64,000 bases of DNA, from positions 1,674,001 through 1,738,000 of the forward strand of contig NZ_LT629695.1 of assembly GCF_900099705.1 (NCBI RefSeq), in the 5' to 3' direction. Every line of letters starts with the position of its first letter. Positions within the stretch are counted from its first letter, which is position 1. This document shows positions 1 through 64,000 of this stretch, in pieces. The notes beneath the pieces were generated by a model. It had not been told where the DNA came from. It worked only from the letters and a program-made list of their open reading frames with translations, and did no database searches. This DNA comes from Agrococcus jejuensis (lineage in GTDB: Bacteria > Actinomycetota > Actinomycetes > Actinomycetales > Microbacteriaceae). The translations under genes were made by a program, and so were the position numbers.

Positions 1-114
1 CGCTTCGGCTTCGGTGACGTGGAGCACCGCGATGGGGGAGGAGATCCTGCGCCCCGCGCGGACGATGCGCCGGAAGTCGGCCGCGTGCACGACGCGGTTC
101 GGCTTCGGCAGCAC
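1..114 (-). CDS. rnpA: Ribonuclease P protein component (N-terminal part)
   Basis: This is the first 38 codons of the protein subunit of RNase P, which helps the catalytic RNA mature the 5' ends of tRNAs. The reading begins at a GTG and gives MLPKPNRVVHAADFRRIVRAG, the usual start of actinobacterial RnpA with its basic, RNA-binding N-terminus. The gene runs off the left edge of the window, so the central RNR motif is not visible. It starts 6 bp after the rpmH stop codon, so the two are one transcript, as in nearly all bacteria. Confidence 0.9.
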   Translation of the reverse strand, partial: MLPKPNRVVHAADFRRIVRAGRRISSPIAVLHVTEAEA

Positions 115-120
115 CGCAGC

Positions 121-258
121 TCAGGCGGAGAGCTCGACGCGCCCCTTGCGGCGACGAGCCGCGAGGATGGCGCGACCCGCACGCGTACGCATGCGGAGGC
201 GGAAGCCGTGCTTCTTGGCGCGGCGGCGGTTGTTCGGCTGGAACGTGCGCTTGCTCAT
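121..258 (-). CDS. rpmH: 50S ribosomal protein L34
   Basis: A 45-residue, very basic protein beginning [20 protein letters not shown] and ending RVELSA, which is the full L34 signature. L34 is a small component of the 50S subunit. The gene is too short for usual ORF cut-offs but is unambiguous. An AGGAGA ribosome-binding site lies at 266-271 on the minus strand. It is divergent from dnaA and cotranscribed with rnpA, the classical arrangement next to the origin. Confidence 0.98.
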
Positions 259-326
259 GAGAATGTCTCCTGGGTGTCGGCCGATGCGGCCGGAAGTCGT
301 AGCGCCTCGCGAGAGGCAACCTGGCG

Positions 327-356
327 ATCATACGCGATGCCGGCACCGATGTTCAA
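327..356 (-). promoter_or_regulatory. Probable rpmH-rnpA promoter
   Basis: On the minus strand TTGAAC (351-356) and TATGAT (327-332) are separated by 18 nt, a good match to housekeeping sigma -35/-10 elements. Transcription would start near 320, about 60 nt before rpmH. The call rests on pattern only. Confidence 0.65.
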
Positions 357-406
357 CCGCTGGTCGAACCGTGTCGCACGCCACGCCGCTGCCATTCTGC
401 AGCGAC

Positions 407-435
407 TTGCACGGAGTGCGCTATGCGTGCAGACT
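407..435 (+). promoter_or_regulatory. Probable dnaA promoter
   Basis: TTGCAC (407-412) and CAGACT (430-435) are 17 nt apart on the plus strand. Transcription would start near 442, giving a leader of about 115 nt in which two DnaA-box-like sites lie (505-525). The -10 is imperfect. Confidence 0.45.
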
Positions 436-504
436 CAGTGAATCCTCCCGGCGGAACCGTCAGCACCACGGCCCCAGCGGAGACCCTGCACCTCCTCCCT
501 CCAC

Positions 505-525
505 TGTGGAGAAGGCTGTGGAGAG
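505..525 (-). promoter_or_regulatory. Pair of DnaA boxes upstream of dnaA
   Basis: TGTGGAGAA at 505-513 is the reverse complement of TTCTCCACA and fits the consensus TTnTCCACA exactly. TGTGGAGAG at 517-525 differs in the last base. They point the same way with a 12-bp period. Boxes in the dnaA leader usually serve autoregulation by DnaA; that role is inferred here. Confidence 0.65.
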
Positions 526-556
526 ACCCACGCACCCCACGGGACGGAGCCTGCGC

Positions 557-1966
557 ATGAGCGATGGTGGCGACGCCCACCAGCTCTGGGCCTCCGTGAT
601 GGCGACCCTTGCAGGCGACCTGCGCATACCGCCCTCTGTCCGGGGATTCCTCGATCTCGTGGAGCCTCAGGGCGCCATGGGATCCGTGCTCTACCTCGAC
701 GTCCCGAACGACCTCACGCGCGACATGATCGAGCAGCGGCTCCGCATCCCGGTGACCGAGGCGATTGTGGACAACGCTGTGGACATCACGTCGTTCAAGA
801 TCGTCGTGAACCCCGAGCTCGAGCTCGGCGCGGCGCTCGACGAGACCCCCGAGGTCGCGACGCCGTACGTGCAGCACGAGGTCATCTCGGCGCCGACCGA
901 TGCCATGCGACCCGTCGCGGGTCAGCGTGTCGAGTCGCGGCTCAACCCGAAGTACGTCTTCGACAACTTCGTCATCGGCGGCTCGAACCGCTTCGCGCAC
1001 GCCGCCGCCCTCGCCGTGGCCGAGGCGCCGGCGAAGGCGTACAACCCGCTCTTCATCTACGGCGACTCCGGTCTCGGCAAGACCCACCTGCTCCACGCCA
1101 TCGGCCACTACGCCGAGAACATGTACCCGGGCATCCGCGTCCGCTACGTGTCGAGCGAGGAGTTCACGAACGACTTCATCAACTCGATCGCGAACAACCA
1201 GGGCCAGGCGTTCCAGGCCCGGTACCGCGAGGTCGACGTGCTGCTGATCGACGACATCCAGTTCCTGCAGGGCAAGGAGTCGACGCAGGAAGCGTTCTTC
1301 CACACCTTCAACACGCTCCACGACCACGACAAGCAGGTCGTGATCACGTCGGACGTGGCGCCGAAGCACCTCACGGGCTTCGAGGCGCGCATGGTGTCGC
1401 GGTTCGAGTGGGGTCTCATCACCGACGTCACGGCGCCCGAGCTCGAGACGCGCATCGCGATCCTGCGCAAGAAGGCGCAGGCGGAGCGCATGGATGCGCC
1501 CGACGACATCCTCGAGCAGATCGCCGAGCGCGTGACGACGAACATCCGCGAGCTCGAGGGCACGCTCATCCGCGTCACCGCGTTCGCGAGCCTCAACCGC
1601 CTGCCGGTCACGATGGACCTCGCGCAGACGGTGCTCAAGGATCTGTTCGCGCAGTCGAGCGAGGTCGTGATCGGGCCGAGCGACATCATCACGCACACGG
1701 CCGGCTACTTCCAGCTGACCGAGGAGGACCTGTACGGGTCGTCGCGGTCGCAGACCGTGGCGCTCGCGAGGCAGATCGCGATGTACCTGTGCCGTGAGAT
1801 GACGAGCCTGTCGCTGCCGAAGATCGGCCAGCTGTTCGGCAACCGCGACCACACCACGGTCATGTACGCGAACAAGAAGATCGAGAAGCTCATGAAGGAG
1901 AAGCGCTCGGTCTACACGCAGGTGACGGAGCTCACCGCGCGCATCAAGCAGGCGCCGGCGCGCTGA
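557..1966 (+). CDS. dnaA: Chromosomal replication initiator protein DnaA
   Basis: AAA+ ATPase that binds DnaA boxes at oriC, melts the origin and loads the helicase. The 469-residue product has domain I (about 1-90), a short linker, the AAA+ core with Walker A GDSGLGKT (169-176) and Walker B LLIDDIQF (229-236), and domain IV with the DNA-binding signature GNRDHTTVMYANKKIE near the C-terminus. The ATG at 557 gives a normal-length actinobacterial DnaA; the open frame continues upstream to 14 but that part has no similarity to the family. Domain II is short. Two DnaA boxes lie inside the coding region at 766-786. The gene leads the dnaA-dnaN-gnd-recF region on the plus strand. Confidence 0.98.
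   Translation: MSDGGDAHQLWASVMATLAGDLRIPPSVRGFLDLVEPQGAMGSVLYLDVPNDLTRDMIEQRLRIPVTEAIVDNAVDITSFKIVVNPELELGAALDETPEVATPYVQHEVISAPTDAMRPVAGQRVESRLNPKYVFDNFVIGGSNRFAHAAALAVAEAPAKAYNPLFIYGDSGLGKTHLLHAIGHYAENMYPGIRVRYVSSEEFTNDFINSIANNQGQAFQARYREVDVLLIDDIQFLQGKESTQEAFFHTFNTLHDHDKQVVITSDVAPKHLTGFEARMVSRFEWGLITDVTAPELETRIAILRKKAQAERMDAPDDILEQIAERVTTNIRELEGTLIRVTAFASLNRLPVTMDLAQTVLKDLFAQSSEVVIGPSDIITHTAGYFQLTEEDLYGSSRSQTVALARQIAMYLCREMTSLSLPKIGQLFGNRDHTTVMYANKKIEKLMKEKRSVYTQVTELTARIKQAPAR
766..786 (-). promoter_or_regulatory. Pair of DnaA boxes inside the dnaA coding sequence
   Basis: TGTGGACAA (766-774) is a perfect high-GC-type DnaA box (reverse of TTGTCCACA), and TGTGGACAT (778-786) follows with a 12-bp period. 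They encode residues 70-77 of DnaA. The codons ATT (764-766) and GCT (776-778) that build them are uncommon in this GC-rich gene, where ATC and GCC/GCG dominate. Confidence 0.6.
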
Positions 1967-2059
1967 CGCCGGGCTGCGTCCTCTCCTCTCCTCTGCTCGC
2001 GCATCTCGCCGGTCCCAGCGACCGGCCGTCGAGGTGCGGTCATCGCACGACGCCCACGC

Positions 2060-2217
2060 CAGCTGGTCGAGGAGCGCGCGAGCCCCTCGGCGAGCCCGCG
2101 TCACGAGACCACGCGAGCGCCGCTCCTGCGCCATCACGCACATGGTCGCGCCGAGCGCGCACGTCGCGTGGTCTCGTGACGGCTGCAGCCTTCGGCTGCG
2201 GCCTCCTCGACCAGCTG
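2060..2217. repeat. Dispersed ~160-bp nested palindrome, copy 1
   Basis: The element is bounded by CAGCTGGTCGAGGAG and its inverse CTCCTCGACCAGCTG, with an inner inverted pair GTCACGAGACCACG / CGTGGTCTCGTGAC. Four other full copies (15214, 24736, 38203, 58333) and two right-half copies (37545, 41883) lie in the window, all intergenic. There is no transposase gene. This copy sits just after dnaA, next to the origin sequences. Confidence 0.85.
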
Positions 2218-2574
2218 CTGGGCTCGAACGACATGAATCCGGGGGTGTGGAGTTCGTGTTGGCAACCATGTGCGGCTCGCCGGACCCGGTGTGGACAACC
2301 CGACGGGTGCCTGTGGAATGACATTCCTGTCATTCGAGCCGCTCCGCACAGATCGGACCGATCCACGCACAGGCGCTCCACATCTCACAAGGATGTAGTT
2401 CCCTTGGGATGACAGGAATCCTGTCATTCGTCCACACCATCCACACCCGTTATTCCCATTCCTGAGAGAGATGTCATTCCACCGCCCGATGACCGTCGCC
2501 GGCCGGCTCGGCGGCGCCACGGGGACGCCCTCTCGCTATGACACAATGACCGGGCTGGATCGAAGGAGTGCGCC
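2218..2574. other. Probable replication origin (oriC) region
   Basis: The dnaA-dnaN gap is the usual oriC site in Actinobacteria. It holds a perfect DnaA box TGTGGACAA at 2290-2298, near-matches TCGTCCACA at 2428-2436 and CCATCCACA at 2437-2445, and a relatively A+T-rich stretch at about 2440-2490 that could be the unwinding element. It also holds three copies of TGTCATTC (2328, 2422, 2472), two of them in inverted repeats: GAATGACA-4-TGTCATTC (2316-2335) and ATGACAGGA-A-TCCTGTCAT (2409-2427). A dnaN promoter (CACAAT near 2541) and AAGGAG ribosome-binding site (2563-2568) close the region. Confidence 0.75.
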
Positions 2575-3717
2575 GTGAGGTTCGTCATCCACAGGGATGT
2601 CTTCGCAGAGGCCGTGTCGTTCGCGGTGAAGCTGCTGCCGCAGCGCTCGACGCTGCCCATCCTCACGGGTGTGCGCATCGAGGCCGCCGCTGGCAAGGTC
2701 ACGCTGTCGACGTTCGACTACGAGGTCTCGGCCACGACGTCGGTCGATGCCGACGTCGACGTCGAAGGCACCGTGCTCGTCTCGGGTCGACTGCTGAGCG
2801 ACATCGCCGGCCGCCTCCCGCAGCGCGAGATCGTGGTCGAGGAGACCGACGGCATCGTCAAGGTGCAGTGCGGCTCGGCGAAGTTCACGCTGCTGAAGAT
2901 GCCGATCGAGGAGTACCCGACGCTCCCCGAGGTCGCCGGCCGCACGGGCGTCGTCCCCGGCTCCGACTTCGCAGAGGCCGTCGCCCAGGTCGCCGTCGCC
3001 GCGTCGCGCGAGGACGTCACGCCCGTCATCACCGGCGTGCAGCTCGAGGCATCCGACACGCGCCTGTCGCTCATCGCCACCGACCGCTACCGCGTCTCGG
3101 TGCGCAGCATCCCGTGGGATGCGGGCAGCGACACCGACGCGCTCACGGCCCTCGTGCCGGCGCGCACGATCTCGGAGGTCGGCCGCACGTTCGGCTCGGC
3201 CGCGCAGATCTCCATCACGATGTCCGAGCCGGGCGAGCGCCAGCAGATCGCGTTCTCGGCAGGCGACAAGACGGTGACGAGCCTGCTCATCAAGGGCAAC
3301 TACCCGCCCGTGCGCCGCCTCTTCCCGACCGAGACCCCGCACCACGCCGTGCTCAACACGGCCGAGCTCGTCGAGGCCACGCGTCGCGTGCAGCTCGTGC
3401 TCGAGCGCGAGGCCGCGCTGCGCTGCACGTTCGAGGACGGCCAGGTCACCCTCGAGGCGATCGGCTCCGAGCAGGCGCAGGCGCAGGAGTCGGTGGATGC
3501 CGTGCTCTCGGGCGAGGACATCGTGCTGTCGATCAAGCCGCAGTTCCTGCTCGATGGCCTGGGCGCGACGCACGCGGAGTTCGTGCGCGTCGCCTTCACC
3601 CGCTCGGAGACGACGAACAAGCCGGGCCCCATGCTCATCACGGGCCAGACGTCGCGCGACGACGCCGAGGCCACGAGCTTCCAGTACCTGCTGCAGCCCA
3701 ACCTGCTGCTGCGCTGA
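2575..3717 (+). CDS. dnaN: DNA polymerase III subunit beta (sliding clamp)
   Basis: Ring-forming processivity clamp that tethers replicative polymerase to DNA. The 380-residue product begins MRFVIHRDVFAEAVSFAVKL and has the three repeated clamp folds expected from its length, with the conserved C-terminal segment TGQTSRDDAEATSFQYLLQP. The GTG start at 2575 is set by AAGGAG at 2563-2568. It is transcribed from the oriC side, with gnd following 17 bp downstream. Confidence 0.97.
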   Translation: MRFVIHRDVFAEAVSFAVKLLPQRSTLPILTGVRIEAAAGKVTLSTFDYEVSATTSVDADVDVEGTVLVSGRLLSDIAGRLPQREIVVEETDGIVKVQCGSAKFTLLKMPIEEYPTLPEVAGRTGVVPGSDFAEAVAQVAVAASREDVTPVITGVQLEASDTRLSLIATDRYRVSVRSIPWDAGSDTDALTALVPARTISEVGRTFGSAAQISITMSEPGERQQIAFSAGDKTVTSLLIKGNYPPVRRLFPTETPHHAVLNTAELVEATRRVQLVLEREAALRCTFEDGQVTLEAIGSEQAQAQESVDAVLSGEDIVLSIKPQFLLDGLGATHAEFVRVAFTRSETTNKPGPMLITGQTSRDDAEATSFQYLLQPNLLLR

Positions 3718-3734
3718 CCCTCGAGGAGCCTGTC

Positions 3735-4622
3735 GTGACGCAGCTCGGACTCATCGGCCTCGGCAAGATGGGCGGCAACATGCGCGATCGCGTGCGTGCC
3801 GCAGGCATCGAGGTCGTCGGCTACGACCGCAACCCCGAGGTCACCGACGTCGAGAGCGTCGAGCAGCTCGTCGCCTCCCTCGCCGCGCCGCGCACGGTGT
3901 GGGTCATGGTGCCCGCCGGCGAGATCACGGCCTCGGTCGTGGCCGACCTCGCCGAGCGCCTCGAGCCCGGCGACCTCGTGATCGACGGCGGCAACTCCCG
4001 CTTCACCGAGGATGCGACGCACGCGGCGCTGCTCGCCGAGCGCGGCATCCGCTTCCTCGACGTGGGCGTCTCGGGCGGCGTCTGGGGCCTCGAGAACGGC
4101 TACGGCCTCATGGTCGGCGGCGAGACGACCGACGTCGAGCGCACCATGCCGATCTTCGACGCGCTGCGGCCAGAGGGTCCGCGCGAGGAGGGCTTCGTGC
4201 ACGCGGGCGGCGTCGGCGCCGGGCACTACGTGAAGATGGTGCACAACGGCATCGAGTACGGCCTCATGCAGGCGTACGCCGAGGGCTTCGAGCTGCTCGA
4301 GAAGTCGCCGATCGTCTCCGACGTCGCCGGCTCGTTCAAGGCGTGGCAGCGCGGCACCGTCATCCGCTCGTGGCTGCTCGACCTCATGGTGCGCGCGCTC
4401 GACGCCGACGACGACCTGTCGGACATCGAGGGCTACGTCGAGGACTCGGGCGAGGGTCGCTGGACCGTCGAGGAGGCGATCGCCAACGCGGTGCCGCTGC
4501 CGGTGATCTCGGCCGCGCTCTTCGCGCGCTTCGAGTCGCGGCAGGACGACAGCCCCGCGATGAAGGCCGTCGCGGCGCTGCGCAACCAGTTCGGCGGCCA
4601 CGCGGTCAAGTCGGCGGAGTGA
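3735..4622 (+). CDS. gnd: 6-phosphogluconate dehydrogenase, decarboxylating (short form)
   Basis: Oxidises 6-phosphogluconate to ribulose 5-phosphate and CO2 in the pentose phosphate pathway. The N-terminal Rossmann motif GLIGLGKMGGNM, the segment VGVSGGVWG and the catalytic region GAGHYVKMVHNGIEYG (catalytic Lys and substrate-binding Asn) are clear. At 295 residues it belongs to the short GndA/YqeC-like class rather than the ~470-residue enzyme. GTG at 3735 follows GAGGAG (3723-3728). Its position between dnaN and recF is conserved in many Actinobacteria, so it is probably cotranscribed with replication genes. Confidence 0.92.
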   Translation: MTQLGLIGLGKMGGNMRDRVRAAGIEVVGYDRNPEVTDVESVEQLVASLAAPRTVWVMVPAGEITASVVADLAERLEPGDLVIDGGNSRFTEDATHAALLAERGIRFLDVGVSGGVWGLENGYGLMVGGETTDVERTMPIFDALRPEGPREEGFVHAGGVGAGHYVKMVHNGIEYGLMQAYAEGFELLEKSPIVSDVAGSFKAWQRGTVIRSWLLDLMVRALDADDDLSDIEGYVEDSGEGRWTVEEAIANAVPLPVISAALFARFESRQDDSPAMKAVAALRNQFGGHAVKSAE

Positions 4623-4635
4623 TCGTGGCGGCGCC

Positions 4636-5790
4636 ATGCACGTGAGCCGCCTCGAGCTGAAGGACTTCCGCAACTACGAGCGCGCCGTCGTCGAGCTCGA
4701 GCCCGGCGTCACGCTGCTCATCGGCCGCAACGGCCAGGGCAAGACGAACCTCGTCGAGGCGCTCGTCGTCGTCGCGACCGGTTCGAGCCATCGCGTGAGC
4801 CACGACGCGGCGCTCGTGCGCGCCGGCGTCGAACAGGCGTTCGTGCGCACGAGCCTCACGAACGGCGAGCGCACCATCGGCGTCGACCTGCAGATCCAGG
4901 CGAAGGGGTCGAACAAGGCGCAGGCATCCGGCCACCCCGTGCGCATGAGCGAGCTGCCGCGCTACCTGCGCACCGTGCTCTTCTCCCCCGAGGACCTCGC
5001 GCTCGTGCGCGGCGATCCTGGCGGACGGCGCAAGATGCTCGACCAGCTCATCGTGCAGCGCAGCCCGCGCATGGGCTCGGTGATGAGCGACCTCGAGCGC
5101 GTGCTGCGGCAGCGGTCGAGCCTGCTGAAGTCGGCGCGCGCGACGCGCATGAGGCCCGACGACCTCACGACCCTCGACGTGTGGGACGAGCGTCTCGTGG
5201 CGCTGGGGCTCGAGGTCGAGCGGGCGCGCGCCTCGCTCGTCGCCGAGCTGCAGCCGCACGTCGCCGAGGCGTACCGCACGGTCGCGGGCGACGAGCACGT
5301 CACCGAGATCCGCCTCGTGAGCGAGGTGCCCGACGACGAGGTCGCGTACGCGGAGGCGCTGCGCGCCAAGCGGCGCGAGGAGCTCGACCGCGGCGTGAGC
5401 CTGCTCGGCCCGCACCGCGACGACCTCGACCTCGACCTCGGCGGGCTGCTCGCCCGGCACTACGCGAGCCACGGGGAGTCGTGGTCGTACGCGCTCGCGC
5501 TGCGCCTCGCGGCCGCCGAGCTCATCCGCCACGACGCTGCCGGCGACCCCGTCGTGATCCTCGACGACGTGTTCGCCGAGCTCGACGCCGGCCGCCGCGA
5601 GCGGCTCGCCACGGCGGTGTCGTCGTTCGAGCAGGTGCTCATCACCGCCGCCGTCGACGACGACGTGCCCGACGTGCTCGCTGGGCGCCGCATCCGCATC
5701 GCCGCCGGCGTCGTCGTGGAGGACAGCGGATCGACGACGGCGGCCGTCGTGCCCGCCGCCGCGGAGCCCGCGAGCGAGGAGGCATCGTGA
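4636..5790 (+). CDS. recF: DNA replication and repair protein RecF
   Basis: SMC-like ATPase that loads RecA on gapped DNA during recombinational repair. The 384-residue protein has Walker A GRNGQGKT near residue 31, an ABC-type signature region and Walker B VVILDDVFAELD in the C-terminal third. ATG at 4636 gives the canonical MHVSRLELKDFRNYE start. The last four bases (GTGA) overlap the start of dciA, so translation is coupled. Confidence 0.97.
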   Translation: MHVSRLELKDFRNYERAVVELEPGVTLLIGRNGQGKTNLVEALVVVATGSSHRVSHDAALVRAGVEQAFVRTSLTNGERTIGVDLQIQAKGSNKAQASGHPVRMSELPRYLRTVLFSPEDLALVRGDPGGRRKMLDQLIVQRSPRMGSVMSDLERVLRQRSSLLKSARATRMRPDDLTTLDVWDERLVALGLEVERARASLVAELQPHVAEAYRTVAGDEHVTEIRLVSEVPDDEVAYAEALRAKRREELDRGVSLLGPHRDDLDLDLGGLLARHYASHGESWSYALALRLAAAELIRHDAAGDPVVILDDVFAELDAGRRERLATAVSSFEQVLITAAVDDDVPDVLAGRRIRIAAGVVVEDSGSTTAAVVPAAAEPASEEAS

Positions 5791-6284
5791 AGGACCTCGA
5801 CGCCGAGCGCGACGAGCCCGAGCGCGTGTGGATGCGCATCCGCGCCCGCTTCGGCGACCCCGCGATCACGACGAAGGACGGTCGCAGGCGCACGCGCCGC
5901 GCCGCGGCATCCGAGCCGTTCACCGCCGGCCGCGACCCGCTGGGCCTCGGCGGCGTGCTCGACGGCCTCGTCTCGGACGCCGGCTGGCAGGGCGAGATGG
6001 CGCAGGGCGGCGTGCTCGCCGAGTGGCCGCGCATCGTCGGCCCCGAGATCGCCGACAAGACCGCGCCGGAGGGCATCGCCGAGGGCCTGCTCGTCGTGCG
6101 CTGCGTGTCGACGGCGTGGGAGCAGCAGATGCGACTCATGCGCGCCGACATCACGACGCGCATCATCGCCGAGTTCCCGCAGGCGGGCATCGTGGGCATC
6201 CGCTTCGTGGGCCCGCAGCAGCACTCGTTCCTCAAGGGCCCGCGCACCGTGCGCGGTCGCGGCCCGCGCGACACCTGGGGATGA
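5787..6284 (+). CDS. dciA: DciA-family (DUF721) protein
   Basis: A 165-residue protein with the DUF721 core at about 70-150 (WPRIVGPEIADKT, LVVRCVSTAWEQQMRLM), preceded by a charged, probably disordered N-terminus. DciA proteins are the replicative-helicase operators in bacteria that lack DnaC/DnaI. GTG at 5787 overlaps the recF stop (GTGA). In Mycobacterium and Streptomyces this gene also lies between recF and gyrB, which supports the call. Its helicase-loading role here is inferred from family. Confidence 0.9.
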   Translation: MKDLDAERDEPERVWMRIRARFGDPAITTKDGRRRTRRAAASEPFTAGRDPLGLGGVLDGLVSDAGWQGEMAQGGVLAEWPRIVGPEIADKTAPEGIAEGLLVVRCVSTAWEQQMRLMRADITTRIIAEFPQAGIVGIRFVGPQQHSFLKGPRTVRGRGPRDTWG

Positions 6285-6361
6285 CCGAGCGGGCACCGGC
6301 GCGTCCGTAGGCTTGGACGGGCCCGCTCGGGCCTCCACCATCCCCTCCCAAGGAGTTCCGC

Positions 6362-7765
6362 GTGCACGTCGACGAGCTGCTGGCCGGCGCCCCCGCGCCC
6401 CTGACGATCCCCGCATCCGAGGTCGCGGCGGCGCTCGATCCCTCGCTCGTGCAGATTGTGCTCGACGACGACCCCACCGGCACGCAGTCGGTCGCCGACC
6501 TGCCCGTGCTCACGCGCTGGGAGGCCGAGGACCTCGACTGGGCCCTCGCGACCGGCGCCCCCGCCGTGTACGTGCTCACGAACACGCGCTCGCTCGACGA
6601 GGCGGATGCCGCGGCTCGCAACCGCGAGGTCGTGGCGGTGGCGCTCGCCGCCGCCGAGCGGGCCGGGCGTCGCGCATCGTTCGTGAGCCGCGGCGACTCG
6701 ACGCTGCGCGGCCACTTCCCGCTCGAGACCGACGTGCTGCGCGACGCGATCATCGAGGCCGGCGGCGCGGCGCCGCACCTCACGGTGCTCGTGCCCGCCT
6801 TCCCCGACGCCGGCCGCATCACCGTGGACGGCGTGCACCACTGGGTCGTCGACGGCGAGGCGACGCCCGTGGGCGAGACGGCGTTCGCCGAGGATCCGAC
6901 GTTCGGGTTCCGCTCGTCGGACCTGCGCGACTGGGTGGCCGAGAAGACCGGCGGCCGCATCGCGGCGGGCGACGTCTTCGCGCTCACGCTCGAGGTCATC
7001 CGCGCCGGCACGGACGCCGTCGTCGAGGCGCTGCGCGCGCTGCCGGCGGGCACGGTCGTCGCAGTGGACGTCGTCGACGAGGGCGACATGCGCCAGGTGG
7101 CGCTCGCGCTGCACGCGCTCGAGCGCGAGGGGCTCGGCGCGCTGCTGCGCGTCGGTCCGCCCTACCCGCGCGCCCACATCGGCCAGGAGATCGCCGAGCC
7201 CGTGCGGGCGGAGGACGTCGTCTTCGCGAACGACCGCGGCGGCCTCGTGGTCGTGGGCAGCCACGTGCCGCTCACGACGCAGCAGCTCGCCGCGCTGCGC
7301 GCGGCCCGTCCCGACACCGCGACGATCGAGCTCGACGTGCGCGCCCTCATCGGCGACGACCGCGACGCGCACCTCGCCGAGCGCACCGCGACGGTCGCCG
7401 ACGCCATCGCGCACGGCACCGTCATCGTGCACACGACCCGCGAGCGCATCGACGGCGCAGATGGCGACGCGAGCCTCGAGATCGCGCGCCGAGTCTCGTC
7501 GGGCGTCGTCGAGCTCGTGCAGCGCGTGCTCGAGGCCGCCCCGCCGCGCTTCGTGATCGCGAAGGGCGGCATCACCTCGAGCGACGTCGCGTCGGAGGCC
7601 CTGCGCATCCGCCGCGCCCGCGTCGTGGGGCCCATGCTGCCCGGGATCGTCTCGCTCTGGCAGCCCGACGGCGGCCCGGCCGACGGCATCCCCTACGTCG
7701 TCTTCGCCGGCAACGTCGGCGACGCCGACTCGCTCGCGACAGTCGTCGCGACGCTCGCCGACTGA
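6362..7765 (+). CDS. DUF1537 four-carbon acid sugar kinase family protein
   Basis: A 467-residue ATP-dependent kinase of the OtnK/DtnK (DUF1537) type. Visible motifs are DDDPTGTQS (about 33-41) and SRGDSTLRGHF in the substrate domain, and the C-terminal nucleotide-binding segment FVIAKGGITSSDVA. Family members phosphorylate tetronates, sometimes other sugar acids, in catabolism. The GTG start follows AAGGAG (6350-6355); a TAGGCT -10 at 6308-6313 suggests its own promoter. No dehydrogenase (PdxA2/LtnD) or aldolase partner is adjacent, so the substrate is unknown. Its location between dciA and gyrB is unexpected. Confidence 0.85.
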   Translation: MHVDELLAGAPAPLTIPASEVAAALDPSLVQIVLDDDPTGTQSVADLPVLTRWEAEDLDWALATGAPAVYVLTNTRSLDEADAAARNREVVAVALAAAERAGRRASFVSRGDSTLRGHFPLETDVLRDAIIEAGGAAPHLTVLVPAFPDAGRITVDGVHHWVVDGEATPVGETAFAEDPTFGFRSSDLRDWVAEKTGGRIAAGDVFALTLEVIRAGTDAVVEALRALPAGTVVAVDVVDEGDMRQVALALHALEREGLGALLRVGPPYPRAHIGQEIAEPVRAEDVVFANDRGGLVVVGSHVPLTTQQLAALRAARPDTATIELDVRALIGDDRDAHLAERTATVADAIAHGTVIVHTTRERIDGADGDASLEIARRVSSGVVELVQRVLEAAPPRFVIAKGGITSSDVASEALRIRRARVVGPMLPGIVSLWQPDGGPADGIPYVVFAGNVGDADSLATVVATLAD

Positions 7766-7896
7766 CCCCTCGGCGAGGCTCGTCCGACGCGCGACGCCTC
7801 GGACGCCTGCCGTGAGCATCCGTCACGGAATCGCGAGGATTGCGCCGTGCGCGAGATCGTCGGACGAACGGCCTGCCGACCGCAGCAGCGCCATAG

Positions 7897-9951
<2,055 letters not shown>

Positions 9952-9999
9952 GCCCAGCCTGATCCCTCGAACCCGACGCCACGAACCCAGGACGCGAGC

Positions 10000-12581
<2,582 letters not shown>

Positions 12582-12585
<4 letters not shown>

Positions 12586-12983
12586 GCATCGCGGAGCGAC
12601 TGCAGGGCAAGGGCCCGCGCCGGTCGGGCGGCAAGCAGGTGCGCCTGCGGCTCGTCTGGATCGACTTCTGGTCGGCCCTGAAGCTGTCGGCGATCGTCGG
12701 CGTCATCGCGGGCGTCGTGCTCGTGGTCGTGACGTTCGTGCTGTGGACGCTGCTGAACCTGCTCGGCCTGTTCGGTCGCATCGACGACACGCTCTCCGAC
12801 ATCCTCGGCGACTCGTTCACCGTCATGAGCTTCCTGTCGCTGCCGCAGGTGCTGGTGTTCGCGCTGATCGTGGCGCTGCTGAACTTCGTCGTGATCACGG
12901 TGCTCGGCGCCGTGTTCGCGACGCTGTACAACCTGTCGGTGCGGTTCACGGGCGGCCTGCTCGTGGGCTTCTCGAACCAGTAG
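12582..12983 (+). CDS. DUF3566 membrane protein
   Basis: A 133-residue protein with two predicted membrane helices: [20 protein letters not shown] (about 32-51) and [20 protein letters not shown] (about 90-109), joined by a short loop. It matches the actinobacterial DUF3566 family found directly after gyrA. The ATG overlaps the gyrA stop codon, so the two are translationally coupled. In mycobacteria the homologue has been linked to cell-division complexes; its role here is not shown by sequence. Confidence 0.88.
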
Positions 12984-13052
12984 GTTCGGGTCGCGCACCG
13001 GCGGTGTCCGTGTGCACGTCCGACGCATGGTAATGTTGTCGATCGTGCGCGC

Positions 13053-13126
13053 GGGGCTATAGCTCAGGCGGTTAGAGCGCTTCGCTGATAACGAAGAGGT
13101 CCATGGTTCGAGTCCATGTAGCCCCA
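13053..13126 (+). tRNA. tRNA-Ile (GAT anticodon)
   Basis: Full cloverleaf of 74 nt with acceptor stem GGGGCTA / TAGCCCC, anticodon GAT at 13087-13089 and T-loop GGTTCGAGTCC. The CCA end is encoded at 13127-13129. A TAATGT -10 lies at 13031-13036. It pairs with tRNA-Ala just downstream, the gyrA-ileT-alaT order seen in Mycobacterium. Confidence 0.97.
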
Positions 13127-13140
13127 CCACGCGCCACACT

Positions 13141-13213
13141 GGGGCCTTAGCTCAGTTGGTAGAGCGCCTGCTTTGCAAGCAGGATGTCGGGAGTTCGATT
13201 CTCCCAGGCTCCA
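13141..13213 (+). tRNA. tRNA-Ala (TGC anticodon)
   Basis: A 73-nt cloverleaf with acceptor GGGGCCT / AGGCTCC containing the G3:U70 pair that identifies alanine tRNA, anticodon TGC at 13174-13176, and T-loop AGTTCGATTCT. CCA is not encoded. It lies 11 bp after the encoded CCA of tRNA-Ile, so the pair is probably one transcript ending at the hairpin at 13219. Confidence 0.97.
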
Positions 13214-13218
13214 CCCCC

Positions 13219-13245
13219 GAACCCCGTCCGATGAGGACGGGGTTC
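13219..13245 (+). terminator. Terminator after the tRNA pair
   Basis: Perfect 11-bp stem GAACCCCGTCC / GGACGGGGTTC with loop GATGA, directly followed by TTCG. It ends the tRNA-Ile/tRNA-Ala transcript. Confidence 0.85.
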
Positions 13246-13349
13246 TTCGCGTCTGTGGGTGCTCGCCCGTTCCTGATTGCGCGGATGCGGCGCGAGCGGC
13301 CAGGATCGGAACGTCGGCGTCGCCTCTGCCTCCGGCACGAGGGGATCGC

Positions 13350-14282
13350 ATGGCCGAGCACGACGCGCACGACCCGTACCTGCCGCCCATCGCGCATCCG
13401 CTGCGGGCCATCGGCACGCACACGTTCGACTTCGACCGGCAGGTCGCCGTCATGGCGATCGTCAACCGCACGCCCGACTCGTTCTACGACCAGGGCCGCA
13501 CGTTCGGGCTCGACGCCGCGGTGAGGGCGTCGATCGACGCCGTCGCCGCAGGCGCCGACTGGGTCGACATCGGCGGGGTGCCGTTCGCGCCCGGGGAGGC
13601 GCTGCCCGTCGCCGACGAGATCGACCGGATCGTGCCCGTCGTGCGCGAGCTGCGCGCCGCATCCGACGTCGTCATCTCGGTCGACACGTTCCACGCGGCC
13701 GTCGCAGCAGCGGCGATCGAGGCCGGCGCCGACGTCGTGAACGACACGACCGCGCTGCACGACCCCGACATGGCGCGAGTCGTCGCCGACTCCGACGCGA
13801 CGCTCGTCATCACGCACTCGCTCGCCGCATCCGGCGACGGACCCCGCACGCAGTTCGCGCAGCCCACCTACCTCGACGTCGAGGTCGACGTCGCGGTGCT
13901 GCTGCGCGATCGCGTCTCGGTCGCACGCGAGCGGGGCGTGCGCGAGGACCGCATCGTGCTCGACCCCGGCTTCGACCTCAACAAGAACACCGCCGACTCG
14001 CTGCGCCTCGCCCGCCGCCTGCCGGTCGTCTGCGACCTCGGCTTCCCCGTGCTCGCGGCCATGTCGAACAAGGACTTCATCGGCGAGGTGCTCGAGGCGC
14101 CGAAGCCCGAGCGCGTCGACGGCTCGCTCGCCGCCGCCGTCTTCGCCATCACGCGCGGCGCCCGCATCGTGCGCGTGCACGAGACCGCCCGCACCCGCGA
14201 CGCCGTGCGCATGGCCGAGGCGCTCATGGGATGGCGGCAGCCGGCCGACCCCGTCCACAACATGTCGGCGTTCAACGTCTGA
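13350..14282 (+). CDS. Dihydropteroate synthase paralogue, FolP2-like
   Basis: A 310-residue TIM-barrel protein of the DHPS family. VMAIVNRTPDSFYDQGRTF matches the pterin-binding NVTPDSFSDGG motif in altered form, the normal ESTRPG loop is replaced by VPFAPG, and the SRK motif near the C-terminus reads SNKDFIGEVL. These three changes are shared with mycobacterial FolP2 (Rv1207), a paralogue not thought to be the main dihydropteroate synthase. It may therefore not make dihydropteroate. The ATG at 13350 follows GAGGGG. A RibD_C-type reductase follows after 104 bp, suggesting a joint pterin- or pyrimidine-like substrate. Confidence 0.8.
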   Translation: MAEHDAHDPYLPPIAHPLRAIGTHTFDFDRQVAVMAIVNRTPDSFYDQGRTFGLDAAVRASIDAVAAGADWVDIGGVPFAPGEALPVADEIDRIVPVVRELRAASDVVISVDTFHAAVAAAAIEAGADVVNDTTALHDPDMARVVADSDATLVITHSLAASGDGPRTQFAQPTYLDVEVDVAVLLRDRVSVARERGVREDRIVLDPGFDLNKNTADSLRLARRLPVVCDLGFPVLAAMSNKDFIGEVLEAPKPERVDGSLAAAVFAITRGARIVRVHETARTRDAVRMAEALMGWRQPADPVHNMSAFNV

Positions 14283-14386
14283 GTCCGCGCGAAGTGCTTC
14301 TGAGAAGGGAGGCACGTGCGCATTGCACATGCCTCGCCGCTCAGCGACACCTCGCGCGGAGGTCGCGAAGCCGAGAGGGTGGAGGC

Positions 14387-15127
14387 ATGACGGGCATCGA
14401 CCGCATCCTCCCGACCGTCGCGAGCGACCTCGACGACGACGCGCTCGCCGACGACCTCGCCGACGTGCCCGACCGATGGACGCGGATCACGATGATCGCC
14501 TCGCTCGACGGGGCGACGGCGCACGACGGTCGATCGGGCGGGCTCGGCGACGACTCGGACGTGCGCGTGCTCGCCGCCGCGCGTCGCGTGGCAGACGTCG
14601 TGCTCGTCGGCGCGGGCACGGCGCGGTCGGAGGGCTACGAGCAGCTCGAGCTCGACGCGGCGTCGGTCGCGTGGCGGCTCGAGCGGGAGCTGCCCGCGCA
14701 TCCTGTGCTCGCTCTCGTCTCGGGCAGCCTCGATCTCGACCCGGCGCATCCGATGCTGCGGGATGCGCCGCGGCGACCGCTGGTGCTGACGACGGATGCG
14801 GCGGCGCTCGGTGCCGATGCTGCGCTGACCGCCGTCGCCGACGTCGTCGGCGCAGGGGAGGAGCACGTCGAGCCGCACCGCGCGCGCATCGTGCTGCACG
14901 ACCGCGATCTGCTGCGCATCCAGTGCGAGGGCGGGCCGTCGTGGGCGACGGCGATGCTCGCCGCCGACCTCGTCGACGAGACGTGCCTCACGCTCGCGTC
15001 GCGCATCGAGGGCGGGCCGAGCCACCGCATCGGGGCGTCGGATGCGACGATCGCGCACCCGATGCGGCTGCACGCGTTGCTGCGCGCGGGCGACACGCTC
15101 ATGGTGCGGTCGGTGCGGGAGCGGTAG
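14387..15127 (+). CDS. RibD_C / pyrimidine reductase family protein
   Basis: A 246-residue protein of the dihydrofolate-reductase-like RibD C-terminal domain family. The N-terminal MIASLDGATAHDGRSGGLG and VADVVLVGAGTARSEGY are the NADPH- and substrate-site motifs, and IQCEGGPSWATAMLAADLVDE is the typical C-terminal glycine-rich segment. The deaminase half of RibD is absent. ATG at 14387 follows GGAGG. It is likely cotranscribed with the FolP2-like gene upstream; the substrate is not predictable. Confidence 0.8.
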   Translation: MTGIDRILPTVASDLDDDALADDLADVPDRWTRITMIASLDGATAHDGRSGGLGDDSDVRVLAAARRVADVVLVGAGTARSEGYEQLELDAASVAWRLERELPAHPVLALVSGSLDLDPAHPMLRDAPRRPLVLTTDAAALGADAALTAVADVVGAGEEHVEPHRARIVLHDRDLLRIQCEGGPSWATAMLAADLVDETCLTLASRIEGGPSHRIGASDATIAHPMRLHALLRAGDTLMVRSVRER

Positions 15128-15147
15128 GGGTCTGCGTCTTCCGGGGG

Positions 15148-15187
15148 CACCTTTCGAGGCTCACTTCGTTCGCACCGCAAGGAGCGG
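15148..15187. repeat. 40-bp dispersed repeat, copy 1
   Basis: CACCTTTCGAGGCTC ... GCACCGCAAGGAGCGG; related copies at 16115-16154 and 38141-38182. All lie just after a coding region and can fold weakly through GAGG / CCTC. Confidence 0.6.
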
Positions 15188-15213
15188 TCCTGGGGACGCG
15201 AACGTCCTCCTTC

Positions 15214-15373
15214 CAGCTGGTCGAGGAGGCCCCGAGCGTCAGCGAGGTGCCGTCACGAGACCACGTGACGTGTCCGCTCGGCGCGACCATGCACGTGACT
15301 GGGCGGGAGCGGCGGTCGCGTGGTCTCGTGACGCGTGCTCGCCCTTCGGGCTCGCGCGCTCCTCGACCAGCTG
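15214..15373. repeat. Dispersed ~160-bp nested palindrome, copy 2
   Basis: Same ends (CAGCTGGTCGAGGAG / CTCCTCGACCAGCTG) and same inner arms (GTCACGAGACCACG / CGTGGTCTCGTGAC) as the copy at 2060. The rest of the 379-bp gap before msrA (15374-15506) holds no gene; a TAGCAT -10 at 15475-15480 probably drives msrA. Confidence 0.85.
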
Positions 15374-15506
15374 GGGAGGGTCGGGGCTTGCCGTGCGGGA
15401 CCGGGCAGGCCATCCGGGACCAAAACCGGCCTCGAACGCGTTGTCCACCGTGTGACGCGAGCGACGAGCCCGCGTAGCATCGCCCACGACCGCGAAGGAG
15501 ACCGAC

Positions 15507-16052
15507 ATGACCGACACCGGCACCGTCACCCAGATCCCCGGCACCGAGACCGCCGTGCTCGCAGGCGGCTGCTTCTGGGGCATGCAGGACCTCATCCGCA
15601 AGCGCCCCGGCGTGCTGCAGACCCGCGTCGGGTACACCGGCGGCGACAACGCGAACGCGACGTACCGCAACCACCCCGGCCACGCCGAGGCGATCGAGAT
15701 CGTCTTCGACCCGACGAAGACCTCGTTCCGCGAGCAGCTCGAGCTGTTCTTCCAGATCCACGACCCCACCACGATCAACCGGCAGGGCAACGACATCGGC
15801 ACGAGCTACCGCTCGGCGATCTTCCCCACGAGCCCCGAGCAGGAGCGCGAGGCCCGCGACACCATCGCCGACGTCGACGCCTCCGGCCACTGGCCCGGCA
15901 AGGTCGTCACGACGCTCGAGCCGCTCGGCGCCTTCTGGGAGGCCGAGCCCGAGCATCAGGACTACCTCGAGCGCATCCCCAACGGCTACACGTGCCACTT
16001 CGCACGACCCGACTGGGTGCTGCCGCGCCGCGGGGCGGATGCGACGGCGTAG
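15507..16052 (+). CDS. msrA: Peptide-methionine (S)-S-oxide reductase MsrA
   Basis: Cytoplasmic repair enzyme that reduces the S-epimer of methionine sulfoxide in proteins. The 181-residue protein carries the catalytic motif GCFWG with Cys22, the conserved RVGYTGG and [13 protein letters not shown] segments and a C-terminal YTCHFA with a probable resolving cysteine. No MsrB is fused or adjacent. GAAGGAG precedes the ATG. A strong terminator follows 14 bp after the stop. Confidence 0.96.
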
Positions 16053-16066
16053 TCGACGTTGACATG

Positions 16067-16102
16067 GCGAAGGGCCGCACCCGAGGGGGTGCGGCCCTTC
16101 GC
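16067..16102 (+). terminator. Terminator after msrA
   Basis: Perfect 16-bp stem starting GCGAAGGGCCGC with a GAGG loop. It could also act on the convergent permease transcript. Confidence 0.88.
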
Positions 16103-16114
16103 CTCTCTCGTGGG

Positions 16115-16154
16115 CACCTTTCGAGGCTCGCTGCGCTCGCACCTCAAGGAGCGG
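16115..16154. repeat. 40-bp dispersed repeat, copy 2
   Basis: CACCTTTCGAGGCTCGC ... GCACCTCAAGGAGCGG, nearly identical to the copies at 15148 and 38141. It lies between convergent msrA and the permease. Confidence 0.6.
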
Positions 16155-16219
16155 GCATTGGGAGGAGCGGACCAGGGGAGGAGCGGGCGTTGGGGAGCGA
16201 TCCCTGAAGACGGAGAGAC

Positions 16220-17791
16220 CTACTCGGCCGGCGCGTCCTCGCCCGGCACCTTCGGGCGCGGCGCCAGCACCGGCGCGTGCCCCGTGACGCCCTCGCGGGC
16301 CTGGGCGGCGGCGAGGATGCGCGGCTTCGCGGCGAACCATCCCACGATGAGCAACGGGATGAGCACGACGAGCGACAGCAGCACCCAGCGGCCCGTGTCC
16401 GAGAAGCCCATCGTCACGAGCACGAACAGCAGGAACGCGAGCGTCAGGTAGCCCGTGTACGGCGCACCCCACAGGCGGAAGTGCGGCCGCTGCACCTTGC
16501 CAGCCTTCGCCCAACGCACGAACTGGATGTGGCAGAGCATGATCGTGGCCCAGCCGCCGATGATGCCGAGCGCCGACACCTCGAGCACGATCTCGAACGC
16601 CTCCGACGGGAACAGCGCGTTGAGGCCGACGCCGAGCAGCGTGATGACGGCGGTGAGCATGATGCCGCCGTAGGGCACGCCGTGCGACGACATGCGCCCC
16701 GTGAACGCGGGCGCGGATCCGTTGACCGCCATCGAGCGCAGGATGCGGCCGGTGGAGTACAGGCCGGCGTTGAGGCTCGACAGCGCGGCGGTGAGCACGA
16801 CGAAGTTCATGATCGCGGCGCTCGTCTGCCCGAGCTGCGGGTCGCCGATGTGCGAGAAGAACGTCACGAAGGGGCTCACGCCCGCCTCGTACGACGTGAA
16901 CGGCAGCAGCAGCGACAGCAGCAGCACCGAGCCGACGTAGAAGATCGCGATGCGGAAGATCACCGTGTTCACCGCGCGCGGCATGACCTTGTGCGGCTCC
17001 TTCGTCTCGCCGGCCGCGGTGCCGACGAGCTCGATCGCGGCGTACGCGAACACGACGCCCGCGATGGCGAGCACGGGGGCGACGACGCCGCTGGGGAACA
17101 TGCCGCCGTTGTCGCCGATGACCGAGAAGCCCGTGACGCCCACGTCGGTGCGGCCGCCGAAGACGATGAAGCCGATGCCGATGATGAGGAACAGCACGAG
17201 CGCCGCGACCTTGATGAGCGCGAACCAGAACTCCATCTCGCCGAACACCTTCACCGAGACGAGGTTGAGGGCGAGCACGACGACGAGGGCGATGAGCGCG
17301 GGGATCCACTGCGGCGCATCCTCGAGCCACTGCACGCCGAACAGGGTGCCGAAGGTCTTGATGTAGAGCGCGGCGGCCGTGACGTCGACGATCGACGTGA
17401 ACGCCCAGTTGAGGAAGTACATCCACCCGGCGCCGTACGCCATGCGCTCGCCGTAGAACTCGCGCGCGTACGACACGAACGAGCCCGACGACGGCCGGTG
17501 CAGCACGAGCTCGCCGAGGGCGCGGAGGATGAGGAAGGCGAAGACGCCGCACACGAGGTAGACGAGCATGAGGCTCGGACCCGACGAGGCGAGCCGCCCG
17601 CCCGCGCCCATGAAGAGGCCCGTGCCGATCGCGCCGCCGATGGCGATCATCTGGATCTGCCGCGGCTTGAGGGTCTTGTGATACCCCGCCTGCTCCGCGT
17701 CGTACTCCTGCGCCGCCGACATCTCGTCGCCGACGCGCTCGAGGTAGGTCTCGGCATCCTGCGGCGTGGGCCGCTCATCTCGCTGGGTCAT
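16220..17791 (-). CDS. Amino-acid permease, L-asparagine (AnsP) type
   Basis: A 523-residue APC-superfamily transporter (AAT subfamily) with about 12 membrane helices. It has the first-helix motif [13 protein letters not shown] and the following [13 protein letters not shown], and the AnsP-like stretch [16 protein letters not shown] after helix 2. Such permeases import amino acids by proton symport; asparagine is the best guess from that stretch, with GABA or other amino acids possible. The ATG at 17791 starts [16 protein letters not shown]; the open frame runs 41 codons further up without support. It is monocistronic and convergent with msrA. Confidence 0.85.
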
Positions 17792-17823
17792 GGTTCCTCC
17801 AACCCTGTGCACACGGGAGCGGA

Positions 17824-17855
17824 CCCGACCCAGGTCGGGCGGTCCACCATGTGGA
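17824..17855. promoter_or_regulatory. Two inverted repeats upstream of the permease
   Basis: CCCGACC-CA-GGTCGGG (17824-17839) and TCCAC-CAT-GTGGA (17843-17855) lie 33-64 bp upstream of the permease start. They could be operator or leader structure; nothing identifies a partner. Confidence 0.35.
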
Positions 17856-17974
17856 TCACGGACGGTGCACCGCGTCGTGCCGGGGGATGAGCGTACGCCG
17901 GTCAGCGCATCCATAGGTAGTTCCGAGGATCCGTCACGGATTCGTGCGCCGCGGCGACGGGATGCGGAGCGTGA

Positions 17975-18604
17975 TCAGTCGTCGTCGCGCGCATCCGTCG
18001 CGCGCGCGATGAGCACGGGCTCCTCGTCGAGGCACAGGTCGATGACCGAGCGCAGCAGGCCACCGGTCGTCGTCGCCTGCAGCAGGCGGAACTGGTCGTA
18101 GGCGCCCAGCGGAGCCATGGCGGCGAGCTGCCAGCACGACTCGAGGGGGTCGTCGGAGACCTCGCCGTTCGGATCCCACCGCGACTCCCCGAGCGTCGAC
18201 GCGAGCGTCGCGACGCGCCGCACCACGCGCTCCGCCTCCCTGCGCATCGGCTCGAGCGCGTCGTCCCACTCGAGCGCGGGGATCGGCGTCACGTCGGCGA
18301 TCGGATGCGGATCGTCGTCGAGCCAGCGCTCGACCGTCACGCGCTCGCCGCCCAGCGCGAGCACGTGCAGGTCGTCGCCGCCCACCTCGATCCGCACGAT
18401 GCGGGCGAGCGTGCCGAACGAGGAGCGCTGGTCGCCACCGCCCGCCTCGTGCCCGCGCTCGATGAGCACGACGCCGAACACGGCCTCCTCGGCGTCGAGC
18501 AGGCGGCCCATCATCGTGAGGTAGCGCGGCTCGAAGATCCGCAGTGCGAGTGGCGTGTGCGGGAACAGCGGGCTGCCGAGCGGGAACATGCCGACGGCGT
18601 CCAT
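17975..18604 (-). CDS. LON peptidase substrate-binding domain protein
   Basis: A 209-residue protein made of a LON N-terminal domain alone: MFPLGSPLFPHTPLALRIFEPRYLTMM near the start is the family hallmark, with FGVVLIERG following. It lacks the AAA+ and protease domains of Lon. Stand-alone forms are common in Actinobacteria and may bind unfolded proteins; function is not established. The ATG at 18604 is chosen; a TTG at 18616 with GAGG before it would add four residues. It is divergent from the NUDIX gene with only 45 bp between. Confidence 0.85.
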   Translation of the reverse strand: MDAVGMFPLGSPLFPHTPLALRIFEPRYLTMMGRLLDAEEAVFGVVLIERGHEAGGGDQRSSFGTLARIVRIEVGGDDLHVLALGGERVTVERWLDDDPHPIADVTPIPALEWDDALEPMRREAERVVRRVATLASTLGESRWDPNGEVSDDPLESCWQLAAMAPLGAYDQFRLLQATTTGGLLRSVIDLCLDEEPVLIARATDARDDD

Positions 18605-18649
18605 GCAACCAGTCAATCAGCGCCTCGAGCCCGCGGCTAGGCTGTGCGG

Positions 18650-19096
18650 ATGCGCATCCGAGCCGCGGCGTACTGCGTCATCACGAGAGGCGCAGGGGCC
18701 GACGAGGAGCTGCTGCTGTCGCACTGGCGCGACGGCAGCCGCCACGGATGGACCCTGCCCGGCGGCGGCATCGACCCCGGCGAGCATCCCGAGCACGCGG
18801 CCGTGCGCGAGGTCTTCGAGGAGACCGGCTACCACGCGCGACTCACGGGCCTGCTCGGCGTCGACTCCATCGTCATCCCCGCGAAGGAGCGCCTGCGCGG
18901 CGAGGGCGAGCCGCTGCATGGCCTGCGCGTCGTCTACTCGGCCGAGATCACGGGCGGCGAGCTCACGATCGAGGTCGACGGCTCGTCGGACGACGCCGGC
19001 TGGCACCGCCTCGCCGACGTGCCCGACCTGCGCCGCGTGAGCCTCGTCGACGTCGCCCTCGGCATGCGCGACGGATGGGCGCCGACGACCGCATGA
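18650..19096 (+). CDS. NUDIX hydrolase
   Basis: A 148-residue pyrophosphohydrolase with a full Nudix box: GGGIDPGEHPEHAAVREVFEETGY matches GX5EX7REUXEEXGU. It would hydrolyse a nucleoside-diphosphate-linked substrate that cannot be named. ATG at 18650 sits 6 nt after a TAGGCT -10 box (18638-18643), so the mRNA is probably leaderless; a GTG at 18644 is the alternative. The stop overlaps the ATG of the ThrE-like gene (ATGA), coupling the two. Confidence 0.9.
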   Translation: MRIRAAAYCVITRGAGADEELLLSHWRDGSRHGWTLPGGGIDPGEHPEHAAVREVFEETGYHARLTGLLGVDSIVIPAKERLRGEGEPLHGLRVVYSAEITGGELTIEVDGSSDDAGWHRLADVPDLRRVSLVDVALGMRDGWAPTTA

Positions 19097-20478
19097 TCGA
19101 GCGTCGCCGCGGCATCGTCGACCGCATCCTCGGGGTCGTGCGCGCCGACCCCGAGCTGCCGCACACCGAGATGCTCATGGTCGTCGACCGCGAGATGGCG
19201 CTGCGCGTGCTCGACCTCGCCGTGCGGGTCGCGGAGGCGATGCTCACGACGGGCGCATCGGCGAACGACGTGACGCTCGCGTGCACCCGCATCGCCGCCG
19301 CGTACGGCGTGCGCCCGCTGCACGTCGACGTGACGTACAACTCGATCACGATCTCGTGGCAGCGCACCGTCGACCGCGAGCCCACCACGCTGCTGCGCGT
19401 CGTGCGCGCGCCCGCGCCCGACCACGCGAAGCTGCAGCGTCTGCAGGCGCTGCTCGTCGACATCGAGGCGGGCATGTCGCTCGCCGACGCGACCGCGGCG
19501 TTCGACCGCATCCGCCGCACCGCCTTCACCTACCGACCCGCGGTCGTGGTCGCGGCGCAGGGATTCGTGACGGTCGGCGTGTGCATCTTCATGGGCGCGA
19601 GCCCGCTGCTGTCGGCCATCGCGTTCGTCGCCGCCGTGCTCGCCGCCGTCACGCAGCGCACGATGTGGCGCATGCGCATCCCGTACTTCTTCGCGCAGGT
19701 CGTGGGCGCCCTCGTCATCACGGCGGCCGCGGCGGGCACGGCGGCGCTCGGCGACATGGGCGTCGACCCGTTCGTCGACATGCGCCCGTCGCTCATCGTC
19801 GCCGCCGCGATCGTGCTCATGCTCTCGGGCATGTCGGTCGTGGCCGCGGCGCAGGATGCGATCGACGGGTTCACGCTCACAGCCCAGGGACGCGTGATGG
19901 AGATCGTGCTCATGACGGTCGGCGCCGCCGCCGGCGTGCTCGGCGGCCTGCACCTCGCGCAGCTCGCGGGCATCGCGATCCCCGTCGCCACCGCGTTCCC
20001 GCTCGGCTCCGTGCCCGAGCAGCTCGGCGGCTCCGTCGTCATCGCCGTCGCCGTCGCCGCGCTCTTCGGATCGACGGCGCGCACGATCGCGCTCAGCGCC
20101 GCGCTCGGCGCGCTCGCCTGGTTCGGATGGTCGATCGGCTTCTCGAGCGGGCTCGGCGGACCCGTGTCGAGCGCGATCGGCGCGCTCGTGACGTCGTTCG
20201 CCGGCATCCTCGTCGCCCACCGCCTGCACGTGCCGTCGATCGCCGTCACGACCGCAGCGATCGTGCCGCTCGTGCCCGGCTACGCCGTCTTCTCGGGCCT
20301 GCTCGCGCTCGTCGACGCCGAGTCGACCGCCGGCCTCGTCGCCGGCGTCGTGCAGCTCGCCGGCGCGGCCGCCGTCGGCCTCGCGCTCGCCGCCGGCGCA
20401 TCCCTCGGCCTGCTGCTCGGCGCCCCCGTGCGCGACACGGTCGAGTCGGTCGTGCGCGCCCGGGCACGTCCCCGCTGA
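19093..20478 (+). CDS. Threonine/serine exporter family (ThrE-like) protein
   Basis: A 461-residue membrane protein with the ThrE layout: an N-terminal soluble DUF1212 part (about 1-150, including TTGASANDVTLACTRIAAAYG and RLQALLVDIEAG) followed by about ten membrane helices covering DUF1212 and the ThrE2 half. ThrE of Corynebacterium glutamicum exports threonine and serine using the proton gradient. The gene overlaps the NUDIX stop and ends at a hairpin at 20481. Confidence 0.85.
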   Translation: MIERRRGIVDRILGVVRADPELPHTEMLMVVDREMALRVLDLAVRVAEAMLTTGASANDVTLACTRIAAAYGVRPLHVDVTYNSITISWQRTVDREPTTLLRVVRAPAPDHAKLQRLQALLVDIEAGMSLADATAAFDRIRRTAFTYRPAVVVAAQGFVTVGVCIFMGASPLLSAIAFVAAVLAAVTQRTMWRMRIPYFFAQVVGALVITAAAAGTAALGDMGVDPFVDMRPSLIVAAAIVLMLSGMSVVAAAQDAIDGFTLTAQGRVMEIVLMTVGAAAGVLGGLHLAQLAGIAIPVATAFPLGSVPEQLGGSVVIAVAVAALFGSTARTIALSAALGALAWFGWSIGFSSGLGGPVSSAIGALVTSFAGILVAHRLHVPSIAVTTAAIVPLVPGYAVFSGLLALVDAESTAGLVAGVVQLAGAAAVGLALAAGASLGLLLGAPVRDTVESVVRARARPR

Positions 20479-20480
20479 GG

Positions 20481-20500
20481 AGTCGAGGGACCCCTCGACT
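20481..20500 (+). terminator. Hairpin after the ThrE-like gene
   Basis: AGTCGAGG-GACC-CCTCGACT, an 8-bp perfect stem with a 4-nt loop starting 3 bp after the stop codon. Confidence 0.65.
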
Positions 20501-20599
20501 TCGCCCCCGCACGGCGATGGTTGCTACCGTGGGAAGGTTGGCCGCGCGCGGCCAGCATCCGGAGCACGACACGCAACCGACTTGGATACGCAACCGAAC

Positions 20600-22546
20600 A
20601 TGACAGCAGACACGCACTCCGACGCGCCCGGCGCGTCGACGACCGCGGCGCACGGCGCCGCATCCGACGGCTCGGCCGTCGCGAAGGCCGAGGCCGCAGT
20701 GCCCGAGCCCATCACGCAGCACCCGGCCCTCGAGCCGGTCCCCGGCAAGAACCCCAACGCGCGGAGGTCGCCGCTCGACCTCGTGGTCTTCTGGATCGCC
20801 GCAGCAGTCGCCATCGGCTTCGTGCTGTGGGGCACCCTCGCGACCGGATCCCTCACGTCGGCAGCGCAGGCCGGCTTCGACTGGGTCATCCACGGCACCG
20901 GCTGGCTCTTCGCCCTCGCGGGCACGGCCTTCGTGGTGTTCGTCATCTGCATCGCCGCGGGCCGCTACGGCAACATCACGCTCGGCGACGACGACACGAA
21001 GCCCGAGTTCTCGACGATGTCGTGGATCGCCATGATGTTCTCGGCCGGCATGGGCATCGGCCTCGTCTTCTACGGCGTCACCGAGCCCGTCAGCCACCTC
21101 GTCACGCCCCCGCCGGGTACCGAGGGCGGCGACCAGGCAGAGGCCGTGCGCACCGCCATGGCCACGACGATGTTCCACTGGACCCTGCACCCGTGGGCCA
21201 TCTACGCCGTCGTCGGCCTCGCGCTCGCCTACGGCGTCTTCCGCAAGCGCCGCTCGCTGCTCATCTCGTCGGCGTTCACGTCGCTGCTGGGCAAGAAGCG
21301 CGTCGAGGGCCCCATCGGCAAGGCGATCGACATCTTCGCGATCTTCGCGACCCTGTTCGGCTCGGCCACGTCGCTCGGCCTCGGCGCCCTGCAGATCTCG
21401 ACGGGCCTCGAGCTCGTCGCCGGCGTCGGCCCGCTCGGAAACGCCGCGTTGGTCGGCATCATCGCCGTGCTCACGCTCCTGTTCGTGCTCTCGGCCGTCT
21501 CGGGCGTCGCCCGCGGCATCAAGTGGCTGTCGAACATCAACATGGTGCTCGCCGGCGTGCTCGCGCTGTTCGTGTTCGTCGTCGGCCCGACGGTGTTCAT
21601 CCTCAACCTGCTGCCCACGACCATCGCGGGCTACGCCGAGCAGCTCGCCATGATGGCGGGTCGCACGGAGGCCGCTGGCGGCGCCGCGTTCGCCGACTGG
21701 CTCGGCGGCTGGACGATCTTCTACTGGGCGTGGTGGGTCAGCTGGACCCCCTTCGTCGGCATGTTCATCGCGCGCATCTCGCGCGGTCGGACCATCCGTC
21801 AGTTCGTCGTCGGCGTGCTCGTCGCGCCGTCGCTCGTGTCGATGGTGTGGTTCGCGATCTTCGGCGGCCTCGGCATCCAGCAGACGCTCGACGGCATCGA
21901 CGTGCTCGGCGCCGGCGGCCAGGAGGCGACGCTGTTCTCAGCGCTCGGCGAGCTGCCGTTCGGGCAGATCACGTCGATCCTCGTCATGGTGCTCGTCGCG
22001 ATCTTCTTCGTGTCGGGTGCCGACGCCGCATCGATCGTCATGGGCACGCTCTCGCACCGCGGGTCGCTGACCCCGTCGAAGTGGACCGTGATCTTCTGGG
22101 GCGTCGCCACCGGCGCCGTCGCGGCGGTCATGCTGTCGCTCGGCGGCGAGGATGCGCTCAGCGGGCTGCAGCAGATCACGATCATCGCGGCGCTGCCGTT
22201 CATCGTGATCATGATCGGCCTGTGCGTCGCGCTCACGCGCGACCTCAGCCAGGACCCGGTCGTCGTGCGGCGCCAGTACGCGATCGCTGCCGTCGAGCAC
22301 GCGGTCGTCGCGGGCGTCACCTCGCACGGCGACGACTTCCAGCTGGCGGTCGAGCAGACCGAGCCCGGCGAGGGCGTCGGCGAGCTCGTCGACACCCCCG
22401 AGCCCGACCTCGACCCGGCCGACGACACGTCGCTCGAGATCGAGGAGCGGCGGGCACTGGATGCGCAGCAGCGCCTCGAGCGCGAGGAGGCGGCACGCGC
22501 CGCCGAGTCGTCGGAGGAGCAGGAGTCGGAGTCGGTCACCCGCTGA
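20600..22546 (+). CDS. BCCT family betaine/carnitine/choline transporter
   Basis: A 648-residue secondary transporter with about 12 membrane helices and long cytoplasmic tails. The BCCT signature is clear in helix 8: WTIFYWAWWVSWTPFVGMF, with the tryptophans that box quaternary ammonium groups. The N-terminal ~60 residues are Ala/Pro-rich and the C-terminal ~110 are highly acidic (EPDLDPADDTSLEIEERR), a region that senses osmotic conditions in BetP. Na+- or H+-coupled uptake of glycine betaine or a similar osmolyte is likely. ATG at 20600 is preferred over a TTG six codons upstream. Confidence 0.93.
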   Translation: MTADTHSDAPGASTTAAHGAASDGSAVAKAEAAVPEPITQHPALEPVPGKNPNARRSPLDLVVFWIAAAVAIGFVLWGTLATGSLTSAAQAGFDWVIHGTGWLFALAGTAFVVFVICIAAGRYGNITLGDDDTKPEFSTMSWIAMMFSAGMGIGLVFYGVTEPVSHLVTPPPGTEGGDQAEAVRTAMATTMFHWTLHPWAIYAVVGLALAYGVFRKRRSLLISSAFTSLLGKKRVEGPIGKAIDIFAIFATLFGSATSLGLGALQISTGLELVAGVGPLGNAALVGIIAVLTLLFVLSAVSGVARGIKWLSNINMVLAGVLALFVFVVGPTVFILNLLPTTIAGYAEQLAMMAGRTEAAGGAAFADWLGGWTIFYWAWWVSWTPFVGMFIARISRGRTIRQFVVGVLVAPSLVSMVWFAIFGGLGIQQTLDGIDVLGAGGQEATLFSALGELPFGQITSILVMVLVAIFFVSGADAASIVMGTLSHRGSLTPSKWTVIFWGVATGAVAAVMLSLGGEDALSGLQQITIIAALPFIVIMIGLCVALTRDLSQDPVVVRRQYAIAAVEHAVVAGVTSHGDDFQLAVEQTEPGEGVGELVDTPEPDLDPADDTSLEIEERRALDAQQRLEREEAARAAESSEEQESESVTR

Positions 22547-22576
22547 CCGGCTCCGGCCCGCGCCGGATCCAGAGAC

Positions 22577-22610
22577 ACGAAGGCCCCCACCTCGCGGTGG
22601 GGGCCTTCGT
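22577..22610. terminator. Bidirectional terminator
   Basis: Perfect 15-bp stem ACGAAGGCCCCCACC / GGTGGGGGCCTTCGT with a TCGC loop, placed between convergent genes. Confidence 0.9.
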
Positions 22611-22625
22611 CGCGCTGAGGGCGCG

Positions 22626-23144
22626 TCAGCTGGGGTCGACCTCGTCGGAGTCGGGGATCCACAGGTCGTCGTCGGCGCGCAGCGTCTGCCATGCGGCGTA
22701 CGCGGCACCCGCGATCGCCACGGTGCCGACGCCGATGAGCACCCACTGCAGGGCGGAGGGGCCGCTCTTCTTCGCCGGGGCGACCTCGGGCAGGCGCAGG
22801 CGCTGCACGTTCGAGATCGCGTCCTTGACGCGCTGGTCCTTGGCGATCTGCGCGTACGCGGCGAACGAGCCGAGGCCCGTCGCGACGGCCGGCAGCACCT
22901 TGTCGTTCCAGCCGTGCGTCACGCCCGAGACCGCGTCGCGGCCCTTCGAGACGCCACGCTGGGCGTAGCGGCGAGCCTCGGGCACGAGCGTCTCGTTGCC
23001 GTAGGCCTTCGCCTGGTCGGCGGCCTGGTGCGCGAGGAGGCCGGCGCGCTCGCCGACGTCGCGCTGCACCGACCACAGCTTCTCTGCCTGCTTGCGCAGC
23101 TTCTTGATCTCCTTCTCGCGCTTGCGAGTGAGCGTCAGCGACAT
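22626..23144 (-). CDS. Conserved hypothetical single-pass membrane protein
   Basis: A 172-residue protein not assigned to a known function. The N-terminal 35 residues are strongly basic and helical (TRKREKEIKKLRKQAEKLW), a middle part could be amphipathic helix, one membrane helix lies at about 132-155 (LQWVLIGVGTVAIAGAAYAA), and the tail is acidic (ADDDLWIPDSDEVDPS). Similar layouts occur in Microbacteriaceae. GGGAGG precedes the ATG. It is divergent from the cyclophilin gene and shares the terminator with the BCCT gene. Confidence 0.75.
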   Translation of the reverse strand: MSLTLTRKREKEIKKLRKQAEKLWSVQRDVGERAGLLAHQAADQAKAYGNETLVPEARRYAQRGVSKGRDAVSGVTHGWNDKVLPAVATGLGSFAAYAQIAKDQRVKDAISNVQRLRLPEVAPAKKSGPSALQWVLIGVGTVAIAGAAYAAWQTLRADDDLWIPDSDEVDPS

Positions 23145-23275
23145 GATTGCCTCCCGGGTCGTGTCTGCTCAGCATCCTGGCATGGACTCCTGACGGGCGC
23201 ATGGGGGGATCCCATGGGTTTCGCTGACGTCGAACGGGTGCTAGTCGCGAGCCGTCGCATGGGAGGATCGGGGAC

Positions 23276-23815
23276 ATGGCGCTCCACACCGCAGTCGCGA
23301 CGATCACCACCTCGCTCGGCGACATCAAGGTCAACCTGCTCGGCAACCACGCACCGAAGACGGTCGCGAACTTCGAGGGGCTCGCGACGGGCTCCAAGGA
23401 GTGGAAGCACCCCGGCACGGGCGCGACCTCGACGTCGCCGCTCTACGACGGCACGATCTTCCACCGCATCATCCCCGACTTCATGATCCAGGGCGGCGAC
23501 CCGCTCGGTCAGGGCATCGGCGGCCCCGGCTACCAGTTCGACGACGAGATCCACCCCGAGCTCACGTTCGACGCCCCCTACGTGCTCGCGATGGCGAACG
23601 CCGGCATCCAGATGGGTCGCGGCACGAACGGCTCGCAGTTCTTCATCACGACGGTGCCCACGCCGTGGCTGCGCGGCAAGCACTCGATCTTCGGCCTCGT
23701 CGAGGATGCCGACAGCCGCGCCGTCGTCGACGCCATCCAGGCGGTCGCGACCGACGGCCGCGACAAGCCGCTCGAGGACGTCGTCATCACGGGCGTCACG
23801 GTCACGCCCGTCTGA
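23276..23815 (+). CDS. Peptidyl-prolyl cis-trans isomerase, cyclophilin type
   Basis: A 179-residue cytoplasmic cyclophilin that speeds proline isomerisation in folding proteins. The active-site segments FHRIIPDFMIQGGDP and NGSQFFITTVPTPWL are intact, including the catalytic Arg and the Trp linked with cyclosporin binding. There is no signal peptide, as in PpiA of mycobacteria. It precedes the rhomboid gene by 40 bp, likely in one transcript. Confidence 0.95.
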   Translation: MALHTAVATITTSLGDIKVNLLGNHAPKTVANFEGLATGSKEWKHPGTGATSTSPLYDGTIFHRIIPDFMIQGGDPLGQGIGGPGYQFDDEIHPELTFDAPYVLAMANAGIQMGRGTNGSQFFITTVPTPWLRGKHSIFGLVEDADSRAVVDAIQAVATDGRDKPLEDVVITGVTVTPV

Positions 23816-23855
23816 CGGTGATCCACCAGCCTCGCCTCGACGCCGGGAGCCTCGC

Positions 23856-24707
23856 ATGAGCGCTCCCGGCGTCGAGGCGTGCTACCGGCACCCGAGCCGC
23901 GAGAGCTGGACGCTGTGCCAGCGCTGCGGCCGCACCATCTGCGGGCAGTGCCAGATCCAGGCGCCCGTGGGCGTGCAGTGCCCCGAGTGCGTGCGCGAGG
24001 CGAAGGTGACGTCGATGGCGTCGCACCGCGAGCAGCGCCGCCTCTCGTACGGCGGACCGGTCAAGCGCGGCGTGCGCCGCTGGCTCGCCATGCCGTCGCC
24101 CGTCACGACGGCGATCATGGCCCTCACGACCGTCACGGGCCTCGCGCAGGTGCTCTTCGGCCAGGCCGTCACGTACGCGCTCGGCTTCTACGCGCCGCTC
24201 GCGCTCTCGGAGCCGTGGCGCTTCGTGACCGCGGTGCTCGTGCACGGCGGCATCCTGCACTTCGTCTTCAACATGCTCGTGCTCTTCATGATGGGCCCGA
24301 ACATCGAGCGGCGCATCGGCGCGCTGCCCTACCTCGCGTCGTACCTCGTGATGGCGGCCGGCGGCAGCGTCGCGGTATCGCTCCTGTCGCCCGGCACCCT
24401 CGTCATCGGCGCGAGCGGCGCGATCTTCGGACTCTTCGGCATCTACATCGGCCTGCAGCGCATGCTCGGCGGCCGCTTCGACCCGCAGATCCTCATCATC
24501 GTCGGCATCAACCTGCTCATCGGCTTCGTGCTGTCGGGCGTCTCGTGGCAGGCCCACGTCGGCGGCCTGCTCGCCGGCCTCGCCCTCGGGTTCTGGATGG
24601 GCGCGAACCTGCGCGGCGCCGAGACGAAGCGAGCGATCTGGATGCCCATCGGCGTCGTCGGCGGCGCCGTCGTGGTGCTGTGCGTCGCGGTGGGGTTCCT
24701 GGTCTGA
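23856..24707 (+). CDS. Rhomboid family intramembrane serine protease with N-terminal zinc-finger-like domain
   Basis: A 283-residue membrane protein. Residues 9-45 hold Cys9, His12, Cys21, Cys24, Cys29, Cys32, Cys42 and Cys45, a B-box-like zinc-binding array. Six or seven membrane helices follow, with the catalytic Ser187 in GASGAIFG and the partner His234 in WQAHVGG. Rhomboids cut substrates inside the membrane. The Cys-rich cytosolic head is common in actinobacterial rhomboids and may recruit partners. A substrate cannot be named. Confidence 0.92.
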   Translation: MSAPGVEACYRHPSRESWTLCQRCGRTICGQCQIQAPVGVQCPECVREAKVTSMASHREQRRLSYGGPVKRGVRRWLAMPSPVTTAIMALTTVTGLAQVLFGQAVTYALGFYAPLALSEPWRFVTAVLVHGGILHFVFNMLVLFMMGPNIERRIGALPYLASYLVMAAGGSVAVSLLSPGTLVIGASGAIFGLFGIYIGLQRMLGGRFDPQILIIVGINLLIGFVLSGVSWQAHVGGLLAGLALGFWMGANLRGAETKRAIWMPIGVVGGAVVVLCVAVGFLV

Positions 24708-24735
24708 TCCCTCGCTGAGGCGCGACGCGGCCCAG

Positions 24736-24890
24736 CAGCTGGTCGAGGAGCGCGCGAGCGCAGCGAGCACGCGTCACGAGACCACGCGACCGGCGCTCCC
24801 GCCCGACCAAGCGCATGGTCGCGTCGAGCGCGCACGTCACGTGGTCTCGTGACGGCTCCTCGCTGCGCTCGGGGCCTCCTCGACCAGCTG
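24736..24890. repeat. Dispersed ~160-bp nested palindrome, copy 3
   Basis: Bounded by CAGCTGGTCGAGGAG / CTCCTCGACCAGCTG with inner GTCACGAGACCACG / CGTGGTCTCGTGAC arms. It occupies the first part of a 430-bp gap (24708-25137) that has no gene. Confidence 0.85.
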
Positions 24891-24977
24891 ATGGGTGGGC
24901 ATCCTCGATGCGGGAGAGGACCCATCCGAGACGCCTCGCGCGACGAACACCCTCGACGGGATCGACGCGAACGAGAG

Positions 24978-25009
24978 TTCTCCACAGAGTTCTCCACACC
25001 TGTGCACAA
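24978..25009 (+). promoter_or_regulatory. DnaA-box cluster outside the origin
   Basis: Two perfect TTCTCCACA boxes (24978-24986 and 24990-24998) with a 12-bp period, then TGTGCACAA (25001-25009), one base from the reverse-orientation box TGTGGACAA. It lies between the rhomboid gene and crgA in non-coding DNA, with a CGAACGTTCG palindrome about 30 bp further on. Confidence 0.6.
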
Positions 25010-25080
25010 CTGACAGGCGTGTGATTCGACTCGTTCGAACGTTCGCTATGCGTGCGCGACCGCGTGAGGGACGCGGACGA

Positions 25081-25113
25081 CGAAGGCCCGCACCGAGACG
25101 GTGCGGGCCTTCG
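25081..25113. terminator. Terminator after crgA
   Basis: Perfect 15-bp stem CGAAGGCCCGCACCG / CGGTGCGGGCCTTCG with an AGA loop, 25 bp beyond the crgA stop. Confidence 0.88.
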
Positions 25114-25137
25114 ATCCGAAGCGGGGAGCCTGGACGG

Positions 25138-25371
25138 CTAGCGCCACTTCGTGGTCATGATGAAGCCGACGAACATGATGCCGAAGCCGATGGCGATGTT
25201 CCACGCGCCGATCGACCCGATGGGCAGCGTCGAGCCCGAGATGTAGAAGACGACGACCCACAGCAGGCCGACGACGATGAAGCCGAGCATCACCGGCACG
25301 TACCACGACGGATTGCGCGACTCCTCGTGGTCGCGGGACTCGCGCGACTTGGCGATGCTGTTCCTGGCCAT
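25138..25371 (-). CDS. crgA: Cell division protein CrgA
   Basis: A 77-residue actinobacterial septation factor with a short charged N-terminus, the family motif NPSWYVPVMLGF and two membrane helices. CrgA inhibits or tunes FtsZ-ring assembly in Streptomyces and recruits septal proteins in mycobacteria. A TAGACT -10 (minus strand, 25385-25380) ends 8 nt before the ATG, leaving almost no leader. It is divergent from the sortase gene, as in many Actinobacteria. Confidence 0.95.
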   Translation of the reverse strand: MARNSIAKSRESRDHEESRNPSWYVPVMLGFIVVGLLWVVVFYISGSTLPIGSIGAWNIAIGFGIMFVGFIMTTKWR

Positions 25372-25379
25372 AGACCGCG

Positions 25380-25406
25380 AGTCTACCTCAGCCTCCCCCG
25401 TAGACT
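25380..25406. promoter_or_regulatory. Divergent -10 boxes for crgA and the sortase
   Basis: TAGACT occurs once on each strand in the 41-bp gap: minus strand 25380-25385 for crgA and plus strand 25401-25406 for the sortase, whose GTG starts exactly 6 nt later. Both transcripts would be (nearly) leaderless. Confidence 0.6.
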
Positions 25407-25412
25407 GCTCGG

Positions 25413-26138
25413 GTGCCGTCGACTCCTCGCCCTCGTCGTCGCACGACCGTCGGCGGCGTGCTCGGAGAGCTGCTCGTCACCGTCGGCGTGCTCGTGCTGG
25501 GCTTCGTCGGCTGGCAGGTGTGGCTGAGCGACGACATCATGGGCGGCCAGCAGCAGCAGGCGGCGCAGACGTACGCGCAGTCGCTCACGACCACCCCTGG
25601 CGCCGAGCCCGCGGCCGAGCTGCGCACCGACGCCCCGCCCGTCGCTGCGGCGCCCGGCGACCGCGAGTCGTTCGCCGTCGTCTACATCCCGCGCTTCGGG
25701 CCGGACTTCGTGCGCACCGTCGGCCAGGGCACCAGCAGGTTCGTGCTCGACTCGCTCGACCTCGGCCTCGCGCACTACGACACGTCGGCGATGCCCGGCG
25801 ACGTCGGCAACTTCGCGATCGCGGGTCACCGCAACGGCCAGGGCGGCCCGTTCACGCGCCTCGACGAGCTCGTGGTCGGCGACCGCATCTACGTGCAGAT
25901 GCAGGACGTCTGGTACGTCTACGAGTACCGCGACAGCGAGTACGTGCTGCCGACGGCCGTCGACGTCGTCGCCCCCGTGCCGAACCAGCCGGGCGTCGCC
26001 CCCACCGACCGCATCATGACGATGACGACGTGCCACCCCGAGTGGTCGGCCGCGTCGCGACTCATCACCTACTCCGTGTTCGTCGGCTGGTCCGAGACCA
26101 TGCCCGCCGAGCTCGCAGCCATCCAGGAAGGTGCCTGA
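25413..26138 (+). CDS. Class E sortase
   Basis: A 241-residue membrane-anchored transpeptidase with an N-terminal membrane helix (about 14-37) and a sortase barrel. Catalytic residues are visible: His139 in IAGHRN, Cys207 in TMTTCHPEW and Arg216 in ASRL. Class E sortases cleave LAxTG-type signals and attach proteins to peptidoglycan. No sortase substrate is encoded nearby. The GTG at 25413 lies 6 nt after a -10 box. The stop overlaps the next start (TGATG). Confidence 0.92.
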   Translation: MPSTPRPRRRTTVGGVLGELLVTVGVLVLGFVGWQVWLSDDIMGGQQQQAAQTYAQSLTTTPGAEPAAELRTDAPPVAAAPGDRESFAVVYIPRFGPDFVRTVGQGTSRFVLDSLDLGLAHYDTSAMPGDVGNFAIAGHRNGQGGPFTRLDELVVGDRIYVQMQDVWYVYEYRDSEYVLPTAVDVVAPVPNQPGVAPTDRIMTMTTCHPEWSAASRLITYSVFVGWSETMPAELAAIQEGA

Positions 26139-26296
26139 TGTACGGCGCGCTGTGGCGGATCATCCCGGGCCCGTGGCCCGTGAAGGCCCTCGTGATGCTG
26201 GCGCTCGTCGCCGGCATCGCCTACGCGCTCATCTGGCACGTGTACCCGTGGGTCATGCAGACGTTCTTCCCGACGCCGGATGCGACCGTCGAATGA
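26138..26296 (+). CDS. Small conserved membrane protein
   Basis: A 52-residue protein: MYGALWRIIPGPWPVKALVM leads into one membrane helix (about 16-38) and an aromatic tail VYPWVMQTFFP. Its start overlaps the sortase stop and its stop overlaps the pabA start, so it is translationally coupled on both sides. Similar short proteins follow class E sortase genes in Microbacteriaceae; function is unknown. Confidence 0.75.
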   Translation: MYGALWRIIPGPWPVKALVMLALVAGIAYALIWHVYPWVMQTFFPTPDATVE

Positions 26297-26934
26297 CCCG
26301 CATCCTCGTCGTCGACAACTTCGACAGCTTCGTCTACACGCTCGCCGGCTACCTCTCGGAGCTCGGCGCCGACGTGCACGTCGTGCGCAACGACGTCGTC
26401 GACCCGGCGACGATCGTCGACTGGGATGCCGTGCTGCTGTCGCCCGGCCCCGGCACCCCCGCCGATGCGGGCGCATCCATCGACTTCGTGCACGCGGCCA
26501 TCGAGCACGGCGTGCCGCTGCTGGGCGTCTGCCTCGGCCACCAGGCGATCGCCGAGGCGCTCGGCGGCGTCGTGACGCACGCGGAGCAGCTCATGCACGG
26601 CAAGACGTCGCAGGTCGTGCACGACGACGCCTCCGTGTTCGTGGGCGTGCCCTCGCCGTTCACGGCGACGCGCTACCACTCGCTCGCCGTCGTCGACGGC
26701 ACGGTGCCCGACGACCTCGTCGTCACGGCCCGCACCGAGCAGGCCGACGGCCGCGGCGTCATCATGGCGCTCGAGCACCGCGAGCAGCCGGTGTGGGGCG
26801 TGCAGTTCCACCCGGAGTCGGTGCTCACCGAGGGCGGCTACCGCATGCTGGGGAACTGGCTCGAGCGCGCGGGCCTCGCCGGCGCTGCCGAGCGTGCTGC
26901 GTCGAAGGCGCCGCTCGTCACGTTCGGCGACTGA
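26293..26934 (+). CDS. pabA: Glutamine amidotransferase PabA/TrpG
   Basis: Class I glutamine amidotransferase (213 residues) that supplies ammonia to aminodeoxychorismate or anthranilate synthase. The nucleophile is Cys80 in LLGVCLGHQ, and the His-Glu pair is in VQFHPESV. ILVVDNFDSFVYTL is the usual N-terminus. A lone gene in the crgA-sortase context is normally annotated pabA (folate branch); amphibolic use for tryptophan cannot be excluded. The ATG overlaps the preceding stop, and a hairpin terminator follows at 26939. Confidence 0.9.
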   Translation: MTRILVVDNFDSFVYTLAGYLSELGADVHVVRNDVVDPATIVDWDAVLLSPGPGTPADAGASIDFVHAAIEHGVPLLGVCLGHQAIAEALGGVVTHAEQLMHGKTSQVVHDDASVFVGVPSPFTATRYHSLAVVDGTVPDDLVVTARTEQADGRGVIMALEHREQPVWGVQFHPESVLTEGGYRMLGNWLERAGLAGAAERAASKAPLVTFGD

Positions 26935-26938
26935 CCGC

Positions 26939-26959
26939 CCGATCACGCGTCGTGATCGG
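26939..26959. terminator. Hairpin between pabA and pknB
   Basis: Perfect 9-bp stem CCGATCACG-CGT-CGTGATCGG 4 bp after the pabA stop. The two genes converge here. Confidence 0.7.
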
Positions 26960-27050
26960 CGACGTCGGCACGGTCGAAGTCGCCGATCGGTGGCGGAGGA
27001 TGGATGCGGTCGCGTGCGCTGCGGCATGCGGGCGCGCGGTGCGGCGGGGA

Positions 27051-28811
27051 TCAGCCGTTGCCGTCGCCGCCGTCGCCACCCTCGGGCGGCGTGCTCTCGC
27101 TCGGCGGCGTCGAGGGCGGCGGCTGGCCGTTGCAGTACGTGAGCGTGATCGTGCCGCCCTGCGGCTGCGAGCCGGGCGTCAGGCTCTGCTGCACGACGGT
27201 GCCGCCCATGCAGCTCGTCACGAACATCTGCCGCACCTGGTAGCCGACCTCGGGCGCCTGCATCGCCGCGATCGCCTGCGCGATCGGCTGGCCCACGACG
27301 TCGGGGATCTCGACCTGACCGCTCGACACGATGAGCTGGATCGAGTCGCCCTGCGACACGTTCGTGCCGGCAGCGGGCTCGGTGCCGAGCACCGTCCCTT
27401 CGGGCAGCGTCGCATTGTCGCGCGTCACGATCGACTCGGCGACGACGAGGCCGTCGCCCTCGAGCGTCTGCGTGGCCTGGATGACCGTGTTGCCCTGCAC
27501 GTTCACGAGCGCGAACGGCGGAGGACCGCTCGAGATGAACAGCGTCACGGGCGAGTTCGGGGAGACGGTCGTGCCCTCGGGCGGATCGGTGCGCAGCGCG
27601 TCGCCGGCGTTCGACTCCTCGTCGACGACCGTGCGCACGCTCGCCGTGAGCCCCGCCTCCTCGATCGCGGCCGAGGCCTCCTCCTGCGTCATGCCCGCGA
27701 CCGACGGCACGGTCGCCGACAGGCCGGCGATCGGCAGGTTCGGGCCCTGGCTCGCAGCCCAGAAGACGATGGCGATCACGAGCACGCCGATGAGGGCGAT
27801 GCCGCCCCACAGCCATGCGACCGGCGGGCGCGACTGCGGCGCGGGCCGGTAGTCGTCGACGTCGAGCACCTGGAACATCGTCGTGGCGGCGCCGCCCTGC
27901 ACGCCCGTCGTGAAGATGGCGGCCTCGTCGTCGTCGACGTCGACGACCTCGCCCGTGAGCGCGGCCTCGAGCGCGTCGCGGAACTCCTCGGCCGACTGGA
28001 ACCGCTCCTCCTTGCGCTTCGTGAGCGCCTTGAGCACGACGGAGTCCATCGCCGGCGAGATGCCCTCGCGCAGCGTCGACGGCGCGACGGGCTGCTCGGA
28101 CACGTGCTGGTACGCGACGGCCACGGCGGTGTCGCCGCGGAACGGCGGACGGCCCGTGAGCATCTCGAAGAGCATGACGCCCGTGGAGTACAGGTCGGTG
28201 CGTGCATCGACGACCTCGCCGCGCGCCTGCTCGGGCGAGAAGTACTGCGCGGTGCCGAGGATCATGCCCGTCTGGGCCACCGACGTCGACGTCTCGCTCA
28301 CGGCTCGGGCGATGCCGAAGTCCATGACCTTGATCTGGCCGCCGGGCGTCACCATGACGTTGCCGGGCTTCATGTCGCGGTGCACGACGCCCGCGCGGTG
28401 CGAGTAGTCGAGGGCCGTCAGGATGCCCTTCGTGATGCGCACCGCCTCGGACTCCGTCAGCGGCGCCTCGGCGATGATGTCCTTCACCATGCGGCCGTCG
28501 ACGTACTCCATGACGATGTACGGCACGGAGTGCGAGCGCCCGTGGGCGTCCTTCGTGACCTGCTCGCCGGCGTCGAAGACGCGCACGACCGTCGGATGCG
28601 ACATGCGCGCGGCCGACTGCGCCTCCTGTCGGAAGCGCACGCGGAAGTCCTCGTCGTCGCCGAGCTCGGGCTTCAGCAGCTTGATGGCGACGAGGCGGTC
28701 GAGGCGCCGGTCGCGGCCCCGGTGCACCTCGGCCATGCCGCCGCGGCCGATGAGCTCGCCGATCTCGTAGCGGTCTCCGAGGACGTCGAGGGAGGCGATG
28801 ACGTCGGTCAT
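27051..28811 (-). CDS. pknB: Ser/Thr protein kinase with PASTA domains (PknB)
   Basis: Transmembrane Hanks-type kinase (586 residues) that senses peptidoglycan or lipid II and controls growth and division. The cytosolic kinase domain (about 13-275) has GRGGMAEVH, the ATP lysine in VAIKLL (Lys44), HRDMKPGN and DFGIA. One membrane helix is at about 325-347, followed by three PASTA repeats (the last begins EIPDVVGQPIAQAI) and a Gly/Pro/Ser-rich tail. ATG at 28811 follows GGAAGGGGG; a GTG two codons earlier is possible. It is the last gene of the fhaA-to-pknB operon, 73 bp after pknA. Confidence 0.96.
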   Translation of the reverse strand: MTDVIASLDVLGDRYEIGELIGRGGMAEVHRGRDRRLDRLVAIKLLKPELGDDEDFRVRFRQEAQSAARMSHPTVVRVFDAGEQVTKDAHGRSHSVPYIVMEYVDGRMVKDIIAEAPLTESEAVRITKGILTALDYSHRAGVVHRDMKPGNVMVTPGGQIKVMDFGIARAVSETSTSVAQTGMILGTAQYFSPEQARGEVVDARTDLYSTGVMLFEMLTGRPPFRGDTAVAVAYQHVSEQPVAPSTLREGISPAMDSVVLKALTKRKEERFQSAEEFRDALEAALTGEVVDVDDDEAAIFTTGVQGGAATTMFQVLDVDDYRPAPQSRPPVAWLWGGIALIGVLVIAIVFWAASQGPNLPIAGLSATVPSVAGMTQEEASAAIEEAGLTASVRTVVDEESNAGDALRTDPPEGTTVSPNSPVTLFISSGPPPFALVNVQGNTVIQATQTLEGDGLVVAESIVTRDNATLPEGTVLGTEPAAGTNVSQGDSIQLIVSSGQVEIPDVVGQPIAQAIAAMQAPEVGYQVRQMFVTSCMGGTVVQQSLTPGSQPQGGTITLTYCNGQPPPSTPPSESTPPEGGDGGDGNG

Positions 28812-28884
28812 GCGCACCCCCTTCCGGACCGCACGAGTCTAGCGGTCGGAAGGGGGTGCGAACCTGTGTCGACGGTGACGTGCG

Positions 28885-30609
28885 TCAGGGCGTCGGCACC
28901 GGGATCGACGGAGTGGGGTCGGTCGGCGGCTCGGTCGACGGCGGCGTGGTCTCCTCGGGCGCCGTCACGGTGAACGTGACCGGCTGCGACGCCGGGCTCG
29001 TGAGCGTCTCGCGACCGTCGGACGAGCAGACGACGACGTACGACACCGACGTCTGGCCCTCGGCGAGCGGGTCGACCGTCGCCTGCGCGTTCTGCGTCGC
29101 GAGCTGCAGCGGCGCGCCGTTCGGTCCCGTGATCGTCGCGGTGTAGCTCGCAGAGTAGCCGGCGGGGCACGATGCGACCGTCCAGGTCACCGTCGCGGAT
29201 CCGCCGGGCTCGAGGTCGCCCTCCGCGCCCTGCAGCGTCGGCGTCGCCGGCGCACCGAGCGTCGGCAGCGGTGCGTAGATCGTGCCGGTGATCGTCGTGC
29301 CCTCCACGACCTCGCCCGTCGGGTTCACCTGGTAGACCGTGCCGGCGTCGTCCTCGGTCGGGGCCGCCTCGCCCACCTGCACGTCGGCGACCAGGCCCTG
29401 GCCCTCGATCGCGTCACGGAACTCCTCCTCGGTCATGCCGACGTAGTCGGCCTCCGAGATCGCGATGGGCTCGGCCGTCTCCGACGGCGTGGCCGACGGA
29501 GGCGTCGACTCCTCGGGCTCGTCGCCCCCCATGCCGAGCATCGCCCACACGAGCGCCACGAGACCCGCGACGAGCAGGATCGCACCGATCACGATGACGG
29601 GGATGAGCCACGGGCGGCGCTTCCGCTCCGCATCCTGGCGCGTGTCGTCGTCGACGGCCACGGGGAACGCCGCCGTCGCCGGCGCGGACTGCGTGCCGAT
29701 GACGCGCGTCGTCGCCTGCGTGGGCGCATCGATCGTCGCGAACGAGTCGGTGGATGCGATGCCCGGCACGATCGCCGCGGCGCCCGCGATGTCGCCGCGG
29801 CGCAGCATCGTGGCCGCACGCGACAGGTGCGCGGCCGACGTCGGACGGTCGGCCGGCTTCTTCGCGATGCACGACAGCACGAGGTTGCGCACGGGCTCCG
29901 GCACGGTGCCGGGCAGCTCGGGCGGCGCGTCGTTGATGTGCGCCATCGCGATCGCCACCTGCGACTCGCCCGTGAACGGACGACGACCCGCGAGGGCCTC
30001 GTACGCGACGATGCCGAGCGAGTAGATGTCGGTCGCGGGCGCAGCGGGCTGGCCGCTCGCCTGCTCGGGCGACAGGTACTGCACCGTGCCCATCACCTGA
30101 CCCGTGGCCGTGAGCGGCACCTGGTCGGCGATGCGAGCGATGCCGAAGTCGGTGATCTTCACGCGCCCCTCGGGCGTGATGAGCAGGTTGCCCGGCTTGA
30201 TGTCGCGGTGCACGAGGCCGGCCTGGTGGGCGGCGTGCAGCGCCGCCGACGTCTGCGCGACGATGTCGAGCACCTTGTCGGCGGGCAGCGTGCGATCGCG
30301 GTCGAGGATGGCGCTCAGCGGCTCGCCGGGGACGAGCTCCATCACGAGGAAGGCGCTGCCCTCCTCCTCGCCGTAGTCGAACACGTTCGCGATGCCCTCG
30401 TGGTTCACGAGCGCCGCGTGCCGTGCCTCCGCGCGGAATCGCTCGAGGAACCCGGGGTCCCCCATGTACTCGTCCTTGAGGATCTTCAACGCCACCGTGC
30501 GGCCGATGACGAGGTCGCTGGCCTGCCAGACCTCGCCCATGCCGCCGATGGCGATCCTCGACGTGAGCTGGTATCGCCCACCGAAGGTGAGTCCGCTCGT
30601 TGGTCTCAT
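28885..30609 (-). CDS. pknA: Ser/Thr protein kinase PknA with extracellular domain
   Basis: Hanks-type kinase (574 residues). The kinase domain (about 11-270) has IGGMGEVW, Lys42 in VALKIL, HRDIKPGN and DFGIARI. A linker and a membrane helix (about 345-368) lead to one PASTA-like repeat (YVGMTEEEFRDAIEGQGL onward) and a further Ig-like beta domain (PTLQGAEGDLEPGGSATVTW) with two cysteines, then a Thr/Pro tail. Mycobacterial PknA has no such sensor region, so this form differs. The ATG overlaps the pbpA stop (ATGA). Confidence 0.93.
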   Translation of the reverse strand: MRPTSGLTFGGRYQLTSRIAIGGMGEVWQASDLVIGRTVALKILKDEYMGDPGFLERFRAEARHAALVNHEGIANVFDYGEEEGSAFLVMELVPGEPLSAILDRDRTLPADKVLDIVAQTSAALHAAHQAGLVHRDIKPGNLLITPEGRVKITDFGIARIADQVPLTATGQVMGTVQYLSPEQASGQPAAPATDIYSLGIVAYEALAGRRPFTGESQVAIAMAHINDAPPELPGTVPEPVRNLVLSCIAKKPADRPTSAAHLSRAATMLRRGDIAGAAAIVPGIASTDSFATIDAPTQATTRVIGTQSAPATAAFPVAVDDDTRQDAERKRRPWLIPVIVIGAILLVAGLVALVWAMLGMGGDEPEESTPPSATPSETAEPIAISEADYVGMTEEEFRDAIEGQGLVADVQVGEAAPTEDDAGTVYQVNPTGEVVEGTTITGTIYAPLPTLGAPATPTLQGAEGDLEPGGSATVTWTVASCPAGYSASYTATITGPNGAPLQLATQNAQATVDPLAEGQTSVSYVVVCSSDGRETLTSPASQPVTFTVTAPEETTPPSTEPPTDPTPSIPVPTP

Positions 30610-32084
30610 GAGTTCAGCACCGCCTCGATGATCGCTCTGCCGATGGGTGCGGCCACCTCGTTCGAGGTGTCTGCCGCGATGTTCTGCTCAGGGACGACGA
30701 CGACGGCGACGGCGACCTGCTGGCCGTCCGCCCCCTCCGCGAAGCCCGTGAACCAGAGGTTGAAGGGTCGATCGCCCGACTCGTCGTTCTCGGCCGTGCC
30801 GGTCTTGCCACCGACCGTCACGCCCGGGATCGCCGCGTTCGAGGCGAGTCCCTGCTCGACGCCCTGCACCATCAGATCCTGCATGGTCTGGGCCGTGGAC
30901 TCGCTGACCGCTTGCCCCATCGACTGGGGGGCGGGCTCGGCGATGACGTCGAGCGACTCGGTGTCGATGACCTCGTCGACGAGCTGCGGCTGCATGAGCT
31001 CCCCGTCGTTCGCGATCGCCGCGGTCGTCATCGCCACCTGCAGCGGCGTCACGCGCACGTCGTACTGGCCGAACGACGACAGCTGCAGCTCGGACGGCTC
31101 CATGTCCTCCGGGTACGTCGACGCCGTGACCGACTGCGGGATCTGCAGCGCCTGGCCGTATCCGAAGGCGGCCGCCTGCTCGGCGATCGCATCCTCGCCC
31201 AGCTGCTCGCCGAGCTCGGCGAACGGGATGTTGCACGAGTAGATGAGCGCGTTCGTGAGCGACACCTGGTCGCCCTCGCCGCCGCGGCACTCCTGGCGGG
31301 TCGAGTTGTAGATGGGCGTCGAGGTGCCCGTGAGGTTCAGCTCGGCAGGGTTGCCGAACGTCGAGTCGGGCGTGTAGTCGCCGGACTCGATCGCCGCCGC
31401 CGTCACGACGAGCTTGAAGACGGAGCCGGGGAAGTAGAGATCGCCGCCGATCGCGCGGTTCTGCAACGGCTGCGTCGGGTCGGCGATCATCTGCTGGTAC
31501 GCAGCGATGACCGATTGCGTGTCGTGGCTCGCGAAGACGTTCGGGTCGTACGTGGGGGTCGTGGTGAGCGCGAGGATGTCGCCCGTCGCCGGGTCGATCG
31601 CGACCGCGGCGCCCGTCGCGCCGCTCACGCCCGCGAGCGCATCCGTCGCGGCCTGCTGCGCCACGGGGTCGATCGTGAGCTCCACCGACGAGCCCGACGG
31701 GTCCTGGCCCGTGATGAGCTGCTCGACCTGCTGGAAGAACTGGCTCGACGCCTGTCCCGTCAGCTCGTCGTTCATCGCGCCCTCGATGCCGCTGTTGCCC
31801 TGGTCGAGCGAGTAGTAGCCCGTGACAGGAGCGTAGAGCGCCCCCTGCGGATACTGCCGCTGCCACTCGTACTGGTCGCCCGACTCGACGCTCTGCGCGA
31901 CCGGCACGCCATCGACGAGGATCGCGCCGCGCTCGGCGGCGAAGGACGCGAGGATCGTGCGCGAGTTGCGCGGGTCGTCGCGCAGCGCATCCGCCTGCGC
32001 CCACTGGATGATCGACGAGGAGCCGAACAGCGCCACGAACATGCACACGAGCAGCAGGCTCACTCTCGAGAGCTCGCGGTTCAC
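30606..32084 (-). CDS. pbpA: Penicillin-binding protein 2 / PbpA transpeptidase
   Basis: A 492-residue class B penicillin-binding protein that cross-links peptidoglycan with the RodA polymerase encoded upstream. An N-terminal membrane anchor (about 8-28) precedes a dimerisation region and the transpeptidase domain with PGSVFKL (SxxK), SCN (SxN) and VGGKTGTAEN (KTG). The GTG at 32084 overlaps the RodA stop (GTGA), and the stop overlaps the pknA start. Confidence 0.95.
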   Translation of the reverse strand: MNRELSRVSLLLVCMFVALFGSSSIIQWAQADALRDDPRNSRTILASFAAERGAILVDGVPVAQSVESGDQYEWQRQYPQGALYAPVTGYYSLDQGNSGIEGAMNDELTGQASSQFFQQVEQLITGQDPSGSSVELTIDPVAQQAATDALAGVSGATGAAVAIDPATGDILALTTTPTYDPNVFASHDTQSVIAAYQQMIADPTQPLQNRAIGGDLYFPGSVFKLVVTAAAIESGDYTPDSTFGNPAELNLTGTSTPIYNSTRQECRGGEGDQVSLTNALIYSCNIPFAELGEQLGEDAIAEQAAAFGYGQALQIPQSVTASTYPEDMEPSELQLSSFGQYDVRVTPLQVAMTTAAIANDGELMQPQLVDEVIDTESLDVIAEPAPQSMGQAVSESTAQTMQDLMVQGVEQGLASNAAIPGVTVGGKTGTAENDESGDRPFNLWFTGFAEGADGQQVAVAVVVVPEQNIAADTSNEVAAPIGRAIIEAVLNS

Positions 32085-33700
32085 GAGGTCACCACCCTTC
32101 GTTGCAGTCGTACGGTGTCGGACAGTCGCAGCAGCAGCGCCACGATGATCCAGTTCGCGACGAGCGACGAGCCGCCCGCCGCCATGAACGGCGTCGTGAG
32201 TCCCGTGAGCGGGATGACGCGGGTCACGCCGCCGACGACGATGAAGACCTGCAGCGCGATCACGAACGCGAGGCCCACGGCCAGCAGCTTCGTGAAGTCG
32301 TCGGAGCCGAGGTAGCCGATGCGGATGCCGCGCGAGACGAGCACCAGGAACAGGGCGAGGACGGCGAACATGCCGACCATGCCGAGCTCCTCGCCGATCG
32401 ACGCCATGATGAAGTCCGACTCGGCGTGCGGCACGAGGTCGGGGCGGCCGAGGCCGAGGCCCGTGCCGATGAGCCCGCCGGCCGCCATGCCGAAGATGCC
32501 GGTCACGAGCTGGTACGAGCTGCCGGAGGGGCGCGCGAAGACGTCCTGGTCGAACGCGCGCAGCCAGCCCTCGACGCGCGACTCGACGCGGCCGATGCCG
32601 AGGCCCTCGAGCGACGCGGGGTCGAGGCGCAGCAGCACGAACGCCACGACGATGCCGACGCCTGCGGCGAGGATGCTCGACACGAGCCAGCCCAGCCCGC
32701 CATCGGCGCGCCAGCGCTGCACCGCCATGGCGGCGAACGCGCCGAGGATGCCGAGCACCGACAGCACGATCACGCCGATGCCGACGCGCTGCATCCACTC
32801 GGCCTCGCCGCGCGTGAGCAGCCACAGCAGGCCGCCGGCGAGCACGACGAGCAGGAGGCCGATGACGATCCACGAGCGTCGCCCCGTCGCGACGTAGAGC
32901 ATGACGGTGAAGAGGCCGAAGTAGAGCAGGCCCGTGCCGAGGTCGCCCTGCACGACGAGCACCATCATGCACATCGCCCAGACGACGGCGATGGGGCCGA
33001 GGTCGCGCAGGCGCGGCAGCTGCAGGCCCAGCACCTTGCGGCCCGCGATCGAGAGCGAGTCGCGCGCCGTCACGAGGTAGCCGGCGAAGAACACCGCCAG
33101 CGCGATCTTCGCGATCTCGCCGGGCTGGAACGAGAAGCCGCCCACCGAGATCCACACCTGCGCGCCATTGATGGTGGCGCCGATGCCGGGGAGCATCGGC
33201 AGCAGCAGCAGCACGAACGCGATCGCCATGGCCGTGAAGCGGTAGCGCAGCAGCACGCGGTGGTTGCGGATGACGAGCAGCACGACGATCGCCGCCGTCA
33301 TCGCGATGGCCGCCCACACGATCTGGCGGATGCCCGCGGCCTCCCAGCCGAGGTCGCCGCGCGCGATGTCGATGCGGTAGATCATCGCGATGCCGATGCC
33401 GTTGAGCGCCGTCGCGATGGGCAGCAGGAACGGGTCGGCGTCGCGCGCCACGAACCGCAGCACGACGTGCAGCACGAGCGTCATCGCCGCGAGCCCGCCG
33501 AACAGGTACAGCAGCGTGAGGTCGACGGCCTCGAGCGCGCCGATCTGCACGAGCACCATCGCGGCGCCCGCGATCGCCCACGCGATGACGAGCAGGAACA
33601 GCTCGAGCGCCCGCATCTTCTGCGGGTTGCGGATGCGCACGCGGATCGCCTCGGTGGCGTCGCGGATCTGGATCATGCCGGTCTGGAGCGCGTTCGTCAT
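32081..33700 (-). CDS. rodA: FtsW/RodA/SpoVE family peptidoglycan glycosyltransferase
   Basis: SEDS-family lipid II polymerase (539 residues) with about 12 membrane helices. QPGEIAKIALAVFFAGY and GDLGTGLLYFGLF are signature segments; the second carries the Asp needed for catalysis. The C-terminal PLTGLTTPFMAAGGSSL is the family hallmark. Pairing with pbpA in the kinase operon points to RodA rather than the division enzyme FtsW. The ATG at 33700 overlaps the pstP stop. Confidence 0.94.
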   Translation of the reverse strand: MTNALQTGMIQIRDATEAIRVRIRNPQKMRALELFLLVIAWAIAGAAMVLVQIGALEAVDLTLLYLFGGLAAMTLVLHVVLRFVARDADPFLLPIATALNGIGIAMIYRIDIARGDLGWEAAGIRQIVWAAIAMTAAIVVLLVIRNHRVLLRYRFTAMAIAFVLLLLPMLPGIGATINGAQVWISVGGFSFQPGEIAKIALAVFFAGYLVTARDSLSIAGRKVLGLQLPRLRDLGPIAVVWAMCMMVLVVQGDLGTGLLYFGLFTVMLYVATGRRSWIVIGLLLVVLAGGLLWLLTRGEAEWMQRVGIGVIVLSVLGILGAFAAMAVQRWRADGGLGWLVSSILAAGVGIVVAFVLLRLDPASLEGLGIGRVESRVEGWLRAFDQDVFARPSGSSYQLVTGIFGMAAGGLIGTGLGLGRPDLVPHAESDFIMASIGEELGMVGMFAVLALFLVLVSRGIRIGYLGSDDFTKLLAVGLAFVIALQVFIVVGGVTRVIPLTGLTTPFMAAGGSSLVANWIIVALLLRLSDTVRLQRRVVTS

Positions 33701-34935
33701 GGCGACGACACCTCCAGTCGATCCACGATCTGGTTCGCGGCGTCGAGGCTGTCGGCGTTGATCGTCTGCTCGATGCGCTGCTGCTCGAACTCCGTCAGCT
33801 CCGACAGCTCGATGTCGGTGACCTGCACCTCCGACGACAGCACGATGGGCCCGACGTCGCTCTGCACGCCCTGGTAGATCGTGACGTAGCCCGCGTCGTT
33901 CGCGCCGACGAAGTAGTGCGTCTGCGTCCACGCGTAGAAGCCGAGCGCGCCCGCGACGACGGCGATGACCGCGAGGGCGACGCCCACCGTCCACGTGATG
34001 CGGCGGCGCAGCTTCCACCTGCGGTGCTCGGCGAGCAGCTCGGCGAGGTACTCCTCGCTCTCGGGCTCGAAGTGCTCGTACGCCGGCTGCTGCCTCGCCT
34101 GCACGGGATGCAGCAGCAGCTGCGTGAGGCTCATCGGCGTGGCCTCGGGCTCGGCGGCGTCGTAGTCGATCTCGCTCGCGGCGCTGCCGACCGTCTGCGG
34201 CTCGACGCTCGAGTCGGGCGACTCGTCGACGTCGACGATCACGACGGTCACGTTGTCGGGGGCGCCGTGGCTCAGCGCCTCCTGCACGAGGCGGTCGGCC
34301 GTGGCACCCGCATCCCGCCGCTGCCCCAGCAGCTGCGCGAGGCGCGACTCGCCCACGACGCCCGAGAGGCCGTCGGAGCACACGAGCCAGCGGTCGCCGG
34401 GCAGGGCGTCCTCGATGAGGCCGTCGACCTCGGGGTGCGTCTCGATGTTGCCGAGCACGCGCATGACGACGTTGCGCCGCGGATGCGTCTCGGCCTCCTC
34501 GCGCGTGATGCGGCCCGCCTCGACGAGCTTCTGCACGAACGTGTGGTCGGTCGTGATCTGCGTGAGCGCACCGACGCGGTAGCGGTAGATGCGCGAGTCG
34601 CCGATGTGCGCGATCGCCATGCGGTCGCCGACGCGCACGATGCCCGACACCGTCGTGCCCATGCCGACGAGCTCGGGGTGCTCGCGCATGGTCGACTGCA
34701 GCTTCTCGCCGGCCGACTGGATCATGCCCTTGAGGTCGTCGAGCGCCTCCTCGGGGCTCGCGTGCTCGTGGTCGGCGTCGCGGAGCCTGCGGATCGTCAG
34801 CGCCGACGCGACGTCGCCGCCCGCGTGGCCGCCCATGCCGTCGGCGACGACGAACAGGTGCGCGCCCGCGTAGCCGGAGTCCTGGTTGTCGCTCCGGACC
34901 CTGCCGACGTGGCTGCGTGCTGCCGCGAGGGCCAC
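33697..34935 (-). CDS. pstP: PP2C family Ser/Thr phosphatase PstP
   Basis: Membrane-anchored phosphatase (412 residues) that reverses PknA/PknB phosphorylation. The PP2C domain (about 1-235) has metal-binding motifs SDNQDSG, VVADGMGGHAGG, CSDGLSG and APDNVTVV. A juxtamembrane region, one membrane helix (about 312-334) and an extracellular tail of ~75 residues follow. It starts at a GTG 1 bp after the fhaB stop codon, so translation is coupled. Confidence 0.95.
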   Translation of the reverse strand: MALAAARSHVGRVRSDNQDSGYAGAHLFVVADGMGGHAGGDVASALTIRRLRDADHEHASPEEALDDLKGMIQSAGEKLQSTMREHPELVGMGTTVSGIVRVGDRMAIAHIGDSRIYRYRVGALTQITTDHTFVQKLVEAGRITREEAETHPRRNVVMRVLGNIETHPEVDGLIEDALPGDRWLVCSDGLSGVVGESRLAQLLGQRRDAGATADRLVQEALSHGAPDNVTVVIVDVDESPDSSVEPQTVGSAASEIDYDAAEPEATPMSLTQLLLHPVQARQQPAYEHFEPESEEYLAELLAEHRRWKLRRRITWTVGVALAVIAVVAGALGFYAWTQTHYFVGANDAGYVTIYQGVQSDVGPIVLSSEVQVTDIELSELTEFEQQRIEQTINADSLDAANQIVDRLEVSSP

Positions 34936-34936
34936 G

Positions 34937-35503
34937 TCACCGCCTCAGCTCGAACGTGGTGGTGCCGATGCGCAGCTCCACGCCCGAGGCTGCGACCGCG
35001 GATCCCTGCACGCGACGCCCGGCGACGAACGTGCCGTTCGTCGAGCCGAGGTCCTCGATGCGCCACTCGTCGCCGCGCAGCACGAGGCGGGCGTGGTTCG
35101 ACGACGTGTAGTCGTCCTTGACCTGCAGGCCCGAGCCGCTCGAGCGGCCGATCGTGAGGCCCGTGGCGGGGAGGTCCATCTCGAGCCCGGCGCGAGGGCC
35201 GCCCGTGACGACGAGGCGGCTGGCCGGTCGGGCTGCGGCGGTCGGGGCGCTCGCGCTGCGCGAGCCGCGGCCCATGTTCGTGACCGTCGTCGCGGCGTCG
35301 GGCGAGGCGACGGGCGCGGATGCGCGCGCGGGCGTCGTGGGTGCGGGGCTCGGGCTCGGCGTCGGTGCCGGCGTGCCCTGCTGCAGTCGCGTGATGCGCG
35401 ACCCGAACAGGTCGCTGCGCAGCGAGTACACGACGATGAAGATGAAGACCCACAGCAGCACGAGGAAGGCCACGCGCAGCAGCAGCAGCGTCAGTGCGGT
35501 CAT
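34937..35503 (-). CDS. fhaB: FHA-domain membrane protein FhaB (FipA)
   Basis: A 188-residue protein with an N-terminal membrane helix (LLLLRVAFLVLLWVFIFIVV), an Ala/Pro/Thr-rich linker containing a possible kinase-target sequence TTVTNMGRG, and a C-terminal FHA domain (about 105-185: LTIGRSSGSG, SSNHARLVL, LGSTNGTFV) that binds phosphothreonine. In mycobacteria FhaB/FipA links kinase signals to division proteins. Start and stop overlap or abut neighbours. Confidence 0.93.
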   Translation of the reverse strand: MTALTLLLLRVAFLVLLWVFIFIVVYSLRSDLFGSRITRLQQGTPAPTPSPSPAPTTPARASAPVASPDAATTVTNMGRGSRSASAPTAAARPASRLVVTGGPRAGLEMDLPATGLTIGRSSGSGLQVKDDYTSSNHARLVLRGDEWRIEDLGSTNGTFVAGRRVQGSAVAASGVELRIGTTTFELRR

Positions 35504-36177
35504 CGGTCGCCCCTCGACTCGGCGAGCACGCGGTACACGAGCCTCGTCGATCCGATGTCGATGATCGAGTCGGGCTCGAGCAGCGACTTCTTCAGCGTGC
35601 GCCCGTTCAGCAGCGTGCCGTTCGTGGAGCCGAGATCCGAGATCTGCGCCCGCGAGCCGTCCCACACGATCTCGGCGTGCGCGCGCGAGGCGCCCGCATC
35701 GTCGACCGTGATGTCGGCATCCGAGCCGCGCCCGATGATCGTGCGGCCCTTGCGCAGCGAGACGCGATTGCCCTTGATGTCGACGACCGCGCGCCACGCG
35801 ACCTCGCCCTTCGCGAGCTCCGCATCCACGGCGAGGATGCCCGTCGACAGCGCGTCGTCGCGCTCGAGCGTCAGGTCGATGCCGCCGGCGAACGAGTACT
35901 GGTTCTCGGCCGCGTGCTTCTGGATCGCCGAGGTCAGCTCGTCGGTGAGCGACTCGCCCAGGCGCTGCATGCGCGCGTGGTCCTCGGGCGACAGGCGCAC
36001 GGTGAGGCGATTGGGCACGAGGATGCGGTCGCGCGAGACGACGGACGCGTTGGTGTCGAGCTCGCGCTTGAGCGCAGCCGCGATCTCCAACGGCTCGACG
36101 CCGCTGCGGAACGTCTTGGCGAACGCGCCGTTGACGACCCGCTCGAGCCCACGCTCGAAGCTGTCGAGGAATCCCAC
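35500..36177 (-). CDS. fhaA: FHA-domain protein FhaA
   Basis: A 225-residue cytosolic protein. The N-terminal DUF3662 domain (GFLDSFERGLERVVNGAFAK, VEPLEIAAALKRELD) is joined almost directly to a C-terminal FHA domain (about 145-220: TIIGRGSDADI, SRAHAEIVW, LGSTNGTLLNG). FhaA of mycobacteria has a long linker between the two; here it is short. It recognises phosphorylated partners such as MviN. GTG at 36177 gives the conserved start. First gene of the seven-gene operon. Confidence 0.93.
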   Translation of the reverse strand: MGFLDSFERGLERVVNGAFAKTFRSGVEPLEIAAALKRELDTNASVVSRDRILVPNRLTVRLSPEDHARMQRLGESLTDELTSAIQKHAAENQYSFAGGIDLTLERDDALSTGILAVDAELAKGEVAWRAVVDIKGNRVSLRKGRTIIGRGSDADITVDDAGASRAHAEIVWDGSRAQISDLGSTNGTLLNGRTLKKSLLEPDSIIDIGSTRLVYRVLAESRGDR

Positions 36178-36299
36178 CGTCTTGTCGTGCCTCTCGTCTC
36201 GTGCGCCCCTCAGGGTACGGGATGAACGTAGCGACCGCGTCGCAGGGCCCGTTGGACCTGATAGAGTCGCGTGGTTGGTCTGCAGCGATGCGGCCACAC

Positions 36300-36383
36300 G
36301 CGCGAGTGGCGGAATTGGCAGACGCGCTGGCTTCAGGTGCCAGTGCCCGCAAGGGCGTGGGGGTTCAAGTCCCCCCTCGCGCA
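36300..36383 (+). tRNA. tRNA-Leu (CAG anticodon)
   Basis: An 84-nt class II tRNA with acceptor GCGCGAG / CTCGCGC, anticodon CAG at 36334-36336, a long variable arm (TGCCCGCAAGGGCGT) and T-loop GGTTCAAGTCC. CCA is not encoded. A TAGAGT -10 at 36262-36267 is the likely promoter. A hairpin terminator follows at 36403. Confidence 0.97.
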
Positions 36384-36402
36384 CGGTGCTCCTCGGAGCA
36401 GG

Positions 36403-36439
36403 ACGAAGGCCCCGGATCCCATGGATTCGGGGCCTTCGT
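36403..36439 (+). terminator. Terminator after tRNA-Leu
   Basis: Stem ACGAAGGCCCCGgATCC / GGATtCGGGGCCTTCGT with one mismatch and a CATG loop. Confidence 0.85.
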
Positions 36440-36467
36440 CGTGCGTGGGGGACGGGTTCGGCTCGCG

Positions 36468-36668
36468 CTACGGCTCGCGGCGGCGGTCGAGCAGCGCGCT
36501 CACGATGAGCAGCACGACGCCGATGCCCGCGACCGGCAGGCCCAGCACGACGAGCGCGCCGGCGCCGATGTTGGCGTCGGGCGTGGGAGCGACGAGGTTC
36601 CAGAGCCAGCCGACGATGGCGGCGAGCGCGCCGGTGGCGGCGACGATGGTGGCGATGCTGCGGAGCAC
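36468..36668 (-). CDS. Small two-helix membrane protein
   Basis: A 66-residue hypothetical protein starting at a GTG preceded by GAGAGAGG. It has two hydrophobic helices, SIATIVAATGALAAIVGWLW (4-23) and ALVVLGLPVAGIGVVLLIVS (about 39-58), and ends DRRREP. No family is recognised. It is convergent with tRNA-Leu and divergent from the GPP34 gene. Confidence 0.55.
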   Translation of the reverse strand: MLRSIATIVAATGALAAIVGWLWNLVAPTPDANIGAGALVVLGLPVAGIGVVLLIVSALLDRRREP

Positions 36669-36815
36669 GGTCTTGCCTCTCTCTTGCTGTGCCCATCCGA
36701 CACCGTGCCGCCCGGGCATGGTCAAGGGCCACGGCTCGGGGCTTGACTCGGCCCCGAGGGCACGGTGCCTGATGGATGCATCGGGTCGGGGCTCGCTCGG
36801 CCGGGAGGGACATCC

Positions 36816-37493
36816 ATGGACGACGACCTGCTGCTCGTCGAGGACCTGCTGCTCGTGCTGCTCGACGACGACGGCGGCCACATCCACGGCGAGGGGATGC
36901 TGTACGCGATCCTCGGCGGCGCCGTGATCGTCGAGCTCGCCCAGCGCGGGCTCGTGCGCACCGACTCCGGGCAGACCGTCGAGGTCGTCGCCGGCGCGAC
37001 GCCGCCCGCCGACCCGCTGCTGCGCGCGGCGTTCGACACCATCGCGACCAAGCGGCGCCTCGTGCTCACCCGCATCGCCGAGATCGGGCCCTCGCTGCGC
37101 GAGGACGTGCTCGATCGGCTCGAGGCGCGCGGCCTCGTCGAGCGCTCGCGCGAGCGGGTGCTGGGGTTCATCCCGGTGACGCGACTGCGCACGCTCGACA
37201 CGACGCATGAGGATGCGGTCGTCGCACGGCTGCGCGCCGTGCTCGTGGACGGCGAGCAGCCCGATGCGCGCACCGCGGCGCTCGCGGCGCTGCTGTGGGC
37301 GAGCGACCAGCTGCCCGCGCTGCACGCGCGCATCCCGTGGACGAACGACGTCGCCTCGCGTGCGCTCGCGCTGCAGCAGGGCGACTGGGGTGCGTCGGCC
37401 GTCGACGTGTACGTCGCGAGCGTGCTCGCGGCGACCGTCGCGGTGTCGACGGCGGTCGCGACCGCGGCGGCGACGGGGAAGGCGCCTTCGTAG
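36816..37493 (+). CDS. GPP34 (GOLPH3-like) family phosphoprotein
   Basis: A 225-residue protein of the Golgi phosphoprotein 3 fold. LLLVEDLLLVLLDDDGG at the start, then YAILGGAVIVELAQRG and LVERSRERVLGFIPVTR are characteristic. Eukaryotic GOLPH3 binds phosphatidylinositol 4-phosphate; the many actinobacterial homologues have no settled role. ATG at 36816 follows GGGAGGGA. Confidence 0.88.
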   Translation: MDDDLLLVEDLLLVLLDDDGGHIHGEGMLYAILGGAVIVELAQRGLVRTDSGQTVEVVAGATPPADPLLRAAFDTIATKRRLVLTRIAEIGPSLREDVLDRLEARGLVERSRERVLGFIPVTRLRTLDTTHEDAVVARLRAVLVDGEQPDARTAALAALLWASDQLPALHARIPWTNDVASRALALQQGDWGASAVDVYVASVLAATVAVSTAVATAAATGKAPS

Positions 37494-37544
37494 GTCGGTC
37501 GCCTCGCGAGGGACATCGGGGATCGGCGCACTCGCGGTGACTCC

Positions 37545-37592
37545 GGTCTCGTGACGCGGGCTCGCTGCGCTCGCGCGCTCCTCGACCAGCTG
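37545..37592. repeat. Right-half copy of the ~160-bp palindrome
   Basis: GGTCTCGTGACG ... CTCCTCGACCAGCTG is present without the left half, consistent with a deletion remnant. Confidence 0.7.
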
Positions 37593-37633
37593 GTGGGGAG
37601 CCGTCGCATCGTGCCGCGTGCGAGGCTCGTGGC

Positions 37634-39889
<2,256 letters not shown>

Positions 39890-39904
39890 CGCGGGGATGC
39901 AGCA

Positions 39905-39932
39905 GCGGGGCGAGCCTTCGGGCTCGCCCCGC
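39905..39932. terminator. Bidirectional terminator
   Basis: Perfect 12-bp stem GCGGGGCGAGCC / GGCTCGCCCCGC closed by a stable TTCG loop, between the convergent cupin and XRE genes. Confidence 0.85.
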
Positions 39933-39977
39933 CTCGTCGTGCGTGGGGATGGTCGGCCGCGGCCGACCGCATCCACC

Positions 39978-40853
39978 TCAGCCCTGCGCGACCGCGAGGG
40001 CCGGCTCGGCGTCGTGCGTCGCGACCCACGACGCGAGCACCTGCAGCGCATCTGCCGACGGCGTGCCCGCCGGCGCCGTGTAGACGTTGAGCGCGAGGCC
40101 CGGCTCGCTCGGCAGCTCCATCGACTCGTAGTCGAGGTCGAGGTCGCCGACGATCGGGTGGTGCAGGCGCTTGCGGCCCGAGCGGTGCAGGTGCACGTCG
40201 CGCGACGCCCACCGCTCGCGGAACGTCTCGCTGCACGTCGACAGCTCGCCCACGAGGCGGATGAGGTCGGGATCGTGCGGCGTGCGCCCCGCCTCCATGC
40301 GCAGCATCGCCGCGGCGTTGTTCGCCATGAGGTCGTAGTCGCGCCAGAACTCGCGCGCCGCCGGGTTCAGGTAGATGAACCGCGTCGTGTTCACGGGGCG
40401 GTGCGGATCGTCGAACACGGGCGCGTAGAGCGCGCGGCCCATGGCGTTCGCGGCGATGATGTCGTGCCTGCCGTTGCGCACCCACGCGGGGCCGGCGATG
40501 GCGTCGAGCACCTGCAGCACCGCGGGTCGCACGGTCGTCGCGACCGGCGCGGGCGCCTTCCGCGACGGGGCGACGGACCTGGCGAGGTCGTGCAGGTAGA
40601 GGCGCTCGGCCTCGTCGAGGCGCAGCGTGCGCGACAGGGCGTCGAGCACCGACTCGGATGCTCCGCCGAGGCTGCCGCGTTCGAGCCGCACGTAGTAGTC
40701 GACCGAGACGCCCGTGAGCATCGCGACCTCCTCGCGACGCAGCCCCGCGACGCGGCGATTGCCGCCGTACGCCGGCAGGCCGGCCTGCTCGGGGGTGATG
40801 CGTGCGCGCCGGGTCGTGAGGAACTCCCGGATCTCCTTGCGCATGTCTCCCAT
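39978..40853 (-). CDS. XRE-family regulator with MmyB-like ligand-binding domain
   Basis: A 291-residue regulator. The N-terminal helix-turn-helix includes LRREEVAMLTGVSVDYYVRLERG (about 39-62), and the C-terminal part (about 105-285: VLDAIAGPAWVRNGRHDIIAANAMG) is the PAS-like MmyB domain that binds fatty-acid-type ligands in MmyB of Streptomyces. Such regulators usually control a neighbouring oxidoreductase. The ATG lies 7 nt after TACCGT (minus strand, 40866-40861), suggesting a leaderless mRNA. Its upstream box at 40882 recurs before the aldo/keto reductase. Confidence 0.9.
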   Translation of the reverse strand: MGDMRKEIREFLTTRRARITPEQAGLPAYGGNRRVAGLRREEVAMLTGVSVDYYVRLERGSLGGASESVLDALSRTLRLDEAERLYLHDLARSVAPSRKAPAPVATTVRPAVLQVLDAIAGPAWVRNGRHDIIAANAMGRALYAPVFDDPHRPVNTTRFIYLNPAAREFWRDYDLMANNAAAMLRMEAGRTPHDPDLIRLVGELSTCSETFRERWASRDVHLHRSGRKRLHHPIVGDLDLDYESMELPSEPGLALNVYTAPAGTPSADALQVLASWVATHDAEPALAVAQG

Positions 40854-40881
40854 GGAGGTCACGGTACGCCCGGCGCGGGTC

Positions 40882-40906
40882 GCGAGGGAGGGCCTGCCGG
40901 TACCCG
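40882..40906 (+). promoter_or_regulatory. 25-bp box upstream of the XRE regulator
   Basis: From GCGAGGGAGG to CCGGTACCCG, 23/25 identical to the box at 38387-38411. It ends 29 bp before the regulator start, about where a -35 element would lie, consistent with autoregulation. Confidence 0.6.
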
Positions 40907-40922
40907 CCGCCGTTGACGCGAC

Positions 40923-40979
40923 GTGACGCTGAGCGGGACGCCGAGGGAGCATTCCCCTCGGTGACCCGCTCAGCGTCAC
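40923..40979. repeat. 57-bp hairpin element, copy 1
   Basis: GTGACGCTGAGCGGG pairs with CCCGCTCAGCGTCAC (15 bp), then a 3x3 internal loop (ACG / TGA), CCGAGGG / CCCTCGG (7 bp) and a 7-nt loop. It has the same length and outer arms as the element at 49519-49575. It sits between the RidA stop and the XRE promoter. Confidence 0.75.
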
Positions 40980-40991
40980 ATCCGAACGGGG

Positions 40992-41402
40992 TCAGTCGAC
41001 GATCGCCTCGACCTCGAGCTCGATGCGCACGTCGGGCTGGAAGAGGATGTCGACGCCGATGAGCGACGCCGGCGGCATCGGGCTCGGCAGGCCCAGCTCG
41101 TCGGCGACGTCGGCGACGCCCGCGAGGAACGCATCCATGTGCTCGGGCTGCCAGCGGGCGGCGAAGAAGCGCAGGCGCACGACGTCGTCGAACGTCGCGC
41201 CGGCGCCGGCGAGGCCGCGGTGGGCATTGCGCAGCACCTCGGCGACCTGGCCGCGCAGGTCGCCGCCCGAGCGGGCGCGACCCTCGCCGTCGCGGTCGAT
41301 CTGGCCGGCGACGTGCACGTGCCGGGATCCGGTGCCGATCGCGACGTGGTGGTACGGGACGGGCTGGAATAGGCCCTCGGGGCTCAGCAGCTCGACGCTC
41401 AT
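40992..41402 (-). CDS. RidA family protein
   Basis: A 136-residue member of the RidA/YjgF/UK114 family. RidA enzymes hydrolyse reactive imines or enamines made by PLP enzymes. HVAGQIDRDGEG, VVRLRFFAARWQPEHM and PPASLIGVDILFQPDVRIELE are recognisable; the family arginine of the active site aligns with the position normally in PxRxxV but reads PPASLIGV here, so it may belong to a RidA subfamily without deaminase activity. AGGAAGG precedes the ATG. Divergent from an HxlR regulator that probably controls it. Confidence 0.85.
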   Translation of the reverse strand: MSVELLSPEGLFQPVPYHHVAIGTGSRHVHVAGQIDRDGEGRARSGGDLRGQVAEVLRNAHRGLAGAGATFDDVVRLRFFAARWQPEHMDAFLAGVADVADELGLPSPMPPASLIGVDILFQPDVRIELEVEAIVD

Positions 41403-41431
41403 GGGATGCCTTCCTGTCTTCGGTCGGGTGA

Positions 41432-41458
41432 GGTATCCCATCGAACCTTGGTACCCCA
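41432..41458. promoter_or_regulatory. Direct repeats between RidA and HxlR genes
   Basis: GGTATCCCA (41432-41440) and GGTACCCCA (41450-41458) are 18 bp apart, in the 82-bp divergent gap. They are candidate HxlR-type operator half-sites. Confidence 0.4.
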
Positions 41459-41484
41459 CAGGCACCGCAACGAGACTAGGTGTC

Positions 41485-41865
41485 GTGCACGACACCACGA
41501 CCGAGCCCACGACCATCACCGGCGCGCACCGCGAGCTGCTCGACCAGCTGCTCGACCGCTGGTCGCTCGAGGTGCTCGATCGGCTCTGCGAGCACGGCGC
41601 CCTGCGCTTCAACGGGCTGCGCCGCGAGATCCCGGCCATCACGCAGAAGTCGCTCACGGCGACGCTGCGCAGGCTCGAGCGCAACGGCATGGTCGAGCGC
41701 GTCGTGGTGAGCGACCGACCCGTCGCCGTCGAGTACCGCATCGCGCCCGTCGGGCAGGGGCTGCAGGACCTCATCGACGCGCTGCTGCAGTGGTCGACGC
41801 GGCACATGGCCGACGTCGAGGCCGCACGCGAGCGCTACGACGACGCGGAGGCCGCGCGCGAGTAG
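41485..41865 (+). CDS. HxlR-family winged-helix regulator
   Basis: A 126-residue regulator. RWSLEVLDRLCEHGALRFNGLRREIPAITQKSLTATLRRLERNGMVER is the HxlR winged-helix core (about 25-72) and EYRIAPVGQGLQDLIDALLQW the C-terminal helix region. The conserved N-terminal cysteine of redox-sensing HxlR proteins is missing, so it is probably not a thiol sensor. It is divergent from the RidA gene. Confidence 0.9.
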   Translation: MHDTTTEPTTITGAHRELLDQLLDRWSLEVLDRLCEHGALRFNGLRREIPAITQKSLTATLRRLERNGMVERVVVSDRPVAVEYRIAPVGQGLQDLIDALLQWSTRHMADVEAARERYDDAEAARE

Positions 41866-41882
41866 CGCGGGGCGCCCCTGGC

Positions 41883-41919
41883 GCGTGCTCGCTGCGCTCG
41901 CGCGCTCCTCGACCAGCTG
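41883..41919. repeat. Right-end fragment of the ~160-bp palindrome
   Basis: GCGTGCTCGCTGCGCTCGC ... CTCCTCGACCAGCTG only; it lies between convergent HxlR and MFS genes. Confidence 0.6.
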
Positions 41920-41929
41920 GTCGGGAACG

Positions 41930-43405
41930 TCAGTGCGTGAGCACCGGTGCGTCGGCCTCGACCTCGTCCGTCGCCGCGCCGCCGCGCACGAACGCGGCGA
42001 GCACGACGGCGGCGAGCGACAGGCACGCGCCCACGAGGAAGGCGGTGTGCACGCCCGCGCTCGTCGCGGCGGCCGCATGCGCCACGCCCTCCGCTGCGGC
42101 GGCCGAGGCGCCGACGGCCATGAGCGTCACGAACAGCGCCGTGCCGGCCGCGCCCGCGACCTGCTGCAGCGTCGACATGATCGCCGAGCCGTGCGAGTAC
42201 AGGCGGCGCGGCAGCGAGCCGAGCGCCGAGGTGAGCAGCGGCGTGAACATGAACGCGAGGCCCGCGTTGAGCACGAGGTGCATCGCGATGATCGTCGGCA
42301 CCGTCGAGTCGGCGTCGAGCGTCGTCATCCACCACAGCGCGGCGCTCGTCACGATCGCGGCGGGCAGCACGAGCGGACGCGGACCGAAGCGATCGAACAG
42401 GTTGCCGACGATGGGCGCGAGCACGCCCATGAGCACGCCGCCGGGCAGCAGCATGAGGCCCGTCGCGAGCGTGTCGAGGCCGAGCACGTTCTGCAGGTAG
42501 AGCGGCAGCAGGATGAGCGTGCCGAGCAGCACCGCGAAGACGACGACGACGAGCAGCACGGCGAGCGTGAACGAGCGGGTGCGGAACACCGAGAGGTTCA
42601 GCAGCACGCGGTCGGTGCCGCCGAGGGCCAGCTGGCGCCACACGAAGGCGGCGAGGGCGGCGACGCCGATGCCGATGGGCACCCACAGCGGCACGCCCGA
42701 GTGTCCCTCGGCCGACTCGCCGATCGATGCGAGGCCGTAGACGAGGCCGCCGAAGCCGACCGCTGCGAGCGGAATGGACACGACGTCGAGGTGGCTGGGC
42801 TGCGTCTCGGTGAGGTTCTTGACGAACACGGAGCCGAGGATGAGCGACAGCACCGCGATGGGCAGCACGAAGATGAAGAGCCAGCGCCACTCGAACGTCG
42901 ACAGGATGAGGCCCGACACCGTGGGGCCGACCGCGGGCGCGACGGCGATGACCACCGAGACGACGCCCATGAAGCGGCCGCGGCGCTCGGGCGGGATGAC
43001 CGACAGCACGGTCGTGAACAGCAGCGGCATCATGATCGCCGTGCCCGCGGCCTGCACGACGCGGCCGACGAGCAGCATCCCGAATCCGGGCGCGAGCGCC
43101 GCGACGAGCGTGCCGGCCGTGAAGAGCCCCATCGCCACGAAGAAGAGGGAGCGCAGCGGGAAGCGCTGCAGCAGGAAGCCGGTCGTGGGGATGACGACGG
43201 CCATCGTGAGCAGGAAGCCGGTCGTGAGCCACTGCGCCGTGCTGGTCGTGATGCCGAGGTCGACGGTGAGCTGCGGGATCGCGACGCCCATGATCGTCTC
43301 GTTGAGGATGACGACGAAGGCGCTCGCGACCAGCAGGGCGAGCACGGGGCCGGGGCGCGGCGGCACCCGCTCGATGGTGGGGGTGGATGCGGTGGCGGTG
43401 GTCAT
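41930..43405 (-). CDS. MFS drug exporter, DHA2 (EmrB/QacA) family
   Basis: A 491-residue transporter with about 14 membrane helices. Motif D1-like LNETIMGVAIPQLTVDLG in helix 1, QWLTTGFLLTMAVVIPTTGFL in helix 2, and motif C GPTVSGLIL in helix 5 mark the DHA2 multidrug:H+ antiporter group. MTTATAST at 43405 is the preferred start over an extension of 30 codons. The divergent TetR regulator and the operator between them suggest substrate-induced efflux. Confidence 0.92.
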   Translation of the reverse strand: MTTATASTPTIERVPPRPGPVLALLVASAFVVILNETIMGVAIPQLTVDLGITTSTAQWLTTGFLLTMAVVIPTTGFLLQRFPLRSLFFVAMGLFTAGTLVAALAPGFGMLLVGRVVQAAGTAIMMPLLFTTVLSVIPPERRGRFMGVVSVVIAVAPAVGPTVSGLILSTFEWRWLFIFVLPIAVLSLILGSVFVKNLTETQPSHLDVVSIPLAAVGFGGLVYGLASIGESAEGHSGVPLWVPIGIGVAALAAFVWRQLALGGTDRVLLNLSVFRTRSFTLAVLLVVVVFAVLLGTLILLPLYLQNVLGLDTLATGLMLLPGGVLMGVLAPIVGNLFDRFGPRPLVLPAAIVTSAALWWMTTLDADSTVPTIIAMHLVLNAGLAFMFTPLLTSALGSLPRRLYSHGSAIMSTLQQVAGAAGTALFVTLMAVGASAAAAEGVAHAAAATSAGVHTAFLVGACLSLAAVVLAAFVRGGAATDEVEADAPVLTH

Positions 43406-43477
43406 CTCGTCCTCGTCTGCGCTGCGTCTCGTCTGGTGGTGCACCGAGCTCCGTCGATCTGCGCATCCGCGCCATGC

Positions 43478-43492
43478 TGGCAGTGACTGCCA
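43478..43492. promoter_or_regulatory. Probable TetR operator
   Basis: TGGCAGT-G-ACTGCCA, a perfect 7-1-7 palindrome in the 117-bp divergent gap. It lies about 19 bp before the TAGCAT -10 of the TetR gene (43511-43516), over the -35 region. Confidence 0.7.
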
Positions 43493-43522
43493 CATTGGCG
43501 CGCACTACCGTAGCATGGCCGC

Positions 43523-44137
43523 ATGACCAGCGAGCAGCCAGCGGGCGTCGGCCTGCGCGAACGGCGCCGGTCGCAGACGCGCGCCGAGATCGCCGAGGCC
43601 GCGATCGACCTCTTCGAGCGGCAGGGCGTCGCCGCGACGACCGTCGAGGACATCGCCGCCGCCGCCGGCATCTCGCCGCGCACCTTCTACCGCCTCTGCG
43701 GCACGAAGGAGCAGGCGGTGCTCGACGACGAGGAGATCGCCGGCGCCATGTCCGACGCGGTCGCGATGCTCGACGCGTCCGCGCCGCTGCGCCCGCAGCT
43801 CGTCGCCTTCTGGCGCGAGCAGATGGCCGACCTCGAGGCTGACGTCGACGGCCACCGGCGCCACCTGCGCATCCGCCGCCTCATCGGCGACGAGCCGACG
43901 CTGCTCGCCGCCGCGCTGCGCCAGGAGCACGAGCGCGACGAGCGCTTCGTCGCGTCGCTCGTGGATGCGACGGGCCGCGCCGAGCTGCACGTGCGCGCGC
44001 TCGTCGAGTGGCAGTCGGTGCTCATCCGCCTCGCGATCGAGGAGTGGGTGCGCGCCTCGGCCGACGGCGCCGACGTGCGCCTGCAGTCGGTCTACGACCG
44101 CGCGCTCGCGGCGCTCGTGGGGTGCGAGTCGGTCTGA
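43523..44137 (+). CDS. TetR-family transcriptional regulator
   Basis: A 204-residue repressor. The N-terminal helix-turn-helix is clear (RAEIAEAAIDLFERQGVAATTVEDIAAAAGISPRTFYRLCGTKEQAV, about 20-66); the rest is a ligand-binding helical domain without close assignment. The ATG is 6 nt after TAGCAT, giving a probable leaderless mRNA. It most likely represses itself and the divergent MFS exporter through the palindrome at 43478. Confidence 0.93.
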   Translation: MTSEQPAGVGLRERRRSQTRAEIAEAAIDLFERQGVAATTVEDIAAAAGISPRTFYRLCGTKEQAVLDDEEIAGAMSDAVAMLDASAPLRPQLVAFWREQMADLEADVDGHRRHLRIRRLIGDEPTLLAAALRQEHERDERFVASLVDATGRAELHVRALVEWQSVLIRLAIEEWVRASADGADVRLQSVYDRALAALVGCESV

Positions 44138-44147
44138 CGGCCGCTGC

Positions 44148-44831
44148 TCAGAGCGGGTCGAGCACTGCGGGTGCCGTCATGCCCGCGACGACGTGGAACT
44201 CCCACTCGCGGAGCAGCTCCAGCTGGTCGCCGCCGTCGTACGCGGCCTGCAGGGCTCGCAGCAGGCGCGTGTGGTTCTGCACGATCCGCTCGTCGCGTCC
44301 CCAGATCTCGATCTCGCCAGCGAGCAGCACGAGACGAATCTGGTCGACGATCGTCTCGTAGCGCTCGACGAGTCGGGGGAGGCCGGCGAGACGCACGACG
44401 GCTCGGTGGAAGCCGATGTCCGCCGCGGCCGCCTTCGTGATGTCGCCGGCCGATCCGCGGAGCTCCTCGATCGCCGCGTCGAGGCTGTCGAGCGGCGGTC
44501 GCTCCCGCAGGATCGTGCGCACGGCGAGGATCTCGTCGGCGGCTCGGAGCGCGGCGAGCTCGCGGATGTCCTCGGGCGCGAAGGTCGGGATGCGATACGA
44601 GCGGTTCGCCGTCTTCTCCACCAGGCCAGACTGCTCGAGCAGTCGGAGCGCCTCGCGCACGGGGGAGCGGCTGATGCCCATCTGCTCGGCGAGGACGGAG
44701 TCCTTCAGCCGTTCGCCGGGTCGGAGGTGTCCCGCGAGGATCGAGCGCCGGATCTGCCGTCGCGCCTCCTCGACGAGCGACCCCACCTGGATGCGCTCGA
44801 GGGGCGGCGCCGTGGTCGTGGACTCGCTCAT
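44148..44831 (-). CDS. GntR-family regulator, FCD (FadR) subclass
   Basis: A 227-residue regulator: N-terminal winged helix (LVEEARRQIRRSILAGHLRPGERL, DSVLAEQMGISRSPVREALRLLEQSGLVE, about 18-75) and a C-terminal all-helical FCD domain (DIGFHRAVVRLAG, VQNHTRLLRALQ) whose Asp/His residues bind metal and organic-acid ligands. The ATG lies 6 nt after TAGCAT on the minus strand (44843-44838). It is divergent from the hydroxy-acid operon it probably represses via the palindrome at 44862. Confidence 0.93.
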   Translation of the reverse strand: MSESTTTAPPLERIQVGSLVEEARRQIRRSILAGHLRPGERLKDSVLAEQMGISRSPVREALRLLEQSGLVEKTANRSYRIPTFAPEDIRELAALRAADEILAVRTILRERPPLDSLDAAIEELRGSAGDITKAAAADIGFHRAVVRLAGLPRLVERYETIVDQIRLVLLAGEIEIWGRDERIVQNHTRLLRALQAAYDGGDQLELLREWEFHVVAGMTAPAVLDPL

Positions 44832-44861
44832 GCCGTGATGCTACTTGATCAGGATTCTGCA

Positions 44862-44875
44862 TTCTGTCGACAGAA
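44862..44875. promoter_or_regulatory. Probable GntR operator
   Basis: TTCTGTCGACAGAA, a perfect 14-bp palindrome. It overlaps the predicted -35 regions of both the regulator (-10 TAGCAT, minus strand) and the operon (-10 TAGCGT, 44890-44895), so one site could control both. Confidence 0.7.
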
Positions 44876-44960
44876 CGCACTTCTTGCGCTAGCGTCGCCG
44901 ACAGCGCCGACGGACGCACCACCCGACGTCGCAGACTGCTAGCGAGCAAAGGAGCTCACA

Positions 44961-46382
44961 GTGACCACCACGGCATCCGACGCGTCATCGACGCCCGATC
45001 CCACGACCGCGCCGCCGACCACGACCGAGACCGTCCAACCGACGCGTCGCACCGCGACGCGCGCCGCCGTCGCCGCCGGCATCGGCACCGCGATCGAGTG
45101 GTACGAGTACGGCCTGTACGGCATCGTCGCCGGACTCGTCATCGCCCCGCTGTTCTTCCCCGAGGCCGAGGGCGCCGTGGGGATCCTCGCGACCTTCGCG
45201 ACCTTCGCGGTCGGCTTCGTCGCCCGTCCGTTCGGCGGCATCATCCTGGGCGCCGCGAGCGACCGCTTCGGTCGCCGACCCGTGCTCGTCTTCTCGCTGC
45301 TGCTCGTCGGCATCGCGACGACGGGCATCGGACTGCTGCCTCCCTACGCGGCGATCGGCATCTGGGCGCCGCTGCTGCTCGTGCTGCTGCGCCTCGCGCA
45401 GGGATTCGGCGCCGGCGCCGAGCTCGCGGGGGCCATCACGATCATCAACGAGTCCGCCACGCGCAAGCACAAGGCGTCGTACTCGGCGCTCGCGATGGCC
45501 GGCGGCGGCATCGGCGGCATCACCGCCTCGCTGCTCTTCACGCTCATCAGCGCGACCGTGACCGGTGACGCCTTCGTGGAGTGGGGCTGGCGCATCCCGT
45601 TCCTGCTCGCCGCGGTCTTCACCGTCGTCGGGCTCGTGCTGCGCTCGAAGATGCACGAGTCGCCGGAGTTCGAGAAGGTCCAGGCCGAGCGCGAGGTCGG
45701 CGAGGTGTCGCAGGCGCGTCGCAACCCGTTCGCCGCGATGGCCGAGGCCTTCCGGGCCAGCCCGCGCAACTGGCTCGCCGGCTTCCTCGTGCCGTCGAGC
45801 CTCAACACCACCGGGTTCGTCGTCACGGCGTTCGGCGTCAGCTACCTCGCCGGGCAGCTCGGCCTCGAGCGCAGCCAGACGCTCGTCGTCTCGCTGTCCG
45901 TCACGGTCTGCATGGTCATCGCGCTCGTCTTCTTCGGACGCCTCGGCGACCGCATCGGCTCGAAGCGCGTCATGTGGATCGGCATCGTCGGCGGCACGCT
46001 GTTCGCCTTCCCCTACGTCGCCGTGCTCACGACGGCGCAGATCGTGCCCATCGGCATCGCGAGCGTCATCATGGTCTGCCTCGGCTGGAGCGCCGCATCC
46101 GCAGCGCACACCGTCGTCATGCCCGCCCTGTTCAAGGCGGAGTACCGATCGTCGGGGCTCTTCTCGTCCCGCGAGCTGCAGGGCGCGCTCGTCGCAGGTC
46201 CGGCGCCGCTCATCGCCTCCGCGCTCGTCGCCGCATCCGGCGGGTCGCCGTGGCTCGTCGGCGTGCTGCTCGTCGTCACCCACGTCATGACGCTCGTCGG
46301 ACTCGTGCTCGCACGACCCTTCCTCACCAAGGACGAGCTCGACACCACGCCCGCGCTGCAGGGCTTCCAGCCGCGCGACTGA
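44961..46382 (+). CDS. MFS metabolite:H+ symporter (MHS family)
   Basis: A 473-residue, 12-helix transporter. GIGTAIEWYEYGLYGIVAG in helix 1, RPFGGIILGAASDRFGRRPVL between helices 2 and 3, and LRLAQGFGAGAELAGA in helix 4 are typical of the MHS group (KgtP, ShiA, ProP) that import organic acids and zwitterions with protons. GTG at 44961 follows AAGGAG (44949-44954). As first gene of the hydroxy-acid operon it should import the acid that the next three enzymes handle. Confidence 0.92.
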   Translation: MTTTASDASSTPDPTTAPPTTTETVQPTRRTATRAAVAAGIGTAIEWYEYGLYGIVAGLVIAPLFFPEAEGAVGILATFATFAVGFVARPFGGIILGAASDRFGRRPVLVFSLLLVGIATTGIGLLPPYAAIGIWAPLLLVLLRLAQGFGAGAELAGAITIINESATRKHKASYSALAMAGGGIGGITASLLFTLISATVTGDAFVEWGWRIPFLLAAVFTVVGLVLRSKMHESPEFEKVQAEREVGEVSQARRNPFAAMAEAFRASPRNWLAGFLVPSSLNTTGFVVTAFGVSYLAGQLGLERSQTLVVSLSVTVCMVIALVFFGRLGDRIGSKRVMWIGIVGGTLFAFPYVAVLTTAQIVPIGIASVIMVCLGWSAASAAHTVVMPALFKAEYRSSGLFSSRELQGALVAGPAPLIASALVAASGGSPWLVGVLLVVTHVMTLVGLVLARPFLTKDELDTTPALQGFQPRD

Positions 46383-46406
46383 CCCCCGAACCCTAGGAGC
46401 ATCACC

Positions 46407-47195
46407 ATGCCATTCCACGGACTCCGCGACCGCGTGCGCGACGACGTCGTCGTCGCCACGTGCGCCATGATCCCCTCGCCCACCGTCATCGAGGCGCTCA
46501 GCGGCACCGGCTTCCACGCCGTGCTCATCGACGCCGAGCACTCGCCCATCGCCATCGACACCCTCGAGCACCTCGTGCGCGCCGCCGACGTCGCTCCGAT
46601 CCCCGCGATCGTGCGCGTGCCGGAGGTCGGCTCGTACATCGCCCGAGCCCTCGACCTCGGCGCGGCCGGCCTCATCGTGCCGCGCATCGAGACGGTCGAG
46701 GAGGCGCGCGAGGTCGTCGATCGCGCTCGCTACGCCCCGGAGGGTCGCCGTGGCACCGGACCTGGTCGCGGCTCGGCCTACGGTGCCGCGATGGTCGACC
46801 ACGTCGCCCGCGCGAACGGCGAGATCCTCGTCGGCATCCAGATCGAGACGGCCCTCGGCCTCGCGAACGCCGACGACATCCTCGCCGTGCCCGGCATCGA
46901 CGTCGTCGTCATCGGGCCCTTCGACCTCGCGACCTCGCTCGGCGTCGCGATGGGGTCGCCCGAGCACCAGGCGGCGATCGGCACCATCCGCGACACCGCG
47001 AAGCGCCACGGCGTGGCCTACGGTGCCTTCACGATCGCCGACGCCGAGGTCGCCCCGTACCTCGCCGACGGCGCCACCCTGCTCATGGTCGGCGCCGACA
47101 TCATGTCGGTCGTCGCCGGAGCCCGTGCATCGTGGGCGGGCGTCGAGCAGCAGCTCGCGACCCGCGGCGCTCGCGAGGAGGTGGCTGCACGATGA
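46407..47195 (+). CDS. HpcH/HpaI aldolase family protein
   Basis: A 262-residue class II (metal-dependent) pyruvate aldolase. HAVLIDAEHSPI (with the metal-proximal DxEH), IVRVPE, IVPRIETVEEA and VGIQIETALGLAN and VVVIGPFDLATSLG are the HpcH/HpaI signature. The fold cleaves 4-hydroxy-2-oxo acids such as 2-keto-3-deoxy sugar acids or 4-hydroxy-2-oxoheptanedioate to pyruvate and an aldehyde. The ATG overlap with the next gene (ATGA) couples it to the dehydrogenase. Confidence 0.9.
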   Translation: MPFHGLRDRVRDDVVVATCAMIPSPTVIEALSGTGFHAVLIDAEHSPIAIDTLEHLVRAADVAPIPAIVRVPEVGSYIARALDLGAAGLIVPRIETVEEAREVVDRARYAPEGRRGTGPGRGSAYGAAMVDHVARANGEILVGIQIETALGLANADDILAVPGIDVVVIGPFDLATSLGVAMGSPEHQAAIGTIRDTAKRHGVAYGAFTIADAEVAPYLADGATLLMVGADIMSVVAGARASWAGVEQQLATRGAREEVAAR

Positions 47196-48160
47196 AGATC
47201 GTCGCCACCAACACGATGATCCCGCTGCGCGACGAGGTGCTCGCCGCATTCGGCCCCGACGTCGAGTTCGTCGAGATCGACGGCACGACCGAGGAGGGAC
47301 TGCTCGCCGGCACGGCGGACGCGGACGCCTTGCTCGTGCTCGGCGAGCACATCACGCGCCCGGTCATCGAGCGGCTGACGCGCTGTCGCTCGATCGTGCG
47401 CTTCGGCATCGGGTACGACACGCTCGACGTCGAGGCCGCGACCGAGCACGGCATCTGGGTGTCGAACGTGCCCGACGCGAACTACCGCGAGGTCGCCGTG
47501 CACGCGATCGCGCTCGCCCTGGCGGTGCAGCGGCGATTGCCCGCGCTCGACGCCGGCATGCGCGCCGACGGATGGGCATCGTCGTTCGCACCCGGCGTGC
47601 ACCGACCCGACGATCAGGTCTTCGGCCTCTGGGGCATCGGGCGCATCGGTCGTCGCGTCGCCGCCATGGCGAAGGCCATCGGGTACCGCGTCATCGCGCA
47701 CGACCCCGTGCTCACGCCCGAGGTCGCCGACGAGCTGGGCGTCGAGCTCGTCGACCGCGACGCCCTGCTCGCCCGGTCGAACATCCTGTCGCTGCACGTG
47801 CCGCTGCTCGACTCGACGCGCAACATGCTCGACCGCGACGCCATCGCGGCGCTCCAGCTGGGCTCGATCGTCGTGAACGTGTCGCGCGGCGGGCTCATCG
47901 ACGAGCACGCGCTCGCCGAGGCGCTCCAGTCGGGGCACCTCTTCGGCGCCGGCATCGACGCGTTCCTGCACGAGCCCACCGAGGCGGGCAACCCGCTGCT
48001 GGCCTGCGAGAACGCCATCCTCACGCCGCACGCAGCGCACTGGAGCGAGGAGTCGCTCGCCGAGACGAAGCGGAAGGTGGTCGAGGAGGCGGCCCGCATC
48101 CTGCGCGGCGAGCAGCCCCGCAGCGCCGTCAACCGCATCGAGCAGGACCGCGCGGCCTAG
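47192..48160 (+). CDS. D-isomer-specific 2-hydroxyacid dehydrogenase
   Basis: A 322-residue NAD(P)-dependent dehydrogenase. The nucleotide motif GLWGIGRIGRRVAAMAKA (about 144-161), catalytic Arg in NVSRGGLIDE, Glu in HEPTEAGNPL and His in LTPHAAHWSEES are present. The C-terminal-binding-protein-like group fits best. It would interconvert a D-2-hydroxy acid and its 2-oxo acid, complementing the FMN oxidase that follows. ATGA overlap with the aldolase gene. Confidence 0.92.
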   Translation: MKIVATNTMIPLRDEVLAAFGPDVEFVEIDGTTEEGLLAGTADADALLVLGEHITRPVIERLTRCRSIVRFGIGYDTLDVEAATEHGIWVSNVPDANYREVAVHAIALALAVQRRLPALDAGMRADGWASSFAPGVHRPDDQVFGLWGIGRIGRRVAAMAKAIGYRVIAHDPVLTPEVADELGVELVDRDALLARSNILSLHVPLLDSTRNMLDRDAIAALQLGSIVVNVSRGGLIDEHALAEALQSGHLFGAGIDAFLHEPTEAGNPLLACENAILTPHAAHWSEESLAETKRKVVEEAARILRGEQPRSAVNRIEQDRAA

Positions 48161-48256
48161 CCGCGCCCCGTGTCTGCGGCGCCGGGCCGACGCTCCCGGC
48201 GCCGCAGCGCATCCGCATCCACCGATCGCGTCGATGGCGACGCAGACGGAGCAGCC

Positions 48257-49522
48257 ATGCCTCACCCTCGACTCGCTCGGCGCGTGCCGCGGCCCGCCGA
48301 CCTCGCGCCGTTCCTGCGGATGCGGTCGGCCTCCGGCTCCCTCGCCGAGCGTCGCGTCGCGACCGCGCACACCATCGCCGACCTTCGGCGACTCGCACGC
48401 GTGCGCACGCCCGCCGGCCCCTTCCACTACGTCGACGGTGGCGCCGAGGAGGAGGTGAGCATGCGCCGCGCGCGGCAGGCGTTCGCCGACATCGTCTTCC
48501 ATCCGGGCATCCTTCGCGACGTGCACGACGTCGACACGACGACGTCGGTGCTCGGCGGCACGAGCGCCCTGCCCTTCGGCTTCGGTCCCACGGGCGGCAC
48601 ACGCATGATGCACGCCGCCGGCGAGCAGGCCGTGGCCCGCGTCGCCGCGCGGACGGGCATCCCGTACGCGCTCTCCACGGTCGGCACGACCACGATCGCC
48701 GACTTCGCAGCAGCGTCCGGCTCGGGACGGCGCTGGTTCCAGATGTATCTGCTCGCCGACCGCGACCGGTCGCTCCACATGCTCGCCGAGGCCGAGCGGC
48801 GCGGCTTCGACGCGCTGATCGTCACGGTCGACGTGCCGACGGGCGGCAACCGACTCCGCGACCTGCGGTACGGCATGTCCTACCCGCCGCAGCTCACGCC
48901 GCGCACCTTCCTCGATGCGTCGTGGCGCGTCGGCTGGTGGTTCGACCTGCTCACGACCGAGCCCTACCGCTTCACCTACGAGGAGCAGGCCGATGCGGGC
49001 TCGGGCATCACGACGCTGACGGGGTTCTATGACGACCGCGTGACCTTCGACGACCTCGCCTGGATGCGCGAGGCGTGGTCGGGGCCGATCGTCATCAAGG
49101 GCATCCAGACCTTCGACGATGCCTCCCGTGCCGCCGACGCGGGCGCCGACGGCATCGTGCTCTCGAACCACGGCGGTCGTCAGCTCGATCGCACGGCGCC
49201 GCCGCTGCACCTGCTGCCCACGGTCGCAGCGCGGCACGGAGCGTCGATGGAGGTCATGCTCGACACCGGCGTGCGCACGGGTGCCGACGTCGTGGCCGCG
49301 ATCGCAGCCGGCGCGTCCTTCGTGCTCGTGGGACGCGCCTACCTCTATGGGCTCATGGCCGGCGGCGAGGCGGGCGTCGAGCGAGCCGCTCACATCCTGC
49401 GCACCGAGGTCGAGCGCACGATGCGACTGCTCGGCGTGCGCTCGATCGCGGAGCTCGGTCCTGAGCACGTGACGCTGCTCACGCGCACGCAGCCCGTGGC
49501 CGTCGAGATCGTCGCGGAGTGA
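48257..49522 (+). CDS. FMN-dependent alpha-hydroxy acid oxidase/dehydrogenase
   Basis: A 421-residue flavoprotein of the LldD / glycolate oxidase / mandelate dehydrogenase family. FHYVDGGAEEEVSM carries the active-site Tyr, PIVIKGI the FMN-contacting Lys, and LSNHGGRQLDR the catalytic His and substrate Arg. It oxidises L-2-hydroxy acids to 2-oxo acids. The ATG at 48257 fits the family start; a GTG at 48170 would add 29 residues of low-complexity sequence. Its stop codon overlaps the 57-bp hairpin. Confidence 0.9.
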   Translation: MPHPRLARRVPRPADLAPFLRMRSASGSLAERRVATAHTIADLRRLARVRTPAGPFHYVDGGAEEEVSMRRARQAFADIVFHPGILRDVHDVDTTTSVLGGTSALPFGFGPTGGTRMMHAAGEQAVARVAARTGIPYALSTVGTTTIADFAAASGSGRRWFQMYLLADRDRSLHMLAEAERRGFDALIVTVDVPTGGNRLRDLRYGMSYPPQLTPRTFLDASWRVGWWFDLLTTEPYRFTYEEQADAGSGITTLTGFYDDRVTFDDLAWMREAWSGPIVIKGIQTFDDASRAADAGADGIVLSNHGGRQLDRTAPPLHLLPTVAARHGASMEVMLDTGVRTGADVVAAIAAGASFVLVGRAYLYGLMAGGEAGVERAAHILRTEVERTMRLLGVRSIAELGPEHVTLLTRTQPVAVEIVAE

Positions 49523-49575
49523 CGCTGAGCGGATCGCCGAGGGAGGATCGCCCTCGGCGATCCGCTCAGCGTCAC
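49519..49575. repeat. 57-bp hairpin element, copy 2
   Basis: Perfect 25-bp stem from GTGACGCTGAGCGGATCG to the G run at 49543, 7-nt loop AGGATCG, and exact inverse 49551-49575. It shares length and outer arms with 40923-40979, but the inner stem is ATCG/CGAT instead of GACG/TGAC. It overlaps the TGA of the oxidase and lies 6 bp from the ABC-F stop, so it should end both convergent transcripts. Confidence 0.8.
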
Positions 49576-49581
49576 CTCGGG

Positions 49582-51180
49582 TCAGCCCACCGGGCGGTCG
49601 CGCAGCGTCCCCTCCTCCACGGTCCAGCGGCGCGTGACGCCGACGTCGGCGAGGAAGCGCTCGTCGTGGCTCACCACCACGAGCGCGCCCTCGAAGCCGG
49701 CGAGCGCCTCGACGAGGTGGCCGATGGCGTCGACGTCGAGGTCGTTCGTCGGCTCGTCGAGCAGCAGCAGTCGCGGTGCGGGATCCGCGAGCAGCAGCCG
49801 GGCGAGCGCCAGGCGCAGGCGCTCGCCGCCCGAGAGCCCCGCCGCGAGGCGGGCGCCGTCGTCGCCGCGGAACAGGAACCGGGCCAGCATCGCCCGCGCG
49901 GCGTGCGGCGTCGCATCCGGATTCGCCTGCCGCAGCACCTCGACGAGCGTCGCGGACGCGTCGACGTCGGTGCGCTGCGCGAGCACGCCGACCTCGGGGA
50001 TGCGGTGCAGCACGGGCGCGACGGGCGCGCGATCGGGCGACGCCGGCCACGCCTGGATGGCGCGCAGCAGCGTCGTCTTGCCCGAGCCGTTGCGCCCCGC
50101 GAGCGCGATGCGCTCGGGGCCGCGCACGACGATGCGCCCGTCGGCGCCGCCGAGCTCGAGCACCGTCGTGCCATTCGGCACGCGCGTCTCGGGCATCGGC
50201 ACGCGGATCGAGCGGTCGTCGCGCACCGACTCCTCGGCCGAGGCGATCGCGGCGAGCGCGGTCGCCTCGCGACTCTGATGCAGTCGCCTGCTGGCCGCGG
50301 TCGACGCCTCCGACTGGTTCTTCAGCGCGTTGACCATGATGCGCGGGATGCCGCCCGCCGCCTGCTTGCGGCGACCGGCCGCCTCCGCCTGCTGTCGCCG
50401 CTCGTGCGCCTCGATGCGGTCGGCGCGCTCGCGGCGGTGGTGCGCCTCCGCATCCTGCAGGCGCCTGCGGGCGGCGACTTGCTCGGCGGCGATCGCCTGC
50501 TCGTACGTCGACCACGGGCCGTCGAACGTGCGCAGCTCGCGCCCGTGGACCTCGGCGATGCGGTCGACGTGCTCGAGCAGCGCACGGTCGTGGCTCGCGA
50601 CGACGAGCGTGCCCGGCCAGTCGCGGATCGCCGCGACGAGGTCGGCGCGCGCGTCGGCGTCGAGGTTGTTCGACGGCTCGTCGAGCAGCGCGATCGGCGC
50701 TCCCGACAGGCGGATGCCGGCGAGGCCGACGCGGATCGCCTCGCCGCCCGACAGGCTGCGCATCGGGCGGTCGAGCAGCGACTCGTCACCCTCGACGCCG
50801 GCCGCGGCGAGCGCGGCGAGCGCCTCGGCATCCACGCCCCAGCGGTCGCCGACGGCGTCGAAGCGAGCGGGGTCGACGTCGCCGCGCTCGATCGCGGCGA
50901 TGGCCGCGCGCACGGTGGCGATGCCGAGCGCATCCGCGACGGAGCCGGGATGCGACGGCAGCGACTGCGGCAGCGTTGCCGCCGCGCCGGAGCGGGTGAT
51001 GGTGCCGATCGTGGGATCGAGGTCGCCGGCGATGAGCCGGAGCAGCGTCGTCTTGCCGGTGCCGTTGCGGCCGACGAGGCCGGTGGCGCCTGGGCCGAAC
51101 GTGCCGGAGACGTCGTCGAGCGCGACGGTGCCGTCAGGCCAGACGACGGAGACGTGGGTGAGCTGGATGGTCGAAGACAC
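49582..51180 (-). CDS. ABC-F family ATPase
   Basis: A 532-residue protein of two ABC ATPase domains without membrane helices. First Walker [15 protein letters not shown] (about 34-47) and signature [11 protein letters not shown], second Walker [15 protein letters not shown] and signature [16 protein letters not shown]; both Walker B segments ([20 protein letters not shown]) keep the Glu. A ~80-residue basic linker ([25 protein letters not shown]) separates them; it is the part that reaches the ribosomal P/E site. ABC-F proteins act on the ribosome, some giving resistance to macrolides, lincosamides or pleuromutilins. The GTG follows GGAGG. The leader has a short ORF and hairpin, favouring a resistance-type role. 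Confidence 0.9.
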
Positions 51181-51203
51181 GGTGTCCTCCTGGGCGCGGG
51201 ATG

Positions 51204-51247
51204 GCGCGCTGAGGACCGATGCGGTGCGTGGGCCGCTCTCAGCGCGC
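51204..51247 (-). promoter_or_regulatory. Putative attenuator hairpin in the ABC-F leader
   Basis: GCGCGCTGAG (51204-51213) and CTCAGCGCGC (51238-51247) form a perfect 10-bp stem with a 24-nt loop, starting 14 bp upstream of the ABC-F ribosome-binding site. One arm covers the last codons and stop of the leader ORF, so ribosome position would decide whether it forms. Confidence 0.55.
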
Positions 51248-51277
51248 GATGGTCGCGGCGCGGAGGATCTCCGTCAT
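51239..51277 (-). CDS. Leader peptide upstream of the ABC-F gene
   Basis: A 12-codon ORF reading [12 protein letters not shown], preceded by GAGAG. It lies 58 bp before the ABC-F start, within a leader that would begin near 51329 if the TATCGT -10 (minus strand, 51341-51336) is used. Many antibiotic-resistance ABC-F genes are controlled by ribosome stalling on such a peptide. No ribosome profiling or homologue comparison is available, so the call is tentative. Confidence 0.5.
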
Positions 51278-51379
51278 GCTCTCGTCTTCGTCTCGTGCTG
51301 CGTCCGCGCTCTCACCGCGGACCGATCGGGTGGCGACGATACCCGTTGGGCGCGGTCGGCGCCAGGGTGCGGGCGCGCC

Positions 51380-51517
51380 GACTGGTCACGTTCGGCAGAT
51401 GACTGGTCGCAGTTGCACCACGCTGGTCGCAATCTCGGTGCAATGGTGACCAGTCCCCGTGCATCTCTGACCAGTCGGGGTGCAACTGTGACCAGTCACC
51501 GCCATGAGTGACCAGTC
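51380..51517. repeat. Array of seven GTGACCAGTC repeats with 20-21-bp period
   Basis: Copies on the minus strand start at 51380, 51401 and 51421 (GACTGGTCAC, GACTGGTCGC, CGCTGGTCGC); copies on the plus strand start at 51446, 51467, 51488 and 51508 (GTGACCAGTC or CTGACCAGTC). The spacing is 21, 20 / 21, 21, 20 bp, and spacers often contain GGTGCA. The two sets diverge from a 15-bp centre. The array fills most of the 371-bp gap 51181-51551 not taken by the ABC-F leader. Confidence 0.75.
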
Positions 51518-51551
51518 GGGTGCAGGCGGATGCGCGCGACGGGCGCGCCGG

Positions 51552-51998
51552 TCAGGTGAGCAGCGACATGCCCGTGCGGGCGGGGGCGACGTCCTCGAAG
51601 CCGTGCGCCTCGTAGAGGCGGCGGCCGGGAGGGTCGGCCGTGAGCGTCACGTAGGCGCCGGGCTCGGCGCGCTCGCGGATCTCGGCGAGCAGCGACCGCA
51701 GCACGGCCTTGCCGATGCCGCGTCCCTGGTGCTCGGGCAGCGTCGCCATGTCGGCGACGAGGAAGTACCAGCCGCCGTCGCCGATCACACGGCCCATCGC
51801 CACGGCCTCGCCTGCGCCGCCATCCGCATCCGCGTCGAGTCGGATCGTGCGCCACGTCCACGTGCCCGCGATCGCACCTTCGGCCTGGCCCTCGCTCTTC
51901 GGCGACAGCCCCGACACGGCGCGGAGCCGCCGGTACTCGTCGACGGTGGGCGGCTCGAGCAGCATGCGGTAGCCGGGGGCGAGGGATGCGTCGGTCAC
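51552..51998 (-). CDS. GNAT family N-acetyltransferase
   Basis: A 148-residue acetyltransferase. The acetyl-CoA site is MATLPEHQGRGIGKAVLRSLL, and RRLYEAHGFEDVAP is the typical C-terminal motif. The substrate is unknown. GTG at 51998 lies 6 nt after TACCGT (minus strand, 52010-52005), consistent with a leaderless mRNA. It is divergent from the methyltransferase gene. Confidence 0.88.
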   Translation of the reverse strand: MTDASLAPGYRMLLEPPTVDEYRRLRAVSGLSPKSEGQAEGAIAGTWTWRTIRLDADADGGAGEAVAMGRVIGDGGWYFLVADMATLPEHQGRGIGKAVLRSLLAEIRERAEPGAYVTLTADPPGRRLYEAHGFEDVAPARTGMSLLT

Positions 51999-52086
51999 GC
52001 CGCCACGGTAGCGGCGACCGCTGACGGCCCGCCCGCCGGGCGTGCGTCACGTCGACGCGGCGAGGCACCCCTGCGACACTCGGTGC

Positions 52087-52842
52087 ATGCGACCGTACGA
52101 CGAGCTCGTCGCCGAGGCGCTCGCCGCCGACGTCGACGGCTGGGGCTTCGGCTTCCTCGACGGCCGGGCGACCGAGGAGCGACCGCCGTGGGGCTACGCG
52201 CGCCTGCTCGCCGACGAGCTCGGCCGCGTCGACTCGGCGCTCGACCTCGACACCGGCGGGGGCGAGGTCGTCGACGAGGCGGCAGTGCTGCCGCGCCGCA
52301 TGTCGGCGACCGAGGGATGGGCTCCCAACCTCGCACGCGCTCGCGACCGGCTCGGGCCGCGCGGCGTCGAGGTGGTGCACGCCGAGCCCGGCCGCCCCCT
52401 GCCGTTCGCCGACGCATCCTTCGCGCTCGTCTCGTCGCGGCATCCCGTCGCACCCGACTGGGCCGAGATCCGCCGCGTGCTCGAGCCGGGTGGCACCTAC
52501 CTCGGCCAGCACGTCGGTCGCGAGTCCGCGTTCGAGCTCATCGAGCGCTTCGTCACGCCCACGCCCGCGCAGCGTGCAGGCCGTGATCCGCATCGCGAGG
52601 CCGACGATGCTCGTGCCGCAGGCCTCGAGGTCGGCGACCTGCTCACCGCTCGGCTGCGCATGACGTTCACCGACGTCGGCGCCGTCGTGTGGATCCTGCG
52701 GAAGTGCGTCTGGTGGGTGCCCGGCTTCGACGTCGTGCGCGACGGCGCGGCGCTGCGCGCCATCGACGCCGACCTGCGCTCCGGCCGCACGCTCGTCGCG
52801 CACTCGACCCGGCATCTCGTGCGCGCGACCCGGCCTGCCTGA
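52087..52842 (+). CDS. Class I SAM-dependent methyltransferase
   Basis: A 251-residue protein with a Rossmann methyltransferase fold. SALDLDTGGGE (about 47-57) is motif I for SAM, ATEGWAPNLARARDRL the following acidic/helix segment, PFADASFALVSSRHP the post-II region and RRVLEPGGTYLGQHVG motif III. The substrate is unknown. ATG at 52087 is 6 nt after a weak GACACT -10. Confidence 0.85.
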   Translation: MRPYDELVAEALAADVDGWGFGFLDGRATEERPPWGYARLLADELGRVDSALDLDTGGGEVVDEAAVLPRRMSATEGWAPNLARARDRLGPRGVEVVHAEPGRPLPFADASFALVSSRHPVAPDWAEIRRVLEPGGTYLGQHVGRESAFELIERFVTPTPAQRAGRDPHREADDARAAGLEVGDLLTARLRMTFTDVGAVVWILRKCVWWVPGFDVVRDGAALRAIDADLRSGRTLVAHSTRHLVRATRPA

Positions 52843-52942
52843 CCGCCTACCGCATCCCGCCGCATCCGCGCCAGCGCCGCGATCCTGCGCCGCGGCCACA
52901 GGCGCCACGGCTAGCGTGGACGCATTCCACGAGGGGGATGCG

Positions 52943-54082
52943 ATGGGTCTGTTCAGCCGAGCACCGCAGGGTCCGGTCGAGGTCGTGCCGCGCGCCGCGC
53001 GTGCGCCGTGGTCGCTCTGGGGCGACTCGTTCGGCCGACTCGCGACGCGGGCGCTGCAGCTCATCCTCGTGGTGATCGTCGTCGCCGGTCTCGTGTTCGC
53101 GATGACGCAGCTGACGCTCGTGATCATCCCGGTGATCCTCGCGCTCATCCTCGCGTCGGCGTTCGCGCCCGCGATGGGCTGGCTGCGGCGCAAGGGCGTG
53201 CCGTCGATCGTCGCGACCATCCTCGCCCTGCTCGCGATCGTCGTCGTGCTCGGCGGCGTCGTCACGCTGATCGTCAACGCGGTGCGCAACCAGTTCGGCG
53301 AGCTGCGCGACCAGGCCGTCGCCGGCTTCGACCAGGTCGTCGACTGGGTCTCGACGCTGCCGTTCGCGCCGACCGAGGAGCAGATCACCGAGTTCCGCGA
53401 CACCGTCATCGACTTCGTCACGAGCGCCCAGTTCGGCTCGGGCGCGCTCGCGGGCGTGAGCGCCGCCGCGAACTTCCTCACGGGCCTCGTGCTCATGATC
53501 GTCGTGCTGTTCTTCTTCCTGAAGGACGGCCCGCGCATCTGGGAGTTCCTGCTGCGCCCCTTCGAGGGTCAGTCGTACGCGCGTGCGCAGCGCATCGGCG
53601 ACAAGACGGTCGGCACGCTCGGCGGCTACGTGCGCGGCACGGCGACCGTGGCCGCGGTCGACGCCATCGGCATCGGCCTCGCGCTCGCGATCCTGCAGGT
53701 GCCGCTCGCGCTGCCGCTCGCGGTGCTCGTGTTCCTGCTCGCGTTCATCCCGCTCGTCGGCGCGACGCTCGCGGGCGCGCTCGCCACGCTCGTCGCGCTC
53801 GTCGCCAACGACCTCGTCACGGCGCTCATCGTGCTCGGTGCCGTCATCCTCGTGAACCAGCTCGAGGGCAACTTCCTGCAGCCGGTCGTCATGGGTCGCT
53901 CGCTGAAGCTGCATGCGCTCGTCATCCTCATCGCCCTCACCGTGGGCACGGTGCTCGGCGGCATCGTCGGCGCGGTGCTCTCGGTGCCGATCGCCGCCGT
54001 CGCGTGGGGCATCATCCAGGTCTGGGACGGCCCGGACACCCCGGCGCGCATGTTCCGGCAGAAGCGGCCAGAGGTCGCCTGA
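52943..54082 (+). CDS. AI-2E family (PerM/YtgP-like) transporter
   Basis: A 379-residue membrane protein with about eight helices. The large loop with FDQVVDWVSTLPF, the segment VVLFFFLKDGPRIWEF, and the C-terminal LVNQLEGNFLQPVVMGRSLKLH are family hallmarks. Members export AI-2 (TqsA) or act as ion or small-molecule transporters; substrate is not inferable. GAGGGGG precedes the ATG at 52943. Confidence 0.9.
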   Translation: MGLFSRAPQGPVEVVPRAARAPWSLWGDSFGRLATRALQLILVVIVVAGLVFAMTQLTLVIIPVILALILASAFAPAMGWLRRKGVPSIVATILALLAIVVVLGGVVTLIVNAVRNQFGELRDQAVAGFDQVVDWVSTLPFAPTEEQITEFRDTVIDFVTSAQFGSGALAGVSAAANFLTGLVLMIVVLFFFLKDGPRIWEFLLRPFEGQSYARAQRIGDKTVGTLGGYVRGTATVAAVDAIGIGLALAILQVPLALPLAVLVFLLAFIPLVGATLAGALATLVALVANDLVTALIVLGAVILVNQLEGNFLQPVVMGRSLKLHALVILIALTVGTVLGGIVGAVLSVPIAAVAWGIIQVWDGPDTPARMFRQKRPEVA

Positions 54083-54159
54083 GGCGTCGTACGCGGTGGC
54101 GCTCGCAGCCGCCCGGATGCTTCCCCACAGGTGGCGCAGAGGCAGACGGCGGGCATCCA

Positions 54160-54182
54160 GATGGTTCGGTCCGCGAACCATC
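54160..54182. terminator. Inverted repeat downstream of the AI-2E gene
   Basis: GATGGTTCG-GTCCG-CGAACCATC, 9-bp perfect arms, 78 bp after the AI-2E stop. It may be a terminator or an operator. The rest of 54083-54369 holds no gene. Confidence 0.4.
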
Positions 54183-54328
54183 CGGCGCGCGACCGCATGA
54201 TGCATGCGCACCGGCACGTGTCAACGGCTGGTGCCTGTCGGTGGCTCGCGATTGGCTATGGATCGGCGCCAGCGCTGCACTCGTCGACACCGTCCGAGCC
54301 GCGGTCGCCGGTCGCCGGCACGACGCAT

Positions 54329-54345
54329 CGCATCGGTCCGATGCG
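54329..54345. promoter_or_regulatory. Perfect palindrome before the mycothiol-type gene
   Basis: CGCATCGG-T-CCGATGCG (8-1-8), 24 bp upstream of the ATG at 54370 and just before the GAGGGAGGGG ribosome-binding site. Candidate operator. Confidence 0.45.
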
Positions 54346-54369
54346 CGTGCGAGAGGGAGGGGATGCGAG

Positions 54370-54948
54370 ATGACGATGACGGCTCCTGAGCGAGGTCCGA
54401 TCCATCGCGCCGACCCCGACGCCGCCCTTCTGCTCCAGCAGGTTCGACTCTCGACCCATCGACTGCTCGGCGCGACGATGCGACTGGGCGACGTGGAGCT
54501 GCTGCACCCCGCCGCGAGCGGCCTCGGCACCCGTCGTCACGTCATCGCGCGCCTCGTGCGGCACGCGCGCCGCATCATGGCCGCACCCGACGACCCGACG
54601 CGCGGCCTCGCGAGCGACTCGCTGCTCAAGGCTCCCGCGGCCGAGCTCATCGATGCGCTCTCGACGACGCTCGCCATGGTCGTGCGCCGGCTCGACGACC
54701 AGCCGAGCGCGCGCATCCCCGCCGACGACGGCGACGAGCTGTGCGCCCGCGACCACCTCGCGTGGCTCGAGCTCACGCACGTCGACCTCGGCGTCGGCTT
54801 CGAGATGCACGACATCCCCGAGGCGGCGCTGCCCGCGATCGCAGCGCACCTCGAGCGGTGGACGACGCCGGACGCGACCGCGACGGTCGCCGGCAACAGC
54901 CCGTTCGCCCTGCTCTTCGCACGCGACGTGCAGCCCCCGCGCCGCTGA
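54370..54948 (+). CDS. Maleylpyruvate-isomerase-like (mycothiol-dependent DinB/MDMPI) protein
   Basis: A 192-residue helical protein. GTRRHVIARLVRHARRIM resembles the first helix motif of MDMPI proteins (normally GWTRGHVxAHLARNA) and WLELTHVDLGVGFEMHDIP matches the metal-binding HHVDLG segment near the C-terminus. The family includes mycothiol-dependent maleylpyruvate isomerases, consistent with an actinobacterium, but the tryptophan of the first motif is missing and catalysis is uncertain. Confidence 0.7.
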   Translation: MTMTAPERGPIHRADPDAALLLQQVRLSTHRLLGATMRLGDVELLHPAASGLGTRRHVIARLVRHARRIMAAPDDPTRGLASDSLLKAPAAELIDALSTTLAMVVRRLDDQPSARIPADDGDELCARDHLAWLELTHVDLGVGFEMHDIPEAALPAIAAHLERWTTPDATATVAGNSPFALLFARDVQPPRR

Positions 54949-55013
54949 CGCTCGTCGACCGCCGCCTGCCCCGAGGTGGCTGTCGACGTGTCGCGCCGTG
55001 GGATGATCGGAGC

Positions 55014-55631
55014 ATGGCGAGACGGCAGGCACGCGCGCTGCGCGGCGTCGTCGTCGCATCCCTCGCCACCTTCGCCGCGCTGCTCTCGCACGTGAGCGCG
55101 GGCGGCGCGATGCCCGGCCCCGTCGGCATCGTCGTGCCGCTGACGCTCGCGATCTTCGCGAGCGTGCTGCTGTCGGGCGCCGTCCACTCGCTGTGGCGGC
55201 TCGTGCCGTCGGTCGCCGCGAGCCAGCTGCTGTTCCACGCGCTGTTCGTGCTCGGCACGCCCACGGCATCTCTCGGCGTCTCCGGCCACGCGCACCACGC
55301 GAGCGACGCCGACCTGTCGGCTGCGCTCGCCGCCTCGTCGGGCGGCGCCGCCATGACGCACGCGATGCACGCCGACGCCACGATGTGGCTGCACCACGCG
55401 ATCGCCGCCGCCGCGACCATCGCGCTCATCGCCCGCGGCGAGCGCGCCCTCGCACGCCTCGCGGCGTTCGCGTTCTTCGTGCTGCGACGCCTCGTCGTGG
55501 TCCTCGTGCCCGTGCGGCCCACCGCGCCCGTCGCCCTCGCGGCCACGTGGGCGGCGCCGCGCGCCTGGTCGCTCTCGCGCCGGCAGGCGCCCTCCCTCCT
55601 CCGCGGACCTCCGGCGGCGCTCGCCTCGTAG
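55014..55631 (+). CDS. His-rich membrane protein of the copper cluster
   Basis: A 205-residue protein with about four membrane helices (for example GIVVPLTLAIFASVLLSGAV and AIAAAATIALIARG) and a histidine/methionine-rich loop (GHAHHASDAD, MTHAMHADATMWLHH) that could bind copper. It precedes copC, the PCu(A)C lipoprotein and a DyP peroxidase on the same strand, which suggests a role in copper uptake or delivery. No named family is recognised. Confidence 0.7.
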   Translation: MARRQARALRGVVVASLATFAALLSHVSAGGAMPGPVGIVVPLTLAIFASVLLSGAVHSLWRLVPSVAASQLLFHALFVLGTPTASLGVSGHAHHASDADLSAALAASSGGAAMTHAMHADATMWLHHAIAAAATIALIARGERALARLAAFAFFVLRRLVVVLVPVRPTAPVALAATWAAPRAWSLSRRQAPSLLRGPPAALAS

Positions 55632-55750
55632 CGCTGCAGGGTCGACCACGCGTCGACCCCGGAGCCGACCGCGTTCGCGGCCGGCCCGCCCTCGCTGCGT
55701 CGTGCCGCCACGCGGTCGACGCTCCGTGTCCCACAGGAGGAGACACCACC

Positions 55751-56407
55751 ATGCGTGCACGCACGCGCGACGCTCGACGTCGCACCATCCACCCCGCCCT
55801 CGCGGCCGCCATCGGCGCCGCGCTCGCGATCGCCGCACCCCTCGCGGGCGCGACGACCGCATCCGCCCACTCCGCGCTCGTCTCGAGCGACCCCGCCCCC
55901 GGTGCGGCGCTCGAGGCGCCACCGACGCAGGTCACGCTCACGTTCAACGAGGACGTGCTCGAGATGGGTGCCGCCGTGTTCATCGTGGATGCGGCGGGCG
56001 TCGACCACGCGGGCGAGCCCGTGGTCGCCGGCCCCGTCGTGACCGTGCCGATCGAGGGCACGCTGCCCGGCGGTGCCATCGAGGCGCGCTGGCGCGTCGT
56101 CTCGGCCGACGGCCACCCGATCAGCGACGTGCTGCCGTTCACGGTCGCGGGGGAGGCGCCGGCGTCCGCCGCGCCGACCGAGAGCGCCGTGCCGGTCGCG
56201 GAGCCGGAGGCGACGTCCGACGCGGATGCGGATGCCGAGGCCGAGGCTGCCGCAGAGGCCGAGCTCGCCGAGCAGGGCGTGCCCCGCACGCTGCTCGTCG
56301 GCGTCGCCGGCGCGGCCGCGGCGCTCGTCGTCGCGGCGATCGTGCTCGGCGTGCGGCGGTCGCGGCGCGCGGCGTCCGCGGCGCCCGCGGCGTCCGACCA
56401 GGGCTGA
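55751..56407 (+). CDS. copC: Copper resistance protein CopC
   Basis: Exported copper-binding protein (218 residues). A signal peptide ends ASA-HSALV (about residue 40), so His becomes the N-terminal copper ligand, as in CopC. The beta-barrel continues with TFNEDVLEMG, and WRVVSADGHPISD supplies the second Asp/His site. An acidic Ala/Glu linker and a C-terminal membrane anchor (LLVGVAGAAAALVVAAIVLG) follow, then a basic tail. AGGAGG precedes the ATG. Confidence 0.93.
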   Translation: MRARTRDARRRTIHPALAAAIGAALAIAAPLAGATTASAHSALVSSDPAPGAALEAPPTQVTLTFNEDVLEMGAAVFIVDAAGVDHAGEPVVAGPVVTVPIEGTLPGGAIEARWRVVSADGHPISDVLPFTVAGEAPASAAPTESAVPVAEPEATSDADADAEAEAAAEAELAEQGVPRTLLVGVAGAAAALVVAAIVLGVRRSRRAASAAPAASDQG

Positions 56408-56510
56408 CGCACTCCCCGGCCCCCCCGGGCCCACCGCCGCCGCGCGCTCGCGCCACGGCCATCCACGCATCCCGCGGTCGATCGACCGCGCACGCAGAGA
56501 AGGAACCACC

Positions 56511-57071
56511 ATGCGAACCATCGCACCGCGCCGCGCAGGCGCCCTGTCCATCGCCCTCGCCGCCGCCCTCGCGCTCGTGGGCTGCAGCGCATCCGAGCCC
56601 GCCGCATCCGAGGCGCCCGCCACCATGGCCGAGTCGGTCGTCGCCAGCGACGTCTGGATCAAGGCCGCCGACGACGGCATGACCGCCGCGTTCGGCACGC
56701 TGACGAACGAGGGCGACACCGCCGTGCGCGTCGTCGCCGTGTCGTCGGAGGCCGCCACCGCCATGGAGCTGCACGAGACCGTCGAGGACGACTCGGGTCA
56801 GATGATCATGCGCGAGGTCGACGGCTTCGACGTCGAGCCCGGCGGATCCCTCGCGCTCGAGCCCGGCGGCAACCACCTCATGGTCATGGGCCTCACCGGC
56901 CCGATCGTCGCGGGCGACGACGTGGTCGTGACCCTCACCTTCGACGACGGCTCGACGCTCGACCTCACGGCGACCGCGCGCGACTACTCGGGCGCGAACG
57001 AGTCGTACGAGGGCGACGACATGGGCGACATGGACCACGGCGACGGCGACATGTCGGGCATGGAGCACTGA
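56511..57071 (+). CDS. PCu(A)C copper chaperone lipoprotein
   Basis: A 186-residue lipoprotein: signal with lipobox LVGC (Cys25), then a PCu(A)C domain. The copper site H-X10-M-X21-H-X-M is visible across MELHETVEDDSGQMI and GGNHLMVM. A Met/Asp/His-rich tail (DDMGDMDHGDGDMSGMEH) offers more copper ligands. Homologues (ECuC in Streptomyces) hand copper to oxidases. AAGGA lies before the ATG; the stop overlaps the peroxidase start (TGATG). Confidence 0.92.
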   Translation: MRTIAPRRAGALSIALAAALALVGCSASEPAASEAPATMAESVVASDVWIKAADDGMTAAFGTLTNEGDTAVRVVAVSSEAATAMELHETVEDDSGQMIMREVDGFDVEPGGSLALEPGGNHLMVMGLTGPIVAGDDVVVTLTFDDGSTLDLTATARDYSGANESYEGDDMGDMDHGDGDMSGMEH

Positions 57072-58315
57072 TGCGGCGCCGCGATCGGGCCGGGGCCGAC
57101 GCCCCGGCCGACGACGCGCGGCGCGGCCTGAGCCGGCGACAGCTCCTCCTCGGAGGGGCCGTCGCCGGCGCGGGCGCCGCCGCCGCGATCGGGGCGGATG
57201 CGGTGGCGCGCGTCGCGACCGCCGCTCCGGCCGCGCCCGCCGAGCTGCTGCACGGCGACGCCGTCGTGCCGTTCCACGGCGCGCACCAGGCTGCGTTCAC
57301 GATCCCGCCGCAGGCGCACGCGACGATGGTCGCGCTCGACCTGCTGCCCGAGACCGACGCCGAGGGGCTGCGGCGGCTGCTGCGCATCCTCTCCGACGAC
57401 GCGTCACGGCTCACGCAGGGCGAGGCGGCGCTCGCCGACTCCGAGCCCGAGCTCGCGCTCGTGCCCGCGCGGCTCACGGCGACGATCGGGCTCGGGCCTG
57501 CGGCCGTCGCGCTCGCGGGCGCCGCGGTGCCGACGTGGCTCGCGCCGCTGCCGGCGTTCGCGATCGACGCGCTCGAGGATGCGTGGTCGGGCGGCGACCT
57601 GCTGCTGGAGGTCGCGGGCGACGACCCGCTCACGGTCGCGCACGCGCAGCGGATGCTGCTCAAGGGCACGCGGTCGTTCGCGCGCATCCGCTGGGTGCAG
57701 TCGGGCTTCCGCCGCAGTCACGGCGCCGAGGCGCAGGGCACGACGATGCGCAACCTGTTCGGGCAGGTCGACGGCACCGTGAACCCGCAGCCGGGCGACG
57801 CGGACTTCGATGGCCTCGTGTTCATCCGCGACGGATGGCTCGCGGGCGGCACGTCGCTCGTGGTGCGACGCATCCGCATGGACCTCGACACGTGGGATCG
57901 GCTCGACCGGCCGGGCCGCGAGCAGTCGGTCGGTCGCACGCTCGCCAACGGGGCTCCGCTCACCGGCACGCGCGAGCACGACGAGCCCGACTTCGCCGCG
58001 CTCACCCCCATCGGGTTCCCCGTCATCCCCGAGTTCTCGCACATGCGGCGGGCGCGCAGCGACGACCCGTCGCAGCGCTTCCACCGCCGCGCGTTCAACT
58101 ACGACGAGCGGCCCGCCGGGGCGAGCGTGTCGGAGTCGGGAATGCTGTTCACCGCCGCGCAGGCCGACCCGCTCGCGCAGTTCGTGCCCATCCAGCAGCG
58201 CCTGTCGGACCTCGACCTGCTCAACGAGTGGACGACGCCCATCGGGTCGGCGGTCTTCGCGATCCCGCCCGGTTGCGAGGAGGGCGGCTTCGTGGGGGAG
58301 ACGCTGTTCGGGTAG
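57071..58315 (+). CDS. Dye-decolorizing (DyP/EfeB) peroxidase, Tat-exported
   Basis: A 414-residue haem peroxidase. The N-terminus has a twin-arginine signal LSRRQLLLGGAVAGAG (about 20-35). The DyP motif NLFGQVDGTVNP carries the catalytic Asp (GxxDG), and IPEFSHMRRA supplies the haem-ligand His. It would act outside the membrane. In Streptomyces lividans a DyP (DtpA) is encoded with copper chaperones, which fits this operon. Start overlaps the chaperone stop. Confidence 0.93.
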   Translation: MRRRDRAGADAPADDARRGLSRRQLLLGGAVAGAGAAAAIGADAVARVATAAPAAPAELLHGDAVVPFHGAHQAAFTIPPQAHATMVALDLLPETDAEGLRRLLRILSDDASRLTQGEAALADSEPELALVPARLTATIGLGPAAVALAGAAVPTWLAPLPAFAIDALEDAWSGGDLLLEVAGDDPLTVAHAQRMLLKGTRSFARIRWVQSGFRRSHGAEAQGTTMRNLFGQVDGTVNPQPGDADFDGLVFIRDGWLAGGTSLVVRRIRMDLDTWDRLDRPGREQSVGRTLANGAPLTGTREHDEPDFAALTPIGFPVIPEFSHMRRARSDDPSQRFHRRAFNYDERPAGASVSESGMLFTAAQADPLAQFVPIQQRLSDLDLLNEWTTPIGSAVFAIPPGCEEGGFVGETLFG

Positions 58316-58332
58316 GCCCACCCGCTCCCCAT

Positions 58333-58492
58333 CAGCTGGTCGAGGAGCGCGCGAGCCGCCAGGCGAGCCCGCGTCACGAGACCACGCGACCGCGGCTCCT
58401 GCTCGGCCACGCGCGTGGTCGCGCCGAGCGGGCACGTCACGTGGTCTCGTGACGGCTCCTCGCCTGCGGCTCGGGGCCTCCTCGACCAGCTG
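58333..58492. repeat. Dispersed ~160-bp nested palindrome, copy 5
   Basis: Same terminal CAGCTGGTCGAGGAG / CTCCTCGACCAGCTG and inner arms as copies 1-4; it lies between the convergent peroxidase and acyl-CoA dehydrogenase genes and may serve as their terminator. Confidence 0.85.
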
Positions 58493-58508
58493 GTGAGGGT
58501 TGTCTCGG

Positions 58509-59666
58509 CTAGCCGCGGAAGGCGGCCTGCCCCGTCAGCGCCTGCCCGATCACCAGCGTGTGCACCTCATCCGTGCCCTCGTACGTGCGCACGCTCTCGA
58601 GGTTCGCCGCGTGGCGCATGGGCGAGAGGTCGAGCGTGATGCCGTTGCCGCCGAGGATCGCGCGCGCCTCGCGGGCGATGCGGATGGCGGCGCGGCACGA
58701 CGCGAGCTTGCCCATCGAGATCTGGTGCGGCTCGAGCGTGCCCGCATCCTTGCGGCGCCCGAGGTGCAGGGCGAGCAGCTGGCACTGCTGCAGCTCGAGG
58801 GCCATCTCGGCGAGGCGGGCCTGCGTCAGCTGCATGCCCGACAGCGGGCGGCCGAAGACCTGCCGCTCGCCCGCGTAGGCGAGCGCGACCTCGAGCGAGT
58901 CGCGCGCGGCGCCGAGCGCACCCCACGCGATGCCGAAGCGCGCCTCGTTCAGGCACTCGAACGGTGCGCGGAGCCCGCGGGCGTTCGGCAGGCGCATCCG
59001 CTCGGGCACGCGCACGCCGTCGAGGGCGATGTCGCACTGGATGCTGGCGCGCATCGACAGCTTCTGCGCGATGGGCGTCGCGGTGAAGCCGGCGCTCGCG
59101 GTGTCGACGAGGAAGCCGCGGATGCCGTCGTCGGTCTGCGCCCAGATCACGGCGACGTCGGCGATCGATGCGAGGCCGATCCAGCGCTTGGCGCCGTCGA
59201 GGATCCAGTCGTCGCCGTCGCGGCGCGCGAACGTCTGCATGGCGCCGGGGTCGCTGCCCGCGTTCGGCTCGGTGAGGCCGAAGCAGCCGATCGCCTCGCC
59301 GCGCGCCATGCGCGGCAGCCACTCGGCCTGCTGCTCGGCGCTGCCGTGCTTCGCGATCGCGCTCATCGCGAGCGAGCCCTGCACCGACACGAACGTGCGG
59401 ATGCCGCTGTCGCCCGCCTCGAGCTCCTGCATGGCGATGCCGTACTCGACGGCCGAGCGGCCCGCGCATCCGTGCCCGTGCAGGTGCATGCCGAGCAGCC
59501 CCTCGGCGGCGAGCGCCGGCACGATCTCGGTGGGAAAGCGCGCGGCGTCGAACCAGTCGGCGATGTGCGGGCGGATCTCGCGGTCGACGAGTGCGCGCAC
59601 GCGAGCGCGCGTGGCGCGCTCCTCGTCGCTGAGCAGGGCCTCGATGTCGAGCAGGTCGGTGGTCAC
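58509..59666 (-). CDS. gcdH: Glutaryl-CoA dehydrogenase
   Basis: FAD enzyme (385 residues) that oxidatively decarboxylates glutaryl-CoA to crotonyl-CoA. CFGLTEPNAGSDPGAM is the FAD/substrate segment, and the C-terminal RTYEGTDEVHTLVIGQALTG has the catalytic Glu in the YEGT context of GcdH rather than the IYEGTSEI of other acyl-CoA dehydrogenases. GTG at 59666 starts the protein. Next to a CoA-transferase (67 bp), it completes a glutarate-to-crotonyl-CoA route. Confidence 0.9.
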   Translation of the reverse strand: MTTDLLDIEALLSDEERATRARVRALVDREIRPHIADWFDAARFPTEIVPALAAEGLLGMHLHGHGCAGRSAVEYGIAMQELEAGDSGIRTFVSVQGSLAMSAIAKHGSAEQQAEWLPRMARGEAIGCFGLTEPNAGSDPGAMQTFARRDGDDWILDGAKRWIGLASIADVAVIWAQTDDGIRGFLVDTASAGFTATPIAQKLSMRASIQCDIALDGVRVPERMRLPNARGLRAPFECLNEARFGIAWGALGAARDSLEVALAYAGERQVFGRPLSGMQLTQARLAEMALELQQCQLLALHLGRRKDAGTLEPHQISMGKLASCRAAIRIAREARAILGGNGITLDLSPMRHAANLESVRTYEGTDEVHTLVIGQALTGQAAFRG

Positions 59667-59733
59667 GGTGCTCCAGTCGTCGGATCGTGTGGAGGATTTC
59701 GGCCACTCTTGATGTGAGAAGTGGCCGAGAACC

Positions 59734-60912
59734 TCAATTGCTTGAGAGCCAGGCGCGCAGCTCGGCGTCGTGCTGGCCGAGCAGGGGTGGCGGGATGGGG
59801 GAGGTGCGGGCGTCGCCGTCGATGCGGATGGGCGACGCGAGCGTCGTGCCGCGGCCGGCGGCGCCGTGCAGCTCGCGCGTGGGGTCGAGGCCGACCTCGC
59901 GGGCGAGCGCGAGCCCCTCGGAGACGGTGCGCACGCGCCCGGCGACGAGGCCGGCGGCGAGCATCCGCTGCTCCCACTCGGCGCCCGGCGCGGCGGCGAG
60001 CGCCCGCTCGAGCAGCGGCACGAGCTCGGCACGGTGCGCGACGCGCTCGGTGTTCGTCGCGAAGCGCGCTTCCGTCGCGAGGTCGGGCACGCCGAGCACG
60101 GCGCTCAGCCTCGCGAACTGCGCGTCGTTGACCGCCGCGACCGCGAGCGGCCCATCGGCGGCCTCGAGCAGCTGGTACGGCGCGATCGACGGATGCCCGC
60201 TGCCTGCCCGCATGGGCTCGGCAACGGGTGCGGTGGGGGTCGACTCGTGCGTCGGCGCCCCGAGCACCGCCTGCAGCTGGTTCACGAGCGCGGCCTGCGC
60301 GCTCGACAGCAGCGCCACCTCGACGACGCCGCCGACGCCCGTGCGCTCGCGCCGCAGGAGCGCGGCGAGGATGCCGGCGACCGCATCCTTCGCGGTGAGC
60401 ACGTCGACGAGCGCGACGCCGGCCTTCGTGGGCGGCCCGTCGGCCTCGCCGGTGATGTGCATGAGCCCGCTCATCGCCTGCATGACGAAGTCGTAGCCGG
60501 GCCGCTCGGCGCCGCCCGGCGCGGTGCCGTAGCCGCTGATCGAGCACCACACGAGGCGCGGATGCGCGGCGAGCAGCGCGTCGCGGTCGAGGCCGAGCCG
60601 CGCGGTCGTGCCGGGCTTGAAGTTCTCGACCACGACGTCGGCACGGGCGACGAGCTCGGCGGCGAGCGCCTGGTCGGCGGGGTCGGCGAGGTCGAGCTGC
60701 ATCGACTCCTTGCCGCGATTCGCGCTGTCGAAGTACGTCGACCCCGTCGCCGAGCGCGGCGGCGCCCACGCGCGGGTGTCGTCGCCGGCGCCCGTGCGCT
60801 CGACCTTCACGACGCGCGCGCCGAGATCGGCGAGCGTCTGCCCCACGAGCGGACCCGCGAGCACGCGCGAGAGGTCGGCGACGAGCATGCCCGCCAGCGG
60901 TGCCTCGGTCAT
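59734..60912 (-). CDS. CaiB/BaiF family CoA-transferase (probable glutarate CoA-transferase)
   Basis: A 392-residue family III CoA-transferase. LSRVLAGPLVGQTLADLGARVVKVE is the N-terminal signature, VVVENFKPGTTARLGLD follows, and the catalytic Asp lies in RPGYDFVMQAMSGLM. Family III enzymes move CoA between acids. The gcdH neighbour suggests a succinyl-CoA:glutarate transferase like human SUGCT; this is inferred from context. It is divergent from the aldehyde dehydrogenase. Confidence 0.87.
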   Translation of the reverse strand: MTEAPLAGMLVADLSRVLAGPLVGQTLADLGARVVKVERTGAGDDTRAWAPPRSATGSTYFDSANRGKESMQLDLADPADQALAAELVARADVVVENFKPGTTARLGLDRDALLAAHPRLVWCSISGYGTAPGGAERPGYDFVMQAMSGLMHITGEADGPPTKAGVALVDVLTAKDAVAGILAALLRRERTGVGGVVEVALLSSAQAALVNQLQAVLGAPTHESTPTAPVAEPMRAGSGHPSIAPYQLLEAADGPLAVAAVNDAQFARLSAVLGVPDLATEARFATNTERVAHRAELVPLLERALAAAPGAEWEQRMLAAGLVAGRVRTVSEGLALAREVGLDPTRELHGAAGRGTTLASPIRIDGDARTSPIPPPLLGQHDAELRAWLSSN

Positions 60913-60982
60913 GCCACTCCTTCGTCGACCTCTGGAAGCCCAGCATGCCGGATCGTTCCGTCACCAGGCAATGCCCGGGTAT

Positions 60983-60995
60983 CGTGCCAGGCACG
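60983..60995. promoter_or_regulatory. Palindrome in the glutarate divergent promoter
   Basis: CGTGCC-A-GGCACG in the 120-bp gap between the CoA-transferase and the dehydrogenase, next to a TATCGT -10 candidate (60980-60985). Possible operator; no regulator gene is adjacent. Confidence 0.35.
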
Positions 60996-61032
60996 GCGCC
61001 GCCCACGACCGCGGCGCGAGAGGAGCGCGAGC

Positions 61033-62400
61033 ATGGCCTACCGATCCGTCGACCCCGCCACCGGCGAGGTGCTCGCCGACCACGCCGAGGCCACCGAGGC
61101 CGAGATCGAGGCTGCCGTCGCAGCGGCGGCCGAGCGCCACGCATCCATGCCCCCGCTCGACGAGCGCATCGCCGCCATGCGGTCGATCGCCGCCGCGTTC
61201 CGCGACCAGGAGGTCGAGCTCGCGACGACGATCGCGCGCGAGATGGGCAAGCCGCTGCCGCAGGGCATCGGCGAGGTGCGGCTCGTCGCGTCGATCTGGG
61301 ACTGGTACGCCGACCGCCCCGAGCTGCTCGCCGACCGCGACCTGCACACCGACTGGCGCGGCCGCGCCGCCCGCGTCGAGCTGCGCCCCACGGGCCCGAT
61401 CGTCGGCGTCATGCCGTGGAACTTCCCGTACTACCAGGTGGCCCGCCTCGCGGCGCCGAACCTGCTGCTCGGCAACCCCGTCATCATCAAGCACGCGGGC
61501 TCGTGCACGGGGGCGGCGCTCGCGATGCAGGCGATGGCGGATGCGTCGGGCCTGCCCGCCGGCGCGTACCAGACGGTGCTCGCGTCGAACGCGCAGATCG
61601 CGACGATGATCGCCGACCCGCGCATCCAGGGCGTCTCGCTCACCGGCTCGGAGCGGGCCGGTGCTGCCGTGGCGGAGGTCGCGGGTCGCTCGCTCACGCG
61701 CTGCGTGCTCGAGCTCGGCGGGTCCGACCCGTTCATCGTGCTGTCGACGCACGACCTCGACGCCCTCGTCGAGACGGCGATCGCGGCCCGCACGCGCAAC
61801 TGCGGGCAGGCGTGCACCTCGGCGAAGCGGTTCATCGTGCACGAGTCGCTGCACGACGCGTTCGTCGAGCGCCTCGCCGCAGGCATGCGCGCGCTGCGCA
61901 TCGGCTCGCCGCTCGACGACGGCGTCGACCTCGGCCCCATGTCGAGCGAGGCCGCGGCCGCCGACCTCGTGACGCAGGTCGCCTCGGCGGTCGCCGAGGG
62001 CGCGACGCTCGTGACCGGCGGCATCCGCATCCCGGGCGCCGGCGCGTTCGTCGAGCCCGGCATCCTCACGGGCGTCACGCCCGCGATGCGCGTGTGGCAC
62101 GAGGAGCTGTTCGGCCCCGTCGCGATGGTCGTGCCGGTGGCGGATGCCGAGGAGGCCGTGCGCGTGGCGAACGACTCGCCGTTCGGGCTGGGCGCGAACG
62201 TGTTCGACGACGCCGACCCCGCGCGTGCGGAGTGGGTCGCCGAGCGGCTCGAGGCGGGCATGGTGTCGATCGGCGCGTTCGGCGTCTCGCGCCCCGAGCT
62301 GCCGTTCGGCGGCGTGAAGCGCTCGGGCTTCGGCCGCGAGCTCGGCCCCGACGCCGTGCTGGAGTTCGCGAACCGGCGGCTGGTGACGCAGCCCGCGTGA
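61033..62400 (+). CDS. NAD(P)-dependent succinate/glutarate-semialdehyde dehydrogenase
   Basis: A 455-residue aldehyde dehydrogenase. VMPWNFPYYQ is the oxyanion Asn region, LELGGSDPF holds the general-base Glu and RNCGQACTSAKRF the nucleophilic Cys. The SSADH-like layout (SVDPATGEVL start, SGFGRELG end) fits GabD-type enzymes. With gcdH and the CoA-transferase it could oxidise glutarate semialdehyde from lysine breakdown; succinate semialdehyde is the other option. GAGAGGAG precedes the ATG. Confidence 0.9.
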   Translation: MAYRSVDPATGEVLADHAEATEAEIEAAVAAAAERHASMPPLDERIAAMRSIAAAFRDQEVELATTIAREMGKPLPQGIGEVRLVASIWDWYADRPELLADRDLHTDWRGRAARVELRPTGPIVGVMPWNFPYYQVARLAAPNLLLGNPVIIKHAGSCTGAALAMQAMADASGLPAGAYQTVLASNAQIATMIADPRIQGVSLTGSERAGAAVAEVAGRSLTRCVLELGGSDPFIVLSTHDLDALVETAIAARTRNCGQACTSAKRFIVHESLHDAFVERLAAGMRALRIGSPLDDGVDLGPMSSEAAAADLVTQVASAVAEGATLVTGGIRIPGAGAFVEPGILTGVTPAMRVWHEELFGPVAMVVPVADAEEAVRVANDSPFGLGANVFDDADPARAEWVAERLEAGMVSIGAFGVSRPELPFGGVKRSGFGRELGPDAVLEFANRRLVTQPA

Positions 62401-62425
62401 CGTCGAAGCGGCCTCTCGCCAGGAG

Positions 62426-62522
62426 GAGGGGTCACGTGTTGCCACGTTGCGCGGCGTGTCGCGGCAGCAGGTGACCCCTCTTCGCACGGACGTGACCACT
62501 CAGCGGCAGGAAGTGACCCATC
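62426..62522. repeat. Second array of GTGACCnnTC repeats with 21-bp period
   Basis: Plus-strand copies GTGACCCCTC (62471), GTGACCACTC (62492) and GTGACCCATC (62513) are exactly 21 bp apart; one minus-strand copy (GAGGGGTCAC, 62426-62435) faces away across a 35-bp centre. The organisation parallels 51380-51517. It lies in the 288-bp gap 62401-62688; a TAGCGT -10 candidate for the HAD gene is at 62607-62612. Confidence 0.7.
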
Positions 62523-62688
62523 GGTGGGGTGCGGCGGCAATCCGCGAGGGTGGCGCGCGACGCATGCACAGATGGCGCCAGGATGCGGGGCGCGCGGGCG
62601 CTGCGGTAGCGTCGCTCGCGAGCGCGGCAGGGGAAGAACCGGGTCGCCATGCAAGGAACGACACCGGCTCCGAGAGGTCGCAGCACGC

Positions 62689-63444
62689 ATGATCCACGGC
62701 TCCCGCGACGCGAGCGCGCTCGCTGACGCACGCGCCATCCTGTTCGACCTCGACGGCGTGCTCACGCCGACGGCCGAGGTGCACATGCGCGCGTGGGCGA
62801 GGCTCTTCGGCCCGGTGCTCGAGGCGCACGACAAGCAGCCGTACACCGACGACGACTACTTCGCCCACATCGACGGCAAGCCCCGCTACGACGGCGTGCG
62901 CAGCATGCTCGCCGCCCGCGGCATCGAGCTGCCAGAGGGTGCGCCGAGCGACAGCGCCGACGCCGACACGGTGCACGGGCTCGGCAACCGCAAGGACGTG
63001 GCGTTCAACGCCGAGATCGACGAGCACGGCGTGCAGCCGTACCCGGGCTCGCTCGCGTTCCTCGACGCCGCCGAGGCCGCCGGCCTCGCCGTCGCCGTCG
63101 TCACGAGCAGCCGCAACGGCCAGCGCGTGCTCGCCGCCGCCGGGCTCCGCGACCGCTTCGAGGTCGTCGTCGACGGCATCCACGCCGCCGCGCACGGCCT
63201 CGCGGGCAAGCCGTCGCCCGCCACCTACGTCGAAGGCGCCCAGCTGCTCGGCCTGACCCCCGCCGACTGCGTCGTCGTGGAGGACGCCCACTCGGGCGTC
63301 GCCGCCGGCCACGCGGGCGGCTTCCTGCTCACGGTCGGCGTCGACCGCGGCGCAGGCGCGGACTCCCTGCTCGCGCACGGCGCCGACCTCGTGGTCGACG
63401 ACCTCGCCGAGCTCATCGACTCGCTCCCCGGAGGTGCCGCATGA
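62689..63444 (+). CDS. pgmB: HAD-superfamily beta-phosphoglucomutase
   Basis: A 251-residue phosphotransferase. The HAD nucleophile motif is ILFDLDGVLTPTAEVH (Asp and general acid/base Asp), followed by the cap domain, then VVTSSRNGQ (motif II), the Lys in AGKPSPATY and VVVEDAHSGVAAG (motif IV). It interconverts beta-glucose 1-phosphate and glucose 6-phosphate. Fused by ATGA overlap to a GH65 phosphorylase that makes beta-glucose 1-phosphate. GAGAGG precedes the ATG. Confidence 0.92.
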   Translation: MIHGSRDASALADARAILFDLDGVLTPTAEVHMRAWARLFGPVLEAHDKQPYTDDDYFAHIDGKPRYDGVRSMLAARGIELPEGAPSDSADADTVHGLGNRKDVAFNAEIDEHGVQPYPGSLAFLDAAEAAGLAVAVVTSSRNGQRVLAAAGLRDRFEVVVDGIHAAAHGLAGKPSPATYVEGAQLLGLTPADCVVVEDAHSGVAAGHAGGFLLTVGVDRGAGADSLLAHGADLVVDDLAELIDSLPGGAA

Positions 63445-64000
63445 GGCGCGACGCAGCTGACCCGCTCGACCGGCAGCGGTTCCCCATCGACGAGTGGGCG
63501 CTCGTCGAGACCGAGCTCGACGCCCGAGGCCAGGGCACTGCCGAGACGCTCTTCGCCGTCGGCAACGGCTACCTCGGCCTGCGCGGCAACGTCGACGAGG
63601 CGCGCCACGGCCACGTGTTCGGCACGTACGTGAACGGCTTCCACGAGACGTGGCCCATCCGGCACGCCGAGGAGGCGTTCGGCTTCGCACGCGTCGGCCA
63701 GACGATCATCGACGCGCCCGACGCGAAGATCATCCGCCTCTACGTCGACGACGAGCCGTTCGTGCTCGCCGACGCCGACCTCACGGCGTACTCGCGTCGT
63801 CTCGACTTCCAGCGCGGCGTGCTCGAGCGCGAGTGCGAGTGGCGCATGCCCAGCGGCAAGCGCATCCACATCCGCACCTCGCGGCTCGTGTCGTTCACCG
63901 AGCGACACCTCGCGCTGCTCGAGTACGAGGTGACGCCGCTCGACGACGCGTCGATCATCATCTCCAGCCAGCTCATGAACCGGCAGGACCTGCGCGACGA
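63441..64000 (+). CDS. Glycoside hydrolase family 65 disaccharide phosphorylase (N-terminal part)
   Basis: The first 186 codons of a GH65 protein, cut by the window edge. WALVETELDARGQGTAETLFAVGNGYLGLRG and GTYVNGFHETWPI are the N-terminal beta-sandwich signature of maltose, trehalose and kojibiose phosphorylases. These enzymes split an alpha-glucosyl disaccharide with phosphate into beta-glucose 1-phosphate and glucose, which PgmB then converts. The disaccharide cannot be told from this part. GGAGG precedes the ATG at 63441. Confidence 0.92.
   Translation, partial: MRRDAADPLDRQRFPIDEWALVETELDARGQGTAETLFAVGNGYLGLRGNVDEARHGHVFGTYVNGFHETWPIRHAEEAFGFARVGQTIIDAPDAKIIRLYVDDEPFVLADADLTAYSRRLDFQRGVLERECEWRMPSGKRIHIRTSRLVSFTERHLALLEYEVTPLDDASIIISSQLMNRQDLRD

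Follow-up and report, generated by a model that had tools for sequence, protein, structure and literature searches.

The locus

The window (the whole 64,000-nucleotide stretch of the Agrococcus jejuensis chromosome that was analysed) carries at 51380-51517 a phased array of short repeats, in which minus-strand units on the left and plus-strand units on the right surround a 55-bp central dyad. The array belongs to family A of the two main repeat families described below, and a second array, absent from the finding of the earlier note on this DNA, belongs to family B. The features are as follows.

49582-51180, minus strand: ABC-F gene, with the array in the gap upstream of it
51380-51388, minus strand: outer minus core, GACTGGTCA
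51401-51409, minus strand: second minus core, GACTGGTCG, with a single mismatch to the ten-base core
51421-51429, minus strand: third minus copy, CGCTGGTCG, degenerate, inside the loop of the dyad
51401-51455, no strand: 55-bp central dyad, arms 51401-51419 and 51437-51455 (complementary at 16 of 19), 17-bp loop 51420-51436
51447-51455, plus strand: plus core 1, TGACCAGTC type
51468-51476, plus strand: plus core 2, TGACCAGTC type, preceded by C and not G
51489-51497, plus strand: plus core 3, TGACCAGTC type
51509-51517, plus strand: plus core 4, TGACCAGTC type
51552-51998, minus strand: GNAT gene (Pfam), with the array downstream of it
62426-62522, no strand: second array, family B, core of TGACCCCTC type, loop with CGGCGTGTCG, between two plus-strand genes

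The earlier note had described seven phased repeats diverging from a centre, and their positions were confirmed: there are four plus cores and three minus cores, one of the latter degenerate and the other two clean. The GGTGCA that it had reported from the spacers is present in several of them. The same-strand steps are 21 bp on the left and 21, 21 and 20 bp on the right, and the minus-to-plus step is 46 bp. The stretch 51181-51370, upstream of the ABC-F gene and separate from the array, is conserved in the sister species G009 and G023, carries an inverted repeat (51201-51213 and 51238-51250) and is possibly a regulatory leader of that gene. At 557-12600 lie genes that, from their N-termini, we take to resemble dnaA, dnaN, recF, gyrB, and gyrA, and the chromosome origin is probably located within this region.

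A dispersed class of phased repeats

In the A. jejuensis genome analysed (G000, chromosome of 3.4 Mb), the single core GTGACCNNTC was found 178 times against 16 for the reversed pattern, paired cores 64 times against 3 in the control, and the 55-bp dyad pattern 41 times against 0 for the reversed control, and the array is therefore not a product of chance. The paired cores collapse into 32 loci, and a looser definition gave 42 arrays in the examined stretches of the genome. This recurrence of the unit supports the suggestion of the earlier note that a new repeat class might be involved.

The cores (TGACCNNTC) step outward from the centre by 20-21 bp, with minus copies to the left and plus copies to the right; the same-strand steps in the 42 arrays were 20 (n = 50), 21 (n = 69), 22 (n = 9), and 71 (n = 1). 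The usual centre in G000 is a dyad with a core-to-core step of 46 bp, built of 19-bp arms around a 17-bp loop. Family A has GGTGCAACTG in arms and spacer and an extra core in the loop, family B has CGGCAGGAAG in the arms and a loop with CGACACGCCG, and smaller array types occur besides these two. The dyad loops are of mixed orientation in the genome (11 and 10 in A, 6 and 4 in B, 5 unassigned); when arrays are oriented by their loops, by eye and consensus, the extra minus units of B fall mostly on one side and the extra plus units of A mostly on the other. Among 148 units, hardly any variation is seen at core positions 2 (G), 4 (C), 5 (C), and 8 (T), and the A and C at positions 3 and 9 are strongly conserved, with variable spacers. 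Beyond the innermost pair, mirror units showed a likeness of 0.576 (15 pairs, a small number) against 0.555 for non-mirror units (118 pairs); since mirror units are no more alike than the others, the outer units behave as direct repeats and not as hairpin arms. With the outer units acting in this way, the multimeric protein-binding site proposed in the earlier note is plausible from the sequence. Three composite arrays (G000 1279815-1280123, 1886224-1886524, and 1888549-1888817), with an A-type dyad beside an ACGAG-type array, look as if one array had been inserted beside another.

The arrays are intergenic and close to stop codons, and six of them overlap a called gene end by 2-13 bases. Convergent gaps account for 15 of the 42 gaps with an array versus 13 of the 92 without, and eight of the 42 array-bearing gaps are divergent. 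The commonest Pfam family among the 77 neighbouring proteins was MFS_1 (6 of 77), and DUF559 appeared twice among the best 25 families, in a count from which one neighbour of more than 2.4 kb was excluded.

A nuclease gene bracketed by arrays

In several genomes, a single DUF559-family gene separates the minus half of an array from the plus half; it sits between housekeeping genes and not in an intron. The encoded protein combines an AbiEi-like N-terminal half with a C-terminal nuclease resembling Vsr and I-Bth0305I (Pfam DUF559/MTES_1575). A Vsr-like catalytic fold was found; DUF559 scored above its cut-off in three of four copies and MTES_1575 below its cut-off in all four. At the Pfam E value of 1e-5, no AbiEii-like match was obtained among the eight neighbours of the four copies. 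Two of the seven PF04480 hits in G000 (loci A and B) lie between arrays, the other five being unbracketed, and the stretches around 18 other family members were without arrays. In the examined stretches, six of 290 called genes were bracketed on both sides, two of which encode the AbiEi-Vsr-like nuclease; the Fisher test of this bracketing, in which the gene total is an assumption, is conservative because the two nuclease genes were also counted in the background.

Of the copy near polA, 16 orthologues were compared, the polA neighbourhood itself being read in G001, G006, G021/HG114, and G008 and the other orthologues assigned by identity; G021 and Agrococcus sp. HG114 appear to be one genome and were counted once. 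Arrays with 20-bp steps flank the gene on both sides in 13 of them. G015 has an array on one side, its locus being cut with no array in the ~0.5 kb left on the second side, G008 has only degenerate arrays, and G018 has none that is clear. The bracket core of these orthologues is TGACC, GGCGCC or TGGCC, depending on the species. The nuclease copy of G006 is broken, yet its arrays persist, and the A copy of G023 shows clear periodicity on one side only. A further nuclease paralogue in G009 (L463, contig 11, ~395 kb) has two GTGGCCAATC repeats, on one side only.

The window array has 38 9-mers in common with the brackets of nuclease gene A of the same genome, and one with those of gene B; a random control stretch has none in common with the brackets. 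For the second window array, the corresponding counts are 27 with the brackets of gene B and one with those of gene A. The same array layout is found in Sinomonas, another genus of the order, where an open nuclease copy is also bracketed. Seven other Sinomonas arrays, including two from the genome of that copy, have 13-31 9-mers in common with these brackets (control, 0.06).

Arrays and nuclease in sister species

Each of 24 Agrococcus genomes contains between 0 and 103 paired TGACC cores. The flanks of 17 G000 sites were sought in G009 and G023. In G009, an array was present at eight of 14 comparable sites (2, 5, 6, 7, 9, 10, 13, and 14), sites 1, 3, 16, and 17 were without one, and sites 12 and 15 were filled by other DNA; in G023, an array was present at seven of 12 (1, 2, 3, 7, 10, 13, and 14), sites 5, 9, and 17 were without one, and sites 6 and 12 were filled by other DNA. 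About half of the compared sites in the two sisters hold an array, often of a different family. Seven further G000 arrays (the window array and those at 545, 546, 548, 1279, 1870, and 1874 kb) were matched in place in G009, in segments picked for having arrays in that genome. From the search of the genome and its relatives for the core, the window array is not unique to the strain: the orthologous site in G009 holds an array, and a mere remnant is left in G023. At sites that are empty in a relative, no target-site duplication was seen and the boundaries were not clean. The orthologues of the G000 site at 1948379 (L389 and L384) carry, instead of an array, a longer dispersed palindromic repeat (CTGGTCGAGGAGG...CTCCTCGACCAG).

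The filled B sites of the sisters combine a core of TGCCC type and the loop motif CGACACGCCG/CGGCGTGTCG with an unchanged 46-bp step (sites 2, 5, 6, 7, 9, and 10 in G009, the motif being partial at site 5, and sites 2, 7, and 10 in G023). An exception is site 1 of G023, which is B-like although B is of TGCCC type elsewhere in this genome. Families were typed by the 9-mers in common with the A and B bracket arrays of the three species, for 16 G000 sites (site 11 is a bracket array and was excluded) and, in the sisters, for 12 of these; sister rows lacking an interval of array size (30-250 bp) were left out, and so were sites 8, 12, and 15. In this way, 31 of 33 arrays were assigned to A or B, and two had fewer than three words in common with any set. 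The A/B type was constant at all ten sites with at least two species, with no switch. The best match was to the brackets of the same species for all 16 G000 arrays and for 10 of 15 sister arrays, a count that rests partly on the G000 arrays and on ties, two of the ten being ties because G009 and G023 have almost identical B brackets. The other five sister arrays matched the brackets of another species best, and the window site in G009 shares 21 9-mers with the A brackets of G000 versus 14 with its own.

The nuclease itself changes along with the families. For protein A, the identities among the three species are 68, 57, and 55%, and its bracket type differs in each; for protein B, identity is 90% between G009 and G023, where the family is shared, and 67-68% between these two and G000, where the family is different. 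The nuclease thus diverges (55-68%) where families changed and remains at 90% where they did not, and the proteins neighbouring the nuclease genes are about 90-99% identical. A comparison of the residues that separate the core types gave eight positions, which do not allow interpretation with effectively two TGACC sequences. In 200-kb samples of G012 and G019, in which less than one array is expected at 5-10 arrays per genome, no arrays of period 20/21 were seen beyond the nuclease gene. In G015, G017, and G022, the dispersed arrays are of TGACC type and the nuclease brackets of GGCGCC type, which counts against the pairing; in these genomes, either the dispersed arrays are relics or the pairing does not hold.

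Interpretation

Many bacteria carry REP-like repeats, and the arrays bear on the question of how such repeats are multiplied and stay similar. In two papers (PMC3116915, PMC3733652), REPIN/RAYT systems are described as short, inverted, extragenic elements in many copies, located near gene 3' ends, with matching elements at the gene of a dedicated enzyme, a Y1 transposase, and with co-evolution of element and enzyme proposed. The present arrays are likewise short, inverted, extragenic, of many copies and near gene 3' ends, and matching elements lie beside a dedicated enzyme gene. They differ in their unit, a direct repeat of 20-21 bp around TGACCNNTC, and in their enzyme, an AbiEi-Vsr nuclease in place of RAYT. 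Membership of REPIN/RAYT itself is ruled out, since none of the 24 Agrococcus genomes yielded a Y1 transposase (PF01797), against 5 of 14 control genomes. Neither the A and B dyads nor the unit consensus shows the GTAG or CGTC tag at palindrome ends; the letters GTAG occur inside the arms of three other G000 dyads and of the TGCCC-type dyads in G009 and G023. I-Bth0305I and Vsr-like homing endonucleases differ in that the gene here is bracketed by arrays also found elsewhere, and AbiEi antitoxins of type IV toxin-antitoxin systems in that there is no AbiEii neighbour, the protein is fused to a nuclease, and repeats both flank the gene and are dispersed. In the open-access literature searched, there was no description of the arrays or of a DUF559 link among the matches listed.

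We consider the window array to be probably the dispersed, non-coding member of a two-part system, similar to REPIN/RAYT with another enzyme and another unit. One part would be the AbiEi-Vsr nuclease gene between inverted arrays of 20-21-bp repeats, and the other the solo arrays of the same families scattered in intergenic DNA. Arrays and nuclease gene are linked and co-vary; binding, cutting, and movement are inferred: the AbiEi-like half would bind the units, with assembly of protein molecules proceeding outward along one DNA face from the central dyad, the nuclease would act at the arrays, and break repair or transposition would spread and refresh them. More tentatively, the system may be a new selfish or domesticated class, in which a homing-type AbiEi-Vsr nuclease reads its own repeats and, upon a shift in specificity, cuts the cognate arrays and rewrites them through templated repair; dozens of sites across the chromosome would then evolve in concert with one gene. 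We count against the two-part system the five mismatched sister arrays, the window site in G009 and site 1 of G023, the samples of G012 and G019 and the mostly unbracketed family members, as well as the broken copy of G006, the one-sided A copy of G023 and the lack of a clean insertion footprint.

It is unlikely that the arrays are instead sites for a DNA-organising or regulatory protein of the host, unrelated to the nuclease, with the bracketed gene merely lying between them. Helical phasing and dispersed intergenic placement agree with such sites, as do the TGACC arrays of G015, G017, and G022, for which no matching bracketed nuclease gene was found, and the presence of only one of 32 loci in the quarter of the chromosome nearest the terminus (binomial p 0.001, or 0.03 with 19 clusters, a weak bias). 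However, their abundance in the genus is patchy, and the families track the nuclease brackets in three species as well as the divergence of the nuclease. We regard it as improbable that the array acts as RNA, folding after transcription into an extended hairpin that would terminate or shield transcripts, a role proposed for REP elements. Folding as RNA, which the earlier note had raised, is very stable on both strands of the window array (z of -8.3 and -8.6), and the closeness to stop codons and the preference for convergent genes would also fit, but such folding need not be the function of the array. Co-variation for an RNA hairpin was unsupported beyond the innermost pair (15 pairs only), no Rfam family scored above its gathering cut-off (best match 24.5 bits versus a cut-off of 150), and no intrinsic terminator with a GC stem and T tract was found at 51100-51700 of the window; the divergent array-bearing gaps also speak against it, and pairing alone does not explain how one new sequence replaces many copies.

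It is very improbable that the arrays are MITEs, the non-autonomous ends of a conventional transposon like IS21, although the inverted arrays and the dyad loops in both orientations recall one; IS21-family ends, according to PMC11208146, hold at least two repeats each, inverted between ends. Near-full-length IstB is absent from G000, where no IstB-bearing source element was found, and in the genus only G019 has one; the four IstB loci examined lack exact cores and have unlike ends, and no target duplication was seen. That the array regulates the ABC-F or GNAT gene locally, a role that its position between them might suggest and that the earlier note had considered for ABC-F, has next to no probability, because dozens of copies of the same element sit beside unrelated genes and a separate conserved stretch lies between the array and ABC-F, and the window array is tied to neither gene and is not a control element of ABC-F.

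The arrays and the nuclease together suggest that bacterial chromosomes hold a new kind of partnership between repeats and an enzyme. With a different class of enzyme that has array families of its own, and with sister species in which both change jointly, the concerted evolution of dispersed repeats would become directly testable, and the pairing would give a candidate function to part of the nucleases labelled DUF559.

Wider distribution

Matches to the arrays were absent from the plasmid and phage collections, and a scan of viral contigs gave 19 matching stretches. The scan of named genomes gave at least 118 stretches, of which 34 picked by name were examined for arrays. Matches in Nocardioides, Streptomyces, Knoellia, Agromyces, and others were excluded and may represent motif-containing tandem repeats that arose by chance. 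Isolated 55-bp palindromes with GANNGGTC termini are present in other genera of the order (L301-L320, in G175, G054, G269, G290, G090, and G069), with up to nine per genome and arms that differ between genomes. In Dyadobacter fermentans, an array with minus copies on the left and plus copies on the right (L171:4939-5235) proceeds in 20-bp steps around TGACCATTC.
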